Below, in pieces: positions 1 through 64,000 of a stretch of DNA of 64,000 bases. Position 1 is the stretch's first letter, and each line of letters opens with the position of its first letter. The stretch comes from Bacillus marasmi (GTDB taxonomy: Bacteria; Bacillota; Bacilli; Bacillales; Cytobacillaceae), in the NCBI RefSeq assembly GCF_902168435.1, contig NZ_LR656168.1:214070-278069 (forward strand), read 5' to 3'. The translations under genes and the position numbers were made by a program. Below the pieces are notes generated by a model. It had not been told where the DNA came from. It made no database searches and worked only from the letters and a program-made list of their open reading frames with translations.

Positions 1-648
1 ACATAAAAATCTACACCAAAAATTTTTAAAGAAAAGTGAGAGTACGAAAATTACTAAAATAAATTTTACAGCAAAGCTACTTATGTTTAGGAAGAACGTT
101 AACATTTTAACATCTGAAATGACGTTGTACTGGCTAAACATGAAATCCAAGGCAGCTGCTGCAGGCATATCAAATAAAATATATTTTAAAAAGAAGGCTA
201 ATACTAAATATTTTATTGGAGATAATACCCAAGTTAACCATTTTGGTAGATCATAGGTTTTCTTTTTCATAATCATTTTACCTAACTTGCCGGTCCACTC
301 ACTCACAGTGCCAATCGGACAAATCCAGCTACAGAACGACCTTCTAAACAACAGTCCGGAACCAACAATGAATGTGAGTAGAACTAACCCTGCAGGATGA
401 ATCGGATCAAAATCTCCAGTAGAAATCCACACTTTAAAGCCAATCAAAGCACTGACTGGCAAAAAGCCTTCCACTGCTGGTGGTCTTTCTACAAAAGGAG
501 CTTCACCAAAAGTAGCAAAATGATTATAAAATAAATAAAAACGCAGTCCCACATAAAGAATAAAAAATAAGAATAAGAGCTGCACCGTCATTCTAGCGTA
601 TTCTATTGGTCTTTTCTTGATTTGTCTTTGCAACTTTTTTGTATTCAT
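1..648 (-). CDS. NapH/MauN-like 4Fe-4S membrane protein (partial)
   Basis: The frame is open from an ATG at 648 to the window edge, giving 216 codons of an unfinished protein. The ATG follows a good ribosome site (GAGGTGG). Seen in the translation: an N-terminal cytoplasmic stretch, a membrane segment at about residues 20-40, a CSWICP cysteine cluster after a second membrane segment, further hydrophobic segments, and a WCRFLC cluster at the edge. Paired Cys clusters after membrane helices are typical of NapH/MauN/YccM-type proteins, which pass electrons from quinol to periplasmic or membrane reductases. An Fnr-like site and a matching -10 lie just upstream, which fits anaerobic expression. 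The partner reductase is outside the window. Confidence 0.75.
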   Translation of the reverse strand, partial: MNTKKLQRQIKKRPIEYARMTVQLLFLFFILYVGLRFYLFYNHFATFGEAPFVERPPAVEGFLPVSALIGFKVWISTGDFDPIHPAGLVLLTFIVGSGLLFRRSFCSWICPIGTVSEWTGKLGKMIMKKKTYDLPKWLTWVLSPIKYLVLAFFLKYILFDMPAAAALDFMFSQYNVISDVKMLTFFLNISSFAVKFILVIFVLSLFFKNFWCRFLC

Positions 649-671
649 GATGCCCACCTCTTTCTTTTTTA

Positions 672-714
672 AATATAAAAAAAACAGGTGGTAATTTACG
701 TGATTTTCTTCACA
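672..714 (-). promoter_or_regulatory. Fnr-like box and -10 for the NapH-like gene
   Basis: On the minus strand TGTGAAGAAAATCACG (699-714) matches the Fnr/Crp consensus TGTGA-N6-TCACA with one mismatch. A -10-like TATATT lies at 672-677, predicting a start near 665, so the box is centred about 41.5 bp upstream. That is the usual place for an activator of this family at a class II promoter. The motif and spacing are seen; Fnr control is inferred. Confidence 0.55.
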
Positions 715-771
715 TGATAACTAGATAAACTACGGAATTCATCATGTTGTCGAAAAAATGTCATAGCTCAT

Positions 772-801
772 AAATAAAGGAGCTGAAATTTTGACAGCTC
801 C
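772..801 (-). terminator. Terminator of the KinB-like kinase gene
   Basis: Inverted repeat GGAGCTG / CAGCTCC (779-785 with 795-801), followed on the minus strand by TTTATTT. It lies just after the kinase stop codon. Confidence 0.7.
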
Positions 802-810
802 TCAAAGGAA

Positions 811-2049
811 TTACTTATTTTGCTTCATCGGAATGTTAATAGTTACTTTTGTCCCTTTATTTTCTTTACTTTCAAAGCGCAACTCACCATTATGGTCTTC
901 AATGATTTTCTTCGTAATAAGTAAACCTAAACCAGTACCTTCTGGTTTTGTTGTATAAAAAGGTTCTCCTAATTTCTGCAGTTTTTCCTTATCAATCCCA
1001 CAGCCCTGATCTTGAACTTCAATATTGATTTTCCCAGAACCTTTTCTTACTAATTTCACCTCTACAGTGCCACCCGTAGGCATGGATTCGAGGGCATTTT
1101 TTATGATATTAATAAGTGCTTGCTTAATTTGCTTTTCATTACATTCAATTAATGACAATTTATCATTCGGTTCTACGACTATCCTTGAATTTGTGTTTTC
1201 GGCTAATTGACTTGTTACACTTGTTACATAGTCAACAATTTTATTCAGATCATGTTTTTCAAAATGATTCATTTTTGGTCTGCCCAAAATCATTAAGTCA
1301 TCTACAATTGAATTAATTCGATCAATTTCCTGAATCATAATTGGATAAAACGAGTTTTCACTGTTATCGCGTTCCTGTTGTAATTGCGTAAATCCCTTTA
1401 AAGAAGATAAAGGATTACGGATTTCATGCCCAATTGATGTTGCCATCTGACCTAGAACAGCAAGCTTTTCATTTTGTCGTTGTCTTTCAAACATTGAAGT
1501 CAGCGTTTTAATATAAGATGTAAAACGTGCTAAAAAGATATATGAAACGATCCCAATTACCAAGATTATTACAACTGGAAACAGAAATTCTAGACTCTGA
1601 AAATACATCGTATAAAATAAATATTTTCCAGACAAGATTGAAATTACAACCCAGTAATATCTTTTATTAATAAAAATTGGTGAAAATAACATAAGAAAAA
1701 CTTCTACAACATTACCATCATGAATATAATTCGAGTTTTTAAGTGTAATCAAAATATAATTTATAACTTCTAATAAAATAAACCCTATAGAATAAATATA
1801 CTTAATCACGAATGGATTTTTCTTCTTTAAGAAATATATTGATATTGGTAAAAATCCAAACATCAAAAAATAAAACCAATAACCTAAACCAAACTCAGGT
1901 AGACCCATTGATTTATTTTTCAATTTAGGATAGATAAAATAATAAAACAAATCATATCCAATATAAATAATATAAAACATCAGCAAAAAAAGCTTAGTTG
2001 ACTTTATTTCTTCACTGACTATGTTGTCTCCATTCATATTTCCTGTCAT
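811..2049 (-). CDS. KinB-like membrane sensor histidine kinase
   Basis: A protein of 412 residues from the ATG at 2049, which has AGGGG ten bases upstream; a TTG at 2067 in the same frame is less likely because it overlaps that ribosome site. The N-terminal 170 residues hold about six hydrophobic segments with short loops and no large outer domain. The kinase core follows: phospho-acceptor His208 in GHEIRNPLSSLKGF, N box IIKNALESM, then DQGCGI and GTGLGL nucleotide-binding motifs. The layout and H-box resemble KinB of Bacillus, which feeds phosphate into the sporulation phosphorelay through Spo0F. No response regulator is adjacent, as is normal for phosphorelay kinases. Spo0A-like boxes lie upstream. 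The sporulation role is inferred. Confidence 0.75.
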   Translation of the reverse strand: MTGNMNGDNIVSEEIKSTKLFLLMFYIIYIGYDLFYYFIYPKLKNKSMGLPEFGLGYWFYFLMFGFLPISIYFLKKKNPFVIKYIYSIGFILLEVINYILITLKNSNYIHDGNVVEVFLMLFSPIFINKRYYWVVISILSGKYLFYTMYFQSLEFLFPVVIILVIGIVSYIFLARFTSYIKTLTSMFERQRQNEKLAVLGQMATSIGHEIRNPLSSLKGFTQLQQERDNSENSFYPIMIQEIDRINSIVDDLMILGRPKMNHFEKHDLNKIVDYVTSVTSQLAENTNSRIVVEPNDKLSLIECNEKQIKQALINIIKNALESMPTGGTVEVKLVRKGSGKINIEVQDQGCGIDKEKLQKLGEPFYTTKPEGTGLGLLITKKIIEDHNGELRFESKENKGTKVTINIPMKQNK

Positions 2050-2113
2050 AAATCCTAATCCCCTCAAGATTAATAGTATCCATATATGATGTACATACCT
2101 TATACATATTTTA

Positions 2114-2179
2114 ATCGACAGAGAGGCTTTTCTCTACCACAAAATGAAATTAATCGGCAAAATAATATAAAATTCGACA
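2114..2179 (-). promoter_or_regulatory. Spo0A-like boxes upstream of the kinase gene
   Basis: On the minus strand TGTCGAA (2173-2179) is an exact Spo0A box core (TGNCGAA), and TGTCGAT (2114-2120) differs in the last base. Both lie in the 185-bp leader of the kinase gene. Short boxes occur by chance, so control by Spo0A is a suggestion. Confidence 0.35.
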
Positions 2180-2234
2180 AAAATCGCATTTTTCAGTGGG
2201 TGTAAACTTCAAATTCAGCTGATTTTCACATCTC

Positions 2235-2906
2235 CTATTTCTGGAAAATATAGCGATTAACCGGCCGTCCAATTCCTCCGTACTGTATATCGATAATGAC
2301 TTTTCCGCACTTCTCCAGGTATTCTAAATATCGGCGAGCTGTTACACGGGCAATTCCTACTCCTTCAGCCACTTCCTCCGCCGAAATAGGGAAATCATTG
2401 CTTGATAAATAGCTAATGACTTTTTTTAACGTTACAGCATTTAACCCCTTCGGTAAATCTGGTTGTTCATCTAATTCTTTTTGAAAAAGAATTCCATCTA
2501 ACTCCTCTTGGGAAATATTTTGCTTCTTCCGAACCTGCAACCGGAACGAACGATAATTTTCCAGAGCCTTTTTCATTCTTTCAAACTTAAATGGCTTCAT
2601 TATATAATCAAATGCACCTTGTTGCAGGAAAGTTCGCACCGTATCCATATCACTTGCAGCAGTAATAGCAATCACGTCTACCTCATATCCCTTTGCCCGG
2701 ATCTGCTTTAAGGTTTCCAGACCATCTTGATTCGGCATGAATACATCCACCAACACTAAATCGGGTTTTAGCTGTTCAATTAGCTCGATACCTTCCAATC
2801 CATTGCTTGCTGCTCCAAGCACTCTGAAGCCCTCGACTTGATCTACAAACATTCGATTAACCTCTTGTACCATAAGATCATCTTCAATCAAAATGACTTT
2901 GAACAA
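2235..2906 (-). CDS. dctR: Response regulator DctR
   Basis: CitB/DcuR-type response regulator of 223 residues. The receiver domain (about 1-120) keeps the acidic pair in IEDD, the phospho-acceptor Asp54 in LVLVDVFMP, a Thr in AITAA and the Lys in MKPF. The C-terminal part has a winged-helix-like DNA-binding region (ISAEEVAEGVGIARVTARRYLEYL). I chose the TTG at 2906: the ribosome site AGGGGG sits eight bases before it but directly abuts the upstream in-frame GTG at 2915, and starting there gives the MFKVILIEDD expected for the family. It lies 12 bases after dctS and should be co-transcribed. Known role of the family: activating C4-dicarboxylate transport genes, here dctP. Confidence 0.85.
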   Translation of the reverse strand: MFKVILIEDDLMVQEVNRMFVDQVEGFRVLGAASNGLEGIELIEQLKPDLVLVDVFMPNQDGLETLKQIRAKGYEVDVIAITAASDMDTVRTFLQQGAFDYIMKPFKFERMKKALENYRSFRLQVRKKQNISQEELDGILFQKELDEQPDLPKGLNAVTLKKVISYLSSNDFPISAEEVAEGVGIARVTARRYLEYLEKCGKVIIDIQYGGIGRPVNRYIFQK

Positions 2907-2918
2907 ATCATCCACCCC

Positions 2919-4505
2919 CTAATTTGCTAGTTCATGTTCGAATGTGATTTGAAACGAAGTCCCCTCCCCCAAAATTGAATCGACATGAATGAAGCCTTTC
3001 CCCTTTTCGACGATTTGCTGAACTAAAAATAATCCAATTCCCCTTCCAGGCCCCGATTTCGAGGAATAACCATAGCTAAAGATTGAAGCTAAATTCGCTT
3101 CAGGGATTCCACAGCCATTATCTTCTACTAAAATAGTTAATAGCTTGTCTGATTGCCTGATACTTACATAGATTTCCTTACAATCCGCATGAGACTGATG
3201 AAAGGAATCATACGCATTTTCAATTAGATTTCCTACCATTAGCACAAAATCATGATGATCAAGTAAATTTGGGAATTCCCGTAAATAACTATTCCGATCA
3301 ATGATAACCTGTATCCCAAGCTCTTTGCCCCGACTTACTTTACTTAACAATAAACCAGATAAACTATCATCATGAATATTTTTGCTCAAAAAGCGTGTGA
3401 GTTCCTCTTGTTCCTCAGTTACCTGAAAAACATATTGTAACGCTTTATCCCGATTACCAAGTTGAATCAAGCCAGCGATTGTATGGAGCTTGTTAATATG
3501 CTCATGATTTTGAACCCGCAATGCGTTAACAAATGCTTTTACACCAGTTAACTCCTCGGCTAACTTTTTTACATTTGTTCGGTCCTGGAAAATCGCAATT
3601 GCTCCCACAATCTTATTGTCAACCTTAATCGGAACTCGATTACTGACAATCATCAAGTTATTAATATATAAATCTTTGTTATAAATCGGTTCCGCTATAT
3701 GAAGAATTTCTGGCAAATAGGTTTCAGGTAATACCTCAGTAATATCTCTTCCGATAACCTCTTCTTCAACTCCAAGAATCTCCTTTGCTCGATTGTTAAA
3801 AATTGTAATTTTCTCATGGCGATCGATGGCAATAATTCCTTCATGCATCGCATTAAAAGCCTCGGTCCGTTCCACGACCAACCTCGCAATTTCATGTGGC
3901 TCCAACTGAAACATTTCCCGTTTAATGTGCCGAGCCAACACCCAGGCGCCCCAACCTCCAAATAGGAAAGCAATTCCTCCCGACAGCAAAATTTCCTTCT
4001 TCACATTCATCAAAGTATCAAATAGACTTGGAAGCTTATAGCCCACCATGATTACGCCAACCTGCTGATGATCTTCATCAATGACCGGTACAAACGCTCG
4101 AACCACTGAGCCAATTTCCCCGATTGCTTCTGATAGATAAGAGTGCTCAGCAAAGGCAGCACCTTCATCTAAGCCATCCGAAACCTTGCCGACCAACTCT
4201 TTATTTGGGTGAGTATGTCGTATTCTATTCATATCCATGACAACGATATAGTCCGCATTATTAATCATGCGGATTTTCTCTACCGTTTTTTGTAGTACCT
4301 CTAACTCTTGGTTATCTTCTGAAAGGTGAACTATTACTTCTGGAAGCTCAGAAACTGTTCGGGCAGTCAACATTGCTTTCTCCCGAATTTTGTTCTGTTC
4401 TTTATGGGTAAATTCGTTTATTAAAATAATTCCAAGGAAGATTAATGAAAATCCAAGAATAAACACAATTAGGCTAGTGATTTTCCATTGTATTGGTGTC
4501 CGCAT
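2919..4505 (-). CDS. dctS: Sensor histidine kinase DctS (DcuS/CitA family)
   Basis: A protein of 528 residues starting at ATG 4505. Seen: a membrane segment near residues 10-30, an extracytoplasmic sensor domain to about 170 (the PAS/Cache fold of DcuS/CitA kinases), a second membrane segment around 175-195, a cytoplasmic PAS domain (about 215-310), the phospho-acceptor region RVQNHEHINKLHTIAGL, and an ATPase domain with NLIENAYD, DNGCGIP and GRGIGLFLV. This is the DctS sensor that together with DctB detects C4-dicarboxylates and phosphorylates DctR. It is divergent from dctB with about 100 bases between them. Confidence 0.87.
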   Translation of the reverse strand: MRTPIQWKITSLIVFILGFSLIFLGIILINEFTHKEQNKIREKAMLTARTVSELPEVIVHLSEDNQELEVLQKTVEKIRMINNADYIVVMDMNRIRHTHPNKELVGKVSDGLDEGAAFAEHSYLSEAIGEIGSVVRAFVPVIDEDHQQVGVIMVGYKLPSLFDTLMNVKKEILLSGGIAFLFGGWGAWVLARHIKREMFQLEPHEIARLVVERTEAFNAMHEGIIAIDRHEKITIFNNRAKEILGVEEEVIGRDITEVLPETYLPEILHIAEPIYNKDLYINNLMIVSNRVPIKVDNKIVGAIAIFQDRTNVKKLAEELTGVKAFVNALRVQNHEHINKLHTIAGLIQLGNRDKALQYVFQVTEEQEELTRFLSKNIHDDSLSGLLLSKVSRGKELGIQVIIDRNSYLREFPNLLDHHDFVLMVGNLIENAYDSFHQSHADCKEIYVSIRQSDKLLTILVEDNGCGIPEANLASIFSYGYSSKSGPGRGIGLFLVQQIVEKGKGFIHVDSILGEGTSFQITFEHELAN

Positions 4506-4609
4506 ACGTGAATTCCCCTTACATTTCTTGCTTCTATTTTAGCACGAAAAAAATGATATACTATTCTAATAAATGATATTATTTAAAAAACAACTATTTG
4601 AGGGTGGCT

Positions 4610-5644
4610 ATGAAAACATTTATTTCTATAAGCTTATTAACAATTGTTATGTTAATATCGTGGATTAGTACAGATACCTTAAATCACTCGAAAAATCGCG
4701 TACAAGACGACGAACAAACTGGCTTGCGTGATCAAATTGTCATTCGCTTTAGTCATGTTGTCGCCGAAAATACACCAAAGGGGCTTGCTGCACAGAAGTT
4801 CGCCCAATTAGTAGAAAGCGAGTCTAATGGAAAAGTCAAAGTTGAAGTATATCCAAACAGCATTCTTTACTCTGACGGCGAAGAGGTGGACGCCCTTGTC
4901 AATGGGGATATTCAAATGATTGCCCCAACCTTTTCAAAAATGACCGAGTACGCTCCAAAATGGAAGGTCCTTGACCTACCGTTTTTGTTTGAAAATGATG
5001 AACACGTCGAGCGAGTTTTTAATGGGAAAATAGGCAAAGACTTGCTCCAAAAATTAGATCATAAAAACATGCTTGGGTTGACGTTTTGGAGTAATGGTTT
5101 TAAGCAAATGACCAGTAATGAACGTCCATTGTTAAACCCTGAGGATTTTCAAGGGCTCCATTTCCGGGTAATGCCTGGCACTGTTATTCAAAGGCAGTTT
5201 GCCCTTTTAAATGCAAAAACCACGGCACAACCATTCAATAATGTATACCGTTCATTGGAGCTTCATGAACTGGATGGGCAGGAAAATACCATTTCCAATA
5301 TTTACTCAAAAGGACTTTACAAGGTTCAGAGCCATCTTACTTTAAGCAATCATGCCTACCTAGGTTATGCAGTCATTATCAACAAGCAATTTTGGGGAAA
5401 ATTAACTCCTACACAACAAAATCAAATTAATAGCGCACTATCAGAAACAACCAAATGGATACAGGAAGAAGCCAAGAAAATGAACGAACAGCAGTTTGAA
5501 GAAATCCAACAAAATTCATCTCTACAGCTTCACACTTTGAATAAAGAACAACAGAAAGCTTGGAAAGACAGGTTTGCCCCACTTTACCAGGAATTAAAAG
5601 CAGAAATCGGATCAACACAAATTCAAAGTATACTTAACGAATAA
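4610..5644 (+). CDS. dctB: C4-dicarboxylate-binding co-sensor DctB (TRAP DctP-type)
   Basis: A protein of 344 residues from the ATG at 4610, with AGGG five bases upstream; a TTG at 4598 in frame overlaps the ribosome site. An N-terminal hydrophobic signal or anchor (about residues 5-22) precedes a TRAP-type solute-binding domain with family motifs FSHVVAENTPKGLAAQKFA and YSDGEEV. No TRAP membrane subunits are present. In Bacillus subtilis the equivalent DctB does not feed a TRAP transporter but acts with DctS as an external dicarboxylate receptor; the same arrangement next to dctSR and dctP supports that role here. Confidence 0.85.
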   Translation: MKTFISISLLTIVMLISWISTDTLNHSKNRVQDDEQTGLRDQIVIRFSHVVAENTPKGLAAQKFAQLVESESNGKVKVEVYPNSILYSDGEEVDALVNGDIQMIAPTFSKMTEYAPKWKVLDLPFLFENDEHVERVFNGKIGKDLLQKLDHKNMLGLTFWSNGFKQMTSNERPLLNPEDFQGLHFRVMPGTVIQRQFALLNAKTTAQPFNNVYRSLELHELDGQENTISNIYSKGLYKVQSHLTLSNHAYLGYAVIINKQFWGKLTPTQQNQINSALSETTKWIQEEAKKMNEQQFEEIQQNSSLQLHTLNKEQQKAWKDRFAPLYQELKAEIGSTQIQSILNE

Positions 5645-6110
5645 CCATATAGTTTAAGTATTTCAGCTATACAAAAAATCGAACTATCATTCGAAATTCT
5701 AACTTAGAATTTCCTTATAGTTCGATTTTTTTACTTTTACAATAGGCATTACCCTGAAAAAATTGCGGTTACATTGCTGTGCAAAATTTTTTGCATCTGG
5801 CTCTGTTAACCCGATTGTTGATTTCCTTTTGTTTGAAAATAAGCGGAGGAATTCCGCTTATCTCAGGAAATACCTATATTTCCTTAAAAATAGCAGGAGT
5901 TTTTCCGCTTATCTCATAAAAATCACTAGATTTTGTCCTTTTGGGAGTAGTTAAGTGGAAATTCTCCCCTTATTTCAGCTCAATTAGCCCCAACTACATA
6001 CAATAACGGGAAATTCTCCTCTTATTTATTCTCATACCTACATAAAAATCATTCGGTTTTAATAACGGACAATTTAGTTCTGCCCTAGCTTCATTTTATA
6101 CACTAAAACT
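5645..6110 (+). repeat. Composite repeat element, copy A
   Basis: The gap between dctB and dctP holds, in order: AGTTTAAGTATTTCA, a strong hairpin (677-732 of the 5 kb line), a linker with GCAAAATTTTTTGCAT, the phrase GTTGATTTCCTT, then four diverged units based on an inverted AAGCGGA/TCCGCTT word (about 5840-6040), then TAGTTCTGCCCTAGCTTC. The whole order is repeated in reverse at 34440-34905. Spacing between units is 51, 59 and 52 bp. No protein is encoded. Confidence 0.75.
5677..5732 (+). terminator. Hairpin and T-run after dctB
   Basis: AATCGAACTAT (5677-5687) pairs with ATAGTTCGATT (5717-5727), with an inner weaker pairing of GAAATTCTAA/TTAGAATTTC, then a T-run. It can serve as terminator of dctB and is also the hairpin part of composite element A. 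Confidence 0.75.
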
Positions 6111-6207
6111 TTTTACAATTTTGTGACCAAAAAGAACAAAAAGAACAATATCACCATAAATCTGGATTTTCTAAATTATCTGTTAATATTACATCATTCA
6201 CACCAAT

Positions 6208-6221
6208 TGAAAACGCTAACA
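6208..6221 (+). promoter_or_regulatory. CcpA cre site before dctP
   Basis: TGAAAACGCTAACA fits the cre consensus TGNAANCGNWNNCA fully and ends 28 bases before the dctP start. CcpA would block dctP when preferred sugars are present, as known for Bacillus dicarboxylate transport. Confidence 0.7.
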
Positions 6222-6249
6222 TTTTTTTCATATACAAGGGGGATGAAAA

Positions 6250-7527
6250 ATGAAGATTAATTTCCGTAATTTAACTGTACAAGTAATCATCGGGATTTTT
6301 GTCGGGATTACAATTGGGTTTATGTTTCCTGAGTTCGGTGAAAAGCTTAAAGTATTAGCAGATGTATTCATCAAAATGATTAAAATGGTTATCGCACCTA
6401 TTGTCTTTTTTACAGTCGTTATCGGTATCGGCAGCATGGGCGATCTCAAAAAAGTCGGGCGTATCGGGGGTAAAGCGCTCCTCTATTTTGAAATCGTAAC
6501 GACGTTTGCTTTAGCAATCGGTATTATTGTTGTAAACTTTATTAAACCTGGTAAAGGCTTTAACACATCATCAGTTGAAGGCGGCGATGTTAGTCAATAT
6601 ACAGACGCCGCAAAAGAAACCAGTCACGGAGCAATTGATTTTATCGTAGGAATCATTCCAGATAATATCATTGCGGCAATGGCAAAGGGTGAATTGCTTC
6701 CTATCCTTTTCTTCGCTGTTTTGTTCGGGGTATCATTAGCTGCAATGGGAGAAAAAGGAAAGCCAATCGTTTCATTGTTCGAAAAGCTTACTGATGTATT
6801 CTTCGGTGTCGTAAATATGATTATGAAGGTTTCACCAATCGCCGCTTCAGGAGCAATGGCTTATACTATCGGTAAATTTGGTCTCGGATCACTTATTTCA
6901 TTAGGAAAATTAATGGGCTCTGTTTATATTACGATGTTCCTTTTCGTAGTCTTTATTCTTGGGGCAATTGCTAAATTCTATCGCTTCAATATCTTTAAAT
7001 TCATCGCATATATTAAAGAGGAAATACTACTTGTACTTGGAACTTCATCTTCTGAATCCGCTTTACCACGTATGATGGAACGCTTAGAAAAATACGGATG
7101 TTCTAAATCAGTGGTTGGATTAGTCGTTCCAACAGGTTATTCATTCAATTTAGACGGTACTGCAATTTACTTATCAATGGCCGCAATTTTCATTGCACAG
7201 GCTTATGGCGTTGACCTAACTTTAGTGCAAGAAATTACACTTCTTGGAATTTTAATGCTAACATCAAAAGGCGCAGCAGGTGTAACAGGTTCTGGCTTTA
7301 TCACATTAGCGGCAACTCTAGCAGCCTTCCCAATGATTCCGGTTGAAGGTATTGCATTACTTCTAGGTGTAGATCGTTTCATGTCTGAAGCAAGAGCGAT
7401 TACTAATCTAATCGGTAATGGCGTGGCAACAGTTGTTGTATCAAAAATGGAAAATGAATTTAATCCACTCGAAGTTGCTCCAGAAAAACCTGAGACACTA
7501 GTAGCTACTAAAGAACAAGTTGTTTAA
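6250..7527 (+). CDS. dctP: C4-dicarboxylate:cation symporter DctP
   Basis: A protein of 425 residues, full length for the DAACS (glutamate/dicarboxylate:cation symporter) family. It has about eight membrane helices and the two re-entrant loop regions typical of the family: the serine-rich [12 protein letters not shown] and [14 protein letters not shown], and the binding helix motif [15 protein letters not shown] ribosome site (AAGGGGGATG) sits just ahead of the ATG. It imports succinate, fumarate and malate and is the expected target of DctR, with dctB, dctS and dctR beside it. A cre site and a composite repeat element lie upstream; a terminator follows. Confidence 0.9.
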
Positions 7528-7534
7528 ACGATTC

Positions 7535-7560
7535 GAACGGGCTAAGCCCGTTCTTTTTTT
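7535..7560 (+). terminator. Terminator of dctP
   Basis: GAACGGGC / GCCCGTTC with a three-base loop followed by seven T. Confidence 0.9.
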
Positions 7561-7766
7561 ATTATTAAGAAGTTTGAATCCTTAATTTAGATTGTTTTAT
7601 TAGTTAATATGTTTATGTAAAAATACTGAAAATTTCGAAAAGATGACACAAAAGACCCTCAGAATTACTTTATCAATATAATATAATGTAACCAGATAAT
7701 ACAAAATTTTCATATTATTACAGCTGCCACTTACTGATTTGGGGGAACAGAAAGGGGTAGAATATT

Positions 7767-8492
7767 ATGCATTACGAAAGACCGCTTGTCACATTCTTTA
7801 ACTTAACTTTTGATTTGTCACTTGTCCTCACTAGTACTTTCACCGCAGTAACCGTCTTCCTTTTTGCAATTCTTGCATCTAGAAAACTTGTCAACTCTTC
7901 ACCACAAAAATGGCAAAATGTTATGGAATGGCTCGTCGAGTTTATCCAAAACATCATGATGAACACTATTGGCATTAAGAATAATATGTTCATTTTAACA
8001 ACAGGTGTCACACTTTTCCTATTTATTATTGTTTCAAATATGCTGGGAATTCCTTTTTCCTTCGTAGCCGGTACGGATACACAATTTTTATGGTGGAAAT
8101 CTCCAACCTCTGATGCACATGTCACCTTGACTTTGGCAATTATGATGATTGTCTACACACATTTCATTGATTTAAAGCTTCACGGCGTAAAAAAATACTT
8201 TTTAGGCTATTTCAAACCATTTAAGGCATTGTTTCTAATTAACTTATTAGAGCAATTTGCTACCACTTTAACGCTTGGATTGCGTTTATTTGGTAATGTT
8301 TATGCCGGAGAAGTGATGTTAGCACTTTTAGCCGGTGCAGTACATAACGGATTTTTCGCTGCATTTTTCGCTTCGATTCCTATGGTCATTTGGCAAGCCT
8401 TCTGTATTTTTATCGGAGCATTGCAGGCATATATCTTCGTTACATTAACAATGGTTTATATCGGGCAAAGATTTTCTGCCCATGAAATGTGA
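7767..8492 (+). CDS. Orphan F0-type ATP synthase subunit a-like protein
   Basis: A protein of 241 residues with about five to six membrane helices, the usual length of bacterial AtpB. The ATG at 7767 follows AAAGGGGT at eight bases. Family motifs are intact: SPTSDAHVTLTLA, the functional Arg173 in LTLGLRLFGNVYAGEV, and WQAFCIFIGALQAYIFVTLTMVY near the C-terminus. In ATP synthase this subunit forms the proton half-channels against the c ring. Here no c subunit, delta, alpha, gamma, beta or epsilon genes follow; the neighbours are a short b-like gene and an AtpI/AtpZ-like gene. It is a second, detached copy, not the housekeeping atp operon. The intact arginine argues that it still handles protons or sodium with some c ring. 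Confidence 0.85.
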   Translation: MHYERPLVTFFNLTFDLSLVLTSTFTAVTVFLFAILASRKLVNSSPQKWQNVMEWLVEFIQNIMMNTIGIKNNMFILTTGVTLFLFIIVSNMLGIPFSFVAGTDTQFLWWKSPTSDAHVTLTLAIMMIVYTHFIDLKLHGVKKYFLGYFKPFKALFLINLLEQFATTLTLGLRLFGNVYAGEVMLALLAGAVHNGFFAAFFASIPMVIWQAFCIFIGALQAYIFVTLTMVYIGQRFSAHEM

Positions 8493-8507
8493 AAGGAATG
8501 AATTCAA

Positions 8508-8879
8508 ATGGGGGATTTTACAATTTTCGGAATGAACGTCGCATTAGGAACCATGATTTATCAAGCATTGCTTTTTACAGGGTTGTTTTTATTACTTAGA
8601 AAATATGTATTACCAAAGCTTGTCGCAGTCTTAGAAAACCGGAAATTGCATATTGAAAAACAACTGATGTTAGCAGAAAGTTTCAAGGCCGAAGGAGAAC
8701 AGTATGCTAAAGAACAAGAAAACCTGCTGCGGGAAGCAAAAATAGAAGCAAAAGAAATCATTACTCGAAGTCAAAAAGAAGCCCTCATCATCATAAAACT
8801 GGCAAAAGAGGAAGCGAATATGATCCGAACACAAGCATATAACAGCCTCCCAACCGATCGGCAGCGTGATGCCGGATGA
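8508..8879 (+). CDS. Short F0 subunit b-like protein without F1-binding end
   Basis: A protein of 123 residues; normal AtpF has about 160-175. Seen: one membrane helix at about residues 12-30, the basic hinge RKYVLPKL, then a charged helix rich in Glu/Lys/Ala (about 45-110), as in b subunits. The C-terminal region that binds subunit delta and F1 is missing. The TGA stop overlaps the next gene's ATG by four bases (ATGA), so the short end is part of a working operon design and not an obvious frameshift. It lies 15 bases after the a-like gene, with AAAGGA as ribosome site. I infer a membrane stalk partner of the a-like protein that does not hold F1. Confidence 0.7.
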   Translation: MGDFTIFGMNVALGTMIYQALLFTGLFLLLRKYVLPKLVAVLENRKLHIEKQLMLAESFKAEGEQYAKEQENLLREAKIEAKEIITRSQKEALIIIKLAKEEANMIRTQAYNSLPTDRQRDAG

Positions 8880-9433
8880 AACACGTATTCTCAAATACCT
8901 CTGAAGGGATATCTGAAAAGCTAGAATTGGATATTGAGGAAAAGTGGATATACGTATATTACACAAACGGAAGCATCAAAAAGACTGCCTATATTTTAAA
9001 AAATGCTCAAAAATCAAATGCTCAATATATTAGTCATTTCCTTGAGGAAAATCATGTTTCAGATCTTCTAATTACTGATATCGAAAACTTTATTGCTAAT
9101 GATAACTCAAAAAAGGAAACCGACTGGCAAAGATTCACCATTTTTCTTATTAAAATGTTATCCTTTAATGTGGTTATTTGTATTATGCTTGGCCTTACGA
9201 TTTTTGGTGGCTACAAACTCGGAACCTTCGCCGATGACAAGTGGGGGTTTGAGACACTCTTTACTATTATTGGAGTACTTTCTGGACTTATTCTTGGTGG
9301 GACAATTGCTTATGTGATGATAATGAATTACTTAAAAGCACATAACACGATTGAAAAAAAAATTTCCAGCCAAAAAATAATTGATTTAAAGACCATTAAA
9401 AATGATAAAAACAAAAATAAACATATAAATTAG
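8876..9433 (+). CDS. AtpI/AtpZ-like two-helix membrane protein with extra N-terminal domain
   Basis: A protein of 185 residues coupled by ATGA overlap to the b-like gene. Residues 1-90 are soluble and charged and match nothing I recognise. Two membrane helices follow at about 97-117 and 126-150 with the spacing and glycine pattern of AtpI/AtpZ (GGYKLGTFADDKWGFETLF, then GLILGGTIAYVMI), and a Lys-rich tail closes it. AtpI/AtpZ proteins assist c-ring assembly or magnesium supply in Bacillus ATP synthases and are normally about 75-130 residues, so the front half is an addition. The family match is by pattern only. A terminator follows, ending the three-gene unit. Confidence 0.55.
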   Translation: MKHVFSNTSEGISEKLELDIEEKWIYVYYTNGSIKKTAYILKNAQKSNAQYISHFLEENHVSDLLITDIENFIANDNSKKETDWQRFTIFLIKMLSFNVVICIMLGLTIFGGYKLGTFADDKWGFETLFTIIGVLSGLILGGTIAYVMIMNYLKAHNTIEKKISSQKIIDLKTIKNDKNKNKHIN

Positions 9434-9457
9434 TTTTTTCTATTGCACATATACTTA

Positions 9458-9487
9458 CATTACCCAGTTTTGGGTAATGTTTTTTTA
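9458..9487 (+). terminator. Terminator of the F0-like operon
   Basis: CATTACCC / GGGTAATG with a six-base loop and a run of eight T. Confidence 0.9.
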
Positions 9488-9502
9488 TTTCAAACAATTT
9501 GA

Positions 9503-9519
9503 TGTTAGATTTTCTGACA
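9503..9519 (+). promoter_or_regulatory. TnrA/GlnR box 1 upstream of amtB
   Basis: TGTTAGATTTTCTGACA fits the consensus TGTNA-N7-TNACA exactly. It lies 91 bp upstream of a second exact box. Confidence 0.75.
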
Positions 9520-9593
9520 TTAAATTTCAGAAATTTCAAAAATCCCATTGACTTTCATTCTTTATCCGTTAAAATAATAAACAAAGATACTCA

Positions 9594-9610
9594 TGTTATA
9601 TTTTCTGACA
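9594..9610 (+). promoter_or_regulatory. TnrA/GlnR box 2 upstream of amtB
   Basis: TGTTATATTTTCTGACA, an exact TGTNA-N7-TNACA site, 44 bases before the amtB start. Together with box 1 it predicts induction of amtB and the genes behind it when nitrogen is limiting. Confidence 0.8.
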
Positions 9611-9653
9611 TATTACAGTAAAGAAATATAACAATTGATAAGGAGGAAGAAAA

Positions 9654-10925
9654 ATGGATGTGACATTTTTAATGAACAGCTTATGGGTTATGTTGTCTGC
9701 AGTCTTAGTGATCTTCATGTTGGGTGGTTTTATCCTGTTAGAGGCTGGTTCTACTCGAATGAAAAATGCCGGCCATATAGCTGGTAAAACAATTTTCACA
9801 TTCGGTATCTCGTCATTAGTATTTTGGGCTGTTGGTTACGGATTTATCTTTGGCGATAACGCAAACTTCCTGGTCGGATTATCAGAATTCTTTTATTCAG
9901 GTACTCAGATTGAAGACGCCAGTCTCTCAACTCCAGTTTTCTTTCTTTTCCAATTAGCATTCGCTGGAATCTCATTAACAATAGCTTTTGGTGGCTTTGC
10001 AGAAAGAGCGAAATTATCTGTCTACTTATTCTTCGCACTATTATTCTCAGCACTAGTATACCCCGTCATCGCTCACTGGATCTGGGGCGGAGGTTGGTTA
10101 GCAGAACACGGCAAGCAAGACTTCGCCGGTTCAACAGTTGTTCACTTAACTGGCGCAATGGCTGCACTTGCTGCAACCATCTTGTTAAAACCACGTATTG
10201 GCAAGTACAATAAAGATGGCTCTGCCAATAACATTTACGGTCACAACCAAGTTTTCACAGCATTATCAGTGTTAATTTTATGGGTAGGCTGGTTTGGCTT
10301 CAATGCAGGTAGCACCGTTTCAGTTGATGGCGCATTCTTCGGATTTGTTGCCTTAAACACAAACCTCGCTGCCGGTTCTGGCGCAGTAGCTGCATTACTT
10401 ATCTCTTGGATTGTTCTAGGAAAATCTGATGTTCCAACCATATTAAACGGTGCGTTAGCTGGGCTCGTTGCTATTACCGCATCGTGTGCATTTGTCGATA
10501 CTTGGGCAGCAGTTGTAATTGGTTTCATCGCAGGAATCCTCGTATTCTATAGCGCTCGTTTCTTTGAAAAAATGAAAATCGATGATCCTATCTTCGCATT
10601 ATCAGTACACGGTACAGCTGGCGTTTGGGGTACATTATCAACCGGATTCTTCGCAACAAAAGAATTGGCAACTGTTGGTAAGCCCGGTTTATTTTACGGA
10701 GGTGGCTTCGAACAATTAGGCGTTCAAGCATTAGGCATTGTAACTTCCGCAGCCTACGCCTTTATCGTATCTTTCATCATCTTAGCGATTGCCAAAAAAG
10801 TGCTTAACGGACTTCGCGTCACTGAAGAAGAAGAAATTATGGGTCTAGACATTAGCGAACACGGAAGCTATGGTTATCCCGAAGTATTTATGTCAGAAGA
10901 AAATAATAAAAACGTTAGCTCATAA
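9654..10925 (+). CDS. amtB: Ammonium transporter AmtB (NrgA)
   Basis: A protein of 423 residues with about eleven membrane helices, full length for the Amt family. The twin pore histidines are present (His164 in VVHLTGAM and His319 in SVHGTAGVWG), as are the EAGSTR and FGGFAERAK family motifs. A strong ribosome site (AAGGAGGA) precedes the ATG. In Bacillus subtilis nrgA is followed by the PII gene nrgB; here a nucleotidyltransferase gene takes that place after a hairpin. Two TnrA/GlnR boxes upstream predict nitrogen control. Confidence 0.92.
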   Translation: MDVTFLMNSLWVMLSAVLVIFMLGGFILLEAGSTRMKNAGHIAGKTIFTFGISSLVFWAVGYGFIFGDNANFLVGLSEFFYSGTQIEDASLSTPVFFLFQLAFAGISLTIAFGGFAERAKLSVYLFFALLFSALVYPVIAHWIWGGGWLAEHGKQDFAGSTVVHLTGAMAALAATILLKPRIGKYNKDGSANNIYGHNQVFTALSVLILWVGWFGFNAGSTVSVDGAFFGFVALNTNLAAGSGAVAALLISWIVLGKSDVPTILNGALAGLVAITASCAFVDTWAAVVIGFIAGILVFYSARFFEKMKIDDPIFALSVHGTAGVWGTLSTGFFATKELATVGKPGLFYGGGFEQLGVQALGIVTSAAYAFIVSFIILAIAKKVLNGLRVTEEEEIMGLDISEHGSYGYPEVFMSEENNKNVSS

Positions 10926-10931
10926 GTTTAA

Positions 10932-10963
10932 GAAAGCCTCTTATACAGAGGCTTTCACTTTTT
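10932..10963 (+). terminator. Hairpin between amtB and the DUF294 gene
   Basis: GAAAGCCTC / GAGGCTTTC with a seven-base loop, then ACTTTTTC. The T-run is imperfect, so partial read-through into the next gene is likely. Confidence 0.65.
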
Positions 10964-10985
10964 CAATATTAAAGGATGTGTCGTC

Positions 10986-11966
10986 ATGACAATGGAATTT
11001 CAATCTTATCAGGCAATTAAAGATTGGAAGGATCAACATATCTCCAAAAAACAAACCGATACTTATTCGCTAAACACCTTCCACGATGTGATTATGAAAA
11101 ATGTATTTAAACTAGCATTAAAACTCTTGGATATGGGTGCCCCTCCATGTCCATTTTCCTGGTTTATTACCGGCAGTGGCGGTAGATTCGAACAAGGCCT
11201 CATTAGCGACCAAGATCACGGAATCGTTTATGAAAGAAATGACGATATCGCTAATGAATTCTTTAAGGCACTGGGCGAAGAGATTTCCTTCGGTTTAAAT
11301 ATAGTAGGCTACCCTTACTGTGAAGGAAACGTGATGAGCTCAAATTCCAAATGGCGCAAGCCTCTCGAGCTTTGGAAGATTCAATTGTTCGATTGGATGG
11401 ACGAAGGCAGCTTCAAGAACATTCGCAATCTGCAAATATTCTTTGACGCGCGATTATTAATCGGTGATGAAATCTTGCTTAACTCATTAAAAAATGTGAT
11501 TTTCAAATATCGTACCGAGCACCCAGCTTTAATCCGTAGACTCATGGAGAATGTAAGTCATGTTAAAAACGCCATCGGTCCACTCGGACAAATAATTGTC
11601 GAAGAGAAAGGCATTCATGCAGGTGCAGTCGATTTAAAATATGCGGCTTTCCTTCCCTATGTAAACGCAATTCGGTTGCTTGCAATTAAAGATGGAATTT
11701 CCCATACCTCAACACTTGATCGTCTAAATCAATTAATGAATCTTAACGGTAATTACTACGAAGTGCTTTCGGGTTGTAAAAACAACTTCCTTCGGTTACT
11801 GGAACTAAGATTAACCCTTTTTAATCAAAGTGACTCTTACGATGACATTCATTATTTAAAAATCAACAAACTAACGCGTGAAGAAAAAAAAGAACTTAAG
11901 CAAATTTTGAAAGAGGGAAAGAAGCTACATCAATACGTCAACGCAATCATTGAAAAAGGGTGTTAG
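10986..11966 (+). CDS. DUF294 GlnD-like nucleotidyltransferase
   Basis: A protein of 326 residues starting at an ATG with AAAGGATG upstream. The nucleotidyltransferase motif is complete at residues 63-77: GSGGRFEQGLISDQDHG, with the two catalytic aspartates 75 and 77. The C-terminal half is the helical DUF294_C-type region. The fold and motif resemble the uridylyltransferase part of GlnD, which modifies PII proteins. There are no CBS or cyclic-nucleotide domains, which many relatives carry at the N-terminus. Behind amtB and just before an exonuclease gene, it may modify a nitrogen-related protein or transporter; the target is unknown. Confidence 0.8.
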   Translation: MTMEFQSYQAIKDWKDQHISKKQTDTYSLNTFHDVIMKNVFKLALKLLDMGAPPCPFSWFITGSGGRFEQGLISDQDHGIVYERNDDIANEFFKALGEEISFGLNIVGYPYCEGNVMSSNSKWRKPLELWKIQLFDWMDEGSFKNIRNLQIFFDARLLIGDEILLNSLKNVIFKYRTEHPALIRRLMENVSHVKNAIGPLGQIIVEEKGIHAGAVDLKYAAFLPYVNAIRLLAIKDGISHTSTLDRLNQLMNLNGNYYEVLSGCKNNFLRLLELRLTLFNQSDSYDDIHYLKINKLTREEKKELKQILKEGKKLHQYVNAIIEKGC

Positions 11967-11968
11967 CC

Positions 11969-12682
11969 ATGGCATTTGAACCAATAAATCAATTTATGCG
12001 CGGATTACAAGGAATCTTCGGGGGTGCCCAAACTCAAAACGCCCAACACATTGCCTACATGCGTCAATTACAAAGAGAGCTCAATTCTGAAAACAAACTA
12101 AAAATTCCATTAGAGCAATTAAATGTAGTTGTATTTGATATTGAAACAACCGGCTTCAACCCGGAACACGGCGATGCTATCATCTCAATCGGGGCCATTC
12201 GAGTTTGCGGAAATAAAATTCAAGAGGAAGATGTATTTTATTCTCTTGTTCAGTATGAAAAAACCTTGCCACCTAAAATCGTTGAGTTGACCGGAATAAG
12301 CGACGAAGACTTGCAGTTTGCTCCTCCCCTCTCCGAAACATTAATCAAATTTTTCAAATACGTAAAGGACGATACACTCGTCGCCCATCATGCAAGCCAC
12401 GAAAAAAGCTTCATTCAGGATGCAAGCTGGAAATTGTTCCGCACAAACTTTAAACATCGCGTTGTCGACACCTCCTTCTTATATCGCGTTGCGGAACCAA
12501 ACGCAAAGCTCGTCCGCTTAGAGGATTTTTGCGAATACAACAACATACCTGTTTTGGACCGACACCACGCACTCGGCGATGCCAAATTGACCGCTCAGCT
12601 TTGGTGCCATTACATCGAAAAACTCCAAAAGTCCGGCTACAAAAATTTAAAGGATGTTTACGAGCATGTGGCACGACTGTAA
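11969..12682 (+). CDS. DnaQ-like 3'-5' exonuclease (DEDDh)
   Basis: A protein of 237 residues from the ATG at 11969, two bases after the previous stop, with AAAAAGGG eight bases upstream; the in-frame GTG at 11960 overlaps that site. All three exonuclease motifs are visible: Exo I VVFDIETTGF, Exo II around HHASHEKSFI, and Exo III HHALGDAKLTAQL with the DEDDh-type histidine. About 45 residues precede the domain. Such proteins trim 3' ends of DNA or RNA. Pairing with DUF294 nucleotidyltransferases is a recurring bacterial arrangement; the joint function is not known to me. Confidence 0.82.
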   Translation: MAFEPINQFMRGLQGIFGGAQTQNAQHIAYMRQLQRELNSENKLKIPLEQLNVVVFDIETTGFNPEHGDAIISIGAIRVCGNKIQEEDVFYSLVQYEKTLPPKIVELTGISDEDLQFAPPLSETLIKFFKYVKDDTLVAHHASHEKSFIQDASWKLFRTNFKHRVVDTSFLYRVAEPNAKLVRLEDFCEYNNIPVLDRHHALGDAKLTAQLWCHYIEKLQKSGYKNLKDVYEHVARL

Positions 12683-12726
12683 ATTTTTTGCCCAACATTT
12701 TTACCTCCCCTCTATACCCTTCACCC

Positions 12727-12760
12727 AATCCGGATCGAGTATATCGCTTCGGATTTTTTT
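12727..12760 (+). terminator. Terminator of the amtB cluster
   Basis: AATCCG pairs with CGGATT, with inner CGA/TCG pairing, followed by seven T. Confidence 0.8.
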
Positions 12761-12822
12761 GAAATAGTTCTTCATCCTTCCGGGAAATCTAATTGTAAAA
12801 TCTTATCCAGGGAGGTATGAGT

Positions 12823-13080
12823 ATGGCGCGGCGACGAAATAAAATATTAGTTCCAGAAGCGAGAGCTAGCTTAGACCAACTAAAAGCTCGATTACACAAT
12901 CAAACTAATCCCGAAAATGTGAAATATGAAGTAGCCAAAGAGGTTGGTGTTCCACTCAAACACGGCTATAACGGTAATTTATCAACACAGGATGCAGGAA
13001 AAATCGGCGGAAAAATCGGTGGCAGCATGGTTCGAGAAATGGTCAAAATGGCTCAGCAAGCGATGACGAAAAAAGATTAA
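12823..13080 (+). CDS. Alpha/beta-type small acid-soluble spore protein
   Basis: A protein of 85 residues. I chose the ATG at 12823 because GGGAGG is seven bases upstream; the ATG at 12817 abuts it. Family marks are the GPR protease site KYEVAKEVGV and the C-terminal DNA-binding block with GYNGNLSTQDAGKIGGKIGG. These proteins coat spore DNA and protect it from UV and heat, then are degraded at germination. A single-gene unit with its own terminator. It shows that the organism makes endospores; expression under sigma G is expected from the family, but I could not define a clear promoter. Confidence 0.92.
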   Translation: MARRRNKILVPEARASLDQLKARLHNQTNPENVKYEVAKEVGVPLKHGYNGNLSTQDAGKIGGKIGGSMVREMVKMAQQAMTKKD

Positions 13081-13097
13081 ATGATTTTACTGAGCAT

Positions 13098-13123
13098 AAA
13101 CAGGGGGAATCCCTGTTTTTTTT
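13098..13123 (+). terminator. Terminator of the spore protein gene
   Basis: AACAGGG / CCCTGTT around a short loop, then a run of T. Confidence 0.9.
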
Positions 13124-13207
13124 GTGAAAATCGCAATGATATTCCTTGTAAAAAAATCTTACTTTTTTGTAAAATTAATATATCAACAAAAAGATTGGAG
13201 ATGACTT

Positions 13208-14116
13208 ATGGAACTAAAAACCCGCTGTGAATCTGAAGAATTATTGAAGCTCCGGTATTTAAACAGGCGTATGACATTATCCGAAAATGACAAAACATAC
13301 TACCTTGCAAAAGAAAAAGGATATGAGGGTGAGCTAATTTTCGACTCCCATATCAGCGGCTTAACTGACAATTTTATTACGCTGAATGATTTGCTTTTTG
13401 AAGTTAACAATCAACATATTCAAATCGACTCATTAATGATTAAACAAAATACCATTTACCCTTTTGAAGTAAAAAACTTTGAGGGAGATTATTATATTGA
13501 TAACGATAATTGGTATTCAATTTCAAGGACGCCAATAACAAACCCAATTCTACAAATGGAACGCAGCGAAACACTTCTCCGGCGTCTGCTTTACCAACTC
13601 GGCTATACTTCAGTTAATTCAAACTTAGTGTTCGTCAACTCAAAATTTCACCTGTATCACGCCCCCATGAACAAACAGATTATTTTCCCAACCCAGATCA
13701 ATCGTTTTTTATGCTCCTTAGATAGGCAACCATCCACATTAGATGATAGCCACTTTATCCTTGCAAATCGCTTACTCTCCCACCATATCAGCAAATCACC
13801 GTATACTAAAGTTCCTGAATATGAGTATGAGAAGGTTAGGAAGGGGAATTTATGTTCGAAATGTTTATCATTTAACTTAATCGTTGATAATTACATAGTG
13901 GTTTGTCTGGACTGCGGCTGTAAAGAAAGTGTATCTTCATCAATAATGCGGCATGTAAGGGAGTACATGTTGCTGTTTCCAGATAAGAAGATAACAACGT
14001 CGGGAATTTGGGAGTGGTGTGGAATTATTAAAAGTAAAAAAACTATCCAAGTTACTTTATCTAATAATTATAAACTCATACAAAAGGGACGTTCTTCCTT
14101 TTACATTCCTGAATAA
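13208..14116 (+). CDS. NERD-domain protein with zinc ribbon
   Basis: A protein of 302 residues with TTGGAG ahead of its ATG. The NERD (nuclease-related) domain spans about residues 35-150: KGYEGELIFD, then QIDSLMI and the ExK-type motif IYPFEVKNFEGDYY, which is the catalytic core of restriction-endonuclease-like folds. At about 215-245 there is a four-cysteine zinc ribbon (CSKC ... CLDCGC), and the tail looks like a small winged helix. Such proteins are common in Bacillus, with no fixed role. It stands alone; a large tandem array starts right after the stop. Confidence 0.75.
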   Translation: MELKTRCESEELLKLRYLNRRMTLSENDKTYYLAKEKGYEGELIFDSHISGLTDNFITLNDLLFEVNNQHIQIDSLMIKQNTIYPFEVKNFEGDYYIDNDNWYSISRTPITNPILQMERSETLLRRLLYQLGYTSVNSNLVFVNSKFHLYHAPMNKQIIFPTQINRFLCSLDRQPSTLDDSHFILANRLLSHHISKSPYTKVPEYEYEKVRKGNLCSKCLSFNLIVDNYIVVCLDCGCKESVSSSIMRHVREYMLLFPDKKITTSGIWEWCGIIKSKKTIQVTLSNNYKLIQKGRSSFYIPE

Positions 14117-14149
14117 TTCTAGATGCATTGATTACCTTTTTTCACTTTT

Positions 14150-15335
14150 CCGATGTTTCACGGTCTAGATGGGGCGATTAGGTTCTATTCATTACTCTAT
14201 TCTCTGATTTCTCCTTCTAGATGGTGCAATTAGGTTCTATTCATTACTCTATTCTCTGGTTTCTCCTTCTAGATGGTGCAATTAGGTTCTATTCATTACT
14301 CTATTCTCGGTTTTCTCCTTCTAGATGGGGCGATTAGGTTCTATTCATTACTCTATTCTCTGAATCCGCCATCTTGATGGGGCGATTAGACACTATTCAT
14401 TACTCTATTCTCGGTTTTCGTCCTCTAGATGGGGCGATTAGGTTCTATTCATTACTCTATTCTCTGATTTCTCCTTCTAGATGGGGCGATTAGGTTCTAT
14501 TCATTACTCTATTCTCGGTTTTCGTCCTCTAGATGGGGCGATTAGGTTCTATTCATTACTCTATTCTCTGAATCCGCCATCTAGATGGGGCGATTAGGTT
14601 CTATTCATTACTCTATTCTCGGTTTTCGTCCTCTAGATGGGGCGATTAGACACTATTCATTACTCTATTCTCTGAATCCACCATCTAGATGGGGCGATTA
14701 GTTTCTATTCATTACTCTATTCTCGGTTTTCGTCCTCTAGATGGGGCGATTAGACACTATTCATTACTCTATTCTCGGATTTCTCCTTCTAGATGGTGCA
14801 ATTAGGTTCTATTCATTACTCTATTCTCGGTTTTCTCCTTCTAGATGGGGCGATTAGGTTCTATTCATTACTCTATTCTCGGTTTTCTCCTTCTAGATGG
14901 GGCGATTAGACTCTATTCATTACTCTATTCTCGATTTTCGTCCTCTAGATGGGGCGATTAGACTCTATTCATTACTCTATTCTCTGGTTTTCTCCTTCTA
15001 GATGGGGCGATTAGGTTCTACTCATTACTCTATTCTCTGAATCCGCCATCTTGATGGGGCGATTAGACACTATTCATTACTCTATTCTCTGAATCCGCCA
15101 TCTTGATGGGGCGATTAGACACTATTCATTACTCTATTCTCGGTTTTCGTCCTCTAGATGGGGCGATTAGACACTATTCATTACTCTATTCTCGATTTTC
15201 GTCCTCTAGATGGGGCGATTAGACACTATTCATTACTCTATTCTCGATTTTCGTCCTCTAGATGGGGCGATTAGACACTATTCATTACTCTATTCTCGGT
15301 TTTCGCCGTCTTGATGGGGCGATTATGACAAGAAA
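14150..15335. repeat. 52-bp tandem array (about 23 units)
   Basis: Units begin TCTAGATGGGGCGATTAG and repeat every 52 bp from 14164 to 15309, about 23 times, with small sequence variants (GGTTCTATTC versus GACACTATTC; several versions of the last 15 bases). No spacers, no start signals and no conserved open frame. It fills the gap between two convergent genes. The remaining bases to 15395 show nothing. Confidence 0.95.
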
Positions 15336-15395
15336 CCACAAACCAAAAAGCACCACAACACACAAGCTAAACAGCCAGCAGTTACAGTGCTTCCC

Positions 15396-17354
15396 CTAGT
15401 TCACAACTTCACTCTTCAACTGACTCCCATACAATCCATAATAAAACCCACGCGCAGCAAGCAGTTCATCGTGATTTCCGCGTTCAATCAAACGCCCTTG
15501 ATCGAGCACCAAAATTTGATTTGCTCTTAACACCGTATTCAAACGGTGAGCAATCACAAAGCTCGTTCGGCCTGCCATTAGCCGCTGTAACGCCTCTTGA
15601 ATCTTAACCTCGGTAATTGTATCAATATTACTCGTTGCTTCATCCAAAATTAATATTACCGGGTCAATCAAAATTGCCCGCGCAATCGCCAATAGTTGCT
15701 TTTGCCCTTGGCTTATCCCGCTACCATCTTGCTTCAAAACCGTATCATAACCTTCTGGAAGTCTAGCAATAAAATCATGAGCATTAGCGAGGCGAGCAGC
15801 CTGCTCCACCTCTTCATTAGTAGCATCCAAGCGTCCATAACGAATGTTCTCCCGAATCGACGTCTCAAATAACACCGAATCCTGAAGCACAAACCCTAGT
15901 TTGCTGCGGAGCCAATCCCGCTTATAACTCTTAATACTACGATCATCAATCAAAATGCTGCCACCATCAATCTCATAAAACCTAGCGAGCAAATTTATAA
16001 TTGTTGACTTACCTGCTCCAGTTGGCCCGACCAAAGCAATCATCTCACCAACAGAAGCATGAAAACTTATATCAGAAACAGTATCGCCTTCTTTTTCATA
16101 GGAAAAAGAAACATTACGAAATTTTACATCACCAGCAATCTGCCCTGCAAGCCCACTCGCCTTAGCCTTAGCATTTGCATTTGCATTAGCACTAGAACCA
16201 TCAAAATCCAACTCTTCATCCGCAGCTTCGACGCGTTCATCTAAAATTTCAAACACTCGCTCCGCACCTGCCACCGCCGATAACAGTGTGTTAAATTGAT
16301 TTGCTAAATCATTCAAAGGTCGAGTAAACTGGCGAGAATACTCCACGAATACAACAATTACACCGATTGTAATCATTCCTTTTAACGCGAGAACCCCGCC
16401 GACTCCAGCGATAATCGCAAAGCTTAGATTATTTAGTACATGCATTAACTTTGGAATAAAGCCTGAAATTGTCTGAGCCCAAAAGCCTGACTGCTTCAGC
16501 ATCTCATTTCGCTCCATGAACTCACTGATCACTTTTTTCTCTTGCGAAAAAGTCTTTACAATGCGTTGTCCAGAAATGGTTTCTTCAATAAATCCGTTCA
16601 GAGCACCTAAATTACGTTGCTGCTCTTTAAATGCGCGCCCGGTACGATTGGTAATCCACTTCATCCCTGCAAACATTAACGGAACAATCACTAATGTAAT
16701 AGCTGTTAATATCGGGCTTAACCAAAGCATGACCGACACAGAGCCTATTAACATCAGAATACTGGTCGAAATTTGAATTACAGAGCTATTTAAGGTTGAA
16801 CTAACATTTTCAATATCGTTGGTCACCCTACTCATAATTTCCCCGTGCTGGCGCTTATCAAAATATCCAATCGGTAAGCGATGTAGCTGTTTGAATAAAT
16901 CGACCCGCATGGAATAGACCGTCTTTTGAGCGATTCCGATCATCCAATAGTTCTGCAGAAAGCTGGTTGCTGCATATAAAACATAGACTACAACCAAGCT
17001 TAACAATAACGTCACGAACCCATCGGTTTCCCGAGTCACGATAAAATGGTCAATCGCTCGACCGACTAGTACCGGACCTAACAAACCGAGACCAGTCGAG
17101 ACTACTACCATTAATAAAACTAAAACAAATAGCGCTTTTTTTCTAGATAAATAGGCCCATATCCGTTTAACGGTTGAAAACCAGTTTGCCGGTTTTGCAC
17201 CTTTTGTCATTCCATGGTGCATACCGCCGCCATGTGGATGCATTTTCGGTCCTTGGTTCGCCGCCCCCTGGTAACTCTGCGACACAACACGTTCATTCTT
17301 TTCTTCATTACTCCCCTTCGAATATTGAAAGGGCTTTTTCAGTTCATCGAACAT
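15396..17354 (-). CDS. Heterodimeric ABC exporter, larger half
   Basis: A protein of 652 residues: an N-terminal cytoplasmic extension with a His/Gly-rich patch (MHPHGGGMHHGM, about residues 38-50), six membrane helices (about 65-370), an unusual Asn-Ala/Lys-Ala linker (ANANANAKAKA) and a nucleotide-binding domain with Walker A GPTGAGKST, signature ISQGQ (degenerate against LSGGQ), Walker B VILILDEATS with the catalytic Glu, and H-loop IAHRL. Its start overlaps the end of its partner by 11 bases. This is the pattern of BmrD/LmrD-type subunits: normal catalytic residues here pair with a degenerate partner. Multidrug or peptide export is likely; the substrate cannot be told. Confidence 0.85.
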   Translation of the reverse strand: MFDELKKPFQYSKGSNEEKNERVVSQSYQGAANQGPKMHPHGGGMHHGMTKGAKPANWFSTVKRIWAYLSRKKALFVLVLLMVVVSTGLGLLGPVLVGRAIDHFIVTRETDGFVTLLLSLVVVYVLYAATSFLQNYWMIGIAQKTVYSMRVDLFKQLHRLPIGYFDKRQHGEIMSRVTNDIENVSSTLNSSVIQISTSILMLIGSVSVMLWLSPILTAITLVIVPLMFAGMKWITNRTGRAFKEQQRNLGALNGFIEETISGQRIVKTFSQEKKVISEFMERNEMLKQSGFWAQTISGFIPKLMHVLNNLSFAIIAGVGGVLALKGMITIGVIVVFVEYSRQFTRPLNDLANQFNTLLSAVAGAERVFEILDERVEAADEELDFDGSSANANANAKAKASGLAGQIAGDVKFRNVSFSYEKEGDTVSDISFHASVGEMIALVGPTGAGKSTIINLLARFYEIDGGSILIDDRSIKSYKRDWLRSKLGFVLQDSVLFETSIRENIRYGRLDATNEEVEQAARLANAHDFIARLPEGYDTVLKQDGSGISQGQKQLLAIARAILIDPVILILDEATSNIDTITEVKIQEALQRLMAGRTSFVIAHRLNTVLRANQILVLDQGRLIERGNHDELLAARGFYYGLYGSQLKSEVVN

Positions 17355-19122
17355 GCTTTACCCTCTCCTCTCCGAACTGGGATTGATAAATTTGCATGTA
17401 AAGCTTAGATTCCTCTAACAGCGAAGCATGACTGCCGCTGGCAATTAACTTCCCGTCCTCCAGCAACAAAATCAAATCCGCTCCCATTGCGGTACTTATT
17501 TTTTGTGTAATAATAAACGTCGTGCAAGCATATTGCTTTATTTCCGCAAGCAATGCAGCTTCTGTCTTCAAATCCAAGGCGCTCGTGCTGTCATCAAATA
17601 AAAGGATTTTCGGTTTACGAATCAACGCCCTAGCGATGGACAGCCGTTGCTTTTGTCCACCAGACAAATTAACACCCTTTTGTCCGATAATCGCATCATA
17701 TTGCTTAGGTAATTTCATAATCGTATCGTGAATTTGAGCTGCCTTTGCCGCAACAATCATGTCCTCAAGCGTGGCATCTTCCTTGCCCCAGGCCAGGTTT
17801 TCTTTTATCGAACCAGTAAATAATAAAGATTCCTGTGGAACATATCCAATTTGCTTTCGTAAGAAATGGGGACTATATGTACGAATATCGCGATTATCCA
17901 AATAAATTACCCCTGCGCTCACATCATAAAGTCGCGGAATCAGCTGGAATAAGGAAGTTTTGCCAGAACCCGTAGCCCCTAACACTGCAATCGTCGCACC
18001 TGATTGTGCCTCAAACGAAATATCCTCTAGTACAAGACGATTAGAGCTGGCGCCCGAGCGAGCATTATCGCCTGGGTACCGAAATGAAACCATATCAAAT
18101 TTCACATGACCGCTTATCGAAGCAAGCTCAGGCTTCTCAGTCTCCGTCTCAGCACTAGTTCGAGCTAACGATTCTGTCATAAGTGCCGGGTCTAGTACCT
18201 CTAGGATACGCTGCCCTGATGCCTTTGCTTTGGAAAAAACAAGAATAATCATCGAAAACATTGATAGCGACGCTGCGATACGTGTACCGTAATTGACGAC
18301 AGCGACCACCTCACCAACATTCGCACTACCCGCTTCAACTAGACTACTTCCAAACCACAAAACACCAAGAATACTAATGTTCATCACCATCAATAAAAAC
18401 GGCATTGTAAAATCAATCAGCCGCAGCGCCGACACCGTCCGCTTCATTAATTCATCATTAGCCTGTTGAAATCGCTTCGTCTCATGCGGTCCTCTCAACA
18501 ACACTTTAATTAAGCGCATTCCGATAAGATTTTCCCGCATCACACCATTTACATGATCGAGTTTTCCCTGTGAAGCACGAAAAAGCTTACCAGCTCTCGT
18601 GAATGCCCATCTTAAAAATAATACCAGTAGCGGAACAACCGAAACGAGAATGAGAGCTAGCTTCGCATTAACGATAAAGGCCATTATCGTCCCCCCGATG
18701 ACAAAGAGTGGAGCTCGCATCATGATTCGTAAACTCATAAATACTGTATTTTGGATTTGTGTCACGTCGTTCGTCAAACGTGTAATTAACGATGAGGCCG
18801 GGAAACGTTGGAAATTTTCAAAAGTCATAAATTGAACACGTTCAAATAAGCTTTTCCGTAGGTCATACCCAAAACTTTGCCCGGCATGAGCCGCATAAAA
18901 CGAATTAATAATTCCTGATGCAAAGGATAGAATGGAAATCCCCACCATAATTCCGCTCCAGGTTAATACAACTGAAATGTCTTTTGTGACTATGCCCTCA
19001 TCAATGATTTTGACCATAAAAAATGGTAAAGTCAGCTCGACTACAAGCTCGAACAGCATAAAAAAAAGCGCAACCGCTACCGCTACCTTGTATGGAAATA
19101 AATATGATAAAAGCTTTTTCAC
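17344..19122 (-). CDS. Heterodimeric ABC exporter, smaller half with degenerate site
   Basis: A protein of 592 residues starting at GTG 19122 after GGAGG. Six membrane helices are followed by a nucleotide-binding domain with intact Walker A GATGSGKTS and signature [10 protein letters not shown]. The catalytic Glu is replaced by Asp (KILLFDDSTSALD) and the H-loop His by Gln (FIITQKIS). These changes mark the degenerate member of a heterodimer such as BmrC, LmrC or TM287. It overlaps the larger half and should be made in step with it. Confidence 0.85.
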   Translation of the reverse strand: MKKLLSYLFPYKVAVAVALFFMLFELVVELTLPFFMVKIIDEGIVTKDISVVLTWSGIMVGISILSFASGIINSFYAAHAGQSFGYDLRKSLFERVQFMTFENFQRFPASSLITRLTNDVTQIQNTVFMSLRIMMRAPLFVIGGTIMAFIVNAKLALILVSVVPLLVLFLRWAFTRAGKLFRASQGKLDHVNGVMRENLIGMRLIKVLLRGPHETKRFQQANDELMKRTVSALRLIDFTMPFLLMVMNISILGVLWFGSSLVEAGSANVGEVVAVVNYGTRIAASLSMFSMIILVFSKAKASGQRILEVLDPALMTESLARTSAETETEKPELASISGHVKFDMVSFRYPGDNARSGASSNRLVLEDISFEAQSGATIAVLGATGSGKTSLFQLIPRLYDVSAGVIYLDNRDIRTYSPHFLRKQIGYVPQESLLFTGSIKENLAWGKEDATLEDMIVAAKAAQIHDTIMKLPKQYDAIIGQKGVNLSGGQKQRLSIARALIRKPKILLFDDSTSALDLKTEAALLAEIKQYACTTFIITQKISTAMGADLILLLEDGKLIASGSHASLLEESKLYMQIYQSQFGEERVKHVR

Positions 19123-19254
19123 GAAAAAACCTCCAAATGTACCTTATCGTTCCTTAAAAAAAGATATCTATTTTCCAATTATATGATTACAACAATACTC
19201 CTTTTCATGATATATCTTTTAAGATTTTTTTGAAAATGAATTGCCTGTATGGAA

Positions 19255-19292
19255 AAATAAAAAAACCAATAAGCCTAACGCCTATTGGTTTT
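19255..19292 (-). terminator. Terminator of yisL
   Basis: AAAACCAATA / TATTGGTTTT (19262-19271 with 19283-19292), with an A-run on the plus strand that gives the U-run for minus-strand transcripts. Confidence 0.8.
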
Positions 19293-19296
19293 GTGA

Positions 19297-19647
19297 TTAT
19301 AGATAATCCATTCCTAAAGGAAGCATCATTCCAAGCAATAATACTGCAACAAATGAAAGTACAAACGCAATCCACATCGGACCTGTCGGTTTTCCTTTTG
19401 CCTGCCAGCTAATCAACATTTCAAATACCCCAATTACGACAATACCGACGATTAGCTTTAGGATATAAAGAAAGGTAATTTCGTTTAATCCGAAGAAAAT
19501 CATTATGCCAGTTGCAAAAATAAGTATATATGAAGTTCTTAAGATCATTTGTAAAACCTTAGTATTCTTACCTTGAGATTGTAAAACAACAACTACAATA
19601 AACAATATTAATGCGAGTAACATTGAAGTTAAATGTGCGTGAATCAT
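19297..19647 (-). CDS. yisL: YisL family membrane protein (DUF1516)
   Basis: A protein of 116 residues with four membrane helices and the family start MIHAHLTS. Length and helix pattern match YisL/UPF0344 of Bacillus. No function is established. It lies 21 bases downstream of the response regulator gene on the same strand and may share its transcript. Confidence 0.8.
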   Translation of the reverse strand: MIHAHLTSMLLALILFIVVVVLQSQGKNTKVLQMILRTSYILIFATGIMIFFGLNEITFLYILKLIVGIVVIGVFEMLISWQAKGKPTGPMWIAFVLSFVAVLLLGMMLPLGMDYL

Positions 19648-19668
19648 CTAGTTCCCTCTTTCTTATTC

Positions 19669-20361
19669 TTAATAATCAATGAAGCGGTACCCCGCGCCCC
19701 AAACTGTTTCAATATAAACTGGATTGGAGGGATCCTGCTCAATTTTTTCACGGATTTTACGAATATGAACTGTTACGGTCGATACATCTCCCGCACTATC
19801 AAATCCCCAAATCCTTTCAAACAAATGGTCTTTACTAAAAACTTGATTCGGATGCATCGCCAAAAAGCTTAACACATCAAATTCTTTAGTTGTAAAAGTG
19901 ACCTCTTTGTTATTAACGAATACCCGTCGTGAAGAAGCATCAATCGTCAAACCACGAATATACAGTTCATGAGATTCAGGCTTTTGCCTAGACATTAGAC
20001 GCTCATACCGAGACAGATGCGCCTTCACTCGAGCAACCAATTCATTTGGACTGAACGGTTTGACCAAATAATCATCCGCACCAAGCCCAAGCCCACGTAC
20101 CTTATCAATCTCTTCTTTTTTAGCTGTCACTAATATAATCGGGATATCCTTTACGCTACGAACTCGTTTACAAATTTCAAAACCATCAATAATCGGCAGC
20201 ATGACATCTAGTAGGATTAAATCAAAATCACCCGAGAGCGCCAATTGCAGTCCATGATCGCCTGAAAAAGCTGCTTCTACTTCAAACCCATTTATCTCCA
20301 AGTAATCACGCTCGAGCTCTGCGATACTTTTTTCATCCTCAACGATTAAGATTTTTTTCAT
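19669..20361 (-). CDS. OmpR-family response regulator
   Basis: A protein of 230 residues. The receiver domain has VEDE, phospho-acceptor Asp in LILLDVMLP, and LVKPFSPNEL; the C-terminal winged helix has TTKEFDVLSFLAMHPNQVFSKDHLFERIWG and ends GAGYRFIDY. It overlaps its kinase gene by four bases. It is the last gene of an ATPase, permease, kinase, regulator operon and most likely controls that transporter. Confidence 0.88.
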   Translation of the reverse strand: MKKILIVEDEKSIAELERDYLEINGFEVEAAFSGDHGLQLALSGDFDLILLDVMLPIIDGFEICKRVRSVKDIPIILVTAKKEEIDKVRGLGLGADDYLVKPFSPNELVARVKAHLSRYERLMSRQKPESHELYIRGLTIDASSRRVFVNNKEVTFTTKEFDVLSFLAMHPNQVFSKDHLFERIWGFDSAGDVSTVTVHIRKIREKIEQDPSNPVYIETVWGAGYRFIDY

Positions 20362-21830
20362 AAACTCACCTGCTTTGCTCCCGTTTCAGTTGGTAATGAA
20401 ATTGTAATTTTTGTACCTAGCCCCTGTTTGCTTTCAGCTCGAATCGAGCCACCGTGCTCCTCAACAATCATTCTGGCAATCGATAAACCAAGTCCACTAC
20501 CGCCGGTTAGCTTACTTCGCGAATGATCAGCACGATAGAATTGGTCAAATATATACGGAAGAGATTCCCCGGAAATGCCTGGACCATTATCAGCAATACT
20601 GATTTCAAGCCGTGATGGTTTAGAACAAAGAGAAACTTTAAGCTCTTTTACATCCTTATCCATATATTTCACACTATTGGTTACAATATTCGCTAACACA
20701 CGCTTAAATTTATCGCGGTCTATTTTCACTTGACTAGCCTGGTAATTATCACAATTAAAGTTAACATGTACGCCCTTTTCCTCTAAATCAAAGCTCAATT
20801 CTTCAATAAAATCAGACAAATAATTTTTTATATCAATCCTGTCAAATTCGAAAGGTAATTTCCCTAAGTCTAATTTTGAAAATAGAAATAGCTCGTCAAT
20901 TAGTCGGTCCATGTCAACTGATTTTGCATAAATAGTCTGGATATAACGGTCCTGTTTTTCAGGTGTATCAGCAATGCCATCTCGAATACCTTCAACATAA
21001 CCTTTAATCGAAGTAATTGGCGTTTTTAAATCATGAGAAATATGAGCAATTAATTCCTTGCGATTTTCCTCGTACTGCTTTTGAATGGCAAATGATTCAT
21101 TTAAACGCTGCCTCATTTCCTCAAACGCCTGTGTTAATTCACCAATTTCATCATTCTTTTTAGGCGTAATCGAATGATCTAAATCACCATTTTTTATCGA
21201 TTGCGCCGCAGCTTTTAGGCGGTCAATCGGTTTAATAATACTCCTAGATACAAAGTAAGCTAACAAGCCATTAGTAGCAACTAATATAAGCAGACACAGC
21301 ATAATCAAAATCGGGAAAAATGTTTTCACAAAATGGTTCCACGGACTGGCATCCTTCATCACAAAGATTGATATTTCACCACCATCTTGTTCATAAAAAT
21401 CATGCTGCTTTATCGCATAAGATCTATCTCCAACCTCTTCCAAATTGCGCATTGCAGTGGTTGTTCCAAACGTTGGTAAATCTGCTATTTTCAAAGCTTG
21501 GACATTTGCGGATGAAAACAGGATATCGTTATTTTTTCGAATAATTAACCCTGCATTAAAGTCATGAAGTCGCTCGTCAACCGATGTTAGATAAGCTTCT
21601 GTCATTAAGCCCTCAGGATCTACTACTGATTTTTGCTTCAATTCATAGTAAATTTGTGTATCCTCCTGCATTACATTATCCCTGCTATGACTTTCCGGTA
21701 ATAAAGTCGTAACTTCCTTAATATCCCCGAGAAATAGCACCGAAAGAATTCCTGCTGCAACACAAAACAGGATGCTCGGAACAATAATCATTGCAAGATT
21801 TGATAAAATAAGACGGAGCTTAATTGACAT
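20358..21830 (-). CDS. Sensor histidine kinase of the ABC operon
   Basis: A protein of 490 residues: membrane segments near residues 8-32 and 165-190 flank an outer domain of about 130 residues; a HAMP linker follows (190-245), then HisKA with ISHDLKTPITSIKGYVEG, and the ATPase domain with NIVTNSVKYM, DNGPGI and GSGLGLSIA. The large outer domain means it senses something outside, unlike the BceS type, which lacks one. It pairs with the regulator that overlaps its end. Confidence 0.87.
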   Translation of the reverse strand: MSIKLRLILSNLAMIIVPSILFCVAAGILSVLFLGDIKEVTTLLPESHSRDNVMQEDTQIYYELKQKSVVDPEGLMTEAYLTSVDERLHDFNAGLIIRKNNDILFSSANVQALKIADLPTFGTTTAMRNLEEVGDRSYAIKQHDFYEQDGGEISIFVMKDASPWNHFVKTFFPILIMLCLLILVATNGLLAYFVSRSIIKPIDRLKAAAQSIKNGDLDHSITPKKNDEIGELTQAFEEMRQRLNESFAIQKQYEENRKELIAHISHDLKTPITSIKGYVEGIRDGIADTPEKQDRYIQTIYAKSVDMDRLIDELFLFSKLDLGKLPFEFDRIDIKNYLSDFIEELSFDLEEKGVHVNFNCDNYQASQVKIDRDKFKRVLANIVTNSVKYMDKDVKELKVSLCSKPSRLEISIADNGPGISGESLPYIFDQFYRADHSRSKLTGGSGLGLSIARMIVEEHGGSIRAESKQGLGTKITISLPTETGAKQVSL

Positions 21831-21847
21831 AAATAGTCACCTTTCCA

Positions 21848-22585
21848 TTATGCTTCTTTATTTTGAAAGATATGATAGCCGGTTGCTAAAAACAGAGTAG
21901 CAGCCGAAATTAAGTAAGTAATCGTCTGAATAACCCATTTCATCGATACATCACCAATCCATTGCATATACCAATCAAGATAAGCGGAAGGCAATAGATA
22001 TAAAATCCCCGGGAAAGCATATGGCACGAAAATCATCGCTATATAAACAATGATTAATGTTGAAATGGCGACTACACTTGATTTCATCGGAAGTGCGAGT
22101 AATACAGCTAACGCCGTTAACACAAATAATGGTACCCACGAAACAAGAAATGCCGATAAGCTTAAGCCGATGTCTGCAAATCGGAAGCTTTGATCAAATA
22201 TCATACTGCTAATCGCAACCGTTAGCCATGCTAGCAGTAATTGCACCAAAACCAGTAAACTGATTGCAGCAGTTTTCGAAATAAACAATTCAATTCGATT
22301 GATTGGACGAATCGGTAACAGCGTTCCTCTTTCGCCTTCTCCGGTAAATAGCTCAGCTGCCGCGATAAAAATAAACAAAGGCATGAGCACCTTAATGAGC
22401 AAATCAAGTATCATAAAATTAATATTTAAAGAAGGAAGGGCCATCCAGTCAGTAATAAACATTTTATTTACTAATAACTTAACGATAAAAGGCAGCAGTC
22501 CTGCCACTGCAAGGAATACCTTCGTAATTCGCTTCGCCAATAGCTTTTCCAGCTCATTCTTTATATTAGCTCCTACTGGATTCAT
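21848..22585 (-). CDS. ABC-2 type permease
   Basis: A protein of 245 residues with six membrane helices, of the ABC-2 family that includes bacitracin-type BcrB and multidrug permeases. The motif FTGEGERGTLLPIRPINRIELFISK is typical of these permeases (a loop after the second helix). Its start overlaps the ATPase gene by 20 bases. Together the two make a small exporter, probably for a lipid-acting or antimicrobial compound, with the kinase and regulator as its control. Confidence 0.82.
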   Translation of the reverse strand: MNPVGANIKNELEKLLAKRITKVFLAVAGLLPFIVKLLVNKMFITDWMALPSLNINFMILDLLIKVLMPLFIFIAAAELFTGEGERGTLLPIRPINRIELFISKTAAISLLVLVQLLLAWLTVAISSMIFDQSFRFADIGLSLSAFLVSWVPLFVLTALAVLLALPMKSSVVAISTLIIVYIAMIFVPYAFPGILYLLPSAYLDWYMQWIGDVSMKWVIQTITYLISAATLFLATGYHIFQNKEA

Positions 22586-23285
22586 GGGATCCTTCCTCCA
22601 CCTTTTTAATATATAGCTCCTCTAATGATGGCTCATTTGAATCACTATGAGAGAGTTCACCATTGATTAAAAAGCAGAAACGGTTGCATAACCGCTCCAT
22701 CTCAGAAATGTGATGACTTGAAATTAGAAACGTCACATCAGATTCGCTTGCCAGCTGACTGATTGTTTTTCGAAATAATAGCAGACCATCTATATCAAGA
22801 CCATTTGTTGGCTCATCGAGAATAATCAACTTCGGTTTAGAGATTAATGCCGTCGCAATCCCAAACCGCTGCTTCATACCCATAGAATAGGAAGAGATTT
22901 TTTCATATTTATATGGAGTAAGTCCGGTCAATTCCAACACTTCGTCAATGGACGTCTCTGGAACGTCAGGATAAAAACGCAATGCCATTTTTAAATTTTG
23001 GAAGGCTGTCATGTTATCATACATCATGCCCTGGCCAATGCAGGCTCCTACATTGCGAATCGCCCGCTTATATTGCTCTTCAATATCGTGACCAAATAGC
23101 TCTATTTTCCCTTGGTCGGGTTTTATCAGGCCAGTCAAACATTTAAGCAATGTCGTTTTGCCCGCACCGTTCGGACCAAGTATTCCTACTACATCACCTT
23201 GTCGAACGGTAAGATTAATATTCTTAATTCCTCTTCCATTTGCGTATTGCTTGGTTACTCCAGTTAACTCGACTGTTTTTTCCAA
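22566..23285 (-). CDS. ABC transporter ATP-binding protein
   Basis: A protein of 239 residues with Walker A GPNGAGKTT, a signature region YSMGMKQRFGIA (SMGMK in place of LSGGQ, common in the BcrA subfamily), Walker B LIILDEPTNGLD and a switch His in SSHHISEME. First gene of the four-gene operon, with its permease, kinase and regulator behind it. Confidence 0.88.
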   Translation of the reverse strand: MEKTVELTGVTKQYANGRGIKNINLTVRQGDVVGILGPNGAGKTTLLKCLTGLIKPDQGKIELFGHDIEEQYKRAIRNVGACIGQGMMYDNMTAFQNLKMALRFYPDVPETSIDEVLELTGLTPYKYEKISSYSMGMKQRFGIATALISKPKLIILDEPTNGLDIDGLLLFRKTISQLASESDVTFLISSHHISEMERLCNRFCFLINGELSHSDSNEPSLEELYIKKVEEGSHESSRS

Positions 23286-23389
23286 GTCATCACCTCCATT
23301 GCTTTTTTATATCAGTGGTAATTGGGTATTGGGTATTGCGTATGAGAGCCTTTATCAATAAGCGCTGTAAGTAGCCTAATTATTTTCTT

Positions 23390-23735
23390 TAGTGGAAAAT
23401 AGGTCACTTATGCAGCCTTTAAGTGCCCTCTTTTTCTGTCGTTCTCGAAATTAGGGCACTTATACCGTCTTTAAGCGCCCTCTTTTTCGGCTGTTCTCAA
23501 AATTAGGGCTCTTATACCGTCTTTAAGCGTCCTCTTTTTCTGTCGTTCTCGAAAATAGGTCACTTATGCAGCTTTTAAGCGCCCTCTTTTTCTGTCGTTC
23601 TCGAAAATAGGTCACTTATGCAGCCTTTAAGTGCCCTCTTTTTCTATCGTTCTCGAAATTAGGGCACTTATACCGTCTTTAAGCGCCCTCTTTTGATTCT
23701 CATTTCAAAAATAGGTCACTTATGGCGATGAACCC
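23390..23735. repeat. 52-bp tandem array (six units plus a part)
   Basis: Units start AGGTCACTTATGCAGCC or AGGGCACTTATACCGTC. The first and last occurrences are 312 bp apart, exactly six times 52. Each unit carries an inverted pair, AGGKCACTTA against TTAAGYGCCCT, so each could fold into a small hairpin. Located between the ABC operon and the upstream exported-protein gene. The preceding 100 bases show nothing more. Confidence 0.93.
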
Positions 23736-23748
23736 TATTATTAATAGC

Positions 23749-24606
23749 TTACATACCGTGGCCGCCATGTTTTACTTCAAGCATTTCGACTTTGTCTGCT
23801 GGAATTTCCACTGGTGAAACAGTTGTTTTATTGTAATCTTTCACATCTAATTTCATATTTAAAGCTAATTCATGTGTTTTACCTTGCTTATCTTTTCCAG
23901 TTACAATTGCTTTTACTGTTTGCTTTTCAATAATATTTTGTGCGTTAACTTCGGCAGTTAAATTAATTTGCTTAACCGTAATATCATGATCTAGAGCTGG
24001 AATAGTTGGTGTTAAATGGAACTGCGAACCATCAGTTTCCATACGATCTTGAAGCATAACAGAGTGTTTAATCATTAAAGAGCTTAGAGCATTGGCAGCT
24101 AGCGGTATTTCTTTTCCTGTTAAATCTAATTCAACAATCTTAACACCCGCTTTTGTTTCGTCAACAGTGATTTGCTGCTGTAGGTTTTTGGTCAATACAT
24201 CAACTAAATTTTCCATATCATCCTGAAGTTCAAGGCTTGCTTCACTGTGTGGATTTTTAGCTTCCATTTTATAAATAACATCTTCACCGGCTTTAGTAAC
24301 AAACCAAGCTCCATCCTGCTTGTACATATTCATCGTGCTTTTTTCGTTCTCATTAGCCGTTTCAGTTGTCATAGCGCTAACTTCTTTAGAGACATCTGTC
24401 TTGTATTGAGAATTCATGGAAAACAATGATGCTTCATTATCAAGAAGATTAAAGCTCATTTCCATCGTGGCACTATCCGCTTGATGTGTTTGTTTTAATG
24501 CTGATTTATAAAGCTCATACCCTGATGTGTTGGCAGAGATTGAATAAACACTTCCAAGTAAAATCGCACCGCTTAATCCGATTACACCCAAAGTTTTCTT
24601 TTTCAT
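23749..24606 (-). CDS. Exported protein of unknown function
   Basis: A protein of 285 residues starting at ATG 24606 after GGAGGAAGG. It begins with a signal peptide (KKKTLGVIGLSGAILLGSVY), cleavable near residue 25 and without a lipobox. The rest is soluble, mostly alternating beta-like strands, and ends in a His/Gly tail (KHGGHGM) that could bind metal. Residues 30-60 (LYKSALKQTHQADSATMEMSF) resemble the start of LolA-like or DUF6612-like secreted folds, but I do not recognise the family firmly. It sits upstream of the ABC/two-component operon on the same strand, separated by a tandem array. Confidence 0.6.
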   Translation of the reverse strand: MKKKTLGVIGLSGAILLGSVYSISANTSGYELYKSALKQTHQADSATMEMSFNLLDNEASLFSMNSQYKTDVSKEVSAMTTETANENEKSTMNMYKQDGAWFVTKAGEDVIYKMEAKNPHSEASLELQDDMENLVDVLTKNLQQQITVDETKAGVKIVELDLTGKEIPLAANALSSLMIKHSVMLQDRMETDGSQFHLTPTIPALDHDITVKQINLTAEVNAQNIIEKQTVKAIVTGKDKQGKTHELALNMKLDVKDYNKTTVSPVEIPADKVEMLEVKHGGHGM

Positions 24607-24699
24607 GCTTCCTTCCTCCGATCAATTATTTATCTTACATATACAGACTACATCGGAGTTCTAAATGCTATATAAACATATTCTTAAATATTTCTTAAA

Positions 24700-24870
24700 T
24701 CGAAAAGCGGAAGCGGCTTGGTCAGCCCCGACAAGCTTAAGACGAGCTGGCCGAAAGGTCGTACTTTGACCTTTTGGACGGATTGGCTTAAGACTTCGAG
24801 GGGCTAGCCGCTGCAGCTAGACAAATCGAAAAGCGGAAGCGGCTTGGTCAGGGGCGACGGGCGCATTTAC
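24700..24870 (+). repeat. Palindromic intergenic repeat, one full and one partial copy
   Basis: The sequence from CGAAAAGCGGAAGCGGCTTG through CTTAAGACGAGCTGGC, AGGTCGTACTTTGACCTT and GGCTTAAG to GCTAGCCGCTGCAGCTAGAC folds into one long hairpin. A truncated second copy starts at about 24829. A related copy in the other orientation lies at 29172-29303. Elements of this look are scattered in many Bacillus genomes; no protein is encoded. Confidence 0.8.
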
Positions 24871-24885
24871 AATTTATTAGACAAT

Positions 24886-25277
24886 AAAAAACAGGGAAGT
24901 TTTGTACTTCCCTGCATGAATGGTGTATGAACTTAGGTGTTGTTTCATAATGGTTTTGTAAAGGTAGAGTGGGAATCATGAATCTTTAATTATGTTTTCA
25001 TAGATGATTCTTGTTGTAGTTTCTTGCTGCTCTTCTGTTGATAATCTTGGTGTTTGCTTGTTGTAATCCTGCTGAATCTAGGTTGAATTCGTGATGCTAA
25101 ATCATGGTGTATTCATGTTGTGTCATGATGCATTCTTTTCTTAGTAGAATTTCTAGGATAGTTTGATGTTTCGTGATGTGTTATCAAAGAAGTATCTGTT
25201 GTATGTTACTTGTTGAATCTAGCTGTAATTCATGGGATGTCTTTGCTTATGATGTAAATTGTTCTTATTCCCTCTAC
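24886..25277 (-). ncRNA. Candidate G-poor small RNA with own terminator
   Basis: On the minus strand a sigma-A-like promoter (TTGTTT-N17-TATATT, 25307-25312 and 25284-25289) predicts a start near 25277. About 360 bases later comes a strong terminator, CAGGGAAGT / ACTTCCCTG (24892-24914), followed by six T. The stretch between is rich in A, C and U, very poor in G, has no open frame with a ribosome site, and repeats motifs such as AGATTCAACAAG and ACAACAAG. Such unpaired, G-poor RNA is typical of base-pairing or protein-binding RNAs. No known family recognised. Confidence 0.5.
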
Positions 25278-25283
25278 ACTCAC

Positions 25284-25312
25284 AATATACTATTTTAAAA
25301 TACCTAAAACAA
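25284..25312 (-). promoter_or_regulatory. Sigma-A-like promoter of the candidate RNA
   Basis: TTGTTT and TATATT are separated by exactly 17 bases on the minus strand. Two mismatches to the consensus in total. Confidence 0.5.
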
Positions 25313-25543
25313 TGATTTTCACAGTTATTTCACATTTCGATAGTAGTAATTATGAATAAGCTGTGAACAGGTAATTCCCACTCTTTGCCATTAATTTATA
25401 TATCTCCCACTTTTAAAAAATGCTGTAAGGGAAAAGTCCTATTTTTATCCAAAAAGCGTCTTTTTCAACTATAATATTTTAATAACTTTGAATTTTCCGC
25501 TATAATACTCATTACTTATTAATATGATTAAGTGGGTGCCAAA

Positions 25544-26269
25544 ATGGAGTATCATTTGCAGATCATATCTGAACAGGCGATTTTGATTGATTGGGGAAAT
25601 GAAATCCTTGAAGCTAAGCTCCATCATATTCAGTCGGTCGCTTCACAGCTTGAAAGCCATCCGTTTCCATGGATGATAGAATACGTTCCAGCCTATACGA
25701 CGATTACTATATATTTTGATCCATTAAAAATTTGGAAGCTTGCTCCTACTCATTTGCTACCAGCCCAATATGCGCTACAGCAAATTGATCAGTTCCTTAA
25801 CACTATTGAGACAAATCAAGTAACTACGCCTAGAACTGTGATAATCCCAGTTTTTTATGGTGGAGAATTCGGACCTGATTTAGCGTTTGTCGCAAACCAT
25901 AACGGCATAACCAGCGAAGAAGTCATTAATATCCATACTAGCAACGATTACATCGTGCATATGGTTGGCTTCGCACCAGGCTTCCCTTATTTAGGTGGAC
26001 TATCCGAAAAAATCTTTGCACCTAGAAGAAATACACCACGCCTTAGTATTCCAGCAGGCTCTGTTGGAATAGCAGGTGGACAAACCGGTGTATACCCGAT
26101 TGAGTCTCCAGGCGGCTGGCAAGTTATCGGACAAACACCACTTAAACTATTTAGACCAACAAAGGAAATCCCTAGTCTTTTACAGATGGGGGACATCATA
26201 AAATTTAAGGCAATCAGCTATGATGATTTTAGAAATTGGGAGGATGACGCTCATGTTGACCATCCTTAA
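25544..26269 (+). CDS. pxpB: 5-oxoprolinase subunit PxpB (KipI)
   Basis: A protein of 241 residues from ATG 25544; the GTG at 25532 lies in the likely ribosome site (AAGTGGGTG). It has the allophanate-hydrolase-subunit-1 fold with GFAPGFPYLGGL, and IPAGSVGIAGGQTGVYP. With PxpC and PxpA it opens the ring of 5-oxoproline, using ATP, to give glutamate; the Bacillus relative KipI also inhibits the sporulation kinase KinA. TATAAT at 25501-25506 may be its -10. First of a three-gene operon. Confidence 0.9.
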   Translation: MEYHLQIISEQAILIDWGNEILEAKLHHIQSVASQLESHPFPWMIEYVPAYTTITIYFDPLKIWKLAPTHLLPAQYALQQIDQFLNTIETNQVTTPRTVIIPVFYGGEFGPDLAFVANHNGITSEEVINIHTSNDYIVHMVGFAPGFPYLGGLSEKIFAPRRNTPRLSIPAGSVGIAGGQTGVYPIESPGGWQVIGQTPLKLFRPTKEIPSLLQMGDIIKFKAISYDDFRNWEDDAHVDHP

Positions 26270-27254
26270 ACCTGGCTTGTTTACGAGTATTCAAGATTTA
26301 GGAAGATATGGGTTTCAAAAATATGGAGTGATTGCAAGTGGCGCTATGGATCAAGTAGCTCATCGGATAGCCAATATATTAGTAGGAAACCCTGAGAATG
26401 CCTCCACTCTTGAAATCACCCTTATCGGTCCGAAAATAAAATTTAATCACGATTGCCTAATTTCTATTTGTGGCGGAGAGGCCGCACCAATAATTGATGG
26501 AAAGCGAGTCAAGCTATGGCGACCAGTTTTTGTTAAAGAAGGTAGTGTTCTTGAGTTCGGAGCGATTAAGCTTGGATGCCGTGCGTACATTGCTATTGCA
26601 GGAAGCTTTTGTATCCCAGTTGTACTAAATAGCAAATCCACCTATTTCCGAGCTAAACTCGGTGGCTATAAAGGTCGCAGCCTACAAGCTGGTGACAGAA
26701 TCCCGATTGACTCGCCTAGTGAGCTTTCTCAACGAATAATTGAAAGATTAACATATCGTAAGTCCAAGAATACTTTCCATGAGGCAAACTGGCTCATTAA
26801 CTCAGCATTAATTCCAGCTTATCGAGAACATCCTACACTTCGAGTGATGAAGGGGAGACAATTTCATCTTTTTGATAAAATTAGTCAATCTAGAATTTTT
26901 AATAGTAGTTTTTTGATTACTCCTCAGTCCGACAGGATGGGTTACCGACTTAACGGTACCAGCTTAATGTTAAAAAAACCACAAGAAATGATTTCTGAAG
27001 CAGTCAGCTTTGGCACCATTCAAGTTCCAGCAGACGGAAATCCTATCATCCTATTAGCCGACCGGCAAACGACAGGAGGCTATCCTAAAATCGCCCAAAT
27101 TGCGGCAGTTGATTTACCTTTAGTAGCTCAAGCCAAGCCTGGGTCAACCATCAGATTTATCGAAATATACCAAGCTCAAGCTCAGCTTCTCTACTTACAG
27201 CGAGAACGACAAATCGCTGAACTAAAACAAGGAATAAACTTGAAATATCGTTAA
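26253..27254 (+). CDS. pxpC: 5-oxoprolinase subunit PxpC (KipA)
   Basis: A protein of 333 residues. The ATG at 26253 has GGGAGG nine bases upstream; starts further up lie on or before that site. It begins [18 protein letters not shown], the family signature of the allophanate-hydrolase-subunit-2 (biotin-dependent carboxylase-like) domain. It overlaps the end of pxpB by 17 bases. It forms the complex with PxpB that activates 5-oxoproline. Confidence 0.9.
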
Positions 27255-27268
27255 GGAGGTACCTTTCC

Positions 27269-28042
27269 ATGCATATGGTAGATATAAATTGTGATATGGG
27301 CGAAAGCTTTGGTGCTTATAAAATCGGAAATGACGAAGAGATTCTTGATTTTATTACCTCCGCTAATATCGCCTGTGGGTTTCATGCTGGCGACCCTTCA
27401 ACAATGCGAAAGACAGTCAAAATGGCACTAGCTAAAAACGTTGGCATTGGCGTCCATCCTGGCTTTCAGGATTTAGTTGGATTTGGAAGGAAGAATATCG
27501 ACATCACACCGCAGGAAGCTTACGATTTAGTCGTCTATCAAATTGGCGCCCTTCATGCATTTGTTAAATCGGAAGGAAGTAAGCTTGATCATGTTAAACC
27601 ACACGGTGCCCTTTACAATATGGCTGCGAAAAACAAGCAGTTGGCAGAGGCGATTGCCGAGGCTATATATAAGGTTGACCCTGAGCTTATATTATTTGGG
27701 TTAGCTGGAAGTGAGCTCATTAAAGCAGGACAGCGAATCGGACTCCATACGGCTAATGAAGTTTTTTCTGATCGCACCTATCAGCTCGACGGCTCATTAA
27801 CACCGCGCAGTCAAGAGAATGCCCTTATTAAAGATCATCAGGCTGCCATTAATCAAGTAGTTCGGATGATAAAAGACGGCCAGGTTGCGTCAATCCAAGG
27901 AAATGATATTCCGATTAAAGCTGATACAATCTGCATCCATGGCGATGGAGAACACGCTTTACATTATGCAAAATCAATCTCCACAGCACTACAAGAAGCC
28001 GGAATTGCTATGTCAAAAATTGGTAACTTCATAAAAAAGTAA
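27269..28042 (+). CDS. pxpA: 5-oxoprolinase subunit PxpA (LamB/YcsF)
   Basis: A protein of 257 residues with a strong ribosome site (AAGGAGGT). Family motifs: [47 protein letters not shown], and the C-terminal [10 protein letters not shown]. It is the catalytic metal-dependent subunit that cleaves the activated 5-oxoproline. Last gene of the operon; terminator follows. Confidence 0.93.
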
Positions 28043-28067
28043 TGATCAGGCGTCATTATCACAAACC

Positions 28068-28110
28068 AAAAAAGCTGGCTTAGGTTTCAAACCGATAAGC
28101 CAGCTTTTTT
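28068..28110. terminator. Bidirectional terminator between pxpA and yclQ
   Basis: AAAAAAGCTGGCTTA / TAAGCCAGCTTTTTT, serving both convergent operons. Confidence 0.9.
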
Positions 28111-28115
28111 ATAAA

Positions 28116-29075
28116 CTATTTAATTGCTGCTTCTACTTCCTTCACCATTTCCGCAACAGATACTAGTCCGCCACCAGAGGTATACCAATAATTTGCATCT
28201 AGATAGATTACTTTTCCATTTTTAACAGCGTTCGTCTTTTTCACTAAGCTATTTTCAACAATTTGCTTCGCTGATGATTCTCCACCAACAACCACCGCCC
28301 CACGGTCTACAACAAACAAGTAATCAGGATTTTTTTCTGCAATGTATTCAAATGAGATACTTTGCCCGTGAGTTGATACTTCAATGCTTTCATCAACAGG
28401 GGAAATCCCAAATTCATCATGAATAATACCAAAGCGTGAATTTTTGCCGTACGCACTTACTTTTCCATCATTGGCTAAAATAATTAGCGCCTTTTTATTT
28501 AATTTAGACCCTTTTTCATTTAATGCAGCCACTGACTTTTCAATTTTTTCTACTTCCGCTTTGACTTCATTCTCTTTATCAAAGATCTTACCTAGTGTTG
28601 TTACATTCTCTTTAAATGATTCCATATATTTTGTTGTATCAACGGCCATATACACTGTAGGAGCAATTTCTGCGAACTTATCATACAGTTCTTGTTGTCT
28701 ACCAGCAATAATAATTAAATCAGGTTGTAATTCGTTAATTTTCTCAAAATCTGGTTCTTTTGCTGCACCAAGATTCGCATATTTATCATCCTTGTATTTA
28801 GATAGATACGTAGGAACATAATCCTTTGGCAAACCTGCTACCTCAACACCTAATGCATCTAATGTATCTAATGTACCAAAGTCGAACACAACAACTTTTT
28901 CTGGGTTTTGTTTTACTTTTGTTTCTCCAAATTGATGCTTCACAACGATTTCTTCTACTTTTTCTGTTTTTTTAGCATTGTCAGTGCTTGTCTCTTTTGA
29001 TGTTTCATTAGAGCTGCATGCTGTAGCGATAAGTGCAATGATTGCGATAATTAATAATAATAGTTGACGTTTCAT
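28116..29075 (-). CDS. yclQ: Siderophore-binding lipoprotein YclQ
   Basis: A protein of 319 residues. The lipoprotein signal ends in IATAC, with Cys20 as the lipidated residue, then a Ser/Thr/Glu/Lys linker and a class III (FepB/BtuF-like) binding domain with FGTLDTLDALGVEVAGLP and QPDLIIIAGRQQELY. In Bacillus YclQ catches petrobactin and photoproducts of ferric siderophores and hands them to YclNOP. It follows yclP but is separated by 225 bases that include a palindromic repeat, so its level may differ from the membrane genes. Confidence 0.82.
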   Translation of the reverse strand: MKRQLLLLIIAIIALIATACSSNETSKETSTDNAKKTEKVEEIVVKHQFGETKVKQNPEKVVVFDFGTLDTLDALGVEVAGLPKDYVPTYLSKYKDDKYANLGAAKEPDFEKINELQPDLIIIAGRQQELYDKFAEIAPTVYMAVDTTKYMESFKENVTTLGKIFDKENEVKAEVEKIEKSVAALNEKGSKLNKKALIILANDGKVSAYGKNSRFGIIHDEFGISPVDESIEVSTHGQSISFEYIAEKNPDYLFVVDRGAVVVGGESSAKQIVENSLVKKTNAVKNGKVIYLDANYWYTSGGGLVSVAEMVKEVEAAIK

Positions 29076-29171
29076 TTTTCCACCTCTAAAATTTTAAGTA
29101 GTAAGTTTTTTTGATTTACTTTTTTTGGCGCCATGCCCCCACAGCTGGCGCCATTTTTATTGCCATTTTTC

Positions 29172-29303
29172 GTTGAAATTGTCCAGCTCCGGCGGCTAGG
29201 GGCTCGAGGTCATAAGCCATTCCGTCAAGAAGGTCAAAGAACGACCTTCTAGCCAGCTCGTCTTATGCTTGTCGCCCCTGAACGAGCCGCCTCCGCTTTT
29301 CTA
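29172..29303 (-). repeat. Palindromic intergenic repeat between yclP and yclQ
   Basis: Related to the element at 24700, in the other orientation: GTCCAGCTCCGGCGGCTAGG, then two arms around AGAAGGTCAAAGAACGACCTTCT, ending GCCGCCTCCGCTTTTCTA. The last bases supply the TAG stop of yclP. On the transcript it would fold into a long stable hairpin between the two genes. Confidence 0.8.
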
Positions 29304-30059
29304 CGAGTAATAAACGGCAATTCGATTGTTGTTGATATTTTTAATATCAAAGTTCATATCATAAATTTCACTTAAAGCTTCAGGCGTGATAATCTCCTGG
29401 GCTTTTCCTTCCTTCACCACCTTTCCATCCTTAAGAGCTACAATATAGTCGGAATAACAAGACGCGAAATTAATATCGTGAATCACAATGACAATCGTCT
29501 TGCCTAATTCATCGACCATGCGGCGTAATACTTTCATGATTTGCACAGAATGCTTCATATCTAAATTATTTAATGGTTCATCAAGTAAAATATATTCTGT
29601 GTCTTGAGCAAGGACCATCGCAATAAACGCTCGTTGCTTTTGACCCCCACTTAATTCATCAAGGTATTTATCTTGAATGTCCTGTAGCCCCATATACTGA
29701 ATCGCTTCGTCTACAAACTTCCAGTCTTCCTTCGTTAACTTGCCTTGTGAGTATGGAAATCTCCCAAAAGACACTAGCTCTTTAATGGTGAGACGCAAGT
29801 TAATGACATTGGATTGCTTTAAGATTGATAGCTTTTTAGCCAGTTCACTGCTTTTTGTTTTACTTAGCTCTACATTATCAATCAGTATTTCACCTGTGTC
29901 TTTCGAAACTAAACGACTGACCATCGATAGCAAGGTACTCTTCCCTGCTCCATTCGGACCGATAAAGGTTGTAATCGTCCCTTTTTCAATTTTCACCGTC
30001 ACATCATCAACGACTTTTTTATTTCCAAACAGCTTTGTAACTTTTTTTACATCTACCAT
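29301..30059 (-). CDS. yclP: Siderophore ABC ATPase YclP
   Basis: A protein of 252 residues with Walker A GPNGAGKSTL, signature [12 protein letters not shown], Walker B YILLDEPLNNLD and H-loop IVIHDINFA. FecE/FhuC-type ATPase of iron-siderophore importers. It overlaps yclO by seven bases and has AAAGGAG before its ATG. Its stop codon lies inside a palindromic repeat. Confidence 0.85.
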   Translation of the reverse strand: MVDVKKVTKLFGNKKVVDDVTVKIEKGTITTFIGPNGAGKSTLLSMVSRLVSKDTGEILIDNVELSKTKSSELAKKLSILKQSNVINLRLTIKELVSFGRFPYSQGKLTKEDWKFVDEAIQYMGLQDIQDKYLDELSGGQKQRAFIAMVLAQDTEYILLDEPLNNLDMKHSVQIMKVLRRMVDELGKTIVIVIHDINFASCYSDYIVALKDGKVVKEGKAQEIITPEALSEIYDMNFDIKNINNNRIAVYYS

Positions 30060-31003
30060 TTTTTATTCTCCTTTAATAGAAGATAGATAAAGTACACTCC
30101 ACCTATAAAGTTAATAATGACACTTAGCGTCGTTGAGAAAGTAAATACACGTTCAACGATTAGCTGGCCTCCAACTAAAGCAATAATACTTAGTAAAATC
30201 GTACCAATTATTAAATATGAATGTTTGTAAGTATTGAAAAATTGATATGCGACATTCACCACAAGCAATCCCAAAAATGTAATCGGTCCTACAAGGGCAG
30301 TGGAGATTGAAATTAATATTGCAATGACAATCAATAATCGTTTTACAACATAATCATAGTCAACACCAAGATTAACAGCCTGTTCTTTGCCAAGTGACAT
30401 AACATCCAAATATTTAAAAAAGCGATACCCATAAATACACACTGCTACTATCAAAAATACTGATAAATAAAGGAGCTCTGTCTTGATGTTATTGAAGCTC
30501 GCAAACATCTTATCTTGAATCAGTAAAAATTCATTTGGGTCAATCATGACTTGCATAAATGAAGATAAACTTTGAAACAATGTCCCAAATATCAAACCAA
30601 TTAAAAGCAGAAAATAAATATTGTTTCCTTCACGCTTAAATAAAACCTTATAAAGAATACCTGAGAACATAACCATTAAAGCAATCGAAAGGATAAAATT
30701 AACATTTTTATTCATCAGCGTAAGATTACCTGAACCAAATACAAAAACTAGCAAAGTTTGAATGAGCATGTAAAGTGAATCAAGTCCAATGATGCTCGGA
30801 GTTAATATGCGATTGTTCGTAATTGTTTGGAACACCAAAGTTGAAATACCAATCGCTGCACCAGTAAGGACAATCGCCAATATTTTTAATCCGCGTTTTG
30901 GTAAAACATAATCCCATTGAGTTCCTACATCTGTAAAAACAAAAACGGCAATCAGGGCAAGCGAGATTATTACAAGAATCGTAGTTTTTAATTTATTGTG
31001 CAT
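30053..31003 (-). CDS. yclO: Siderophore ABC permease YclO
   Basis: A protein of 316 residues with about eight to nine membrane helices, FecCD/BtuC family, with the coupling region VMSLGKEQAVNLGVDYDYVVKRLL and GPITFLGLLVVNVAY. It overlaps both neighbours (11 bases with yclN, seven with yclP), so it is co-translated with them. Confidence 0.85.
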   Translation of the reverse strand: MHNKLKTTILVIISLALIAVFVFTDVGTQWDYVLPKRGLKILAIVLTGAAIGISTLVFQTITNNRILTPSIIGLDSLYMLIQTLLVFVFGSGNLTLMNKNVNFILSIALMVMFSGILYKVLFKREGNNIYFLLLIGLIFGTLFQSLSSFMQVMIDPNEFLLIQDKMFASFNNIKTELLYLSVFLIVAVCIYGYRFFKYLDVMSLGKEQAVNLGVDYDYVVKRLLIVIAILISISTALVGPITFLGLLVVNVAYQFFNTYKHSYLIIGTILLSIIALVGGQLIVERVFTFSTTLSVIINFIGGVYFIYLLLKENKKW

Positions 31004-31946
31004 ATGCCCTTCTCCTCATTAACATGTAAATAAAGATGCCGCTGCCAATGACTCCTACCGTTAGTCCAATTGGGATTTCAAACGGGAAGATAATCAAACG
31101 TCCGAGAACATCACAGGCTAGCAAGAACACAGCACCAAGTACCGCAGTATGAGTAAGGCTCTTTTTTAAATTATCTCCTTGATAAAGACTAACGATGTTC
31201 GGGACAACCAAACCAAGAAACGGAATCATACCAACAGTTAAGATCACAACAGCGGTTACAAGAGCGACAATCATTAACCCGAGATTGACAATAAACTTAT
31301 AGTTCAATCCCAGATTCACCGCAAATTCTTCTCCCATCCCAGCAACGGTAAACTTATTCGCATAAAGGTATGCAATAATTACTAGGGGAATACTTATGTA
31401 AATTAATTCATATTGACCGGCAATAATCATTGAAAAATCACCTTGCAGCCAGGATGAAATATTTTGAATCAAGTCATTTTTATAAGCGAAAAACGTCGTA
31501 ATCGAATCGATGATGTTACCAAACATTAAGCCGACCAGCGGAATAAAGATAACATCCTTAAATTTGATTTTTTCTAATATTTTCATAAACAAAAAGGTTC
31601 CTAGAAGCGCAAATACAAATGCCACAAACATTTTTTCTAGCGGACTAGCTGATGTGAATACTAACAGCGCCACGAGAATACCAAGCTTTGCAGAATCCTC
31701 TGTTCCAGCAGTTGTTGGTGATACAAATTTATTCCGGCTCAATTGTTGCATAATCAAACCACTTATACTTATGCTCATACCCGCAATAATAATACTGACC
31801 AAGCGCGGAACCCTACTCACTAAAAATACTTGCGTCTCCTCTTCCTTAAAATGAATCAAATCTAGCGGTGAGATATTACTTACGCCAATAAAGAGTGATG
31901 CAAAGCTTAGTATGATTAATCCAATTAATAAAAACCTTAATTTCAA
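30993..31946 (-). CDS. yclN: Siderophore ABC permease YclN
   Basis: A protein of 317 residues of the FecCD family with the coupling segment VAGMGEEFAVNLGLNYKFIVNLGL and GMIPFLGLVVPNIVSL. I chose the TTG at 31946, which has AAGGTGAGG five bases upstream and gives MKLRFLLIGLIIL; the GTG at 31958 is inside that ribosome site. First gene of the uptake operon, behind two Fur boxes. Confidence 0.82.
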   Translation of the reverse strand: MKLRFLLIGLIILSFASLFIGVSNISPLDLIHFKEEETQVFLVSRVPRLVSIIIAGMSISISGLIMQQLSRNKFVSPTTAGTEDSAKLGILVALLVFTSASPLEKMFVAFVFALLGTFLFMKILEKIKFKDVIFIPLVGLMFGNIIDSITTFFAYKNDLIQNISSWLQGDFSMIIAGQYELIYISIPLVIIAYLYANKFTVAGMGEEFAVNLGLNYKFIVNLGLMIVALVTAVVILTVGMIPFLGLVVPNIVSLYQGDNLKKSLTHTAVLGAVFLLACDVLGRLIIFPFEIPIGLTVGVIGSGIFIYMLMRRRAYAQ

Positions 31947-31989
31947 ATCGTTCCTCACCTTTCTGAAAATCAGAGGAGTCTTGTTTGTT

Positions 31990-32008
31990 AATGAGATTGA
32001 TTCTCATT
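31990..32008 (-). promoter_or_regulatory. Fur box 1 upstream of yclN
   Basis: AATGAGATTGATTCTCATT is a near-perfect palindrome of the Fur type, 44 bases before the start codon. Iron repression is expected for this uptake operon. Confidence 0.75.
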
Positions 32009-32050
32009 TGAACCTTTAAAAAAAGCATCATTTCTGATGAGTTGTTCGGG

Positions 32051-32069
32051 AATGAAATTCATTCTCATT
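32051..32069 (-). promoter_or_regulatory. Fur box 2 upstream of yclN
   Basis: AATGAAATTCATTCTCATT holds two overlapping half-site pairs of the Fur type, 61 bp from box 1. Two boxes suggest tight iron control. Confidence 0.65.
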
Positions 32070-32133
32070 TACATTACATTATTACTATACATAGGATGTT
32101 TTGCGCTGTCAATGGAGTTTTTTGATTTTTAAA

Positions 32134-32175
32134 AAAAGAAGACACTAAAGACATTTTGGTCTTTAGTGTTTTTTC
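32134..32175 (-). terminator. Terminator of the threonine/serine exporter genes
   Basis: ACACTAAAGAC / GTCTTTAGTGT (32142-32152 with 32159-32169), with an A-run on one side and a T-run on the other, so it can work in both directions. Confidence 0.85.
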
Positions 32176-32184
32176 AAAATGGCA

Positions 32185-32628
32185 TTATCGATGAATGCTA
32201 AATTTTGTGTTGCGTATGGTCTGGTTCACCACTTCAGAAAACACGAGCCCCATCCCAATCGCTCCTGACAGCATTGTCGCCTTTGCCGCAAGGGTAATCG
32301 CTGTATTGTAGTCGTTTTCAACAAAATGGCGCATAGTATCATAAGCCAAACCACCAGGAACAAGTGGAATAATACCTGCTACACTAAAGATAATCACTGG
32401 GCTTTTATAGCGTTTGGCAAAAATCTGGCTGATGACAGCGACAAAAAAGGACGCTGCCAAGGTGGCCATAACAACATCTACGCCTTCTTTCACCAATATG
32501 ACGTACATGATCCATCCCAACATTCCAACCAACCCACATTTCAACAAGGTTTGTTTTGGAACATTAAACAATATTCCAAAGCCTGCTGTTGATATAAAAC
32601 TAGTGAGGAGTTGTTCAATAATCATCAT
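32185..32628 (-). CDS. Threonine/serine exporter, small subunit (YjjB/DUF3815)
   Basis: A protein of 147 residues with four to five membrane helices. The ATG at 32628 (or 32625) follows AGGGGGAAG; an upstream ATG at 32655 lies before that site. Family phrase VPGGLAYDTMRHFVENDYNTA. It is the C-terminal half of a split ThrE exporter and works with the larger subunit directly upstream. Confidence 0.78.
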   Translation of the reverse strand: MMIIEQLLTSFISTAGFGILFNVPKQTLLKCGLVGMLGWIMYVILVKEGVDVVMATLAASFFVAVISQIFAKRYKSPVIIFSVAGIIPLVPGGLAYDTMRHFVENDYNTAITLAAKATMLSGAIGMGLVFSEVVNQTIRNTKFSIHR

Positions 32629-32657
32629 GAATGTAAACTTCCCCCTATTTATCATTT

Positions 32658-33419
32658 TTATAGAAAGGATAAGACAATTGCAATACCCGATCCAATTGCA
32701 AATGCAGTCAGCATCGCCTCTGCACCCTTGGATAAACCTGAAACTAGGTGCCCTGCCATTAAATCACGTACCGCGTTAGTTAGTAAGAGCCCGGGAACTA
32801 ATGGCATGACTGAGCCAATAATAATCTTATCGAGCTCAGACCCTATCCCTATTTTTACAAAAATAAAGGCAATTAGGCCTAACAGAAAGGATGCTGTAAA
32901 TTCCGAGAAAAATTTGATCGGCACCAATTTATGTAAATACACCGAGCTAAAATAGCCAACTCCTCCTGAAACCATTGCTGGAACAAAATCACTCCAACCA
33001 CCTTTGAACATTATTAAAAAACAACCGCTGGCAACAGCAGCAGCTACCGTTCGCACAAACAATGAAAAGGAATGGGCATCAACTTCAATTTCCTTGAGTG
33101 ATTGATGCGCATATTTAAACGTGATTTCACCGGCAGCAATTTGCCTAGATATATTATTAACTAAAGTAACTTTCCTTAAATCAGTTGTTCTGTCGGCAAT
33201 CCGAATCAATCTCGTTTTTGTAGGTTCAGCACCCTCTGCTGAAAAGAAGATTCCCGTTGGCGTTACATAGCTATGTGTTTCAGGTATGCCTAATGCTTTT
33301 GCCATTCGCATCATTGTGTCTTCAACCCGATACGTCTCTGCCCCATTTTGGAGCATTATTTTCCCAGCTAATAAGCATAGGTCCAGTATTTCATATGTTT
33401 GTTCGACATTTTCTTCCAC
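32658..33419 (-). CDS. Threonine/serine exporter, large subunit (YjjP/DUF1212)
   Basis: A protein of 253 residues from the GTG at 33419, which has AAGGTG six bases upstream; the GTG at 33428 is part of that site. Residues 1-110 are a cytoplasmic domain with NGAETYRVEDTMMRMAKALG and VTPTGIFFSAEG, followed by five membrane helices. DUF1212 family; together with the small subunit it makes a ThrE-type exporter of threonine or serine. The two genes almost touch. Confidence 0.8.
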   Translation of the reverse strand: MEENVEQTYEILDLCLLAGKIMLQNGAETYRVEDTMMRMAKALGIPETHSYVTPTGIFFSAEGAEPTKTRLIRIADRTTDLRKVTLVNNISRQIAAGEITFKYAHQSLKEIEVDAHSFSLFVRTVAAAVASGCFLIMFKGGWSDFVPAMVSGGVGYFSSVYLHKLVPIKFFSEFTASFLLGLIAFIFVKIGIGSELDKIIIGSVMPLVPGLLLTNAVRDLMAGHLVSGLSKGAEAMLTAFAIGSGIAIVLSFL

Positions 33420-33593
33420 TATTTTCACCTTGACTTTTCTATATCACAATAATAGTAGTTTAACCTAAGTAAGGTTATTGAACAATGATGATTCGGAGAA
33501 ATCGATTTTGTCTAGATTATTATAGAAAATTCATAGAATTGTCAGATTTGCAAATTATGATAATAATAACAAAACGAAAAGGTGGTATATAAA

Positions 33594-33677
33594 ATGGAAA
33601 GATTCAAATTTGTATTTTCAGGTATTACAGGAGTGGTGGCAACAGCTATGCTTGTGTTATTGGGTGGATTATTTTAG
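33594..33677 (+). CDS. 27-residue membrane peptide
   Basis: An open frame of 27 codons with a strong ribosome site (AAAGGTGG, eight bases before the ATG). The peptide has a short basic-aromatic start (MERFKFVF) and a hydrophobic stretch to the end (GVVATAMLVLLGGLF), one membrane helix. A possible promoter (TTGTCA-N16-TAATAA at 33539-33566) and a terminator at 33741 bracket it, so it looks like a free-standing small gene. Function unknown; single-helix peptides often steady a transporter or oxidase. Confidence 0.55.
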   Translation: MERFKFVFSGITGVVATAMLVLLGGLF

Positions 33678-33740
33678 TAAAACATTTTCCCCGCCACTCA
33701 ATTTCCGAAAAATATAGACTCACTTTATCCCCTAACTGTT

Positions 33741-33780
33741 TAGCTAAGGAAAACATATTTTTCCTTAGCTATTTTTTTTT
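33741..33780 (+). terminator. Terminator after the 27-residue gene
   Basis: TAGCTAAGGAAAA / TTTTCCTTAGCTA with a five-base loop and nine T. Confidence 0.93.
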
Positions 33781-33874
33781 GGAATTAAATTTGTTTACTG
33801 CCCCTTTTTTCAGACTTTTTTCATGTACAAGGAGTAATCTACAGACAACTAAGGTATACAGGGAGGCTTTTTTA

Positions 33875-34432
33875 ATGAAAACTTTGCAAATGGCGCTCTT
33901 GGCTTTGTTTTTTATGTTTGCTTTGAATTTTGGACTAACTGGAAGCAACGTTGTCTCTGCAGATGATGATGACTACGAGAAATATGAACAGTATGAAGAA
34001 GGCGAGGAACACGAAAAAGATGGTCCTTACGAGGAATTAGGAGAAACTATAGGTTGGGGAACAATTATTGCTATGGGAATTGCAGGCATCATTTTCCCGC
34101 TTAGAAGATCGATGAAAACAGTTACGACTAATTTCCCAGAAGCAAAAAAAGGCTATATTTCACTTACGAAGTTTTTTGGGAAATTTCATATTCCAATTGG
34201 AATCATCGCTCTTGGCTTAAGTATTTTCCACGGTATTACGATGTATGTTAGTGAGGGCGAACTAGAAGGTGACGGCATCATCGGACTTGGTTCTGTGGTA
34301 TTAATGCTGATTGCTGGTCTCATTGGTGCTGTATTATTCAAAAATAAAAAAGCGAAAAGCCTTCGAACAACCCATACCATTTTAATCGTGTTTGCTATGT
34401 TTATAGGTGTTGTTCATATTTTTGCCTCTTAA
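33875..34432 (+). CDS. Membrane protein with two His pairs, possible b-type cytochrome
   Basis: A protein of 185 residues from ATG 33875 with GGGAGG upstream. A signal or first helix (residues 5-25) is followed by a very acidic outer stretch (DDDDYEKYEQYEEGEEHEKD) and four membrane helices. Two helices carry paired histidines: FHIPIGIIALGLSIFHG (12 apart) and TTHTILIVFAMFIGVVHIF (13 apart). That spacing is what bis-heme b561-like proteins use to hold two hemes. I do not recognise the exact family; the heme role is inferred from the histidines alone. Confidence 0.55.
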   Translation: MKTLQMALLALFFMFALNFGLTGSNVVSADDDDYEKYEQYEEGEEHEKDGPYEELGETIGWGTIIAMGIAGIIFPLRRSMKTVTTNFPEAKKGYISLTKFFGKFHIPIGIIALGLSIFHGITMYVSEGELEGDGIIGLGSVVLMLIAGLIGAVLFKNKKAKSLRTTHTILIVFAMFIGVVHIFAS

Positions 34433-34439
34433 CTTATTA

Positions 34440-34905
34440 TATTTTAAAGAAGCTAGGACAAAACTAAAATCGTATGATTAAAGTTCAGTGTTGATTTTAC
34501 ATGTAGGTATGAGAATAAGCGGAGAATTTCCCGTTATTGTACCTAAGGGGTGCCAATTGAGATGAAATAAGAGGAGAATTTCCGCTTAACTACTCCCCAA
34601 AAGGCAAAATCCAGTGATTTTTATGAAATAAGTGGAAAAACTCCCTTTATTCTTAGCAAAAATACCATATTTCTCAAAATAAGCGGAATTATTCCCTTTA
34701 TTTTCATACACAAGGAAATCAACATTTGGGTTACCAGATCCACATGCAAAAAATTTTTCACATCAATGTTATCCACAGTTAGTTCAAGGTAGTGTCCATT
34801 GTAAATAGGAAAAAAAATCGAACTATCGGGAAATTCAAAGTTAAAATTTCGCACGATAGTTCGTTTTTTTTATTTAGTTGAAATACTTATGTCCCAAACT
34901 AATTG
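34440..34905 (-). repeat. Composite repeat element, copy B (inverted to copy A)
   Basis: Read on the minus strand it repeats copy A throughout: AGTTTGGGACATAAGTATTTCA, the ATAGTTCG hairpin, GTGAAAAATTTTTTGCATGT, GTTGATTTCCTTGTG, four units based on TCCGCTTATTT with spacings of 51, 61 and 52 bp, and the closing TAGTTTTGTCCTAGCTTC. The two copies differ by many scattered changes, so the duplication is not recent. It fills the gap between two convergent genes. Confidence 0.8.
34819..34871. terminator. Hairpin of composite element B
   Basis: CGAACTATCG / CGATAGTTCG with inner AAATT/AATTT pairing; A-run on one side and T-run on the other. It can end transcription from both sides, including the CoA-transferase transcript. 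Confidence 0.7.
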
Positions 34906-34931
34906 TTTTATTACGCGTTGTCTAGATAAAA

Positions 34932-36086
34932 TTATTTCAATAGCTTCGATATTTCACTCTTAAGGATTCCTTTTTTCTCCCATTCCTTAACTTGTTCTTC
35001 GGATTTATCGAGGAGCTTACTGACGATATCAATGCTGTGCTCTCCAAGCTTCGGAGGCGGAGTTTGGTTCTTCTGCTTTAAATCACCATGCATCTTCACT
35101 TGCTCATCCCCCCACGCAGCAGTATAAACATTTTGATTTCCATAACCTTTAAGTTCATTAATTTCGAGAATCGGAGTCAAACAGCAATCCACCCCACGAC
35201 CGAACGCTGCCCATTCCTCCAATGTTTTTTGTAAAAATAAATCCTTGACCTCGAGGTAAACCGGATTACTTTCGTTTGCCTCTGTTCCATGAGCGCTAAT
35301 CCATTCTGGACGATTGACTGCATGACAAAAGTTTTCCCAGAATTTAAATTCTAATGCACCAAAGCCCACAAACCGCCTATCCTTGGTTGGATAGATGGCA
35401 TAAGAGATCATCGTTCCATTTAATACAGATAACCCTTGTCCAAAGCCTGTTTCCTCTGCTACTACTGCGTGATTGACCATAATTGAGGTCATCACATCAG
35501 TTACTGAAATAGAATGATAGCTTCCCTTTCCTGTTTGTTGCTTTGAGATGATACCAGTAAGAATTCGTTCACTAGCAGCAAATGCTCCGATGTAATCCGC
35601 AAAAGTGATGGTCGGATGGATTGGCTCACCGTGACTATTTTTCATTTGTGACAGGACTCCGCTTAACGATAAAAAGTTTAGATCGTGACTTCCTAATTTG
35701 CTCAGATCCCCCTCTTGTCCATAGCCAGTAATCGAGCAATAGACTATTTCTTGTTTAAGTTCTTTTACTGCTTCGTAACCTAGACCAAGCTTGTCCATTA
35801 CACCAGGTCTGAAGCTTTCAACGATTACGTCTGATTTTTTTATCATTTGCTGAACAATTTCCTTGCCTTCTGCTGTTTTTAGGTTAACTGCTAGGCTTTT
35901 TTTGTTGCGATTCATTGCTCTGAATACAGGGCCTTCCTTATCACCAATTACTTCAGTGATTCTGGCTAAATCTCCAGTTAAGGATTCAATTTTAATAACC
36001 TCTGCGCCAAGTTCTGCTAATCTTAGTGTCGCAAAAGGTCCTGGAATATAATTGCTGAAATCTAAAATTCTAATATTCGATAGCAT
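34932..36086 (-). CDS. CaiB/BaiF-type CoA transferase
   Basis: A protein of 384 residues, normal for class III CoA transferases, from ATG 36086 with TAGG nine bases upstream; an in-frame start at 36107 has no ribosome site. Motifs: RILDFSNYIPGPFATLRLAELGAEVIKIE at the start, NRNKKSLAVNLK, and VESFRPGVMDKLGLGY. The catalytic aspartate region is around TFADYIGAFAA. It moves CoA between acyl-CoA and a free acid; the substrate cannot be told. Alone in its unit. Confidence 0.85.
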   Translation of the reverse strand: MLSNIRILDFSNYIPGPFATLRLAELGAEVIKIESLTGDLARITEVIGDKEGPVFRAMNRNKKSLAVNLKTAEGKEIVQQMIKKSDVIVESFRPGVMDKLGLGYEAVKELKQEIVYCSITGYGQEGDLSKLGSHDLNFLSLSGVLSQMKNSHGEPIHPTITFADYIGAFAASERILTGIISKQQTGKGSYHSISVTDVMTSIMVNHAVVAEETGFGQGLSVLNGTMISYAIYPTKDRRFVGFGALEFKFWENFCHAVNRPEWISAHGTEANESNPVYLEVKDLFLQKTLEEWAAFGRGVDCCLTPILEINELKGYGNQNVYTAAWGDEQVKMHGDLKQKNQTPPPKLGEHSIDIVSKLLDKSEEQVKEWEKKGILKSEISKLLK

Positions 36087-36287
36087 TCGTGCTAGCCTAC
36101 CTTTCAAATATGTTTCGGTCTAGTTCCGTTTTTAGTTACTTGTCTTTATTTTACAATGAATTTACTGATTTTTTAGAAAATTTAATACCCAAACATTCGA
36201 CAGTTTTTTTGACAGGATTTTATTGGGGTGGTCGTGGGTGCTTTGGTTTTAGGGACATCTATGGGGTTTGCGGGTTTCATTCATGAT

Positions 36288-36385
36288 CTTTAGTTACCGC
36301 TTGGGCGTTTTTTCGAGGGAGCGGTAATCATTCGCTTTCTATGGTTACCACTTGGGCCTTTTTTTCGAGGGAGCGGGCTCCATTC
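36288..36385. repeat. 51-bp repeat, two units
   Basis: GTTACCGCTTGGGCG at 36293 recurs as GTTACCACTTGGGCC at 36344, 51 bp later, each followed by TTTTTTCGAGGGAGCGG. The unit has an inverted pair TTACCGCT / AGCGGTAA. The rest of the gap between 36087 and 36450 shows nothing apart from a weak terminator. Confidence 0.8.
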
Positions 36386-36402
36386 CGTAAATCCTTACAT
36401 TA

Positions 36403-36433
36403 GAAAAAGCCGCCCAATACAATGGAGCGACTT
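36403..36433 (-). terminator. Probable terminator of the ketopantoate reductase gene
   Basis: On the minus strand AAGTCGCTCCA pairs with TGGGCGGCTT (with G-U pairs), followed by TTTTC. Confidence 0.55.
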
Positions 36434-36450
36434 TATCTCTACGCATACTA

Positions 36451-37371
36451 TTATTTATTTAATTGGCTTTCATATATTTTCAAATTTGCATAAATCGTTT
36501 CAAGCACTGGAACTGAAATTCCATATTCCTTTGCTTTGGAGATTAAGTAACCTTGTAAATGATCGGCTTCAATTGATAAGCCTTTTTCCATATCACGTTG
36601 CATTGAAGACTTCATTCCGTATCCAACCTTGTAGAATTTTTCGAGTTCTACATCAACAGCATTTTCCATTAGAGGTGCTTCGATTTTGTTCATAACTGCA
36701 GCAATTTCATCGAATAACTTTTTGATTAACTCAGCTCCAGTTGGCTCCTCACGAATTGGGCCCATCGGAGCTCGCATTAATGTGGTCATGCCCGACATGG
36801 CAGTAATGAACATATATTTATGCCACATTTCCTGCATAATATTTTGTCTGAGACGGAAGTTTGCTTTCGTACCTTCAAAAGTTGATGCTAGTTTTTGAAC
36901 ACGTTCAGTTATTTCACCATTCCGTTCTCCAAACATGAGTGTGTGAGCTGGGCTAGTTTGAACAACATCACCTTCAGCATTTAAGGTTGATTCGATAAAA
37001 CACAAACCACCTAGTACTTTTTCATCACCAAATGTTTCTATTAATTTTTCCACTTGGATAATTCCATTTAATAGGGGGACAATCATGGTTTTTTCACTAA
37101 CAAACGGTTTGATGCTATCTATTGCCCCTTGGAGGTGATAGGCTTTCGTGGAAAGAAGTATAACATCAAACGCTTCCGCTTGATCACCTGCCGAGATTGT
37201 CTTTGGTTGTAGCGTAACATCTCCGTTTATACTCTTGATGACTAGCCCATTCTTCTCTAATTGCTTTTTACGATTCTCTCTTACTAAAAAAGTAACATCC
37301 TCGCCTTTTTCAACTAAACGGCCGCCAAAATAACCACCCACGGCTCCTGCTCCGACAACTAAAACTCTCAT
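36451..37371 (-). CDS. panE: 2-dehydropantoate 2-reductase family protein
   Basis: A protein of 306 residues. The N-terminal Rossmann motif is VVGAGAVGGYFGGRL; the ketopantoate reductase family motifs LLSTKAYHLQGAID, VPLLNGIIQVEKL and, in the C-terminal helical domain, EMWHKYMFITAMSGMTTL with the catalytic-region Lys follow. It reduces ketopantoate to pantoate with NADPH in pantothenate synthesis. Bacillus genomes often carry several paralogues, so this copy may act on another 2-keto acid. Confidence 0.8.
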   Translation of the reverse strand: MRVLVVGAGAVGGYFGGRLVEKGEDVTFLVRENRKKQLEKNGLVIKSINGDVTLQPKTISAGDQAEAFDVILLSTKAYHLQGAIDSIKPFVSEKTMIVPLLNGIIQVEKLIETFGDEKVLGGLCFIESTLNAEGDVVQTSPAHTLMFGERNGEITERVQKLASTFEGTKANFRLRQNIMQEMWHKYMFITAMSGMTTLMRAPMGPIREEPTGAELIKKLFDEIAAVMNKIEAPLMENAVDVELEKFYKVGYGMKSSMQRDMEKGLSIEADHLQGYLISKAKEYGISVPVLETIYANLKIYESQLNK

Positions 37372-37490
37372 TCAATACCTCCTAATAGAATTAGTAAATT
37401 TAACAGTTTCTCAATAATCCTATTATAAGGGTAAATTTCATTAATATTATAGAGATATGCAAATTGTTGGGAAAATAAATGAAGTTGACT

Positions 37491-38115
37491 CTACGTGACC
37501 AAATGTGATGAAAACTCAGACATATGGGCACGTATACCGTTTCTACGTGACCTATTTCGATGGAAGCTCAGCAAAATGGGCACGTATTGGGATTCTACGT
37601 GACCAATTCCGATGGAAACTCTGACAATTGGGCACGTATAGAGACTCTATGTGACCAATTCCGATGGGGACTCAGCATAATGGGCACGTATACTTTTTCT
37701 ACGTGACCAATTCCGATGGGAACTCGGCAAAATGGGCACGTATACTTTTTCTACGTGACCAATTCCGATGGGAACTCGGCAAAATGGGCACGTATACTTT
37801 TTCTACGTGACCAATTCCGATGGGAACTCGGCAAAATGGGCACGTATACTTTTTCTACGTGACCAAATACGATAGGAACCCAGCAAATTGGGCACGTATA
37901 CTTTTTCTACGTGACCAAATACGATAGGAACTCAGCCAAATGGGCACGTATACTTTTTCTACGTGACCAAATTTGATAGGAACTCAGCCAAATGGGCACG
38001 TATACCGTTTCTACGTGACCAAATACGATGGGAACTCGGCAAAATGGGCACGTATAGAGACTCTACGTGCCCATTTCCGATGGGTACTCAGCAAGAAGGG
38101 CACATATTGCGCTCA
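37491..38115. repeat. 52-bp tandem array (about 12 units)
   Basis: Units start CTACGTGACCAA and contain GATGGGAACTC and GGGCACGTATA. First and last starts are 572 bp apart, exactly 11 times 52. Each unit has the inverted pair TACGTGACC / GGGCACGTA about 26 bases apart; the last unit has TACGTGCCC, which pairs fully. Located between panE and the next minus-strand gene. Confidence 0.95.
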
Positions 38116-38146
38116 ACATTCAGTGTCCCCATCCCCTACATTATTA

Positions 38147-39841
38147 TTAGGATTTCAATACATCTTTCACATAACTGCAATAACCTGAGATATTATGCTC
38201 CACATCATCAATTCTGCATCGGAAAGAATGATGGCGAATAAAGAATCCATTTAAAATTTTACCTGGGTTGGCAAAATACATCGCAACTTCAGGGAAGAAA
38301 AACCCATTTAATTGATAATGTGCTCGATGATGAATAACAGCTAAAAGCCGTTCTTCATCAAAATCTGATAGCAATTCATGCTTGTTTAATTCTTTTATTC
38401 TATTAATCATTTTGTATGCTGCGGTTGTTAATTCCAAAAAGGTTGGATAGGTTGTTTCCCGTTCCATCATAAAGGTTAATTTGTCCTTCACATTATCTAA
38501 TCCAAAGCGAAAATATTTATCGAGCGGTTTATATTGCGTTAATTCGTTTGTACAGTAACTGAGCCAATGGTCGTGATGCTTCCAATAGTTATTTTCTATA
38601 AAATAGTTAAAGGCCTTTTCAACGATTTCGAGCCATTTTGGGTTACGGTCTAGTTCGTATAGTCTCATCAAAGCAAAAGCCGCTTCCCCATCATAATAAA
38701 TAATTCTAAATGCTTCCTTCACGGATAAATCCGGATTTAAAATATGAATGAATTGTCCAGTTTCCGGGTTTTGCATTTTTTCAATGCCTGCGGCTAATTG
38801 CCTCATTAATGGTAAATACTTCTCATCCTTGAAAACTTTTGTATATTTTGAGTATGCAAGAATAGCTGCAGCATTTGCCCCTAGTTTTATTTCGGAATCG
38901 CTGGATTTTTCCTGAACATAAGCAAGAATTTTTCCATCTTGATTGTATTTAGCAATTGCCTCCAGTTCAAGATACTCAAGTGCTTTTCGAATCGGTTGAA
39001 TCAATTCTGGCGATTGCGACATCTCGTATGCTTCGTTTAAAGCATATGTGGAGCTTGCATGCCGTAATATATTGTAAAAATTAATCTTTTTATTGAAGCA
39101 AGGGAAGTAACCATAGATATACTTGCCATTGTTTTGGACTTGATTTGCAAGGAATTGAGATGATTTTCGAACTATATCCAGAACGTCTTCACGATCCAAG
39201 CTAGGAGCTTTTCTTCTTCCATTACTAAGTAACGAAGCTTCAAGTTCCAAGAATTCCCCATCAAAAAAGTAACTAGTAGTCGTGAATAAAACAATCCCTT
39301 TTACAGCATTAAAATTTATTTTCCCTTTCAAATTCCGATAATGATTACAATAATAATTCATGTTATCTTCGCTTAAATACGCACGGTTATGCTCTTTGTC
39401 AAATTTGATAAATGCATTAGCATTTACCTCTTGTTCTATAAATGCCAGGTTAAAATCAGAATCTAGTGAAAATCCGTATCGAAAATAGTTTGAGCGCGTT
39501 TTTGTGATTTTTGTAATAAAGTCTACAATTGAGATTTCCTCTTGTTGCGTAATGATATCTGCCTTAATCCAATCAGGTTTATAGTTATGCTTTTTTATGT
39601 ATTTACCAGCTTTATCTGATGCATTTTTCCAGGATGTCTCTAACTGATTACCTGTTCCGCTAAATACAACAGCTCGCATTTCACGACTTCCAATTGAGAG
39701 AAAAATGGCTGTTTTTTGTTGTGTAGATAATTGAGTTTGTAGGGTTTGAAAATGAGGAGTTATTTTTTCTTTAAAAACTTTCATTTGTTGTTTATACTGT
39801 TCAAGCGCATTGTTACTTCTAAGCTTCACTATTGTTTTCAT
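38147..39841 (-). CDS. Alpha/alpha-barrel protein of unknown activity
   Basis: A protein of 564 residues starting at ATG 39841 (GAGGTAAT upstream; an ATG one codon earlier is also possible). Residues 1-230 are a mixed domain with no family I recognise. From about 235 on it shows repeated helical hairpins (SSTYALNEAYE, GANAAAILAYSKYTK, GEAAFALMRLYE), as in six-hairpin glycosidases and glucuronyl C5-epimerase-like proteins, and ends with a His-rich segment (FFIRHHSFRCRIDDVEHN). No signal peptide is seen. It is the last gene of a run with two cell-wall surface proteins, so sugar or polymer handling at the envelope is a fair guess. Confidence 0.5.
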   Translation of the reverse strand: MKTIVKLRSNNALEQYKQQMKVFKEKITPHFQTLQTQLSTQQKTAIFLSIGSREMRAVVFSGTGNQLETSWKNASDKAGKYIKKHNYKPDWIKADIITQQEEISIVDFITKITKTRSNYFRYGFSLDSDFNLAFIEQEVNANAFIKFDKEHNRAYLSEDNMNYYCNHYRNLKGKINFNAVKGIVLFTTTSYFFDGEFLELEASLLSNGRRKAPSLDREDVLDIVRKSSQFLANQVQNNGKYIYGYFPCFNKKINFYNILRHASSTYALNEAYEMSQSPELIQPIRKALEYLELEAIAKYNQDGKILAYVQEKSSDSEIKLGANAAAILAYSKYTKVFKDEKYLPLMRQLAAGIEKMQNPETGQFIHILNPDLSVKEAFRIIYYDGEAAFALMRLYELDRNPKWLEIVEKAFNYFIENNYWKHHDHWLSYCTNELTQYKPLDKYFRFGLDNVKDKLTFMMERETTYPTFLELTTAAYKMINRIKELNKHELLSDFDEERLLAVIHHRAHYQLNGFFFPEVAMYFANPGKILNGFFIRHHSFRCRIDDVEHNISGYCSYVKDVLKS

Positions 39842-39869
39842 CATATTACCTCTTTTATTTTAGAAAATG

Positions 39870-39902
39870 GCAAATACCCACAAACTTACTGTGGGTATTT
39901 GC
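39870..39902 (-). terminator. Hairpin after the Asp-Ala surface protein gene
   Basis: GCAAATACCCACA / TGTGGGTATTTGC, 13 bp perfect, loop of seven. The T-run is weak, so transcription may pass into the next gene. Confidence 0.65.
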
Positions 39903-39909
39903 TTTTGTC

Positions 39910-41769
39910 TTAGTTTGCTTTCTTACGGTTGAACAATCTTGTAGCAAGTCCCATTAACGCAGTTGCCAAACCTAGTAATCCAAGATTCGTGGTGTTGGTG
40001 GCTGTGACTGGAAGTTTATTCCCTGAAGATTTGACATCCTTTTTGTCAGTTTTGGTGTCTGGTTTTGTATCATTATCTTGATCTTTGTCAGCATCGGCAT
40101 CCGCGTCGGCGTCAGCATCCGCGTCAGCATCCGCGTCAGCATCCGCGTCGGCATCTGCATCCGCGTCAGCATCCGCGTCGGCATCGGCGTCTGCATCGGC
40201 GTCGGCATCGGCATCAGCGTCCGCATCCGCGTCAGCATCCGCATCCGCATCGGCGTCGGCGTCTGCATCGGCGTCCGCATCCGCGTCAGCATCTGCGTCA
40301 GCATCGGCATCTGCGTCAGCATCTGCGTCAGCATCTGCGTCGGCGTCGGCGTCGGCATCAGCATCGGCGTCGGCATCAGCGTCCGCATCCGCATCCGCAT
40401 CCGCATCGGCGTCAGCATCCGCGTCGGCATCGGCGTCAGCATCCGCATCCGCATCGGCGTCAGCATCTGCATCGGCATCCGCATCGGCGTCGGCGTCAGC
40501 ATCCGCGTCAGCATCCGCGTCAGCATCAGCATCCGCATCCGCATCCGCATCGGCGTCTGCATCGGCGTCGGCATCCGCATCCGCATCTGCATCCGCATCG
40601 GCATCTGCATCCGCGTCGGCATCCGCATCGGCGTCGGCGTCAGCATCCGCATCTGCATCAGCGTCGGCATCCGCATCTGCATCGGCATCTGCATCGGCGT
40701 CAGCATCCGCATCTGCATCCGCGTCAGCATCCGCATCTGCATCCGCGTCGGCATCCGCATCAGCGTCAGCATCCGCATCCGCATCCGCATCCGCATCAGC
40801 GTCAGCATCCGCATCTGCATCAGCGTCAGCATCCGCATCGGCGTCAGCATCCGCATCGGCGTCAGCATCCGCATCGGCGTCGGCATCCGCATCGGCGTCA
40901 GCATCGGCGTCAGCATCCGCGTCGGCATCCGCGTCAGCATCCGCGTCAGCGTCAGCATCGGCGTCAGCATCCGCATCCGCATCTGCATCTGCATCTGCGT
41001 CTGCGTCTGCGTCGCTATCATCGTTTGGAACTGGAATATCTAATTGATTGTTTTGGTTAGGTAAAATTTCTACTTCAACAACTTGATCATTTGTATCTGC
41101 AATAAAGGTATAAAGGCCATCCTCTGCTTCTGGAAGTGAATTCATAGGAATTTCTAAATGTAATGTAAATTCAGCATCAACCTCTGCTAATGCTAAAATA
41201 TGACCAATTTCAAAATAGATTAATCCTTTATCTAAATCCACCTTAAGTTCTCCAGGTTCAAAAGTTCCCTCAGTTACGATACCTAAAGATAGTAGACTAC
41301 TATATGTGTAGTTTGCAGTAATAGAATTAATAAAATCAGGGTCTGCTAATAATTCAGCAAACTCTTCTGGCATTTGAATAATTAACTTTGCATTTTGAAA
41401 AGCTGATGCTCCAATTAACTTTGAACCACTATAATCCATCGTAATTTTATGTGTTACTGGATCCATTCCACCTGTTAATGATTGATGATCCAATACCGTT
41501 GCATTAGTAGGTAACCCCGGAATTGGAAGCTCTGGAAATAATGGTGGTATAGGTACATTTAAGTTAACCCCTGCATTCACCAACGGAGATTGTGAAGGTT
41601 GTACAATCCCTGTACCTAACAACAAAGACCTAGTTTCTACTGCGGCAGCACCCGCATTTTGTGGTGTTATCGCCAAGGTTGTTGTGGCTAAAACAGCAGC
41701 TACACGCAATGCTAAGGCAGCCTTTCGCTTGTTCATCCTTTTCTTGTAATCAACATTTTTCTTACTCAC
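39910..41769 (-). CDS. Sortase-anchored surface protein with Asp-Ala repeat
   Basis: A protein of 619 residues from the GTG at 41769 (GGGAGGGG seven bases upstream; TTG one codon earlier possible). Order: signal peptide (about 10-45, ending QNAGAAA), an N-terminal domain of about 200 residues that is paralogous to the next protein ([25 protein letters not shown]), about 309 residues of strictly alternating Asp-Ala, a Lys/Asp linker, and a C-terminal sorting signal LPVTA, hydrophobic helix and RKK tail. It should be linked to peptidoglycan by a sortase not present here, with the acidic repeat as a stalk. Adhesion or biofilm function is inferred from this layout. Confidence 0.8.
40087..41013 (-). 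repeat. Asp-Ala coding repeat (about 154 dipeptides)
   Basis: 927 bp of in-frame GAY-GCN hexanucleotides without interruption. Both Asp codons and all four Ala codons are mixed, so the protein pattern is perfect while the DNA is not a perfect repeat. The opposite strand and other frames also stay open because of the hexamer structure. Confidence 0.95.
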
Positions 41770-41794
41770 CAATAAACCCCTCCCTGGAAATTTA

Positions 41795-41810
41795 TGTGAT
41801 TTTCGTCACT
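41795..41810 (-). promoter_or_regulatory. Palindrome in the leader of the Asp-Ala protein gene
   Basis: On the minus strand AGTGACGAAAATCACA fits TGTGA-N6-TCACT, an Fnr/Crp-type half-site pair. It lies 25 bases before the start codon, just ahead of the ribosome site, and recurs at the same place in the paralogue's leader. The rest of the gap up to 42003 is AT-rich, with CCTATTATGG as a possible -10 near 41818. Confidence 0.5.
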
Positions 41811-41996
41811 CCAAAGCCATAATAGGCATAATATTCTGTCGTTTCAAGGTTTGAATTGGTGTATTTTGTAAATTTTTTAGATTTTTTGAAAAAATTACTG
41901 ATATTGTCACATTTTTACAATATTTACCTATTTTTACAATTTTTCCATCATGATAATATAAAATAATAAAACCGATAGCATCATATGTTACACGCA

Positions 41997-42023
41997 AAAA
42001 AGAGCAGGGGAATATTCCCCTGC
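41997..42023 (-). terminator. Terminator of the second surface protein gene
   Basis: GCAGGGG / CCCCTGC with a six-base loop, followed on the minus strand by TCTTTTTTG. Confidence 0.9.
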
Positions 42024-42041
42024 CCTTTAATTACTTATTGC

Positions 42042-43334
42042 TTAATGTACAGCTTTCTTAAATCCTAGCATTTTAATTAAAATTCCGGCTATTACAGTTA
42101 ATAAACCTAGTAATCCGATATTGGCAATGTTAGTATTTGTGATTGGTAATAAATTACCTAATCCACCATTATTAGTTCCAGGATTATTTCCTGTAGCGCC
42201 AGGCTTATCAGTATTACCGTCATTATTTCCACCGTTGTTTCCACCTGGTGGTGTTACACTATCATCGTCTTTTGGACATTCCCCTTTAGAAAACTTAACT
42301 GGAACGCTAAGTGCTGCTGCTTGTGATTCTAAAACAGATACATCAATGAATGCATTAGAAGTGTATGCATTAAACGTATATTCGTTATCAACAGCACATG
42401 GAAGCTTGTCTAGAGCGATTTCAAGTGTAAAATTATAAATCGATTGTGGTAATAGAGTTAGTCGAAGTAAATCTGAATAATTCATATAAACACTGTTTGT
42501 TGCTGCATCGATATGAATTTGATCTGCACTAAATGATCCTTTGCTTTTTAATAGGTCAAGACCTAGAACACTAATTGTAGGAACATCGTATGATGCAGTT
42601 AAAGATTTTTTGAAGTTTGGATCCTTTAATAGGCTCGCAAATTCGTCTGGCATTTTAAATACAACTTTAATATCTTCTAAAACACCAAGATCTAGTACAC
42701 CTTCACCAGAATAATTTAAAGTAATCTTTTTAGAAAATGAATCTAATGATGATGGAGTTCCAGTTAATATTTGATTGGTTAACAGAGTAGTATTAACCAA
42801 GCCAGAAGTACCACCTTGTCCACCAGTACCATTTGGCAACACTTCAACCTTTACTCCAGGATTTAACACTTCAACATTTGCTACTGGTGTATTTACAGAT
42901 ACACCTGGATTAAGAACTCCAACATTACCTACTGGTGTTTTCACAACTGCACCCTTGTCTTGTGGTTCAACAGAAACTGGTAATCCTCCAGGATTTTGTA
43001 GCCCGCCAGGCACAACGCCATCGACAGTTTTTACTACACCAGATACTACCCCACCAACTGGTTCAAGAATAGGTTGTGTTACTCCTGATACAGTTCCGAC
43101 TGGATCGCTTACAACACCTGTAACTGTTCCAACTGGATCTGTCAGTACACCACCGACTACACCTGTTAATTGTGAAGTCGTATCAGTTAAACCTTTCGTT
43201 AAACCTTGTAGTAATGCCGCAGATGTTTGAATTGGAGCAAACATAATCGTAGCTGCAGTAACAATTGCTGAAACCTTTACTGCTAAAACTTTTCCCCGAC
43301 TAACAAATTTTTTACTTTTTACTTCATGTCTCAC
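42042..43334 (-). CDS. Sortase-anchored surface protein, paralogue
   Basis: A protein of 430 residues from the GTG at 43334, eight bases after GGGGAGGG; the TTG at 43352 precedes that site. It has a signal peptide (about 10-40), a Gly/Val/Pro-rich repeat zone (TDPVGTVTGVVSDPVGTVSGV and PVGNVGVLNPGVSVNTPVANV), a domain homologous to that of the Asp-Ala protein (VVFKMPDEFASLLKDPNFKKSLTASY), an Asn/Gly-rich linker and a sorting signal LPITN with helix and basic tail. No long Asp-Ala stalk. The pair probably arose by duplication of the shared domain and leader. Confidence 0.78.
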   Translation of the reverse strand: MRHEVKSKKFVSRGKVLAVKVSAIVTAATIMFAPIQTSAALLQGLTKGLTDTTSQLTGVVGGVLTDPVGTVTGVVSDPVGTVSGVTQPILEPVGGVVSGVVKTVDGVVPGGLQNPGGLPVSVEPQDKGAVVKTPVGNVGVLNPGVSVNTPVANVEVLNPGVKVEVLPNGTGGQGGTSGLVNTTLLTNQILTGTPSSLDSFSKKITLNYSGEGVLDLGVLEDIKVVFKMPDEFASLLKDPNFKKSLTASYDVPTISVLGLDLLKSKGSFSADQIHIDAATNSVYMNYSDLLRLTLLPQSIYNFTLEIALDKLPCAVDNEYTFNAYTSNAFIDVSVLESQAAALSVPVKFSKGECPKDDDSVTPPGGNNGGNNDGNTDKPGATGNNPGTNNGGLGNLLPITNTNIANIGLLGLLTVIAGILIKMLGFKKAVH

Positions 43335-43356
43335 TTTGTAAACCCTCCCCAAGGTT

Positions 43357-43404
43357 TGTGATGTTTATCACTCGAGTAGATAATAGATGTATTCTTTTGT
43401 CGAA
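43357..43404 (-). promoter_or_regulatory. Leader palindrome and Spo0A-like box of the paralogue gene
   Basis: AGTGATAAACATCACA (43357-43372) is the same TGTGA-N6-TCACT type as before the sister gene, 23 bases from the start codon. An exact Spo0A box core TGTCGAA (plus strand, 43398-43404) lies further up, next to TATTATC as a possible -10. The sister leader has TGTCGTT at the same place. Regulator identity is inferred. Confidence 0.45.
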
Positions 43405-43584
43405 TCAAGCAATTCTGAAAAATAAAAAGATTAAATTTTTAATATCTCAAAAAAATTTAATAAAACAGACACATTTGCTGGATTTTATTGTAAAATATTG
43501 TTAATGTAACATATATTTCCCTTTTTACGATAACCTACCCACTATGCGTATGTTGTTTATCGAAACTCTGCGAATCCTTCCTAA

Positions 43585-43613
43585 ATAAAAAAGAAGCAGA
43601 AAACTCCTGCTCC
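43585..43613 (-). terminator. Terminator of the amino-acid ABC operon
   Basis: On the minus strand GAGCAG / CTGCTTC with a loop GAGTTTT, followed by TTTTTT. Confidence 0.7.
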
Positions 43614-43644
43614 TTTTGGTGATTTTTATTATATTTATATAATT

Positions 43645-44367
43645 TTATAACACCTTACTTAAAAACAATTTTGTTCGTTCTTGCTGTGGATTCTCGAAGA
43701 GCTCAACTGGTGTATTTTCTTCAACAATATAGCCGCCATCCATGAACAGGACTCGATCTCCAACCTCACGGGCAAAGCCCATTTCATGTGTTACGACCAC
43801 CATTGTCATACCTTCTTTGGCCAACTGCTTCATAACCTCAAGCACTTCACCAACCATTTCCGGATCGAGCGCAGAGGTCGGTTCATCAAATAGCATAATT
43901 TTTGGTTCCATTGCTAAGGCACGAGCAATTGCAACACGTTGCTTCTGCCCGCCTGATAAGGAGTCAGGGAAAGCTTTTGCTTTATCCTCCAAACCAACCT
44001 TTCGGAGAAGCTCCATTCCGATGGCTTCAGCCTTCTCCTTAGACATTTTTCGAACCTTCATCGGTGAAAGTGTTATATTATCGATAACACTTTTGTGCGG
44101 GAATAGATTAAACTGTTGAAAAACCATGCCAACCTCAGTACGGATTTTATTGATATCCGTTTTCTTATCGGCGATGTCGACTCCTTCTATATAAATATGT
44201 CCTCCACTAATTGTTTCCAGCAGATTGATACATCTTAAAAAGGTTGATTTCCCTGATCCCGATGGACCGATTACAACAACCACTTCTTTTTCTTTAATAT
44301 GAGCATTTATATCCTTTAAAACCTCGTGCTGACCAAAAGACTTTTTTAATTTTTCAACCTTTATCAT
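43645..44367 (-). CDS. Polar amino-acid ABC transporter ATPase
   Basis: A protein of 240 residues, GlnQ/ArtM type, with Walker [16 protein letters not shown], signature [16 protein letters not shown], Walker [15 protein letters not shown] and H-loop [12 protein letters not shown]. It overlaps the permease by four bases. The substrate-binding protein expected for this importer is not adjacent. Confidence 0.88.
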
Positions 44368-45020
44368 TGTGTTTTCAACCTTCTTTCAAGGAGGTTAAGT
44401 AACGCTGTTAACGACATTGTCAGTACAAGGTAAATGAGTGCAGCCATTAAATACGGCTCCCAAACCCGGTAATATTGTCCTGCCATTGCCCTACCCCAAT
44501 ACATAAGCTCCGGAGCCGCAATGACAGCTGCCAATGAAGATTCTTTAATAAGAGTAACAAATTCATTTCCCAGCGGCGGAATCATTCGTTTTATTGCTTG
44601 CGGTAAAATAACAAAGCGCATTGCTTGAACATGATTCATCCCAAGTGAACGAGCAGCTTCCATTTGCCCATTATCAATTGATTGAATTCCTGCGCGAAAA
44701 ATTTCAGAAATGTATGCTGCTGAATTTAGCGATAATGCAACAATTGCTGCTACCACCGCATTAGTTTCTCCAGTAAAGATCGGTACGACTCCGAAATGAA
44801 TTAATAAAATTTGTACGAATAATGGCGTTCCCCGGAAAAAAGTAATATAAACATCAAATGGAAATGCGAGAATTTTGTTCCTCATCATTTTCCCAAGTCC
44901 TATCAATAAACCTAACACTGACCCTATTAAGATTCCTGCTAATGAAAAACCAATTGTCAGAAGTGTCCCTTTTACAAAAAAAGGTGCGTATTCTGCAATG
45001 ATATCAAATCTGAAATCCAT
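44364..45020 (-). CDS. Polar amino-acid ABC transporter permease
   Basis: A protein of 218 residues with five membrane helices of the HisM/GlnP family; the coupling motif is [34 protein letters not shown]. Ribosome site AAAGGAGGGTG just upstream. First gene of a two-gene operon; the leader contains a terminator-like hairpin, so expression is probably set by attenuation. Confidence 0.87.
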
Positions 45021-45040
45021 TCTTCACCCTCCTTTTAGCG

Positions 45041-45079
45041 AAAAAATTGCGTAACACTCTATTAGTTAGAGTTACGCAA
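45041..45079 (-). promoter_or_regulatory. Attenuator-like hairpin in the leader of the permease gene
   Basis: On the minus strand TTGCGTAACTCT pairs with AGAGTGTTACGCAA (one bulge), followed directly by TTTTTT. It lies between the promoter (start near 45129) and the ribosome site at about 45030, so transcripts would stop before the genes unless the hairpin is prevented. The leader is about 108 bases, too short for a T-box. The signal sensed is unknown. Confidence 0.6.
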
Positions 45080-45135
45080 TTTATTTATTTATTATTATTG
45101 TCTCTCGTATTTTTGTTTATATATGAGCATAATTT

Positions 45136-45164
45136 ATTATAATCGCAAATGTTTATTTATTCAA
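45136..45164 (-). promoter_or_regulatory. Sigma-A promoter of the amino-acid ABC operon
   Basis: TTGAAT (45159-45164) and a perfect TATAAT (45136-45141) are 17 bases apart on the minus strand. Confidence 0.75.
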
Positions 45165-45417
45165 CGTTTTGCATAAAAAAACTTTATTAAACTATTATCC
45201 TAAAATATACTTTTATAGTTATTCAAAGTATATCTCATGTTTATTACAAATAAAACTTGTATGCCTGTTATTTCATTATTGATTTCTATGCATAATATAA
45301 ACATCAGTCAAAAATACTGAAAAAAATTCTATTCACACCCCCATATATCATCCTCCTCTATTCGTAATTTGTTACTGAAAGATGCGATCGCAAAAAAAAA
45401 TAGAGGTGGACAAAAAA

Positions 45418-46485
45418 ATGAACTTTTTTTCTATTAATCATCTTAAAAAAATTACTAAAGCATCATTAGCACTTGTGTTAGCAAGCTCATTTACTTTTTC
45501 ATCAATCACTTTCGCTGAAGAAGGTGTTACCGAAACTACCAATTCCTATGAAACAGTAGACTTACAAAAACTTCAAACACAACTAGAGGATACTCAAGCA
45601 GAAACACCTAGCTTAATTCCTGGAGATTTCTTGTATTTTGCAAAAATTGCTTTTGAAAAAATTAAGTTAGCATTTACGTTTGATAACGCTAAGGAAGCTG
45701 AATTAATGGCAACTTATGCTTCTGAACGCCTTGCTGAAGCAGCCGCATTATATGGCGAAGGAAAAGAAGCCGAAGCAGTAGAAGTAATCCAAGCTGCAAT
45801 TGAATACATGGAAGGCTCACAAGCTATCATCGATGAAGAAACAAATACAGAAGAAACTGCTTCAGATGAGTCGGAGTCAACAACTGAAGGCAATGAAAAT
45901 GTAACAGAGGAATCAAACCAAGAAGATAGTACTACTGATGAGGAAACACCGATTGTCGAGGATGAAACTGATGAGACACCAGGTGAGTTCACTGAAGTAG
46001 AGAACACACTAAGACATAATATCATTGCTTTAACAGCTGCAATGCAGCATGTCGGCAACGACCAAGCACGTGCTTCATTACAGAAAAACATCGATAAAAC
46101 CTATGCAAAAATCGCCAAAAAACTGGCTAAACTTGAAAAGAAATACGGTAAAACTGAACCAATTGAGGATAACACTATAGAGGGAACTGAAGAAAATACC
46201 GATAACACTGAAGAGGTTGTTACTCCAACACCTATTCCAACGACAGAAAACAGCGAATCAACTCCTGTAACGAATGGATCTACTGATGAAGAAATTAACA
46301 CAACTATCTCAGCGCCAAAAGCTACTGAGTCTGTAAATATTACAAACACTCCTACACCACAAGGAAAAGGCTATGAAAAGAAACAAGAAAACAAGCCTGA
46401 GAAGAAAGCAGTTGAAAAAGGTAACAGCGCAGCTGCACATCAAAAAAACCAACAAAATAAAGGCAATAAAAAAGAAGAAAAGTAA
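45418..46485 (+). CDS. Exported DUF5667-domain protein
   Basis: A protein of 355 residues from ATG 45418, eight bases after AGAGGTGG. A signal peptide (about 5-38) is followed by the DUF5667 pattern LIPGDFLYFAKIAFEKIKLAFTFDNAKEAELMATYASERLAEAAAL, which resembles outer parts of anti-sigma-factor-type proteins. Then come a Glu/Asp/Thr-rich stretch, a second helical segment (HNIIALTAAMQHVGNDQARASLQKNIDKTYAKI), another acidic-Thr linker and a very basic Lys/Gln tail. No membrane anchor other than the signal is seen. Role unknown; possibly a cell-surface or spore-coat associated helical protein. Confidence 0.65.
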   Translation: MNFFSINHLKKITKASLALVLASSFTFSSITFAEEGVTETTNSYETVDLQKLQTQLEDTQAETPSLIPGDFLYFAKIAFEKIKLAFTFDNAKEAELMATYASERLAEAAALYGEGKEAEAVEVIQAAIEYMEGSQAIIDEETNTEETASDESESTTEGNENVTEESNQEDSTTDEETPIVEDETDETPGEFTEVENTLRHNIIALTAAMQHVGNDQARASLQKNIDKTYAKIAKKLAKLEKKYGKTEPIEDNTIEGTEENTDNTEEVVTPTPIPTTENSESTPVTNGSTDEEINTTISAPKATESVNITNTPTPQGKGYEKKQENKPEKKAVEKGNSAAAHQKNQQNKGNKKEEK

Positions 46486-46492
46486 TCATGAC

Positions 46493-46525
46493 AAAGCCCC
46501 AGTTTCAGCAACTGGGGCTTTTTCA
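46493..46525. terminator. Bidirectional terminator
   Basis: AAAGCCCCAGTT / AACTGGGGCTTT with a five-base loop between two convergent genes. Confidence 0.9.
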
Positions 46526-46526
46526 T

Positions 46527-49226
46527 TTAGTGAAAAATTCTTTCCTTCACACTTTTCGATACATATTCATATTGGCGCAGCCTAATTTGGAACATGGCTA
46601 ATGGATCATTGAAGCGTTCCGGACATTCTCTAATTTTATTAAGCTTACTCTGACTATCTATAATCGTTGTATTGATTTCAGAAACCAACTGCTGTAACGT
46701 AACTTCTGGATCAGTAAAGAACATCGTTACATCGCGCTCCAAGCCCTTTTCAAACAGCTCTAGCTGCATTAATAGCTTATTCGCAATTGATTCAGCAATC
46801 TCACTGTAATCTTCATTTTCAATAAAATTTTTGTACTTTGTGCATAACAACTTCTTGTTTTGCGGCAGTGCTCCTAGTAGCTTACCCGCACCCTTTAATA
46901 GAACTTGTGATGGCGTTAAGCGATTTAAAATGTTCACTTTCTCGATTTGCACAACGCTCGTCATCCTAATCGCATCTCTACGCCAATCATTGAGTATTTT
47001 AAAATCGCCCTCAAGCATAACACGCTCTTCCTCAAACATTGAATTGAAGCCATCTGCTAACTCCTTTAAGAAATTTTGAGACTTATTAAAATCACCGTTT
47101 GCAGCTTCAATCCAGCGTTGCAAGGCATCCTGGAATTTCGGCAAGGCGGTTGCCATAATGTAATCATCAATTCGTTTATTCATTTCATTGTTCAATTCGA
47201 CATGAAGCTTACCGAAATCGCTATTTTCTTTGACCAATGCTGAACACTCTTTTAGAAGAGCTGGTATTGCATCGGTAACTTCTTTGCGAATTTCTTCCAT
47301 TTCATTTTGGTAGGCCTTTTTGATGTTTTGAATCGATTCTGATTTTACATCATGCAATTGATTAATTGCCCCTGTTAGCTTCCCAACCATTTGCTGATTC
47401 CAATTAACAGAGTGGACCAAATTATTTTCCTGTATCGCCCGTTTTTCGATTAATTGATTCAACATTTTTTGTAAAAAGAATAATATTTTCGCAGCACGAT
47501 TTTGCTCGAGCGTATGCTGATTTACACTTCCCCTTAAGAAATCAGCCACATCTTGCAGATCATTCCAACTCATATTGTCCAGGCAGGCAATTTTAATTTC
47601 CGCTTTTGGAAAGAAGCTGTTAATTATCGTCATTAAGCTTTCTGCATTGTTTTGTTGGTCGTCATTTTCTTGAACTAGTAAAAATTTTATCGCTAATTGT
47701 GGGTATTTTTGCTGAAGCTTCATGAAAAGATTGCGATCCTTTTCCAAAAATGGTTCATTGTCAGGAATCGCAAATACTAAGCTATCAGCCATATTTAAGC
47801 TTTCTGCATTTCTCTCATATAAATCCTCAGCATGAATGAACGCCAGTCCGCTCTCTCGTAAAAACGCATTTTTAAGCTTCACTTCACTCCAATTTATGAA
47901 GCTATCAGTTTGAAGTGATACATCCGCACCTTCTGGAATGATTTCATTTTCATCCGTATCAGTCCATACCAGACATTCTTCTGTTTCGCCATCAGCAATC
48001 AATAAATTCGACTCAATCGTATCCACCGGAAAATCACCAAGTAAATGATTATAAAAGGCAGCCCTACCTTTGACAGATTCACCGGCCACTAATAAATTAT
48101 ACGTCTGTAAATGTGCTAAACGGTCAATAATCCACTTTAGCTTTGGACTCACGCTTAATCCTTGTGCTTTTGTCCAAACATCAATAGAATCTGCAAGTGA
48201 TTGACATTCTTTAAAGTCAACCTTGCTTGAGTTCATATTGGAGATAATTTTATCTGCCTCACTTACTACTTCCTTTAAGTCACTGGTAGAATCCATTTCA
48301 CTCCACGCAAGAACTGCTGCTGCAGCAAAAAATCGCTGCTCCCGTTCGGCAATCTTGACCCAGTTCGTTAACAAACCAGGCATTACGTCAACTATTTCAT
48401 GCAATAGATATTTTCCGTCAAGTAAATACAAATACGTTTCTTCATATAAGTTTGACAGTCTACTCCATGACTTGCCTGACGATACGCCAATCGCCTCAAA
48501 TAAGTTATTAAATTGCTTCAGCCAGTCAAAATAGGAGTCTCGATCATGATAATTTTCCCAAAGAGCACTTGCTAATCTTTCAAAGCGCTCACCATCATTG
48601 CTAATAACTACTAACAAAACTTGATAAAAATATGCCGGTGGAAACTCCTTGGCATCGCCATTTTCAACATAACGAATTAAAGTATCTACCCAATCCATAT
48701 TTTCAGTTCGAGTTGCTTCCGTTACAGCAAGTTCAATCGCATTATTCCAATCTTTTTGTTCTTCAAAAAACATTTTCGCAAGCTCAGTCACATTAGAATA
48801 ATCAGGGTTTTGCAAAACTGCTTGTTTAATCATTTGCACTGCTAAATCAAGCTTCATTTCCTGAATATAGAGGGAGAATAACATGATTAATATTTCTGAG
48901 TTAAGAGTACTAGAATCAGAAACAATCCCTTTGTAAATTGACTCCGCGGTATAATACTCCTCAAGCTCAAAATAAGCATCGGCCATATTTTTCTTTGCCC
49001 ATGGACCCAGCTCATCATTGATATTTTCCCATTTAAAAATAGCTGATTCATAATCCTTTGCCTCAAAATAAACCTCACCTTGCGCAAAGCGAATCGATGA
49101 TAATTCAGGTAAATTTTGTTGTTCTCTTAAGTATGCTTCTCCTAGCACCTCAATGGGATGACGGACATCATTAGGCTGTAAGAAGGTTTTGTAATACGTC
49201 TTATTTAGAAACTGTTCCTCAGACAT
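46527..49226 (-). CDS. TPR protein with degenerate dynamin-like G domain
   Basis: A protein of 899 residues from ATG 49226 (GGAGG six bases upstream). Residues 40-140 look like TPR helices (SIRFAQGEVYFEAKDYESAIFKWENI). From about 375 a GTPase-like domain starts, but its P-loop reads GESVKGRA (382-389) where dynamin-like proteins have GxxxxGKS, so the Lys and Ser that hold GTP are gone. A long coiled, helical stalk-like region (about 560-870) follows, with an amphipathic segment LKGAGKLLGALPQNKK that may touch membrane. No signal peptide. Bacterial dynamin-like proteins remodel or guard membranes; this one probably cannot use GTP and may act as a scaffold. Confidence 0.6.
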   Translation of the reverse strand: MSEEQFLNKTYYKTFLQPNDVRHPIEVLGEAYLREQQNLPELSSIRFAQGEVYFEAKDYESAIFKWENINDELGPWAKKNMADAYFELEEYYTAESIYKGIVSDSSTLNSEILIMLFSLYIQEMKLDLAVQMIKQAVLQNPDYSNVTELAKMFFEEQKDWNNAIELAVTEATRTENMDWVDTLIRYVENGDAKEFPPAYFYQVLLVVISNDGERFERLASALWENYHDRDSYFDWLKQFNNLFEAIGVSSGKSWSRLSNLYEETYLYLLDGKYLLHEIVDVMPGLLTNWVKIAEREQRFFAAAAVLAWSEMDSTSDLKEVVSEADKIISNMNSSKVDFKECQSLADSIDVWTKAQGLSVSPKLKWIIDRLAHLQTYNLLVAGESVKGRAAFYNHLLGDFPVDTIESNLLIADGETEECLVWTDTDENEIIPEGADVSLQTDSFINWSEVKLKNAFLRESGLAFIHAEDLYERNAESLNMADSLVFAIPDNEPFLEKDRNLFMKLQQKYPQLAIKFLLVQENDDQQNNAESLMTIINSFFPKAEIKIACLDNMSWNDLQDVADFLRGSVNQHTLEQNRAAKILFFLQKMLNQLIEKRAIQENNLVHSVNWNQQMVGKLTGAINQLHDVKSESIQNIKKAYQNEMEEIRKEVTDAIPALLKECSALVKENSDFGKLHVELNNEMNKRIDDYIMATALPKFQDALQRWIEAANGDFNKSQNFLKELADGFNSMFEEERVMLEGDFKILNDWRRDAIRMTSVVQIEKVNILNRLTPSQVLLKGAGKLLGALPQNKKLLCTKYKNFIENEDYSEIAESIANKLLMQLELFEKGLERDVTMFFTDPEVTLQQLVSEINTTIIDSQSKLNKIRECPERFNDPLAMFQIRLRQYEYVSKSVKERIFH

Positions 49227-49563
49227 GTTTTTCCTCCGGTTATGTATTAGATTTGATGAGACTTCTGTGAAAAATTTTTCTGACGAGAAGCTCCAGCGAC
49301 ACAAGATATTAGAAACTAGTTTGATAGAATACTATACCATTCGAAAACGCTGAAAAACTTGTGGGTATTTATTTATAGAAGCTTAGCTTTCGATTGCCTT
49401 ATTATTGGAAAATTTTAAGTTAATAAGTTTATTATAGCGTTTTCCGCGCTAGAAGTGGAAAGGAATCGTACCGATTTTGTTGATTTTTCCCGTTTCAGGT
49501 AAAAATTTTTCCAAAAATCAGTATTTTATAGCAAGGGGCCAAAGGCGCAGCCCCAGCTTCCAT

Positions 49564-50496
49564 TTATGTCCTTCCAGGTAATCTGTTAAGAAAGTTTTGA
49601 TAAGCAAAGCCGATTACTTGTTCTTCTTTGTAGTGTTTTAAAAGCTCGTTAATTAAGTTTTGGGTTTTTGCTGCATTTTCTAGATTACCGACAAACATAT
49701 TAATCCCATCGAAGTCTGAACCTAAGCCAATATGTTTCGCTCCTCCTAATGCACAGAAACGATCAATATGTTTGATGAGGTCAGCAATTGATGCATTCCC
49801 ATCCTCTTTAACAAAGGGCGGATAGTAAACGACATGTACCGTGCCACCCCGCTTAAACATCGCCACTGCTTGTTCATCCGTTAGATTTCGAGGATGATTA
49901 CACAGTGCTTTTGAGTTTGAATGGCTAGCAATTGGGTAATGCGCCAGCTCCATCACATCCCAAAACCCCCGCTCACTCAGATGTGATACATCAGTTAAAA
50001 CCTGATGCTGATTGTTTAGGTGGACGACTTCTTTCCCGAACAGCGTTAATCCACCACCGCGGGGCTCGAGCGCTCCATCAGCGGCTAGGTTGGCTGTATT
50101 CCAGGTAAGCCCGACAGCTTTCACCCCAAGCTGATAAAGGATGCTGAGTTTCGTTAAATCATTTCCGATTGCATCAACCCCTTCAAGCGTTAGCATTGCT
50201 CCGATTTGCCCAGGCTTTAATTTATAAAAATCTGACCAGTCTTTAATCTGTTTCATATCTTGATTTTTATCAAGCACCTCTCGGTAAAAATAGTCAATTT
50301 GCTCGAGCACGATTTGAAATTTCTGCTCTTGCTTGATTTCGGGTTCTATAAAAATCGCAAAGCATTGCACTTTCACATGACCTTCTTTGAGCCTTTCTTT
50401 ATTCGTGTCGAGCTTAGGTGAGTCAGCAAAGCTCAGACGCCCTTTCCCCTCCCACAGTTTAAGGAGCGCATCACAGTGCAAATCAATGACTTCCAT
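49564..50496 (-). CDS. Membrane dipeptidase (M19 family)
   Basis: A protein of 310 residues with the renal-dipeptidase metal motifs: DLHCDALLKLWEG at the start, the central Glu in MLTLEGVDAIG, SHSNSKALCNHPRNL, and HIGLGSDFDGI near the C-terminus. Zinc enzyme cutting dipeptides, including those with a D-residue. In Bacillus such enzymes are found near spore or peptidoglycan genes. No signal peptide, so it is cytoplasmic. Single gene. Confidence 0.88.
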   Translation of the reverse strand: MEVIDLHCDALLKLWEGKGRLSFADSPKLDTNKERLKEGHVKVQCFAIFIEPEIKQEQKFQIVLEQIDYFYREVLDKNQDMKQIKDWSDFYKLKPGQIGAMLTLEGVDAIGNDLTKLSILYQLGVKAVGLTWNTANLAADGALEPRGGGLTLFGKEVVHLNNQHQVLTDVSHLSERGFWDVMELAHYPIASHSNSKALCNHPRNLTDEQAVAMFKRGGTVHVVYYPPFVKEDGNASIADLIKHIDRFCALGGAKHIGLGSDFDGINMFVGNLENAAKTQNLINELLKHYKEEQVIGFAYQNFLNRLPGRT

Positions 50497-50569
50497 TGGG
50501 GCTCTCCTTTCTTTGGTTCACGTTTTTAACCACTAATATATATGTTATGCACCATTTCTATTACTTAAG

Positions 50570-50624
50570 CTAAAAAACCCTTCCTCAAGAGTGTTCTAGT
50601 AAGAACAAACTTAAGGAGGGTTTT
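50570..50624 (-). terminator. Terminator of the 53-residue gene
   Basis: An A-run and CCCTTCCT pair with AGGAGGG and a T-run across a longer loop that holds an inner GTTC/GAAC pair. Works on either strand. Confidence 0.7.
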
Positions 50625-50786
50625 TTATTTTTGCGGGTCTTTTATAATTTGATCCTTCTTTCCAGGCGCAAACGGGTCTTTTGTAAATTGATAATTACTT
50701 GTCTCAGCATCAACCAAATTTGATGTACTAATAGTTGCCGGCTTTAAGTTGTTGTTCGGCGCGGCTTGTTCATTCCATTTTCCCAT
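50625..50786 (-). CDS. 53-residue hydrophilic small protein
   Basis: An ATG at 50786 with GAAAGGGTGG upstream opens a frame of 53 residues that ends at TAA 50625, just before a terminator. The peptide is hydrophilic and disordered in look: MGKWNEQAAPNNNL, LVDAETSNYQFTKDPFAPG, KDPQK. Small Asn/Gln/Pro-rich proteins of this type are common in spores of Bacillus, which is the best guess. I do not recognise the exact family. Confidence 0.6.
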   Translation of the reverse strand: MGKWNEQAAPNNNLKPATISTSNLVDAETSNYQFTKDPFAPGKKDQIIKDPQK

Positions 50787-50967
50787 AACATCCACCCTTT
50801 CTTATCGATTTTAGTTTGGGAGGAAACGGGAAAATCATACTAATTAATTTCATAAATAACATATGGAGTTTTTACTATTTTTACAGTGAAAATGTAATAC
50901 ATATTATGAACTGCTAATAAAATGTATTGGTGGTACTTTTAACAAGATTGAAAAGGAGGAAATGATG

Positions 50968-51330
50968 ATGGGAGCAAAATGGTTTAAAATTGCGGTGGTC
51001 TATTTTGTAATTGGCATTATCCTTGGGATTGTAATGGGAATTATTCATGATTTTGCTTTAACACCAGTCCACGCGCACATCAACTTACTTGGTTGGGTTT
51101 CCATGGCCCTATTTGGAGCAATTTATCATTTTTATCCGCAGGCTGGCGAAACGGGACTTGCTAAAACTCACTTTTGGCTGCACAACATTGGGGTTCCGCT
51201 CATGCAAGGTGGGCTAGCCTATACAGTTTTAACAGAAAATGAAAGCCTTACCATCGTGATTATCATCGCTTCACTTGCGGTTGTATTAGGTGGAATATTG
51301 TTTGCGGTGAATTTATTTAGGAATGTATGA
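50968..51330 (+). CDS. Small heme-copper-oxidase-like membrane protein
   Basis: A protein of about 120 residues; of three consecutive ATG codons after AAAAGGAGG the third (50968) has the best spacing. Four membrane helices. The segment VHAHINLLGWVSMALFGAIYHFYPQ and HFWLHNIGVPLMQGG matches the first helices of subunit I of cbb3-like oxidases and NO reductases, including the heme-ligand-like histidines, but the rest of the oxidase is absent. Such short stand-alone relatives occur in Bacillus, with no established function. Confidence 0.65.
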   Translation: MGAKWFKIAVVYFVIGIILGIVMGIIHDFALTPVHAHINLLGWVSMALFGAIYHFYPQAGETGLAKTHFWLHNIGVPLMQGGLAYTVLTENESLTIVIIIASLAVVLGGILFAVNLFRNV

Positions 51331-51335
51331 AGAAC

Positions 51336-52043
51336 AAAAAGAAGAGGCTGGGACAAAACTAGCTTCTATACATGAAAAAGGCAAAGCCTGTGAAATTTTA
51401 CCCATCGTAAAAATTCCACAGGCTTTTTTGTATCAAAACTTGGTTTTGTCCATGCCTCTTTTTTATTGTGGTAAAGAAAATTCGGGCGGTGACAGGCACC
51501 TAAATTTCGGGTTGTGCATATAAGGCTAAATGTGTTCATAAATGTATATTTGTGTGCATATCCTGATTTTCCTGTGCATATTTTTTAGGAGCCTATCAAA
51601 AGTTGTGCATATATTTTAAAAGTCGTGCATATATCCAAAAAGTTGTATCATATATTTTTTCAAATGAAGCATATTCACAATTTCCTGTGCATATCACAGA
51701 AAAGTTGTGCAAATAATCTCCCACTAATTAAATGAAATCGTGAAAAATACTTATTTATTAACAAAAAACGATGATTTTTATCAAAAAAGATGTAGATTCA
51801 ACCCGAAACAGTCACGTTTTTTAAAAAAATCTCACATTTTTCATTTAAAACCTAGCCAATTTTAAAATCCAACGCAAAATCCTTCTATAATTAGACCAAT
51901 TATGGAAAATCAACATTCGGGTGAATATACACACATTCGTAAAAGGAAAAAACCGAACGATCATGTGAAATTCTAATTAAGAATTTAGCATGATCGTTCG
52001 ATTTTAGTTTAGACGAAATACTTTTGTCCCAGCCTCTTCTTTT
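51336..52043 (-). repeat. Composite repeat element, copy C
   Basis: Bounded by AAGAAGAGGCTGGGACAAAA (about 51340) and TTTTGTCCCAGCCTCTTC (about 52024), a long terminal inverted repeat. The left 130 bases form their own hairpin (AGAGGC-GGACAAAAC against GTTTTGTCC-GCCTCT, closing at 51465) around an inner GCCTGTG/CACAGGC stem. Then follow short repeats of TTGTGCATAT (51510-51720), the phrase GAAAATCAACATTCGGGTG shared with copy B, a 12-bp perfect hairpin CGAACGATCATG / CATGATCGTTCG (51954-52000), and TTTAGACGAAATACTTTTGT, matching TTTAGTTGAAATACTTATGT of copy B. No protein is encoded. Confidence 0.75.
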
Positions 52044-52897
52044 TACGTTTTCACTTTCATTTTATTTTTAAATATAAACCATGGATGTGGAATTGACTTT
52101 GAAATTTTAAGCATCAGTTCATCCAAATATTGATTATCAAGCTTTGACATTAACCCTAAGACAGTGCCACTGTGCCCGGTCACGATTCCACACTCGTATT
52201 CTTTTGCCAGTTCTTCATACTCTGAGAAATAAGGTTTAGGTAAAAATTTCTGATTAATCCGTGCACTTATGGTACATGCTTTATTAATTAATGATAAATC
52301 CTGATTTAACATTCCACGCTTAAGAATTTCATAAGCCTCAAGAAATTCAGCTCGATCTTCATTCGAGTACTGCTTTGGGATTTGATTAAATTTGATTGTA
52401 TCAACAATATCCCCTAAATCCATGCCAATCAGAGAAAAATCGGGCATCTCCCCTAGTTTCTCTATCAATTCCCCTGAGATGTAGTCGTAAGAAACTACTC
52501 CACGATACATCACCCCATCAGTCGGTTCGATTCCGGTTGCAATCTTGGAAATCATTTCTTCGGTGAGCTTTAAATCAAAACTATCAGCAACAGCTCGAAG
52601 CGCCGCCACAATATCAGCTGAGCTGCTGGCCATGCCTTTTCCCTCTAAAATATTCGATTGTATTAAGAGGGTGCCGCCACAATTTATATCCAAAAACTCT
52701 AACAGCCTTTTACAGGCAGTAACGGCTTTTATTTTCCCAGTAGGTCCTACAATCTCTAAAGTATCCGGATTGGGGACAAACGTTGCCTCGCTTTTAAGGT
52801 CATTTATTGGCAGGGTAACCAAAAAAGGACGTTCACCAAGAACGCCTTGAACCAATTCTCCAAATGTCCCGTTGCAGCTACCCTTTCCAATGATCAT
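52043..52897 (-). CDS. pduX: L-threonine kinase PduX
   Basis: A protein of 284 residues from ATG 52897 (GGTGG upstream); an in-frame ATG at 52930 lies inside cbiB with no ribosome site. GHMP kinase family: start GKGSCNGTFGELVQG and the ATP loop LEGKGMASSSADIVAAL. It phosphorylates threonine, which the decarboxylase of this operon turns into aminopropanol phosphate, the linker between corrin ring and lower base. Last gene of the cobalamin operon; its stop codon abuts composite element C. Confidence 0.85.
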   Translation of the reverse strand: MIIGKGSCNGTFGELVQGVLGERPFLVTLPINDLKSEATFVPNPDTLEIVGPTGKIKAVTACKRLLEFLDINCGGTLLIQSNILEGKGMASSSADIVAALRAVADSFDLKLTEEMISKIATGIEPTDGVMYRGVVSYDYISGELIEKLGEMPDFSLIGMDLGDIVDTIKFNQIPKQYSNEDRAEFLEAYEILKRGMLNQDLSLINKACTISARINQKFLPKPYFSEYEELAKEYECGIVTGHSGTVLGLMSKLDNQYLDELMLKISKSIPHPWFIFKNKMKVKT

Positions 52898-52922
52898 AAT
52901 TCCACCAGTCTTCCTTAAAAAA

Positions 52923-53885
52923 TCATACAAAATTCATCGCAAACGTGATCGTAAGTACAAATGCACCAAATAAAAATGTAGTGAGCATCATAATTCGTAT
53001 CGTATTAATGATATCATCTGCATTAATTTTACGTGTAGCCTCGCCCATTTTAGCTCGGTTTGAAGCAATGCCGCCATAATAGTTTAACCCACCAAGCTGA
53101 ATTCCCAAAGCCCCTGCAACGCCTGCTTCGGTAAATCCAGAATTGGGACTTGGATGTTTACGGGCATCACGCAAAATCATGATGAATGTATTTTTTACAT
53201 TAAACGCCTTCATCCAGACTGCAAACAAAAGGACTATCGCCGTTAACCGCGCCGGGATAAAATTTGCTACATCGTCCAATCGAGCTGAAGCCCAGCCAAG
53301 ATTTATGTATTTCTCATTTTTATAGCCGACCATTGAATCCAATGTATTCACGGCTCGATAAGCCATCGCCAATGGCGCTCCACCTATAACCGCAAAAAAC
53401 AACGGCGAAATGATTGCATCAACAATATTCTCAGCAACCGTTTCAATTGTGCCGCGTGAAATTTCACTTTCATCAAGGTGATCGGTATCGCGACCTACAA
53501 TCATGCCAAGACTTTTTCGCGCCTCTGCAAGATCATTATTTTTCAAATGACGGTATACTTCCATCCCAGCTTCACCAAGACCCTTAACGGCAATCGTCGT
53601 AGAAATTAACCAGATCTCAAGCGCAATCGCTAGCCATTCATGAATAAGGCCTGCACCGTAAATGAGGAGGGATACGATTAAGTATGTACCTCCGACAATC
53701 ACGAGCGGGAACAGCAGTCCAGCTTTTTTAAGCTGCTCCTCTCTCGTAAAAATCTTTCGAATTATTTTTTCCAGACGACTGATAAACTTTCCGATTATCA
53801 CAACAGGATGCGGTAAAAATCGCGGATCGCCTACTACTAAATCTACTAAATAAGCTATAAAAATATAAATTGCATGAATAAACAT
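52923..53885 (-). CDS. cbiB: Adenosylcobinamide-phosphate synthase CbiB
   Basis: A protein of 320 residues with four to five membrane helices and family motifs YLVDLVVGDPRFLPHPVV, GRDTDHLDESEISRGTIETVAENIVDAIISPLFFA and HPSPNSGFTEAGVAGALGI. It joins aminopropanol phosphate to adenosylcobyric acid in the membrane. Separated from the CbiZ gene by two bases. Confidence 0.93.
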   Translation of the reverse strand: MFIHAIYIFIAYLVDLVVGDPRFLPHPVVIIGKFISRLEKIIRKIFTREEQLKKAGLLFPLVIVGGTYLIVSLLIYGAGLIHEWLAIALEIWLISTTIAVKGLGEAGMEVYRHLKNNDLAEARKSLGMIVGRDTDHLDESEISRGTIETVAENIVDAIISPLFFAVIGGAPLAMAYRAVNTLDSMVGYKNEKYINLGWASARLDDVANFIPARLTAIVLLFAVWMKAFNVKNTFIMILRDARKHPSPNSGFTEAGVAGALGIQLGGLNYYGGIASNRAKMGEATRKINADDIINTIRIMMLTTFLFGAFVLTITFAMNFV

Positions 53886-53887
53886 CG

Positions 53888-54595
53888 TTAATAGGGAGCC
53901 TCCTGATTTTTTACCACTTCATATACTGCGTCATATACAAGACATCCAATCGCATTTCCGATTGATGTTGCAACTCCCGCAAATTGATGAGTACGATATT
54001 GCGAGTCATTTTGACTGCACGCGATCACAACAGAATCCGTTGTTGTCCCTGTCGCAATTTCCCCATTCTCATCAAGAACCTGTAAGTCCTGCAGTGCAGC
54101 AGATTTCGCTTCTGTTGCAGTGATGATTGAATTGATGACAGCGGATGGGGTCATGCTGCTATCAATAAATAAAAACACATTAATCGTTGAACATTGGTAA
54201 GCAGGGAAGGTTTCGCGTACCCGACCCGCCCGGGCGCTATTTCCAACTCCCGCAGTGGCTACACATACCATTTTAAACTCATCGCCAACCATTTCTTGGA
54301 TTGACGCTGTGTGAATATAGGCTGCAGTTTGCAGACCAAGGCTTTCGTTAAGCGGATAGCCCCATTCCGTAAGTTTCTGCTCCATTAACAAAGTCGGATC
54401 AATTGAAGAATAATCAAGCGGAACCTTCCAATTCACAAAATGGCTGGCTTCGTGGAGACCACCGCCATATACAGCACTACTTAACGTTTGTAGCTTCTCT
54501 GTCAATTGTAGTAATAAATGGTCTTCCTTTTTTTCAATGATGAGCTCTGGCCAAACCGTAGATTGATAGACATTTTGTTGTTTGAAAGGCTGCAT
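53888..54595 (-). CDS. cbiZ: Adenosylcobinamide amidohydrolase CbiZ
   Basis: A protein of 235 residues with GAGGAATG upstream. Family motifs YGGGLHEASHFVNWKV and VCVATAGVGNSARAG. CbiZ removes the aminopropanol arm of cobinamides taken up from outside, giving cobyric acid that can be rebuilt with the right base. Its presence next to cbiB and cobU means salvage and remodelling, as well as synthesis. Confidence 0.85.
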   Translation of the reverse strand: MQPFKQQNVYQSTVWPELIIEKKEDHLLLQLTEKLQTLSSAVYGGGLHEASHFVNWKVPLDYSSIDPTLLMEQKLTEWGYPLNESLGLQTAAYIHTASIQEMVGDEFKMVCVATAGVGNSARAGRVRETFPAYQCSTINVFLFIDSSMTPSAVINSIITATEAKSAALQDLQVLDENGEIATGTTTDSVVIACSQNDSQYRTHQFAGVATSIGNAIGCLVYDAVYEVVKNQEAPY

Positions 54596-54616
54596 AATTC
54601 ATTCCTCGCATTAATT

Positions 54617-55228
54617 CTATATGTATTTTACTTCCGTAAACTGTTTTTCATTTTTATTATAACCGACAATTAGACCACATCCGTGCTTAATTCCCTCAAC
54701 ATGCCAATACTGCTTTTCGTCACCAAGCAGCCATTTACTAGTAAACCACCGAATTGGTCCGCCATGACAAACTATCATTATTTTTTCATCAATATCAGTT
54801 TGGTGAAGCAATTGTTCAAACCACGTATCGAAGCGCGCACCAAGCTGAATCAGCGTTTCTCCATTAGTCGGCGCTATTTCAAATGGATTGTCATACCATT
54901 TCGTTGCCATGATAGGGTCATCAGCCATAATCTGCTCGTAGGTGAAGCATTCCCAATTGCCAAAGTTCAGTTCCCGCAACGGCGGAGCAAGAGTTGGAGC
55001 ATGCTCCAGATTAAGGCTTGTTGCAATGATATTTGCGGTTTCTTGACATCTGATTAAATCACTTGTGTAGATTGCGCTAATGTCAATCTTACATGATTCT
55101 TTCATTACTTGTGAAAATCGAGAAACTTGCTGTTTACCGGTTTCATTTAAGGTGACATCGGTATGCCCCAGATATTTCCGAGCTACATTTTCATCTGTTT
55201 CTCCATGTCTGACAAAGATGATTTGCAT
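54617..55228 (-). CDS. cobC: Alpha-ribazole phosphatase-like histidine phosphatase CobC
   Basis: A protein of 203 residues of the histidine phosphatase superfamily: VRHGETDENV with the catalytic His, LTSD-type LIRCQET, and CHGGPIRWF. In this operon it most likely takes the phosphate from alpha-ribazole phosphate or cobalamin phosphate. Its ATG shares one base with the cobS stop. Confidence 0.82.
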   Translation of the reverse strand: MQIIFVRHGETDENVARKYLGHTDVTLNETGKQQVSRFSQVMKESCKIDISAIYTSDLIRCQETANIIATSLNLEHAPTLAPPLRELNFGNWECFTYEQIMADDPIMATKWYDNPFEIAPTNGETLIQLGARFDTWFEQLLHQTDIDEKIMIVCHGGPIRWFTSKWLLGDEKQYWHVEGIKHGCGLIVGYNKNEKQFTEVKYI

Positions 55229-55968
55229 TACATCAGCCCCCAGATTGCTAAGGCGATAAACAAAGAGACAGACTCACTCCACTCAACGAGCGCCCCATAA
55301 CAGTCTCCCGTTAACATTCCTAATTTTTTAAAAATCGTAACGACAAGCAGCCCACTAAAAATGGCTGTGAAAAATAACAATATAAAGCCGTTCATTCCTA
55401 TTAAATAATAAGACAGCGCTAAAATAAATAAAAAATTCAAAAAAATTGCCAACCACGACAAATTTGCGCGCAGCCCTTCGCCAATTCCCCCTTGATTACG
55501 ATAAGGAAAAAAGCGAATCGCATTAATTAATAAAAACCGAGCAATTATCGGACTTAATAACAAAATGATGGCATTTTCATGTTGAAGCAGTTCGTATACA
55601 GCAATCCATTTGCCGCCAATTAAGCAAATCGCGGCAATAACACCCATTGCTCCAACGCGACTGTCCTTCATGATTTCAAGAATTTGCTCGCGACTCTTAT
55701 TTGAGCCAAATCCATCAGTTAAATCCATCCAACCATCAATGTGTAAACCGCCAGTAATCCAAATCCAAAGCAATACCACGAAAAATGAGGTGATGGTGGC
55801 TGGGAAAAACTGCTGCAATGTTAATGAAGCAAGATAAAGTACTCCTCCAATAACAAGGCCAACAAGAGAAAAGTAGCGAGCACTTTTATGCCATTGGTTT
55901 TTAGATATATTCACTTGAGGTAACGGAATTCGCGTCATAAACATGAGTGCTGCTAAAAATGCCTTCAT
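55228..55968 (-). CDS. cobS: Cobalamin synthase CobS
   Basis: A protein of 246 residues with six to seven membrane helices and the motif GGLHIDGWMDLTDGFGSNKSREQILEIMKDSRVGAMG, which carries the metal-binding Asp residues. It joins adenosylcobinamide-GDP to alpha-ribazole (phosphate) in the membrane. Overlaps cobU by four bases. Confidence 0.92.
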   Translation of the reverse strand: MKAFLAALMFMTRIPLPQVNISKNQWHKSARYFSLVGLVIGGVLYLASLTLQQFFPATITSFFVVLLWIWITGGLHIDGWMDLTDGFGSNKSREQILEIMKDSRVGAMGVIAAICLIGGKWIAVYELLQHENAIILLLSPIIARFLLINAIRFFPYRNQGGIGEGLRANLSWLAIFLNFLFILALSYYLIGMNGFILLFFTAIFSGLLVVTIFKKLGMLTGDCYGALVEWSESVSLFIALAIWGLM

Positions 55969-56504
55969 GGTTTCAACCTCAATGGTAACCCAGAAAGGAC
56001 CGCATAAGCTTCATCCGCAGCTTGAGCGATTAACTGATTGCACTCTCCAAGCAAATCATGGAATAGACGCCCCAGTGTAGACATCGCAACTCCACCTAAA
56101 CCAACCTCGCTGGATACAATTATGATGCGTTGCGGCATTTCTGCAATTCTTGTTAACCAGGCTTGAACCTCTTCTAGAATCTCGATTCGATACTTTTCGT
56201 TACGAAGCTCAACTTCTGGAATTAGAATAAGCCGATTTGTCAGCCAAGTTGAAAAACAATCAACTAAGACAATCTCGTAGCCTTGATATTGATTAGTTGG
56301 TGCGAGGAGCTCGTATGGCTTTTCAACTGTCCCCCAAGTATGAGGGCGGCGAACTTGATGCCTTTCAATCCGCTCCTGCATCTCGCTATCTGTATTGACA
56401 CCAAATGCGACGTAAAGGACTGGCTGCTTGAAATCTGTCGCTAGCTTTTCAGCAAATTCGCTTTTACCGGAGCGAACACCACCCGTTATATATGTTATCG
56501 GCAT
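55965..56504 (-). CDS. cobU: Adenosylcobinamide kinase/guanylyltransferase CobU
   Basis: A protein of 179 residues with P-loop GGVRSGKSEFAE and the RIERHQVRRP segment that contains the guanylated His. It phosphorylates adenosylcobinamide and adds GMP. Overlaps its upstream neighbour by ten bases. Confidence 0.93.
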   Translation of the reverse strand: MPITYITGGVRSGKSEFAEKLATDFKQPVLYVAFGVNTDSEMQERIERHQVRRPHTWGTVEKPYELLAPTNQYQGYEIVLVDCFSTWLTNRLILIPEVELRNEKYRIEILEEVQAWLTRIAEMPQRIIIVSSEVGLGGVAMSTLGRLFHDLLGECNQLIAQAADEAYAVLSGLPLRLKP

Positions 56505-57607
56505 AAATTCGCGCCTCCTTCATCAACCACTTTTTGCAAAGCTGATAGGAGTTGATCGTTTTCCTGCTTTGTTCGAACCGCAATTCGAAAATCCTGGTCC
56601 GTTAAGCCCGGATACATCGCACAGGAGCGAATCATAACTCCTCGTTTGCCCATTTCCCATTGTAGCTTAGCGACGTTCATTGATTGCGGTAGTCTTATTA
56701 ATAGAAAATTGGCTTGTCCAGAAAAAACAAACCAACCAAATCGTTCTTGTATTGCTTGCTTCAAATATTCCCGTTGCTCCTCAATTAAAGCAATCGTTTC
56801 TTCTTCATATTGTATCTCGTCCAAACAAATCTCCCCAGCGGTGAGCGCGAGCTGATTGACACTCCAGGTTACTTGTTTGTTTTGTAATTTTGCAATGATT
56901 TCAGGCTGAGCCACTGCAAAGCCAAGACGCAAACCTGGAATTGCATAGAACTTCGTCATCGAACGAACGAAGATGATGTTCTTGTACTGCTCTAAATTTG
57001 GTAGCAGTGTAACTTGTTTATTTTTCGGGATAAAATCAATAAATGCTTCATCGATAACGAGGTAAGTGTTTGTGGACTCAGCTTGAGCTGCAATTTCCTC
57101 AAGTTCGGCAAGGCTGTAGATGACTCCTGTTGGATTGTTCGGATGACCGATAAACACCAAATCAACCTCATTAAACAAGGCAAATAAATCTTGTAGTTTC
57201 GGTTTGAACTGCTGTTCAGCCCGACCGTAACAAGCTTTAATTTTTGCCCCAAAAGCATTTGAAAGCTTCTCATATTCTGAGAAGCATGGATAAACAACCC
57301 CAACGGTCTTCGGCTCGAGCGCTAAAATAATTAGAGCCATACATTCTGCAGCGCCATTACCAATGATGATTTGCTCGGTTTGAAGCTCTAAGCGACGGGC
57401 TAGCTTCTCTTTTAGCTTTCTTTGAGCAGGATCCGGATAGTGGACGATGGTTTCAAGCTGCTCTTTTATCGTTTGCATCACTTTTGGAGGCGGTCCGAGC
57501 GGATTAATATTCGCGCTAAAATCAAGCAGCGGAGTAGAGCCCAAACCAAATTGCGTTTGAGCTGTTAACAAATCTCCACCATGGCCGTATTTTTCAATCC
57601 ACGCCAT
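56495..57607 (-). CDS. cobD: Threonine-phosphate decarboxylase CobD (PLP enzyme)
   Basis: A protein of 370 residues, HisC-like class I aminotransferase fold, with GHGGD at the start, LDFSANINPLGPP, HPNNPTGVIYS and the PLP lysine in SMTKFYAIPGLRLGFA. It makes aminopropanol phosphate from threonine phosphate, the product of PduX at the end of this operon. Its start shares a base with the cobO stop. Confidence 0.9.
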   Translation of the reverse strand: MAWIEKYGHGGDLLTAQTQFGLGSTPLLDFSANINPLGPPPKVMQTIKEQLETIVHYPDPAQRKLKEKLARRLELQTEQIIIGNGAAECMALIILALEPKTVGVVYPCFSEYEKLSNAFGAKIKACYGRAEQQFKPKLQDLFALFNEVDLVFIGHPNNPTGVIYSLAELEEIAAQAESTNTYLVIDEAFIDFIPKNKQVTLLPNLEQYKNIIFVRSMTKFYAIPGLRLGFAVAQPEIIAKLQNKQVTWSVNQLALTAGEICLDEIQYEEETIALIEEQREYLKQAIQERFGWFVFSGQANFLLIRLPQSMNVAKLQWEMGKRGVMIRSCAMYPGLTDQDFRIAVRTKQENDQLLSALQKVVDEGGANLCR

Positions 57608-58149
57608 TAGTATTCAATCCCTTTCACGGCAGGAATTCCGTCCTGATAATAATGCTTAACTTCCTTCATTTCTGTTACTAAATCAGCCGCTTCAATAATT
57701 TCTGGCTTGGCTGAACGCCCAGTGATGATTAAGTGCATATCGCGGTTGCGGTTTTTAATGAGCTCGAGAACTTCCTCAAGCGGCAATACATCATTAATTG
57801 GAAAGCTGTCGATTGCCAAAGCATTGTTAAGCTCGTCTAAAATTACAACATCGTATGCTCCGGAATTTACTTTTTCCTTTGTAAATGCCCATGCTTGGCG
57901 CAGTGCCTCGCGATGCTCCTCAGGTGTTTTTGTCCAGGTGAAGCCAATTCCAAGCTGATGCATCTCGATTCCGATTTTTTCAAACATAATCTTCTCGCCC
58001 GTGCTGCGGTCTGGCGATTTTATAAATTGAATCATTAATACCTTTTTGCCGCGACCTGTAGCTCGGACCGCGATTCCTAGTGCTGCAGTTGTTTTTCCTT
58101 TACCGTCTCCAGTGTAGACTAATACTAAACCTTGTTGTTTCTCGTTCAT
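57607..58149 (-). CDS. cobO: Corrinoid adenosyltransferase CobO/BtuR
   Basis: A protein of 180 residues from ATG 58149, six bases after AAGGTGGAG; a GTG at 58161 lies in that site. P-loop TGDGKGKTTAALG, VLDELNNAL and the FTKEK segment. It adds the adenosyl group to the cobalt. Directly upstream lies a 53-bp tandem array, which separates it from cobA by 456 bases. Confidence 0.9.
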   Translation of the reverse strand: MNEKQQGLVLVYTGDGKGKTTAALGIAVRATGRGKKVLMIQFIKSPDRSTGEKIMFEKIGIEMHQLGIGFTWTKTPEEHREALRQAWAFTKEKVNSGAYDVVILDELNNALAIDSFPINDVLPLEEVLELIKNRNRDMHLIITGRSAKPEIIEAADLVTEMKEVKHYYQDGIPAVKGIEY

Positions 58150-58179
58150 TGTTCGCTCCACCTTCCCTTCTGTTGCTGA

Positions 58180-58575
58180 TTGAGTACCTATTTTTCGTGT
58201 TCATTGCAAATTTAAGTCGTGAATACATGCTTTTGACTACTTATTTTTCGCATTCATTGCAAATCCAAGGCATCAATGCATGCTATTGACTACTTATTTT
58301 CCGCCTTCATTGCAAATCCAAGGCATCAATGCACGCTATTGACTACTTATTTTCCGCATTCACCACAAAACCAAGGCATAAATACACGCTATTGACTACT
58401 TATTTTCCGCATTCACCACAAAACCAAGGCATAAATACACGCTATTGACTACTTATTTTTCGCCTTCATTGCAAATCCAAGGCATCAATACACGCTATTG
58501 ACTACTTATTTTCCGCATTCACCACAAAACCACGGCATCAATGCACGCTATTAAGTACTATTTTTCCTGACACTA
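58180..58575. repeat. 53-bp tandem array inside the cobalamin operon (seven units)
   Basis: Units start TTGACTACTTATTTTCCGC and contain CCAAGGCATMAAT. Starts at 58180, 58233, 58286 and 58339 are 53 bp apart, and the last is seven units on. Two unit versions alternate (TTCATTGCAAATCC and TTCACCACAAAACC). The array lies between cobA and cobO, genes of one operon, so it is probably transcribed. Confidence 0.93.
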
Positions 58576-58605
58576 ACTAATTAAGCCCCAAACGCTATTG
58601 AGTAA

Positions 58606-59367
58606 TTACGCATTGCCTTCCGCTTCAGCAAACCATTGTATTTTTTCACGCATTGAAATCACATCTCCGACTAAGACAATCGCTGGATGAGTGATGTTTG
58701 CTTGCGTAGCCACTGCTTCGATTGTTTCCAACGTCCCTGTAACGGTCCGCTGCTTTTCTGTTGTGCCCCATTGGATGAGTGCTGCTGGAGTTTCTTTACT
58801 TTTTCCATGAGCGATCAGCTGCTCGCAAATATAATGTAAATTGCCAACGCCCATATAAAAGGCAATCGTATCAATTCCAGTTGCCAATGCTCCCCAATTA
58901 ATGCCGTCCGCATTCTTTTCAGCACGACCGTGACCCGTTACAATCGCAAAGCTTGATGCAAAATCGCGGTGAGTGACCGGTATCCCAGCATATGCTGGTG
59001 CCGCAATCCCTGACGTAATTCCAGGCACGATTTCAAAACGAAGACCTTGTTCAGCCAAAATCTCAGCTTCTTCACCGCCTCGACCAAACACGCATGGATC
59101 TCCACCCTTAAGGCGCGTAACAATCTTGCCTAGCTTTGCATGCTCCACCAATAGCTCATTGATTCTGTCTTGAATGACCTCATGCTTGCCAGGCAGCTTG
59201 CCAACAAAGATGAGCTCGGCCTCCGGCTTAGCATAAGATAATAATTTCTCATTAACAAGCCTATCGTAAAGGACAACATCCGCTTTTTGAATGCACTCCA
59301 TTCCATAAACTGTAATTAATTTCGGATCCCCCGGACCCGCACCAACTAAATATACCAATCCCTCCAC
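58606..59367 (-). CDS. cobA: Uroporphyrinogen-III C-methyltransferase
   Basis: A protein of 253 residues from the GTG at 59367 (GGGGGAG upstream). Signature VYLVGAGPGDPKLITVYGMECIQKADVVLYDRLV, GGDPCVFGRGGEEAE, and AGIPVTHRDFASSFAIVTGH. It puts two methyl groups from SAM on uroporphyrinogen III to form precorrin-2, the branch point to siroheme and cobalamin. It carries no siroheme synthase fusion. Confidence 0.92.
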   Translation of the reverse strand: MEGLVYLVGAGPGDPKLITVYGMECIQKADVVLYDRLVNEKLLSYAKPEAELIFVGKLPGKHEVIQDRINELLVEHAKLGKIVTRLKGGDPCVFGRGGEEAEILAEQGLRFEIVPGITSGIAAPAYAGIPVTHRDFASSFAIVTGHGRAEKNADGINWGALATGIDTIAFYMGVGNLHYICEQLIAHGKSKETPAALIQWGTTEKQRTVTGTLETIEAVATQANITHPAIVLVGDVISMREKIQWFAEAEGNA

Positions 59368-59385
59368 AATTGCTCCCCCTGACAC

Positions 59386-60429
59386 CTATTCTTTACCTGA
59401 CACACCAGCTGATGCAAATGTTGCCATTTCTTTCAACATGAGTGTTGCTGATTGTAAAATCGGGAAGGCAACCGCTGCACCTGTACCCTCACCTAAACGG
59501 AAGCCAAGATCAAGCAATGGTTTTTTTCCAAGTAGGCTGATGGCAACATCGTGGCCTATCTCAACCGAACGGTGCCCTACAATCATATAATCACGTGCAT
59601 TCTCATTGATTCCCGCTGCTAATAACCCTGAAACGGTACAAATAAAACCATCTAATAAAATTGGTAACCGATTAGCCGCCGCTGCAAGCATAGCGCCAGT
59701 CATCGCAGCTATTTCCAAGCCTCCAAGTTTTGCTAACAAATCGATAAGATCGCTTGGGTCAGCCTGGCGCGCTTCGATTGAGCGCTTGATCACCGCTTGT
59801 TTATGTTTAATTTGCTCAGAATCAATTCCCGTACCACTTCCAACTAGCTCAGTAATATCCTTTCCACTTAGTACCGCTGTGATTGCGCTACTCGGAGTAG
59901 TGTTTCCAATTCCCATCTCACCGACGATTAAGCATTTTGCGCCTTCATCAAACATTTTCTGAGCACGCTCGTAGCCAACTGCTAAAGCTTGTTCTACTTC
60001 ATCGCGAGTCATTGCATCCTCAACAAGGAAGTTACCAGTTCCGTAGCGAACCTTTTTCGAAGTCAGGCCTGGATGCTCCATATCAGACGCAACCCCAACA
60101 TCAACGATTTCAAATTTCGCGCCAATTTGACGGCTAAATACATTAATTCCCGCGCCACCATGTAGGAAGTTCAACACCATTTGCGCTGTCACTTCCTGTG
60201 GATAAGCCGATACGCCTTCCTTCACAATTCCATGGTCAGCAGCAAAAGTGATAACCGCAGGAGGTGTTACAGTCGGAAAATCTTCTCCTGTAATTTCGCC
60301 AAGCTGAATCGCAAGCTCCTCTAATCTGCCAAGACTGCCGATTGGCTTAGTTAACGTATCAATGTACTGAGCTACCTGTTTACCTTTTTCCTTATTCACT
60401 GGTTGAATTGCAGTTAATTGCTCAATCAT
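59386..60429 (-). CDS. cobT: Nicotinate-nucleotide:DMB phosphoribosyltransferase CobT
   Basis: A protein of 347 residues with GSLGRLEELAIQLG, FAADHGIVKEGVSAYPQEVTAQMV, EMGIGNTTPSSAI and the C-terminal GFRLGEGTGAA with the catalytic Glu. It makes alpha-ribazole phosphate, the lower ligand. AAGGAGTG precedes its ATG; it overlaps the cbiP stop by four bases. Confidence 0.93.
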   Translation of the reverse strand: MIEQLTAIQPVNKEKGKQVAQYIDTLTKPIGSLGRLEELAIQLGEITGEDFPTVTPPAVITFAADHGIVKEGVSAYPQEVTAQMVLNFLHGGAGINVFSRQIGAKFEIVDVGVASDMEHPGLTSKKVRYGTGNFLVEDAMTRDEVEQALAVGYERAQKMFDEGAKCLIVGEMGIGNTTPSSAITAVLSGKDITELVGSGTGIDSEQIKHKQAVIKRSIEARQADPSDLIDLLAKLGGLEIAAMTGAMLAAAANRLPILLDGFICTVSGLLAAGINENARDYMIVGHRSVEIGHDVAISLLGKKPLLDLGFRLGEGTGAAVAFPILQSATLMLKEMATFASAGVSGKE

Positions 60430-61943
60430 TTTATTACACTCCTTTTTTGAAACTCTATCATTTTTTCTTCAATAAAACCGATATTAACATGCGCTCGAAC
60501 GTGGTCTGCCAGTCGATCAAACGCCTCTTCCCTTAATTGATTGAAGGAAACACGTTCATATATTGGCGCTAAGCCCTTACTTTTACGAACTTCATTGATT
60601 AATGTTTCCCGCAGCTCATCATTATGGAAAATCCCGTGGAAATATGTTCCAACAACATCTTCATCCTTATTTTTACAACCATCTGTACCTGTCTCTGTCG
60701 TAATCAGCTCTTCTCCGTCCTCGGAGATCATTGAGCTACCCATGTGAATTTCGTAACCTTCTACTTTGAATATTTTATCACAAAAGTTAATTTGCCCTTG
60801 AGATTGCACTGTTGTTTTTTCTTTAGTGATGGTCGTTTGCACCGGCAGAAGCCCCAGACCGTCTGACAATGCCTTTGTCGATTCAATTGCAAATGGATCA
60901 CTAATGGACTCACCAAGCATTTGAAAGCCGCCGCAAATCCCGAAAATCCTTGTGTTTTTCTGATTATGTAAATCAATTATTTTACTAGCTAAACCACTTT
61001 CCTGTAAAAATTGGAAATCATCTATTGTATTCTTACTTCCTGGTAAAATAATTAAATCTGGTTCTTTCAATTGATCCGCTGACGTAATGAAGCGAACATA
61101 GCAATCTTCCTCAACAAAAAATGGATCAACGTCCGTGAAGTTTGAGATTCTTGGATACTGAATCACAGCGATATCAATTTCTTTTTCGTGATTTTGCTGT
61201 GATGTGTACTGGTCTAAAATCACCGAATCTTCAGCATCAATATTTAAGTTTTGTAAGTAAGGAACCACCCCAAGCACTGGTTTACCTGTATACTCTTCAA
61301 ACCATTGTAAGCCCGATTCCAAAAGCTTCACGTCTCCACGAAATTTATTAATCACCACACCAATAACGCGGTCACGATCCTCCGGTTCTAGTAGCTGCAA
61401 GGTGCCTACTAAACTCGCAAATACGCCACCTTTTTCAATATCTCCAACTAAAACTACCGGTGCATTTGCCATTCGCGCTACTCGCATATTGACCATTTCG
61501 CGGTCATTCAAATTGATCTCTGCCGGACTACCTGCCCCTTCAATCACAATCCGTTCGTTATCTTCCGATAGACGCTCGAGCGCATCATTGATCATTTGTA
61601 GCCCTTGCTGATAAAAATCCTGACGGTACGCACCCGCCTCCATATTTTTATAAGGCTTGCCATGCACTACAACTTGAGCTTGATTGCCGCGATTCGGCTT
61701 AAGTAAAATCGGGTTCATATCCGTTGTTGCCATCGTTTTTGCAGCCTCTGCCTGTACACCTTGAGCCCGGCCAATTTCCTTTCCATCAACGGTGATATAG
61801 GAGTTTAGCGCCATATTTTGCGATTTAAACGGCACTGTTTTCCAGCCATCCTGCGCAAAAATCCGGCAGAATGCCGTCACAATCACACTTTTTCCAGCAT
61901 CCGAATGGGTACCTTGAAACATAATGGGAAGAGCTTTAGTCAT
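60426..61943 (-). CDS. cbiP: Cobyric acid synthase CbiP/CobQ
   Basis: A protein of 505 residues. The N-terminal P-loop-like domain has FQGTHSDAGKSVIVTA; the glutaminase domain has the nucleophile in IFGICGGFQMLGESI and His in GTYFHGIFHND. It amidates four carboxylates of adenosylcobyrinic acid diamide. Overlaps cbiA by eight bases. Confidence 0.93.
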   Translation of the reverse strand: MTKALPIMFQGTHSDAGKSVIVTAFCRIFAQDGWKTVPFKSQNMALNSYITVDGKEIGRAQGVQAEAAKTMATTDMNPILLKPNRGNQAQVVVHGKPYKNMEAGAYRQDFYQQGLQMINDALERLSEDNERIVIEGAGSPAEINLNDREMVNMRVARMANAPVVLVGDIEKGGVFASLVGTLQLLEPEDRDRVIGVVINKFRGDVKLLESGLQWFEEYTGKPVLGVVPYLQNLNIDAEDSVILDQYTSQQNHEKEIDIAVIQYPRISNFTDVDPFFVEEDCYVRFITSADQLKEPDLIILPGSKNTIDDFQFLQESGLASKIIDLHNQKNTRIFGICGGFQMLGESISDPFAIESTKALSDGLGLLPVQTTITKEKTTVQSQGQINFCDKIFKVEGYEIHMGSSMISEDGEELITTETGTDGCKNKDEDVVGTYFHGIFHNDELRETLINEVRKSKGLAPIYERVSFNQLREEAFDRLADHVRAHVNIGFIEEKMIEFQKRSVIK

Positions 61944-63315
61944 GTTTGTTCTCCTTACACTTGTTTACCCAATATTCTACCATGTCTGGACATGAGCCAA
62001 AATGGAAATGGGTATATCCAGCAATCAAGCTTCCCTTTAAATAGCCTTCTGGCTTCCTTCCTCGCATTCCTTTCGTGACATAAGCGGGTGTAATTTCAGC
62101 AGAAGGTTCAAATGTTGAATAGTGAAACTCATGGCCCTTTGCTTGTACATTTTCCGGTAGGAGGAAATTTCTAGGTGTGCCGGTTATTTCACGATATCCC
62201 AGGGCTGCTAATTTAGTTTGCATTTTAACTTTACCAGGGATGAGACCCACCATTTCAAACTGTTGTCCATCGGTGGTTTCGATTGCTTCTGTTAAAAACA
62301 TAAAGCCTCCGCATTCCGCTAAAGTTGGCAATCCATTTGTAATTGCTGCTTTAATCGATTCCTTAACGTCTGTTTGATTTGCTAATTCGTGGGCAAACTC
62401 CTCCGGAAATCCACCGCCAAGATAAAGTCCATGAACATTTTCTGGAAGAGCTTCGCCAGCTAATGGCGAAAATGGCACGAGCTCAGCGCCATAGGCTTCA
62501 AGCAGCTCGAAATTTTCTTGATAATAAAAATTAAACGCGGCATCCTTTGCCACCGCGATTCTTACGTTTTGTTTTTCAGAGCGCTTCGCAAATTGGCTCG
62601 AGGCGATTTCAAGGTCTGGTGCTTGAGCCAAGTCATAAAGCTGATCGACATCAATGGTTTCAAGAATTGTTTGTGTTAATTTTTCAAAAAAGCTGTCGAG
62701 CTCACCGCGCTCAATTGATGGTACAAGTCCGAGGTGGCGCTCGGGAATTGTGAGGTCTACATCACGCTTTAAATAACCGACGACCGGAATGCTACATTCC
62801 TGCTCAATCGCTGTTTTGACAATTTTGTAATGCCCCTCACTGCCGACACGGTTGGCGATAACACCGACAATATTCGTTTCTGGGTCAAGCAACTGAAAGC
62901 CTTTAACGATGGCTGCTGCACTCCGAGCCATGCTCGCACAATTCACAATGAGAACGACCGGACTTTTTGTTATGATGCTGATTTCAGCAGTAGAACCGGC
63001 ATTTGTGCGCGGGTCCTTACCGTCATAAAAGCCCATAACGCCTTCAATGATAGAAATGTCGGCATTTTGACTGTTTTTTTGGACGATTTCTTTGACGAGG
63101 TCGTGGTTTAACATCCAGCTGTCAAGGTTTCTGGATGGTCTTCCGGTTACAGCCGTGTGATAAGTAGGGTCAATGTAATCTGGACCGCATTTGAAGCCTT
63201 GGACAGTGTAACCTTTTTGTTTGAAGGCGGCCATAAGACCGATGGTGAGCGTCGTTTTGCCGACACCACTACCAGTTCCAGCAATAACAAGCCTTCGAGA
63301 TGTTGTTGTTGACAT
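61936..63315 (-). CDS. cbiA: Cobyrinate a,c-diamide synthase CbiA
   Basis: A protein of 459 residues with P-loop AGTGSGVGKTTL, GFKCGPDYIDPTYH, and glutaminase nucleophile LAECGGFMFLTEAI. It amidates the a and c carboxylates of cobyrinate. Ribosome site AAAGGGGG upstream. It is the first cobalamin gene seen here in transcription order; ring-building genes and any cobalamin riboswitch would lie beyond the right edge. Confidence 0.92.
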   Translation of the reverse strand: MSTTTSRRLVIAGTGSGVGKTTLTIGLMAAFKQKGYTVQGFKCGPDYIDPTYHTAVTGRPSRNLDSWMLNHDLVKEIVQKNSQNADISIIEGVMGFYDGKDPRTNAGSTAEISIITKSPVVLIVNCASMARSAAAIVKGFQLLDPETNIVGVIANRVGSEGHYKIVKTAIEQECSIPVVGYLKRDVDLTIPERHLGLVPSIERGELDSFFEKLTQTILETIDVDQLYDLAQAPDLEIASSQFAKRSEKQNVRIAVAKDAAFNFYYQENFELLEAYGAELVPFSPLAGEALPENVHGLYLGGGFPEEFAHELANQTDVKESIKAAITNGLPTLAECGGFMFLTEAIETTDGQQFEMVGLIPGKVKMQTKLAALGYREITGTPRNFLLPENVQAKGHEFHYSTFEPSAEITPAYVTKGMRGRKPEGYLKGSLIAGYTHFHFGSCPDMVEYWVNKCKENKHD

Positions 63316-63384
63316 ATTTGTTGCCCCCTTTCTTGGGTTGAATGGGTTCCTAATATGGTTGATTTTTAGAGATGGATGTTGGCA

Positions 63385-64000
63385 TTCTTTCTATGAGACA
63401 GTTCTTGCGTTTATTGGGTGCTTTTTTTTTCATATAGCCTCTCTATGAGACACTTCTTCCGTTTCTTGGGCTACTTTTGTTCCATAGAGCCTCTCTATGA
63501 GACACTTCTTCCGTTTCTTGGGCTACTTTTGTTCCATAGAGCCTCTCTATGAGACACTTCTTCCGTTTCTTGGGCTACTTTTGTTCCATAGAGCCCCTCT
63601 ATGAGACACTTCTTCCGTTTCTTGGGCTACTTTTGTTCCATAGAGCCCCTCTATGAGACACTTCTTCCGTTTCTTGGGCTACTTTTGTTCCATAGAGCCC
63701 CTCTATGAGACACTTCTTCCGTTTCTTGGGCTACTTTTGTTCCATAGAGCCCCTCTATGAGACACTTCTTCCGTTTCTTGGGCTACTTTTGTTCCATAGA
63801 GCCCCTCTATGAGACACTTCTTCCGTTTCTTGGGTTACTTTTGTTCCATAGAGCCCCTCTATGAGACACTTCTTCCGTTTCTTGGGCTACTTTTGTTCCA
63901 TAGAGCCTCTCTATGAGACACTTCTTCCGTTTCTTGGGCTACTTTTGTTCCATAGAGCCTCTCTATGAGACACTTCTTCCGTTTCTTGGGCTACTTTTGT
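63385..64000. repeat. 52-bp tandem array (about 12 units, runs off the edge)
   Basis: Units CTCTATGAGACACTTCTTCC followed by GTTTCTTGGGCTACTTTTGT and TCCATAGAGCC. Starts at 63391, 63443 and onwards are 52 bp apart. CATAGAG and CTCTATG form an inverted repeat with a three-base gap in each unit. The units are nearly identical (CCCCTC versus CCTCTC), so this array is younger or better homogenised than the others. No other signal seen between cbiA and the edge. Confidence 0.95.

Follow-up and report, generated by a model that had tools for sequence, protein, structure and literature searches.

The tandem array found at about 14.2 kb of the window (by which we mean the whole stretch of 64,000 nucleotides of the Bacillus marasmi genome that was analysed) raises the question of what could keep repeats of apparently different sequence at one and the same length. 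Satellites with a 52-nt unit have been a puzzle in this very respect, their length being constant, their sequence seemingly free and their role not known. The original prediction held that eight arrays of the window, all intergenic, unrelated and different in unit sequence, have periods of 51-53 bp, close to five turns of the double helix, and that this length might be set either by a protein sitting on one face of the DNA or by a copying mechanism with a fixed step.

The array at 14.2 kb was recovered by TRF with the position and period that had been claimed for it (Table 1), and five of the eight proposed arrays proved clear, those at 5.85, 34.5 and 36.3 kb being weak. At 5.85 and 34.5 kb TRF found no array, the identity there at lag 51 or 52 being at best about 0.6. 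These two items belong to an inverted pair of elements of about 400 bp (5655-6051 and 34492-34889), lying 28 kb apart with 82% identity, each arm of which holds three or four degenerate dyads of the form ATAAGNGGA...TCCNCTTAT. The half-sites of the remnant at 36.3 kb resemble, by eye, a family of units denoted P in this work, and a long array of 12-bp period (40087-41013) is found inside an open reading frame. All five TRF arrays of the window are indeed intergenic. Their placement at operon ends is only a loose description, since array D is found between two cob genes on the same strand, namely a cobO-like gene and a gene for uroporphyrinogen-III methyltransferase.

Table 1. Positions of the repeats described in this work (window coordinates, except where a stretch is named; TRF, tandem repeat finder)
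Feature	Position	Strand	Description
Array A	14164-15325	-	52 bp x 22.3 copies (TRF); between convergent genes
Array B	23395-23723		52 bp x 6.3 copies (TRF); dyad AGGGCACTTA...TAAGCGCCCT
Array C	37490-38107	-	52 bp x 11.9 copies (TRF); minus-strand frame GGTCACGTA...TACGTGCCC
Array D (U family)	58179-58564		53 bp x 7.3 copies (TRF)
Array E (V family)	63390-64000	-	52 bp, units 97% alike; continues beyond the window end to ~64310
Two-copy remnant near 36.3 kb	36262-36400		identity 0.69 at lag 51, 0.60 at lag 52
Degenerate dyads	5839-6025		51-61 bp spacing
Degenerate dyads	34515-34690		51-61 bp apart; 82% identical, in inverted orientation, to the element at 5.7-6.1 kb
Short dyad repeats of Y1 genes	L029 ~1049-1102, 1985-2006; L030 several places

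The period was then considered at the scale of the genome, in a TRF survey covering 2.064 of its 4.638 Mb (44%). This survey yielded 178 loci, 96 of them of at least 100 bp, the density of arrays being biased upward at the start of contig C13, at 100-120 kb of C19, at 60-80 kb of C37 and in C39, which had been picked for matches to array A. Among these 96 arrays, 59 have a period of 50-54 bp (one at 50, five at 51, 43 at 52 and ten at 53) and one more has a period of 102, which brings the set used below to 60 arrays. The remaining 36 are scattered over periods of 12-48, 72, 93, 118-126 and 204-346 bp. The 51-53 bp class, with 58 of the 96 arrays, thus dominates the survey, and the histogram, instead of being broad, peaks where the original prediction had placed it, in one stand-out class near five helical turns; the peak is real and not a product of chance. 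Other classes of repeats were also seen. Arrays of 20-21 bp are common (42 TRF loci), and three arrays with a 40-bp period (C16 196742-197031, C27 24755-25415 and C37 59629-59743) carry the core TTTAATCGCC/GGCGATTA, which by eye is also present in 52-bp family A as GGGGCGATTAG. A separate class of 124-126 bp (C19 33075, C23 196335, C25 167329 and C27 3174) holds CTGCAG, GGCGCC and AAGCC-like parts.

A first step in understanding what these units have in common comes from their internal symmetry. In 23 of the 44 arrays tested, the best dyad of the unit beats 95% of dinucleotide shuffles; in the other 21 it does not, and array A, the unit of which reads TAGATGGNGCGATTA...ATTACTCTA and the purine-rich strand of which is the minus strand (leading, according to GC skew), is one of the latter. 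The dyad of array B has a score of 10, with a z of 4.9 against shuffles. A typical unit with a clear dyad consists of an imperfect, odd-centred dyad of about 27 bp and a linker of about 25 bp. With the span of the search limited to 31, the best dyad is odd in 50 of the 60 B. marasmi arrays, in 22 of 25 from other genomes and in 24 of 27 published units, the baseline in shuffles being 96/180 and 81/135. In the B. marasmi units, pairing dips to 0.62 and 0.52 at spans of 21-23, rises to 0.94 at both 25 and 27, and drops sharply beyond, to 0.52 at 29 and 0.20 at 31; this outer edge is softer in other genomes and not sharp in the published units, five of which have TGTC...GACA ends and a best dyad span of 27 in three cases and of 29 and 31 in the others.

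Many arrays, although only some of the families, also have a sequence frame in common, which on the leading strand reads GGKMAY-N15-RTGCCC. The complement of its main form, GGGCAY-N15-GTKACC, was used as the search pattern and gave 228 matches in the B. marasmi genome, compared to none for the reversed control pattern. Since this pattern fixes positions 3 and 25, these two cannot pair; with a pattern admitting symmetric ends, the ends were still mainly asymmetric in 49 of 50 multi-hit loci. Therefore, the arrays cannot all be described as unrelated, given the 27-bp frame and dyad common to many of them, and the claim that their unit sequences differ holds only in part. The framed arrays would appear to descend from a common 52-bp unit that subsequently spread and diversified. 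A comparison of units also joined all 60 arrays into a single family; as that grouping came from single linkage over many comparisons, we do not take it as evidence of a common origin.

The 15 inner bases are left free in the frame search, so that their pairing provides a fair test of whether the dyad is kept. Taking one representative per locus in 50 loci, the Watson-Crick fractions for pairs 7-21, 8-20 and 9-19 were 0.68, 0.82 and 0.80, compared to shuffled values of 0.30, 0.46 and 0.43 and to maxima of 0.56, 0.66 and 0.64 in 2000 shuffles, in statistics computed without phylogenetic correction. Pairs 10-18 (0.40 versus 0.27 shuffled) and 11-17 (0.46 versus 0.34) were weaker, and pair 12-16 showed no excess in the same loci (0.22 versus 0.28). 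Within arrays, changes on both sides of the stem that preserved pairing were found 31 times, with 6.7 expected, 27 of them on C16 and C13; ten double-side changes were unpaired and 126 changes affected a single side. These single-side changes, read on the frame strand, gave 28 G.T, 27 A.C and 71 other mismatches. The near equality of G.T and A.C means that neither strand is seen to fold, which argues against a hairpin formed by one strand. In 36 of 41 arrays, conservation was higher in the stem than in the linker, and loops were no better conserved than linkers (22 versus 19 of these arrays). Moreover, the genome carries several different inner stems with their complementarity kept, and three composite arrays switch family in register: C16 207404-208811 passes from R to P and then to Q in a 51/52-bp register, and C13 92496-93441 and C13 291122-291856 pass from P to Q. 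The coexistence of several stems and these in-register switches indicate that it is pairing, rather than one inner sequence, that has been kept, and the covariation may reflect either selection or correction of one arm on the template of the other.

The frame is by no means restricted to B. marasmi. Of the 397 genomes searched within the order, 31 (B. marasmi included; counted by eye) had at least ten matches to the search pattern; they belong to nine GTDB families, and the reversed control never rose above five. Among 299 genomes drawn at the level of the class, none of the 272 outside the order reached ten, the top count there being eight, the same as the top control value. For the loci inspected in other genomes, which were among the first in the match listings rather than a random draw, a TRF array with a period of 51-53 or 104 was present in 33 of 34 stretches around matches, from 13 genomes, stretch L224 giving no array and stretch L241 one away from the match. 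The asymmetric form thus recurs every 51-53 bp in further families of this order as well: when neighbouring matches are compared at 51 multi-hit loci (14 genomes), 229 of 275 pairs are spaced by 51, 52 or 53 bp, and the other 46 spacings, with one exception, differ by no more than 1 bp from a multiple of 51 or 52. By eye, the unit of a 52-bp array in the congener G003 (L126 16380-17079) holds GTGTCCGAAG...CTTCGGACAC. A P-family array (L135:18691-19642) gave no blastn match in collections of plasmids or phages.

The asymmetric ends give each framed array a direction, and this direction could be compared with that of replication, as taken from GC skew rather than from a mapped origin, and with that of genes, which were plain calls of open reading frames of at least 80 aa with the arrays masked rather than an annotation. 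Loci with at least two frame matches, merged within 2.5 kb, were considered, leaving out one duplicate found on both strands and the symmetric locus C25 145579. GGKMAY...RTGCCC was found on the strand of positive GC skew, that is, the leading strand, in 43 of 49 loci from 14 genomes (binomial p 6e-8): 16 of 19 in B. marasmi and 27 of 30 among the first listed loci of other genomes. Array C, with 11 matches on the minus strand (37526-38073, one of them symmetric) and a GC skew of -0.106, conforms to this rule, and array B, with two matches (23402-23637), runs contrary to it. The six exceptions are three B-family loci of B. marasmi, two of the seven in G001 and the only one in G271. Half of the 22 single-hit loci were symmetric, several of these being the same site read on both strands, and nine of the 11 asymmetric ones agreed, two disagreeing. 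Unit similarity alone, in B. marasmi, pointed the same way, pairs of equal skew having the same strand in 134 of 154 cases and pairs of opposite skew having opposite strands in 72 of 96. Frame-bearing arrays are thus, for the most part, oriented alike with respect to replication. Family A does not obey this rule, since it reads on the plus strand at all eight matches (the query included), two contigs of opposite skew being among them.

At 27 of 29 tandem loci, genes run in the direction of replication. Agreement of the frame with replication amounts to 13 of 14 convergent loci, both lagging-strand tandem loci and 22 of 27 leading-strand tandem loci, and when genes and replication are in conflict, seven of eight pairs, which rest on two loci, follow replication. 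The leading strand is also purine-rich in 54 of 59 B. marasmi arrays (one of the 60 being left out for its weak GC skew), with a median skew of 0.21, compared to 69% and 0.045 for 836 array-free gaps. That orientation follows GC skew rather than genes suggests a link with replication, segregation or DNA recombination, and models based on RNA lose weight.

Regarding gene context, the arrays with both flanks known comprise 39 in tandem, 18 in convergent and one in a divergent gap, the corresponding numbers for gaps without an array, counted from 100 bp upward, being 545, 99 and 204. Arrays are thus rarer in divergent gaps (p 6e-6) and commoner in convergent ones (p 1.4e-4), and 57 of 58 are flanked, on one side at least, by the 3' end of a gene. 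Family A, not counting C13 183863, which matched only a shorter motif, occupies convergent gaps in six of seven cases (that of the window, C16 129284 and 153144, C13 16403, C19 118632 and C37 74537), C39 11329 being the exception. The families that could be distinguished among the 60 arrays were labelled A, B, C/P/Q, R, S, T, U, V and W, and repeat length goes with the family. All four R arrays of B. marasmi are of 51 bp, as are all seven fetched from the congener G001, all eight U arrays are of 53 bp, and most others are of 52 bp. Repeat length looks to be inherited with the family, which speaks against a single copying machine of fixed step, the second of the two causes put forward by the original prediction.

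The sites of three arrays were also compared in four congeners. In G004, these arrays of the cob region (58.2, 63.4 and 64.75 kb, numbered on the window extended by stretch L028) are absent, the aligned gaps measuring about 36, 9 and 39 bp. In G001, G002 and G003, no TRF array is present either, whether between cobO and cobA (gaps of about 164, 142 and 380 bp) or where the remaining two arrays would be expected (about 67, 124 and 54 bp). A survey of 1.55 Mb around cobA in relatives (80 loci) contained no array of period 50-54, its five arrays of at least 100 bp having periods of 20, 21, 78, 156 and 206. Nevertheless, G001, G002 and G004 hold many frame matches elsewhere, those of G004 including B-like ones listed mostly at 52-53 bp spacing, and G003 has one array at another place, so what is absent from these relatives is the sites and not the class. 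One 52-bp array starts right at a short repeat of the kind that adjoins the RAYT-like genes (about 64731-64750, window plus stretch L028), and the corresponding G004 site has the repeat without the array.

Several known systems were examined as possible drivers. A Y1 transposase (PF01797) was present in 22 of 25 frame-rich genomes (24 of the 31 with at least ten matches, plus G114 with nine) and in 26 of 27 frame-poor ones and, hence, does not track the frame, a comparison that is weak on the frame-poor side, as such genomes may carry 52-bp arrays of other frames. Two frame-rich genomes, G007 and G148, both 100% complete, have no PF01797 match. B. marasmi itself has two RAYT-like Y1_Tnp genes, each lying by its own short dyad repeats (GGGGGACAGTCCCCC or GGTGCCTGTCACC), with no 52-bp array in the 3.3 kb around each gene. 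Replication arrest of the RTP/Ter type was set aside because none of 14 genomes rose above the PF02334 cut-off (three gave weak matches below it), with the B. subtilis control positive. The DNA-binding protein that was anticipated to co-occur with the arrays was, accordingly, not found among these two candidates. CRISPR arrays were discarded since the linkers are repeated as well (mean identity 0.76 in 41 arrays), and no Rfam family matched at gathering score in the window. Intrinsic terminators are not a suitable description either: array D lies between two cob genes, and most arrays are purine-rich on the leading strand, which for most tandem loci coincides with that of the mRNA; some units of the B family do look like a hairpin followed by a T-run. 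Finally, the stability of single-strand hairpins was rejected as the cause of orientation, the strand bias being inconsistent: the lagging strand is predicted to be the more stable in 21 of 60 B. marasmi arrays (294 of 797 baseline gaps) and in 19 of 27 arrays from other genomes.

How could these observations be integrated? The reading that we favour, tentatively and just short of calling it probable, is that a diversified satellite forms phased, polar sites for binding or pairing, a function that we infer. Briefly, neighbouring dyads would have to lie about five helical turns apart, which would hold the length at 51-53 bp, and this spacing would let many weak sites act together from a single side of the helix. 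Polarity would be supplied by the unequal ends of the frame, and the array could then work as a polar, cooperative platform for a putative chromosome or replication protein or, alternatively, in the pairing of single strands exposed at the fork. The protein on one helix face that had been proposed from the outset is possible, and the fact that inner stem bases vary between arrays of one genome and are still complementary means that a protein reading them directly is not a simple answer. Against the notion of phased polar sites stand the lack of a binding protein among those searched for, the 21 tested arrays, family A among them, with no dyad above chance, the six loci that break the orientation rule, the soft outer edge of the dyad in published units, and the coincidence of gene and replication direction at most tandem loci, the latter direction being taken from GC skew. 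A bolder form of it, conceivable if somewhat unlikely, is that the arrays are a hitherto undescribed polar chromosome element of the Bacillales, consisting of phased arrays of a 27-bp imperfect dyad, flexible in sequence and conserved in structure, whose ends would set the direction relative to the fork and which would be read as a fold or dyad rather than as a sequence, for example in steering replication or segregation or in organising the nucleoid behind the fork.

A mobile single-strand hairpin element would also suit stems that covary between unequal ends, an orientation by replication strand, and arrays found here and missing from the corresponding gaps of four congeners, the units of such an element being expected to fold on the exposed lagging-strand template and to be moved or amplified by a recombinase or an HUH enzyme, orientation then marking the strand acted upon. 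In REP/RAYT, IS200/IS605 and integron attC systems, the enzyme does act on a folded single strand. We consider this explanation unlikely, in view of the failure of Y1 to follow the frame (G007 and G148 being frame-rich without it), of the two B. marasmi Y1 genes adjoining repeats other than the 52-bp arrays, of the lack of preference for G.T over A.C and of the absence of target duplication at the three cob-region sites compared by eye, the edges of which are not clean. It could also be argued that the arrays are a neutral satellite, generated by slippage and unequal exchange and surviving where no promoter or gene is broken, its arms being kept alike by template-switch correction. Such quasi-palindrome mutation can be biased by replication strand and could yield stem covariation without selection, and neutrality agrees with the array-free sites of congeners and with the few arrays in divergent gaps. 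However, it leaves unexplained why the length is 51-53 bp across several families, correction between arms should not leave the ends unequal, as they are in nearly all multi-hit loci, and single-strand stability does not separate the strands in a consistent manner, so this reading appears rather improbable. The proximity of gene 3' ends, together with the transcription of repeats reported for B. coagulans in PMC8625621, a companion paper to PMC8161180, would fit a transcribed repeat RNA, in which arrays in 3' untranslated regions form strings of RNA hairpins (acting in stability, as a sponge or as small RNA), and an RNA role has indeed been proposed in print for Bacillus satellites. Nonetheless, we regard it as very improbable, for orientation follows GC skew at convergent gaps and at lagging-strand tandem loci, where gene direction sets no such rule, Rfam gave no match in the window, and stem changes show no preference for G.U.

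When compared with known systems, the arrays resemble, although they do not match, several of them. REP/BIME elements with their RAYT (Y1) enzymes are intergenic, lie near gene 3' ends, form imperfect dyads and are clustered, and in all this the arrays are like them; in contrast, the arrays have a fixed, head-to-tail 52-bp period and Y1 does not track their frame. Integron attC sites have conserved ends, variable covarying stems and mismatches that mark the strand, three features found again here, whereas the arrays have no cassettes between units and a short, uniform period. Ter/RTP, KOPS and SRS are oriented with replication, as the arrays are, and differ in being short sites rather than 52-bp arrays.

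The closest relatives are the 52-nt satellites of Bacillus and other Firmicutes described by Subirana and Messeguer (PMC8161180), who found a length of 51-53 nt in 1886 of 4029 tandem repeats of Bacillus, their sequences differing between species, noted short signals that are common within a genome and often occur together with their reverse in one repeat, and discussed a protein scaffold or a small RNA as their role. The arrays studied here have the same constant period of 51-53 nt, several families per genome and mostly short arrays, which are non-coding, with species-specific dominant families and sites that are only partly conserved, and they are shown to belong to this satellite class of the Bacillales. 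PMC8161180 reports that sequence is not conserved between species and does not contain the words orientation, palindrom or hairpin, and a literature search at the level of listings returned no publication on the strand orientation or a common frame of 52-nt repeats. Hence, the fixed period of about 52 bp is already known in print, and what goes beyond the published accounts found is the odd-centred dyad with its common frame, GGGCAY-N15-GTKACC recurring in other genera and families, the orientation along GC skew and the family-bound lengths. The common frame alters the description of the class without excluding the arrays from it, lets part of these satellites be searched by pattern in any genome and, together with the orientation to replication, makes their purpose testable.
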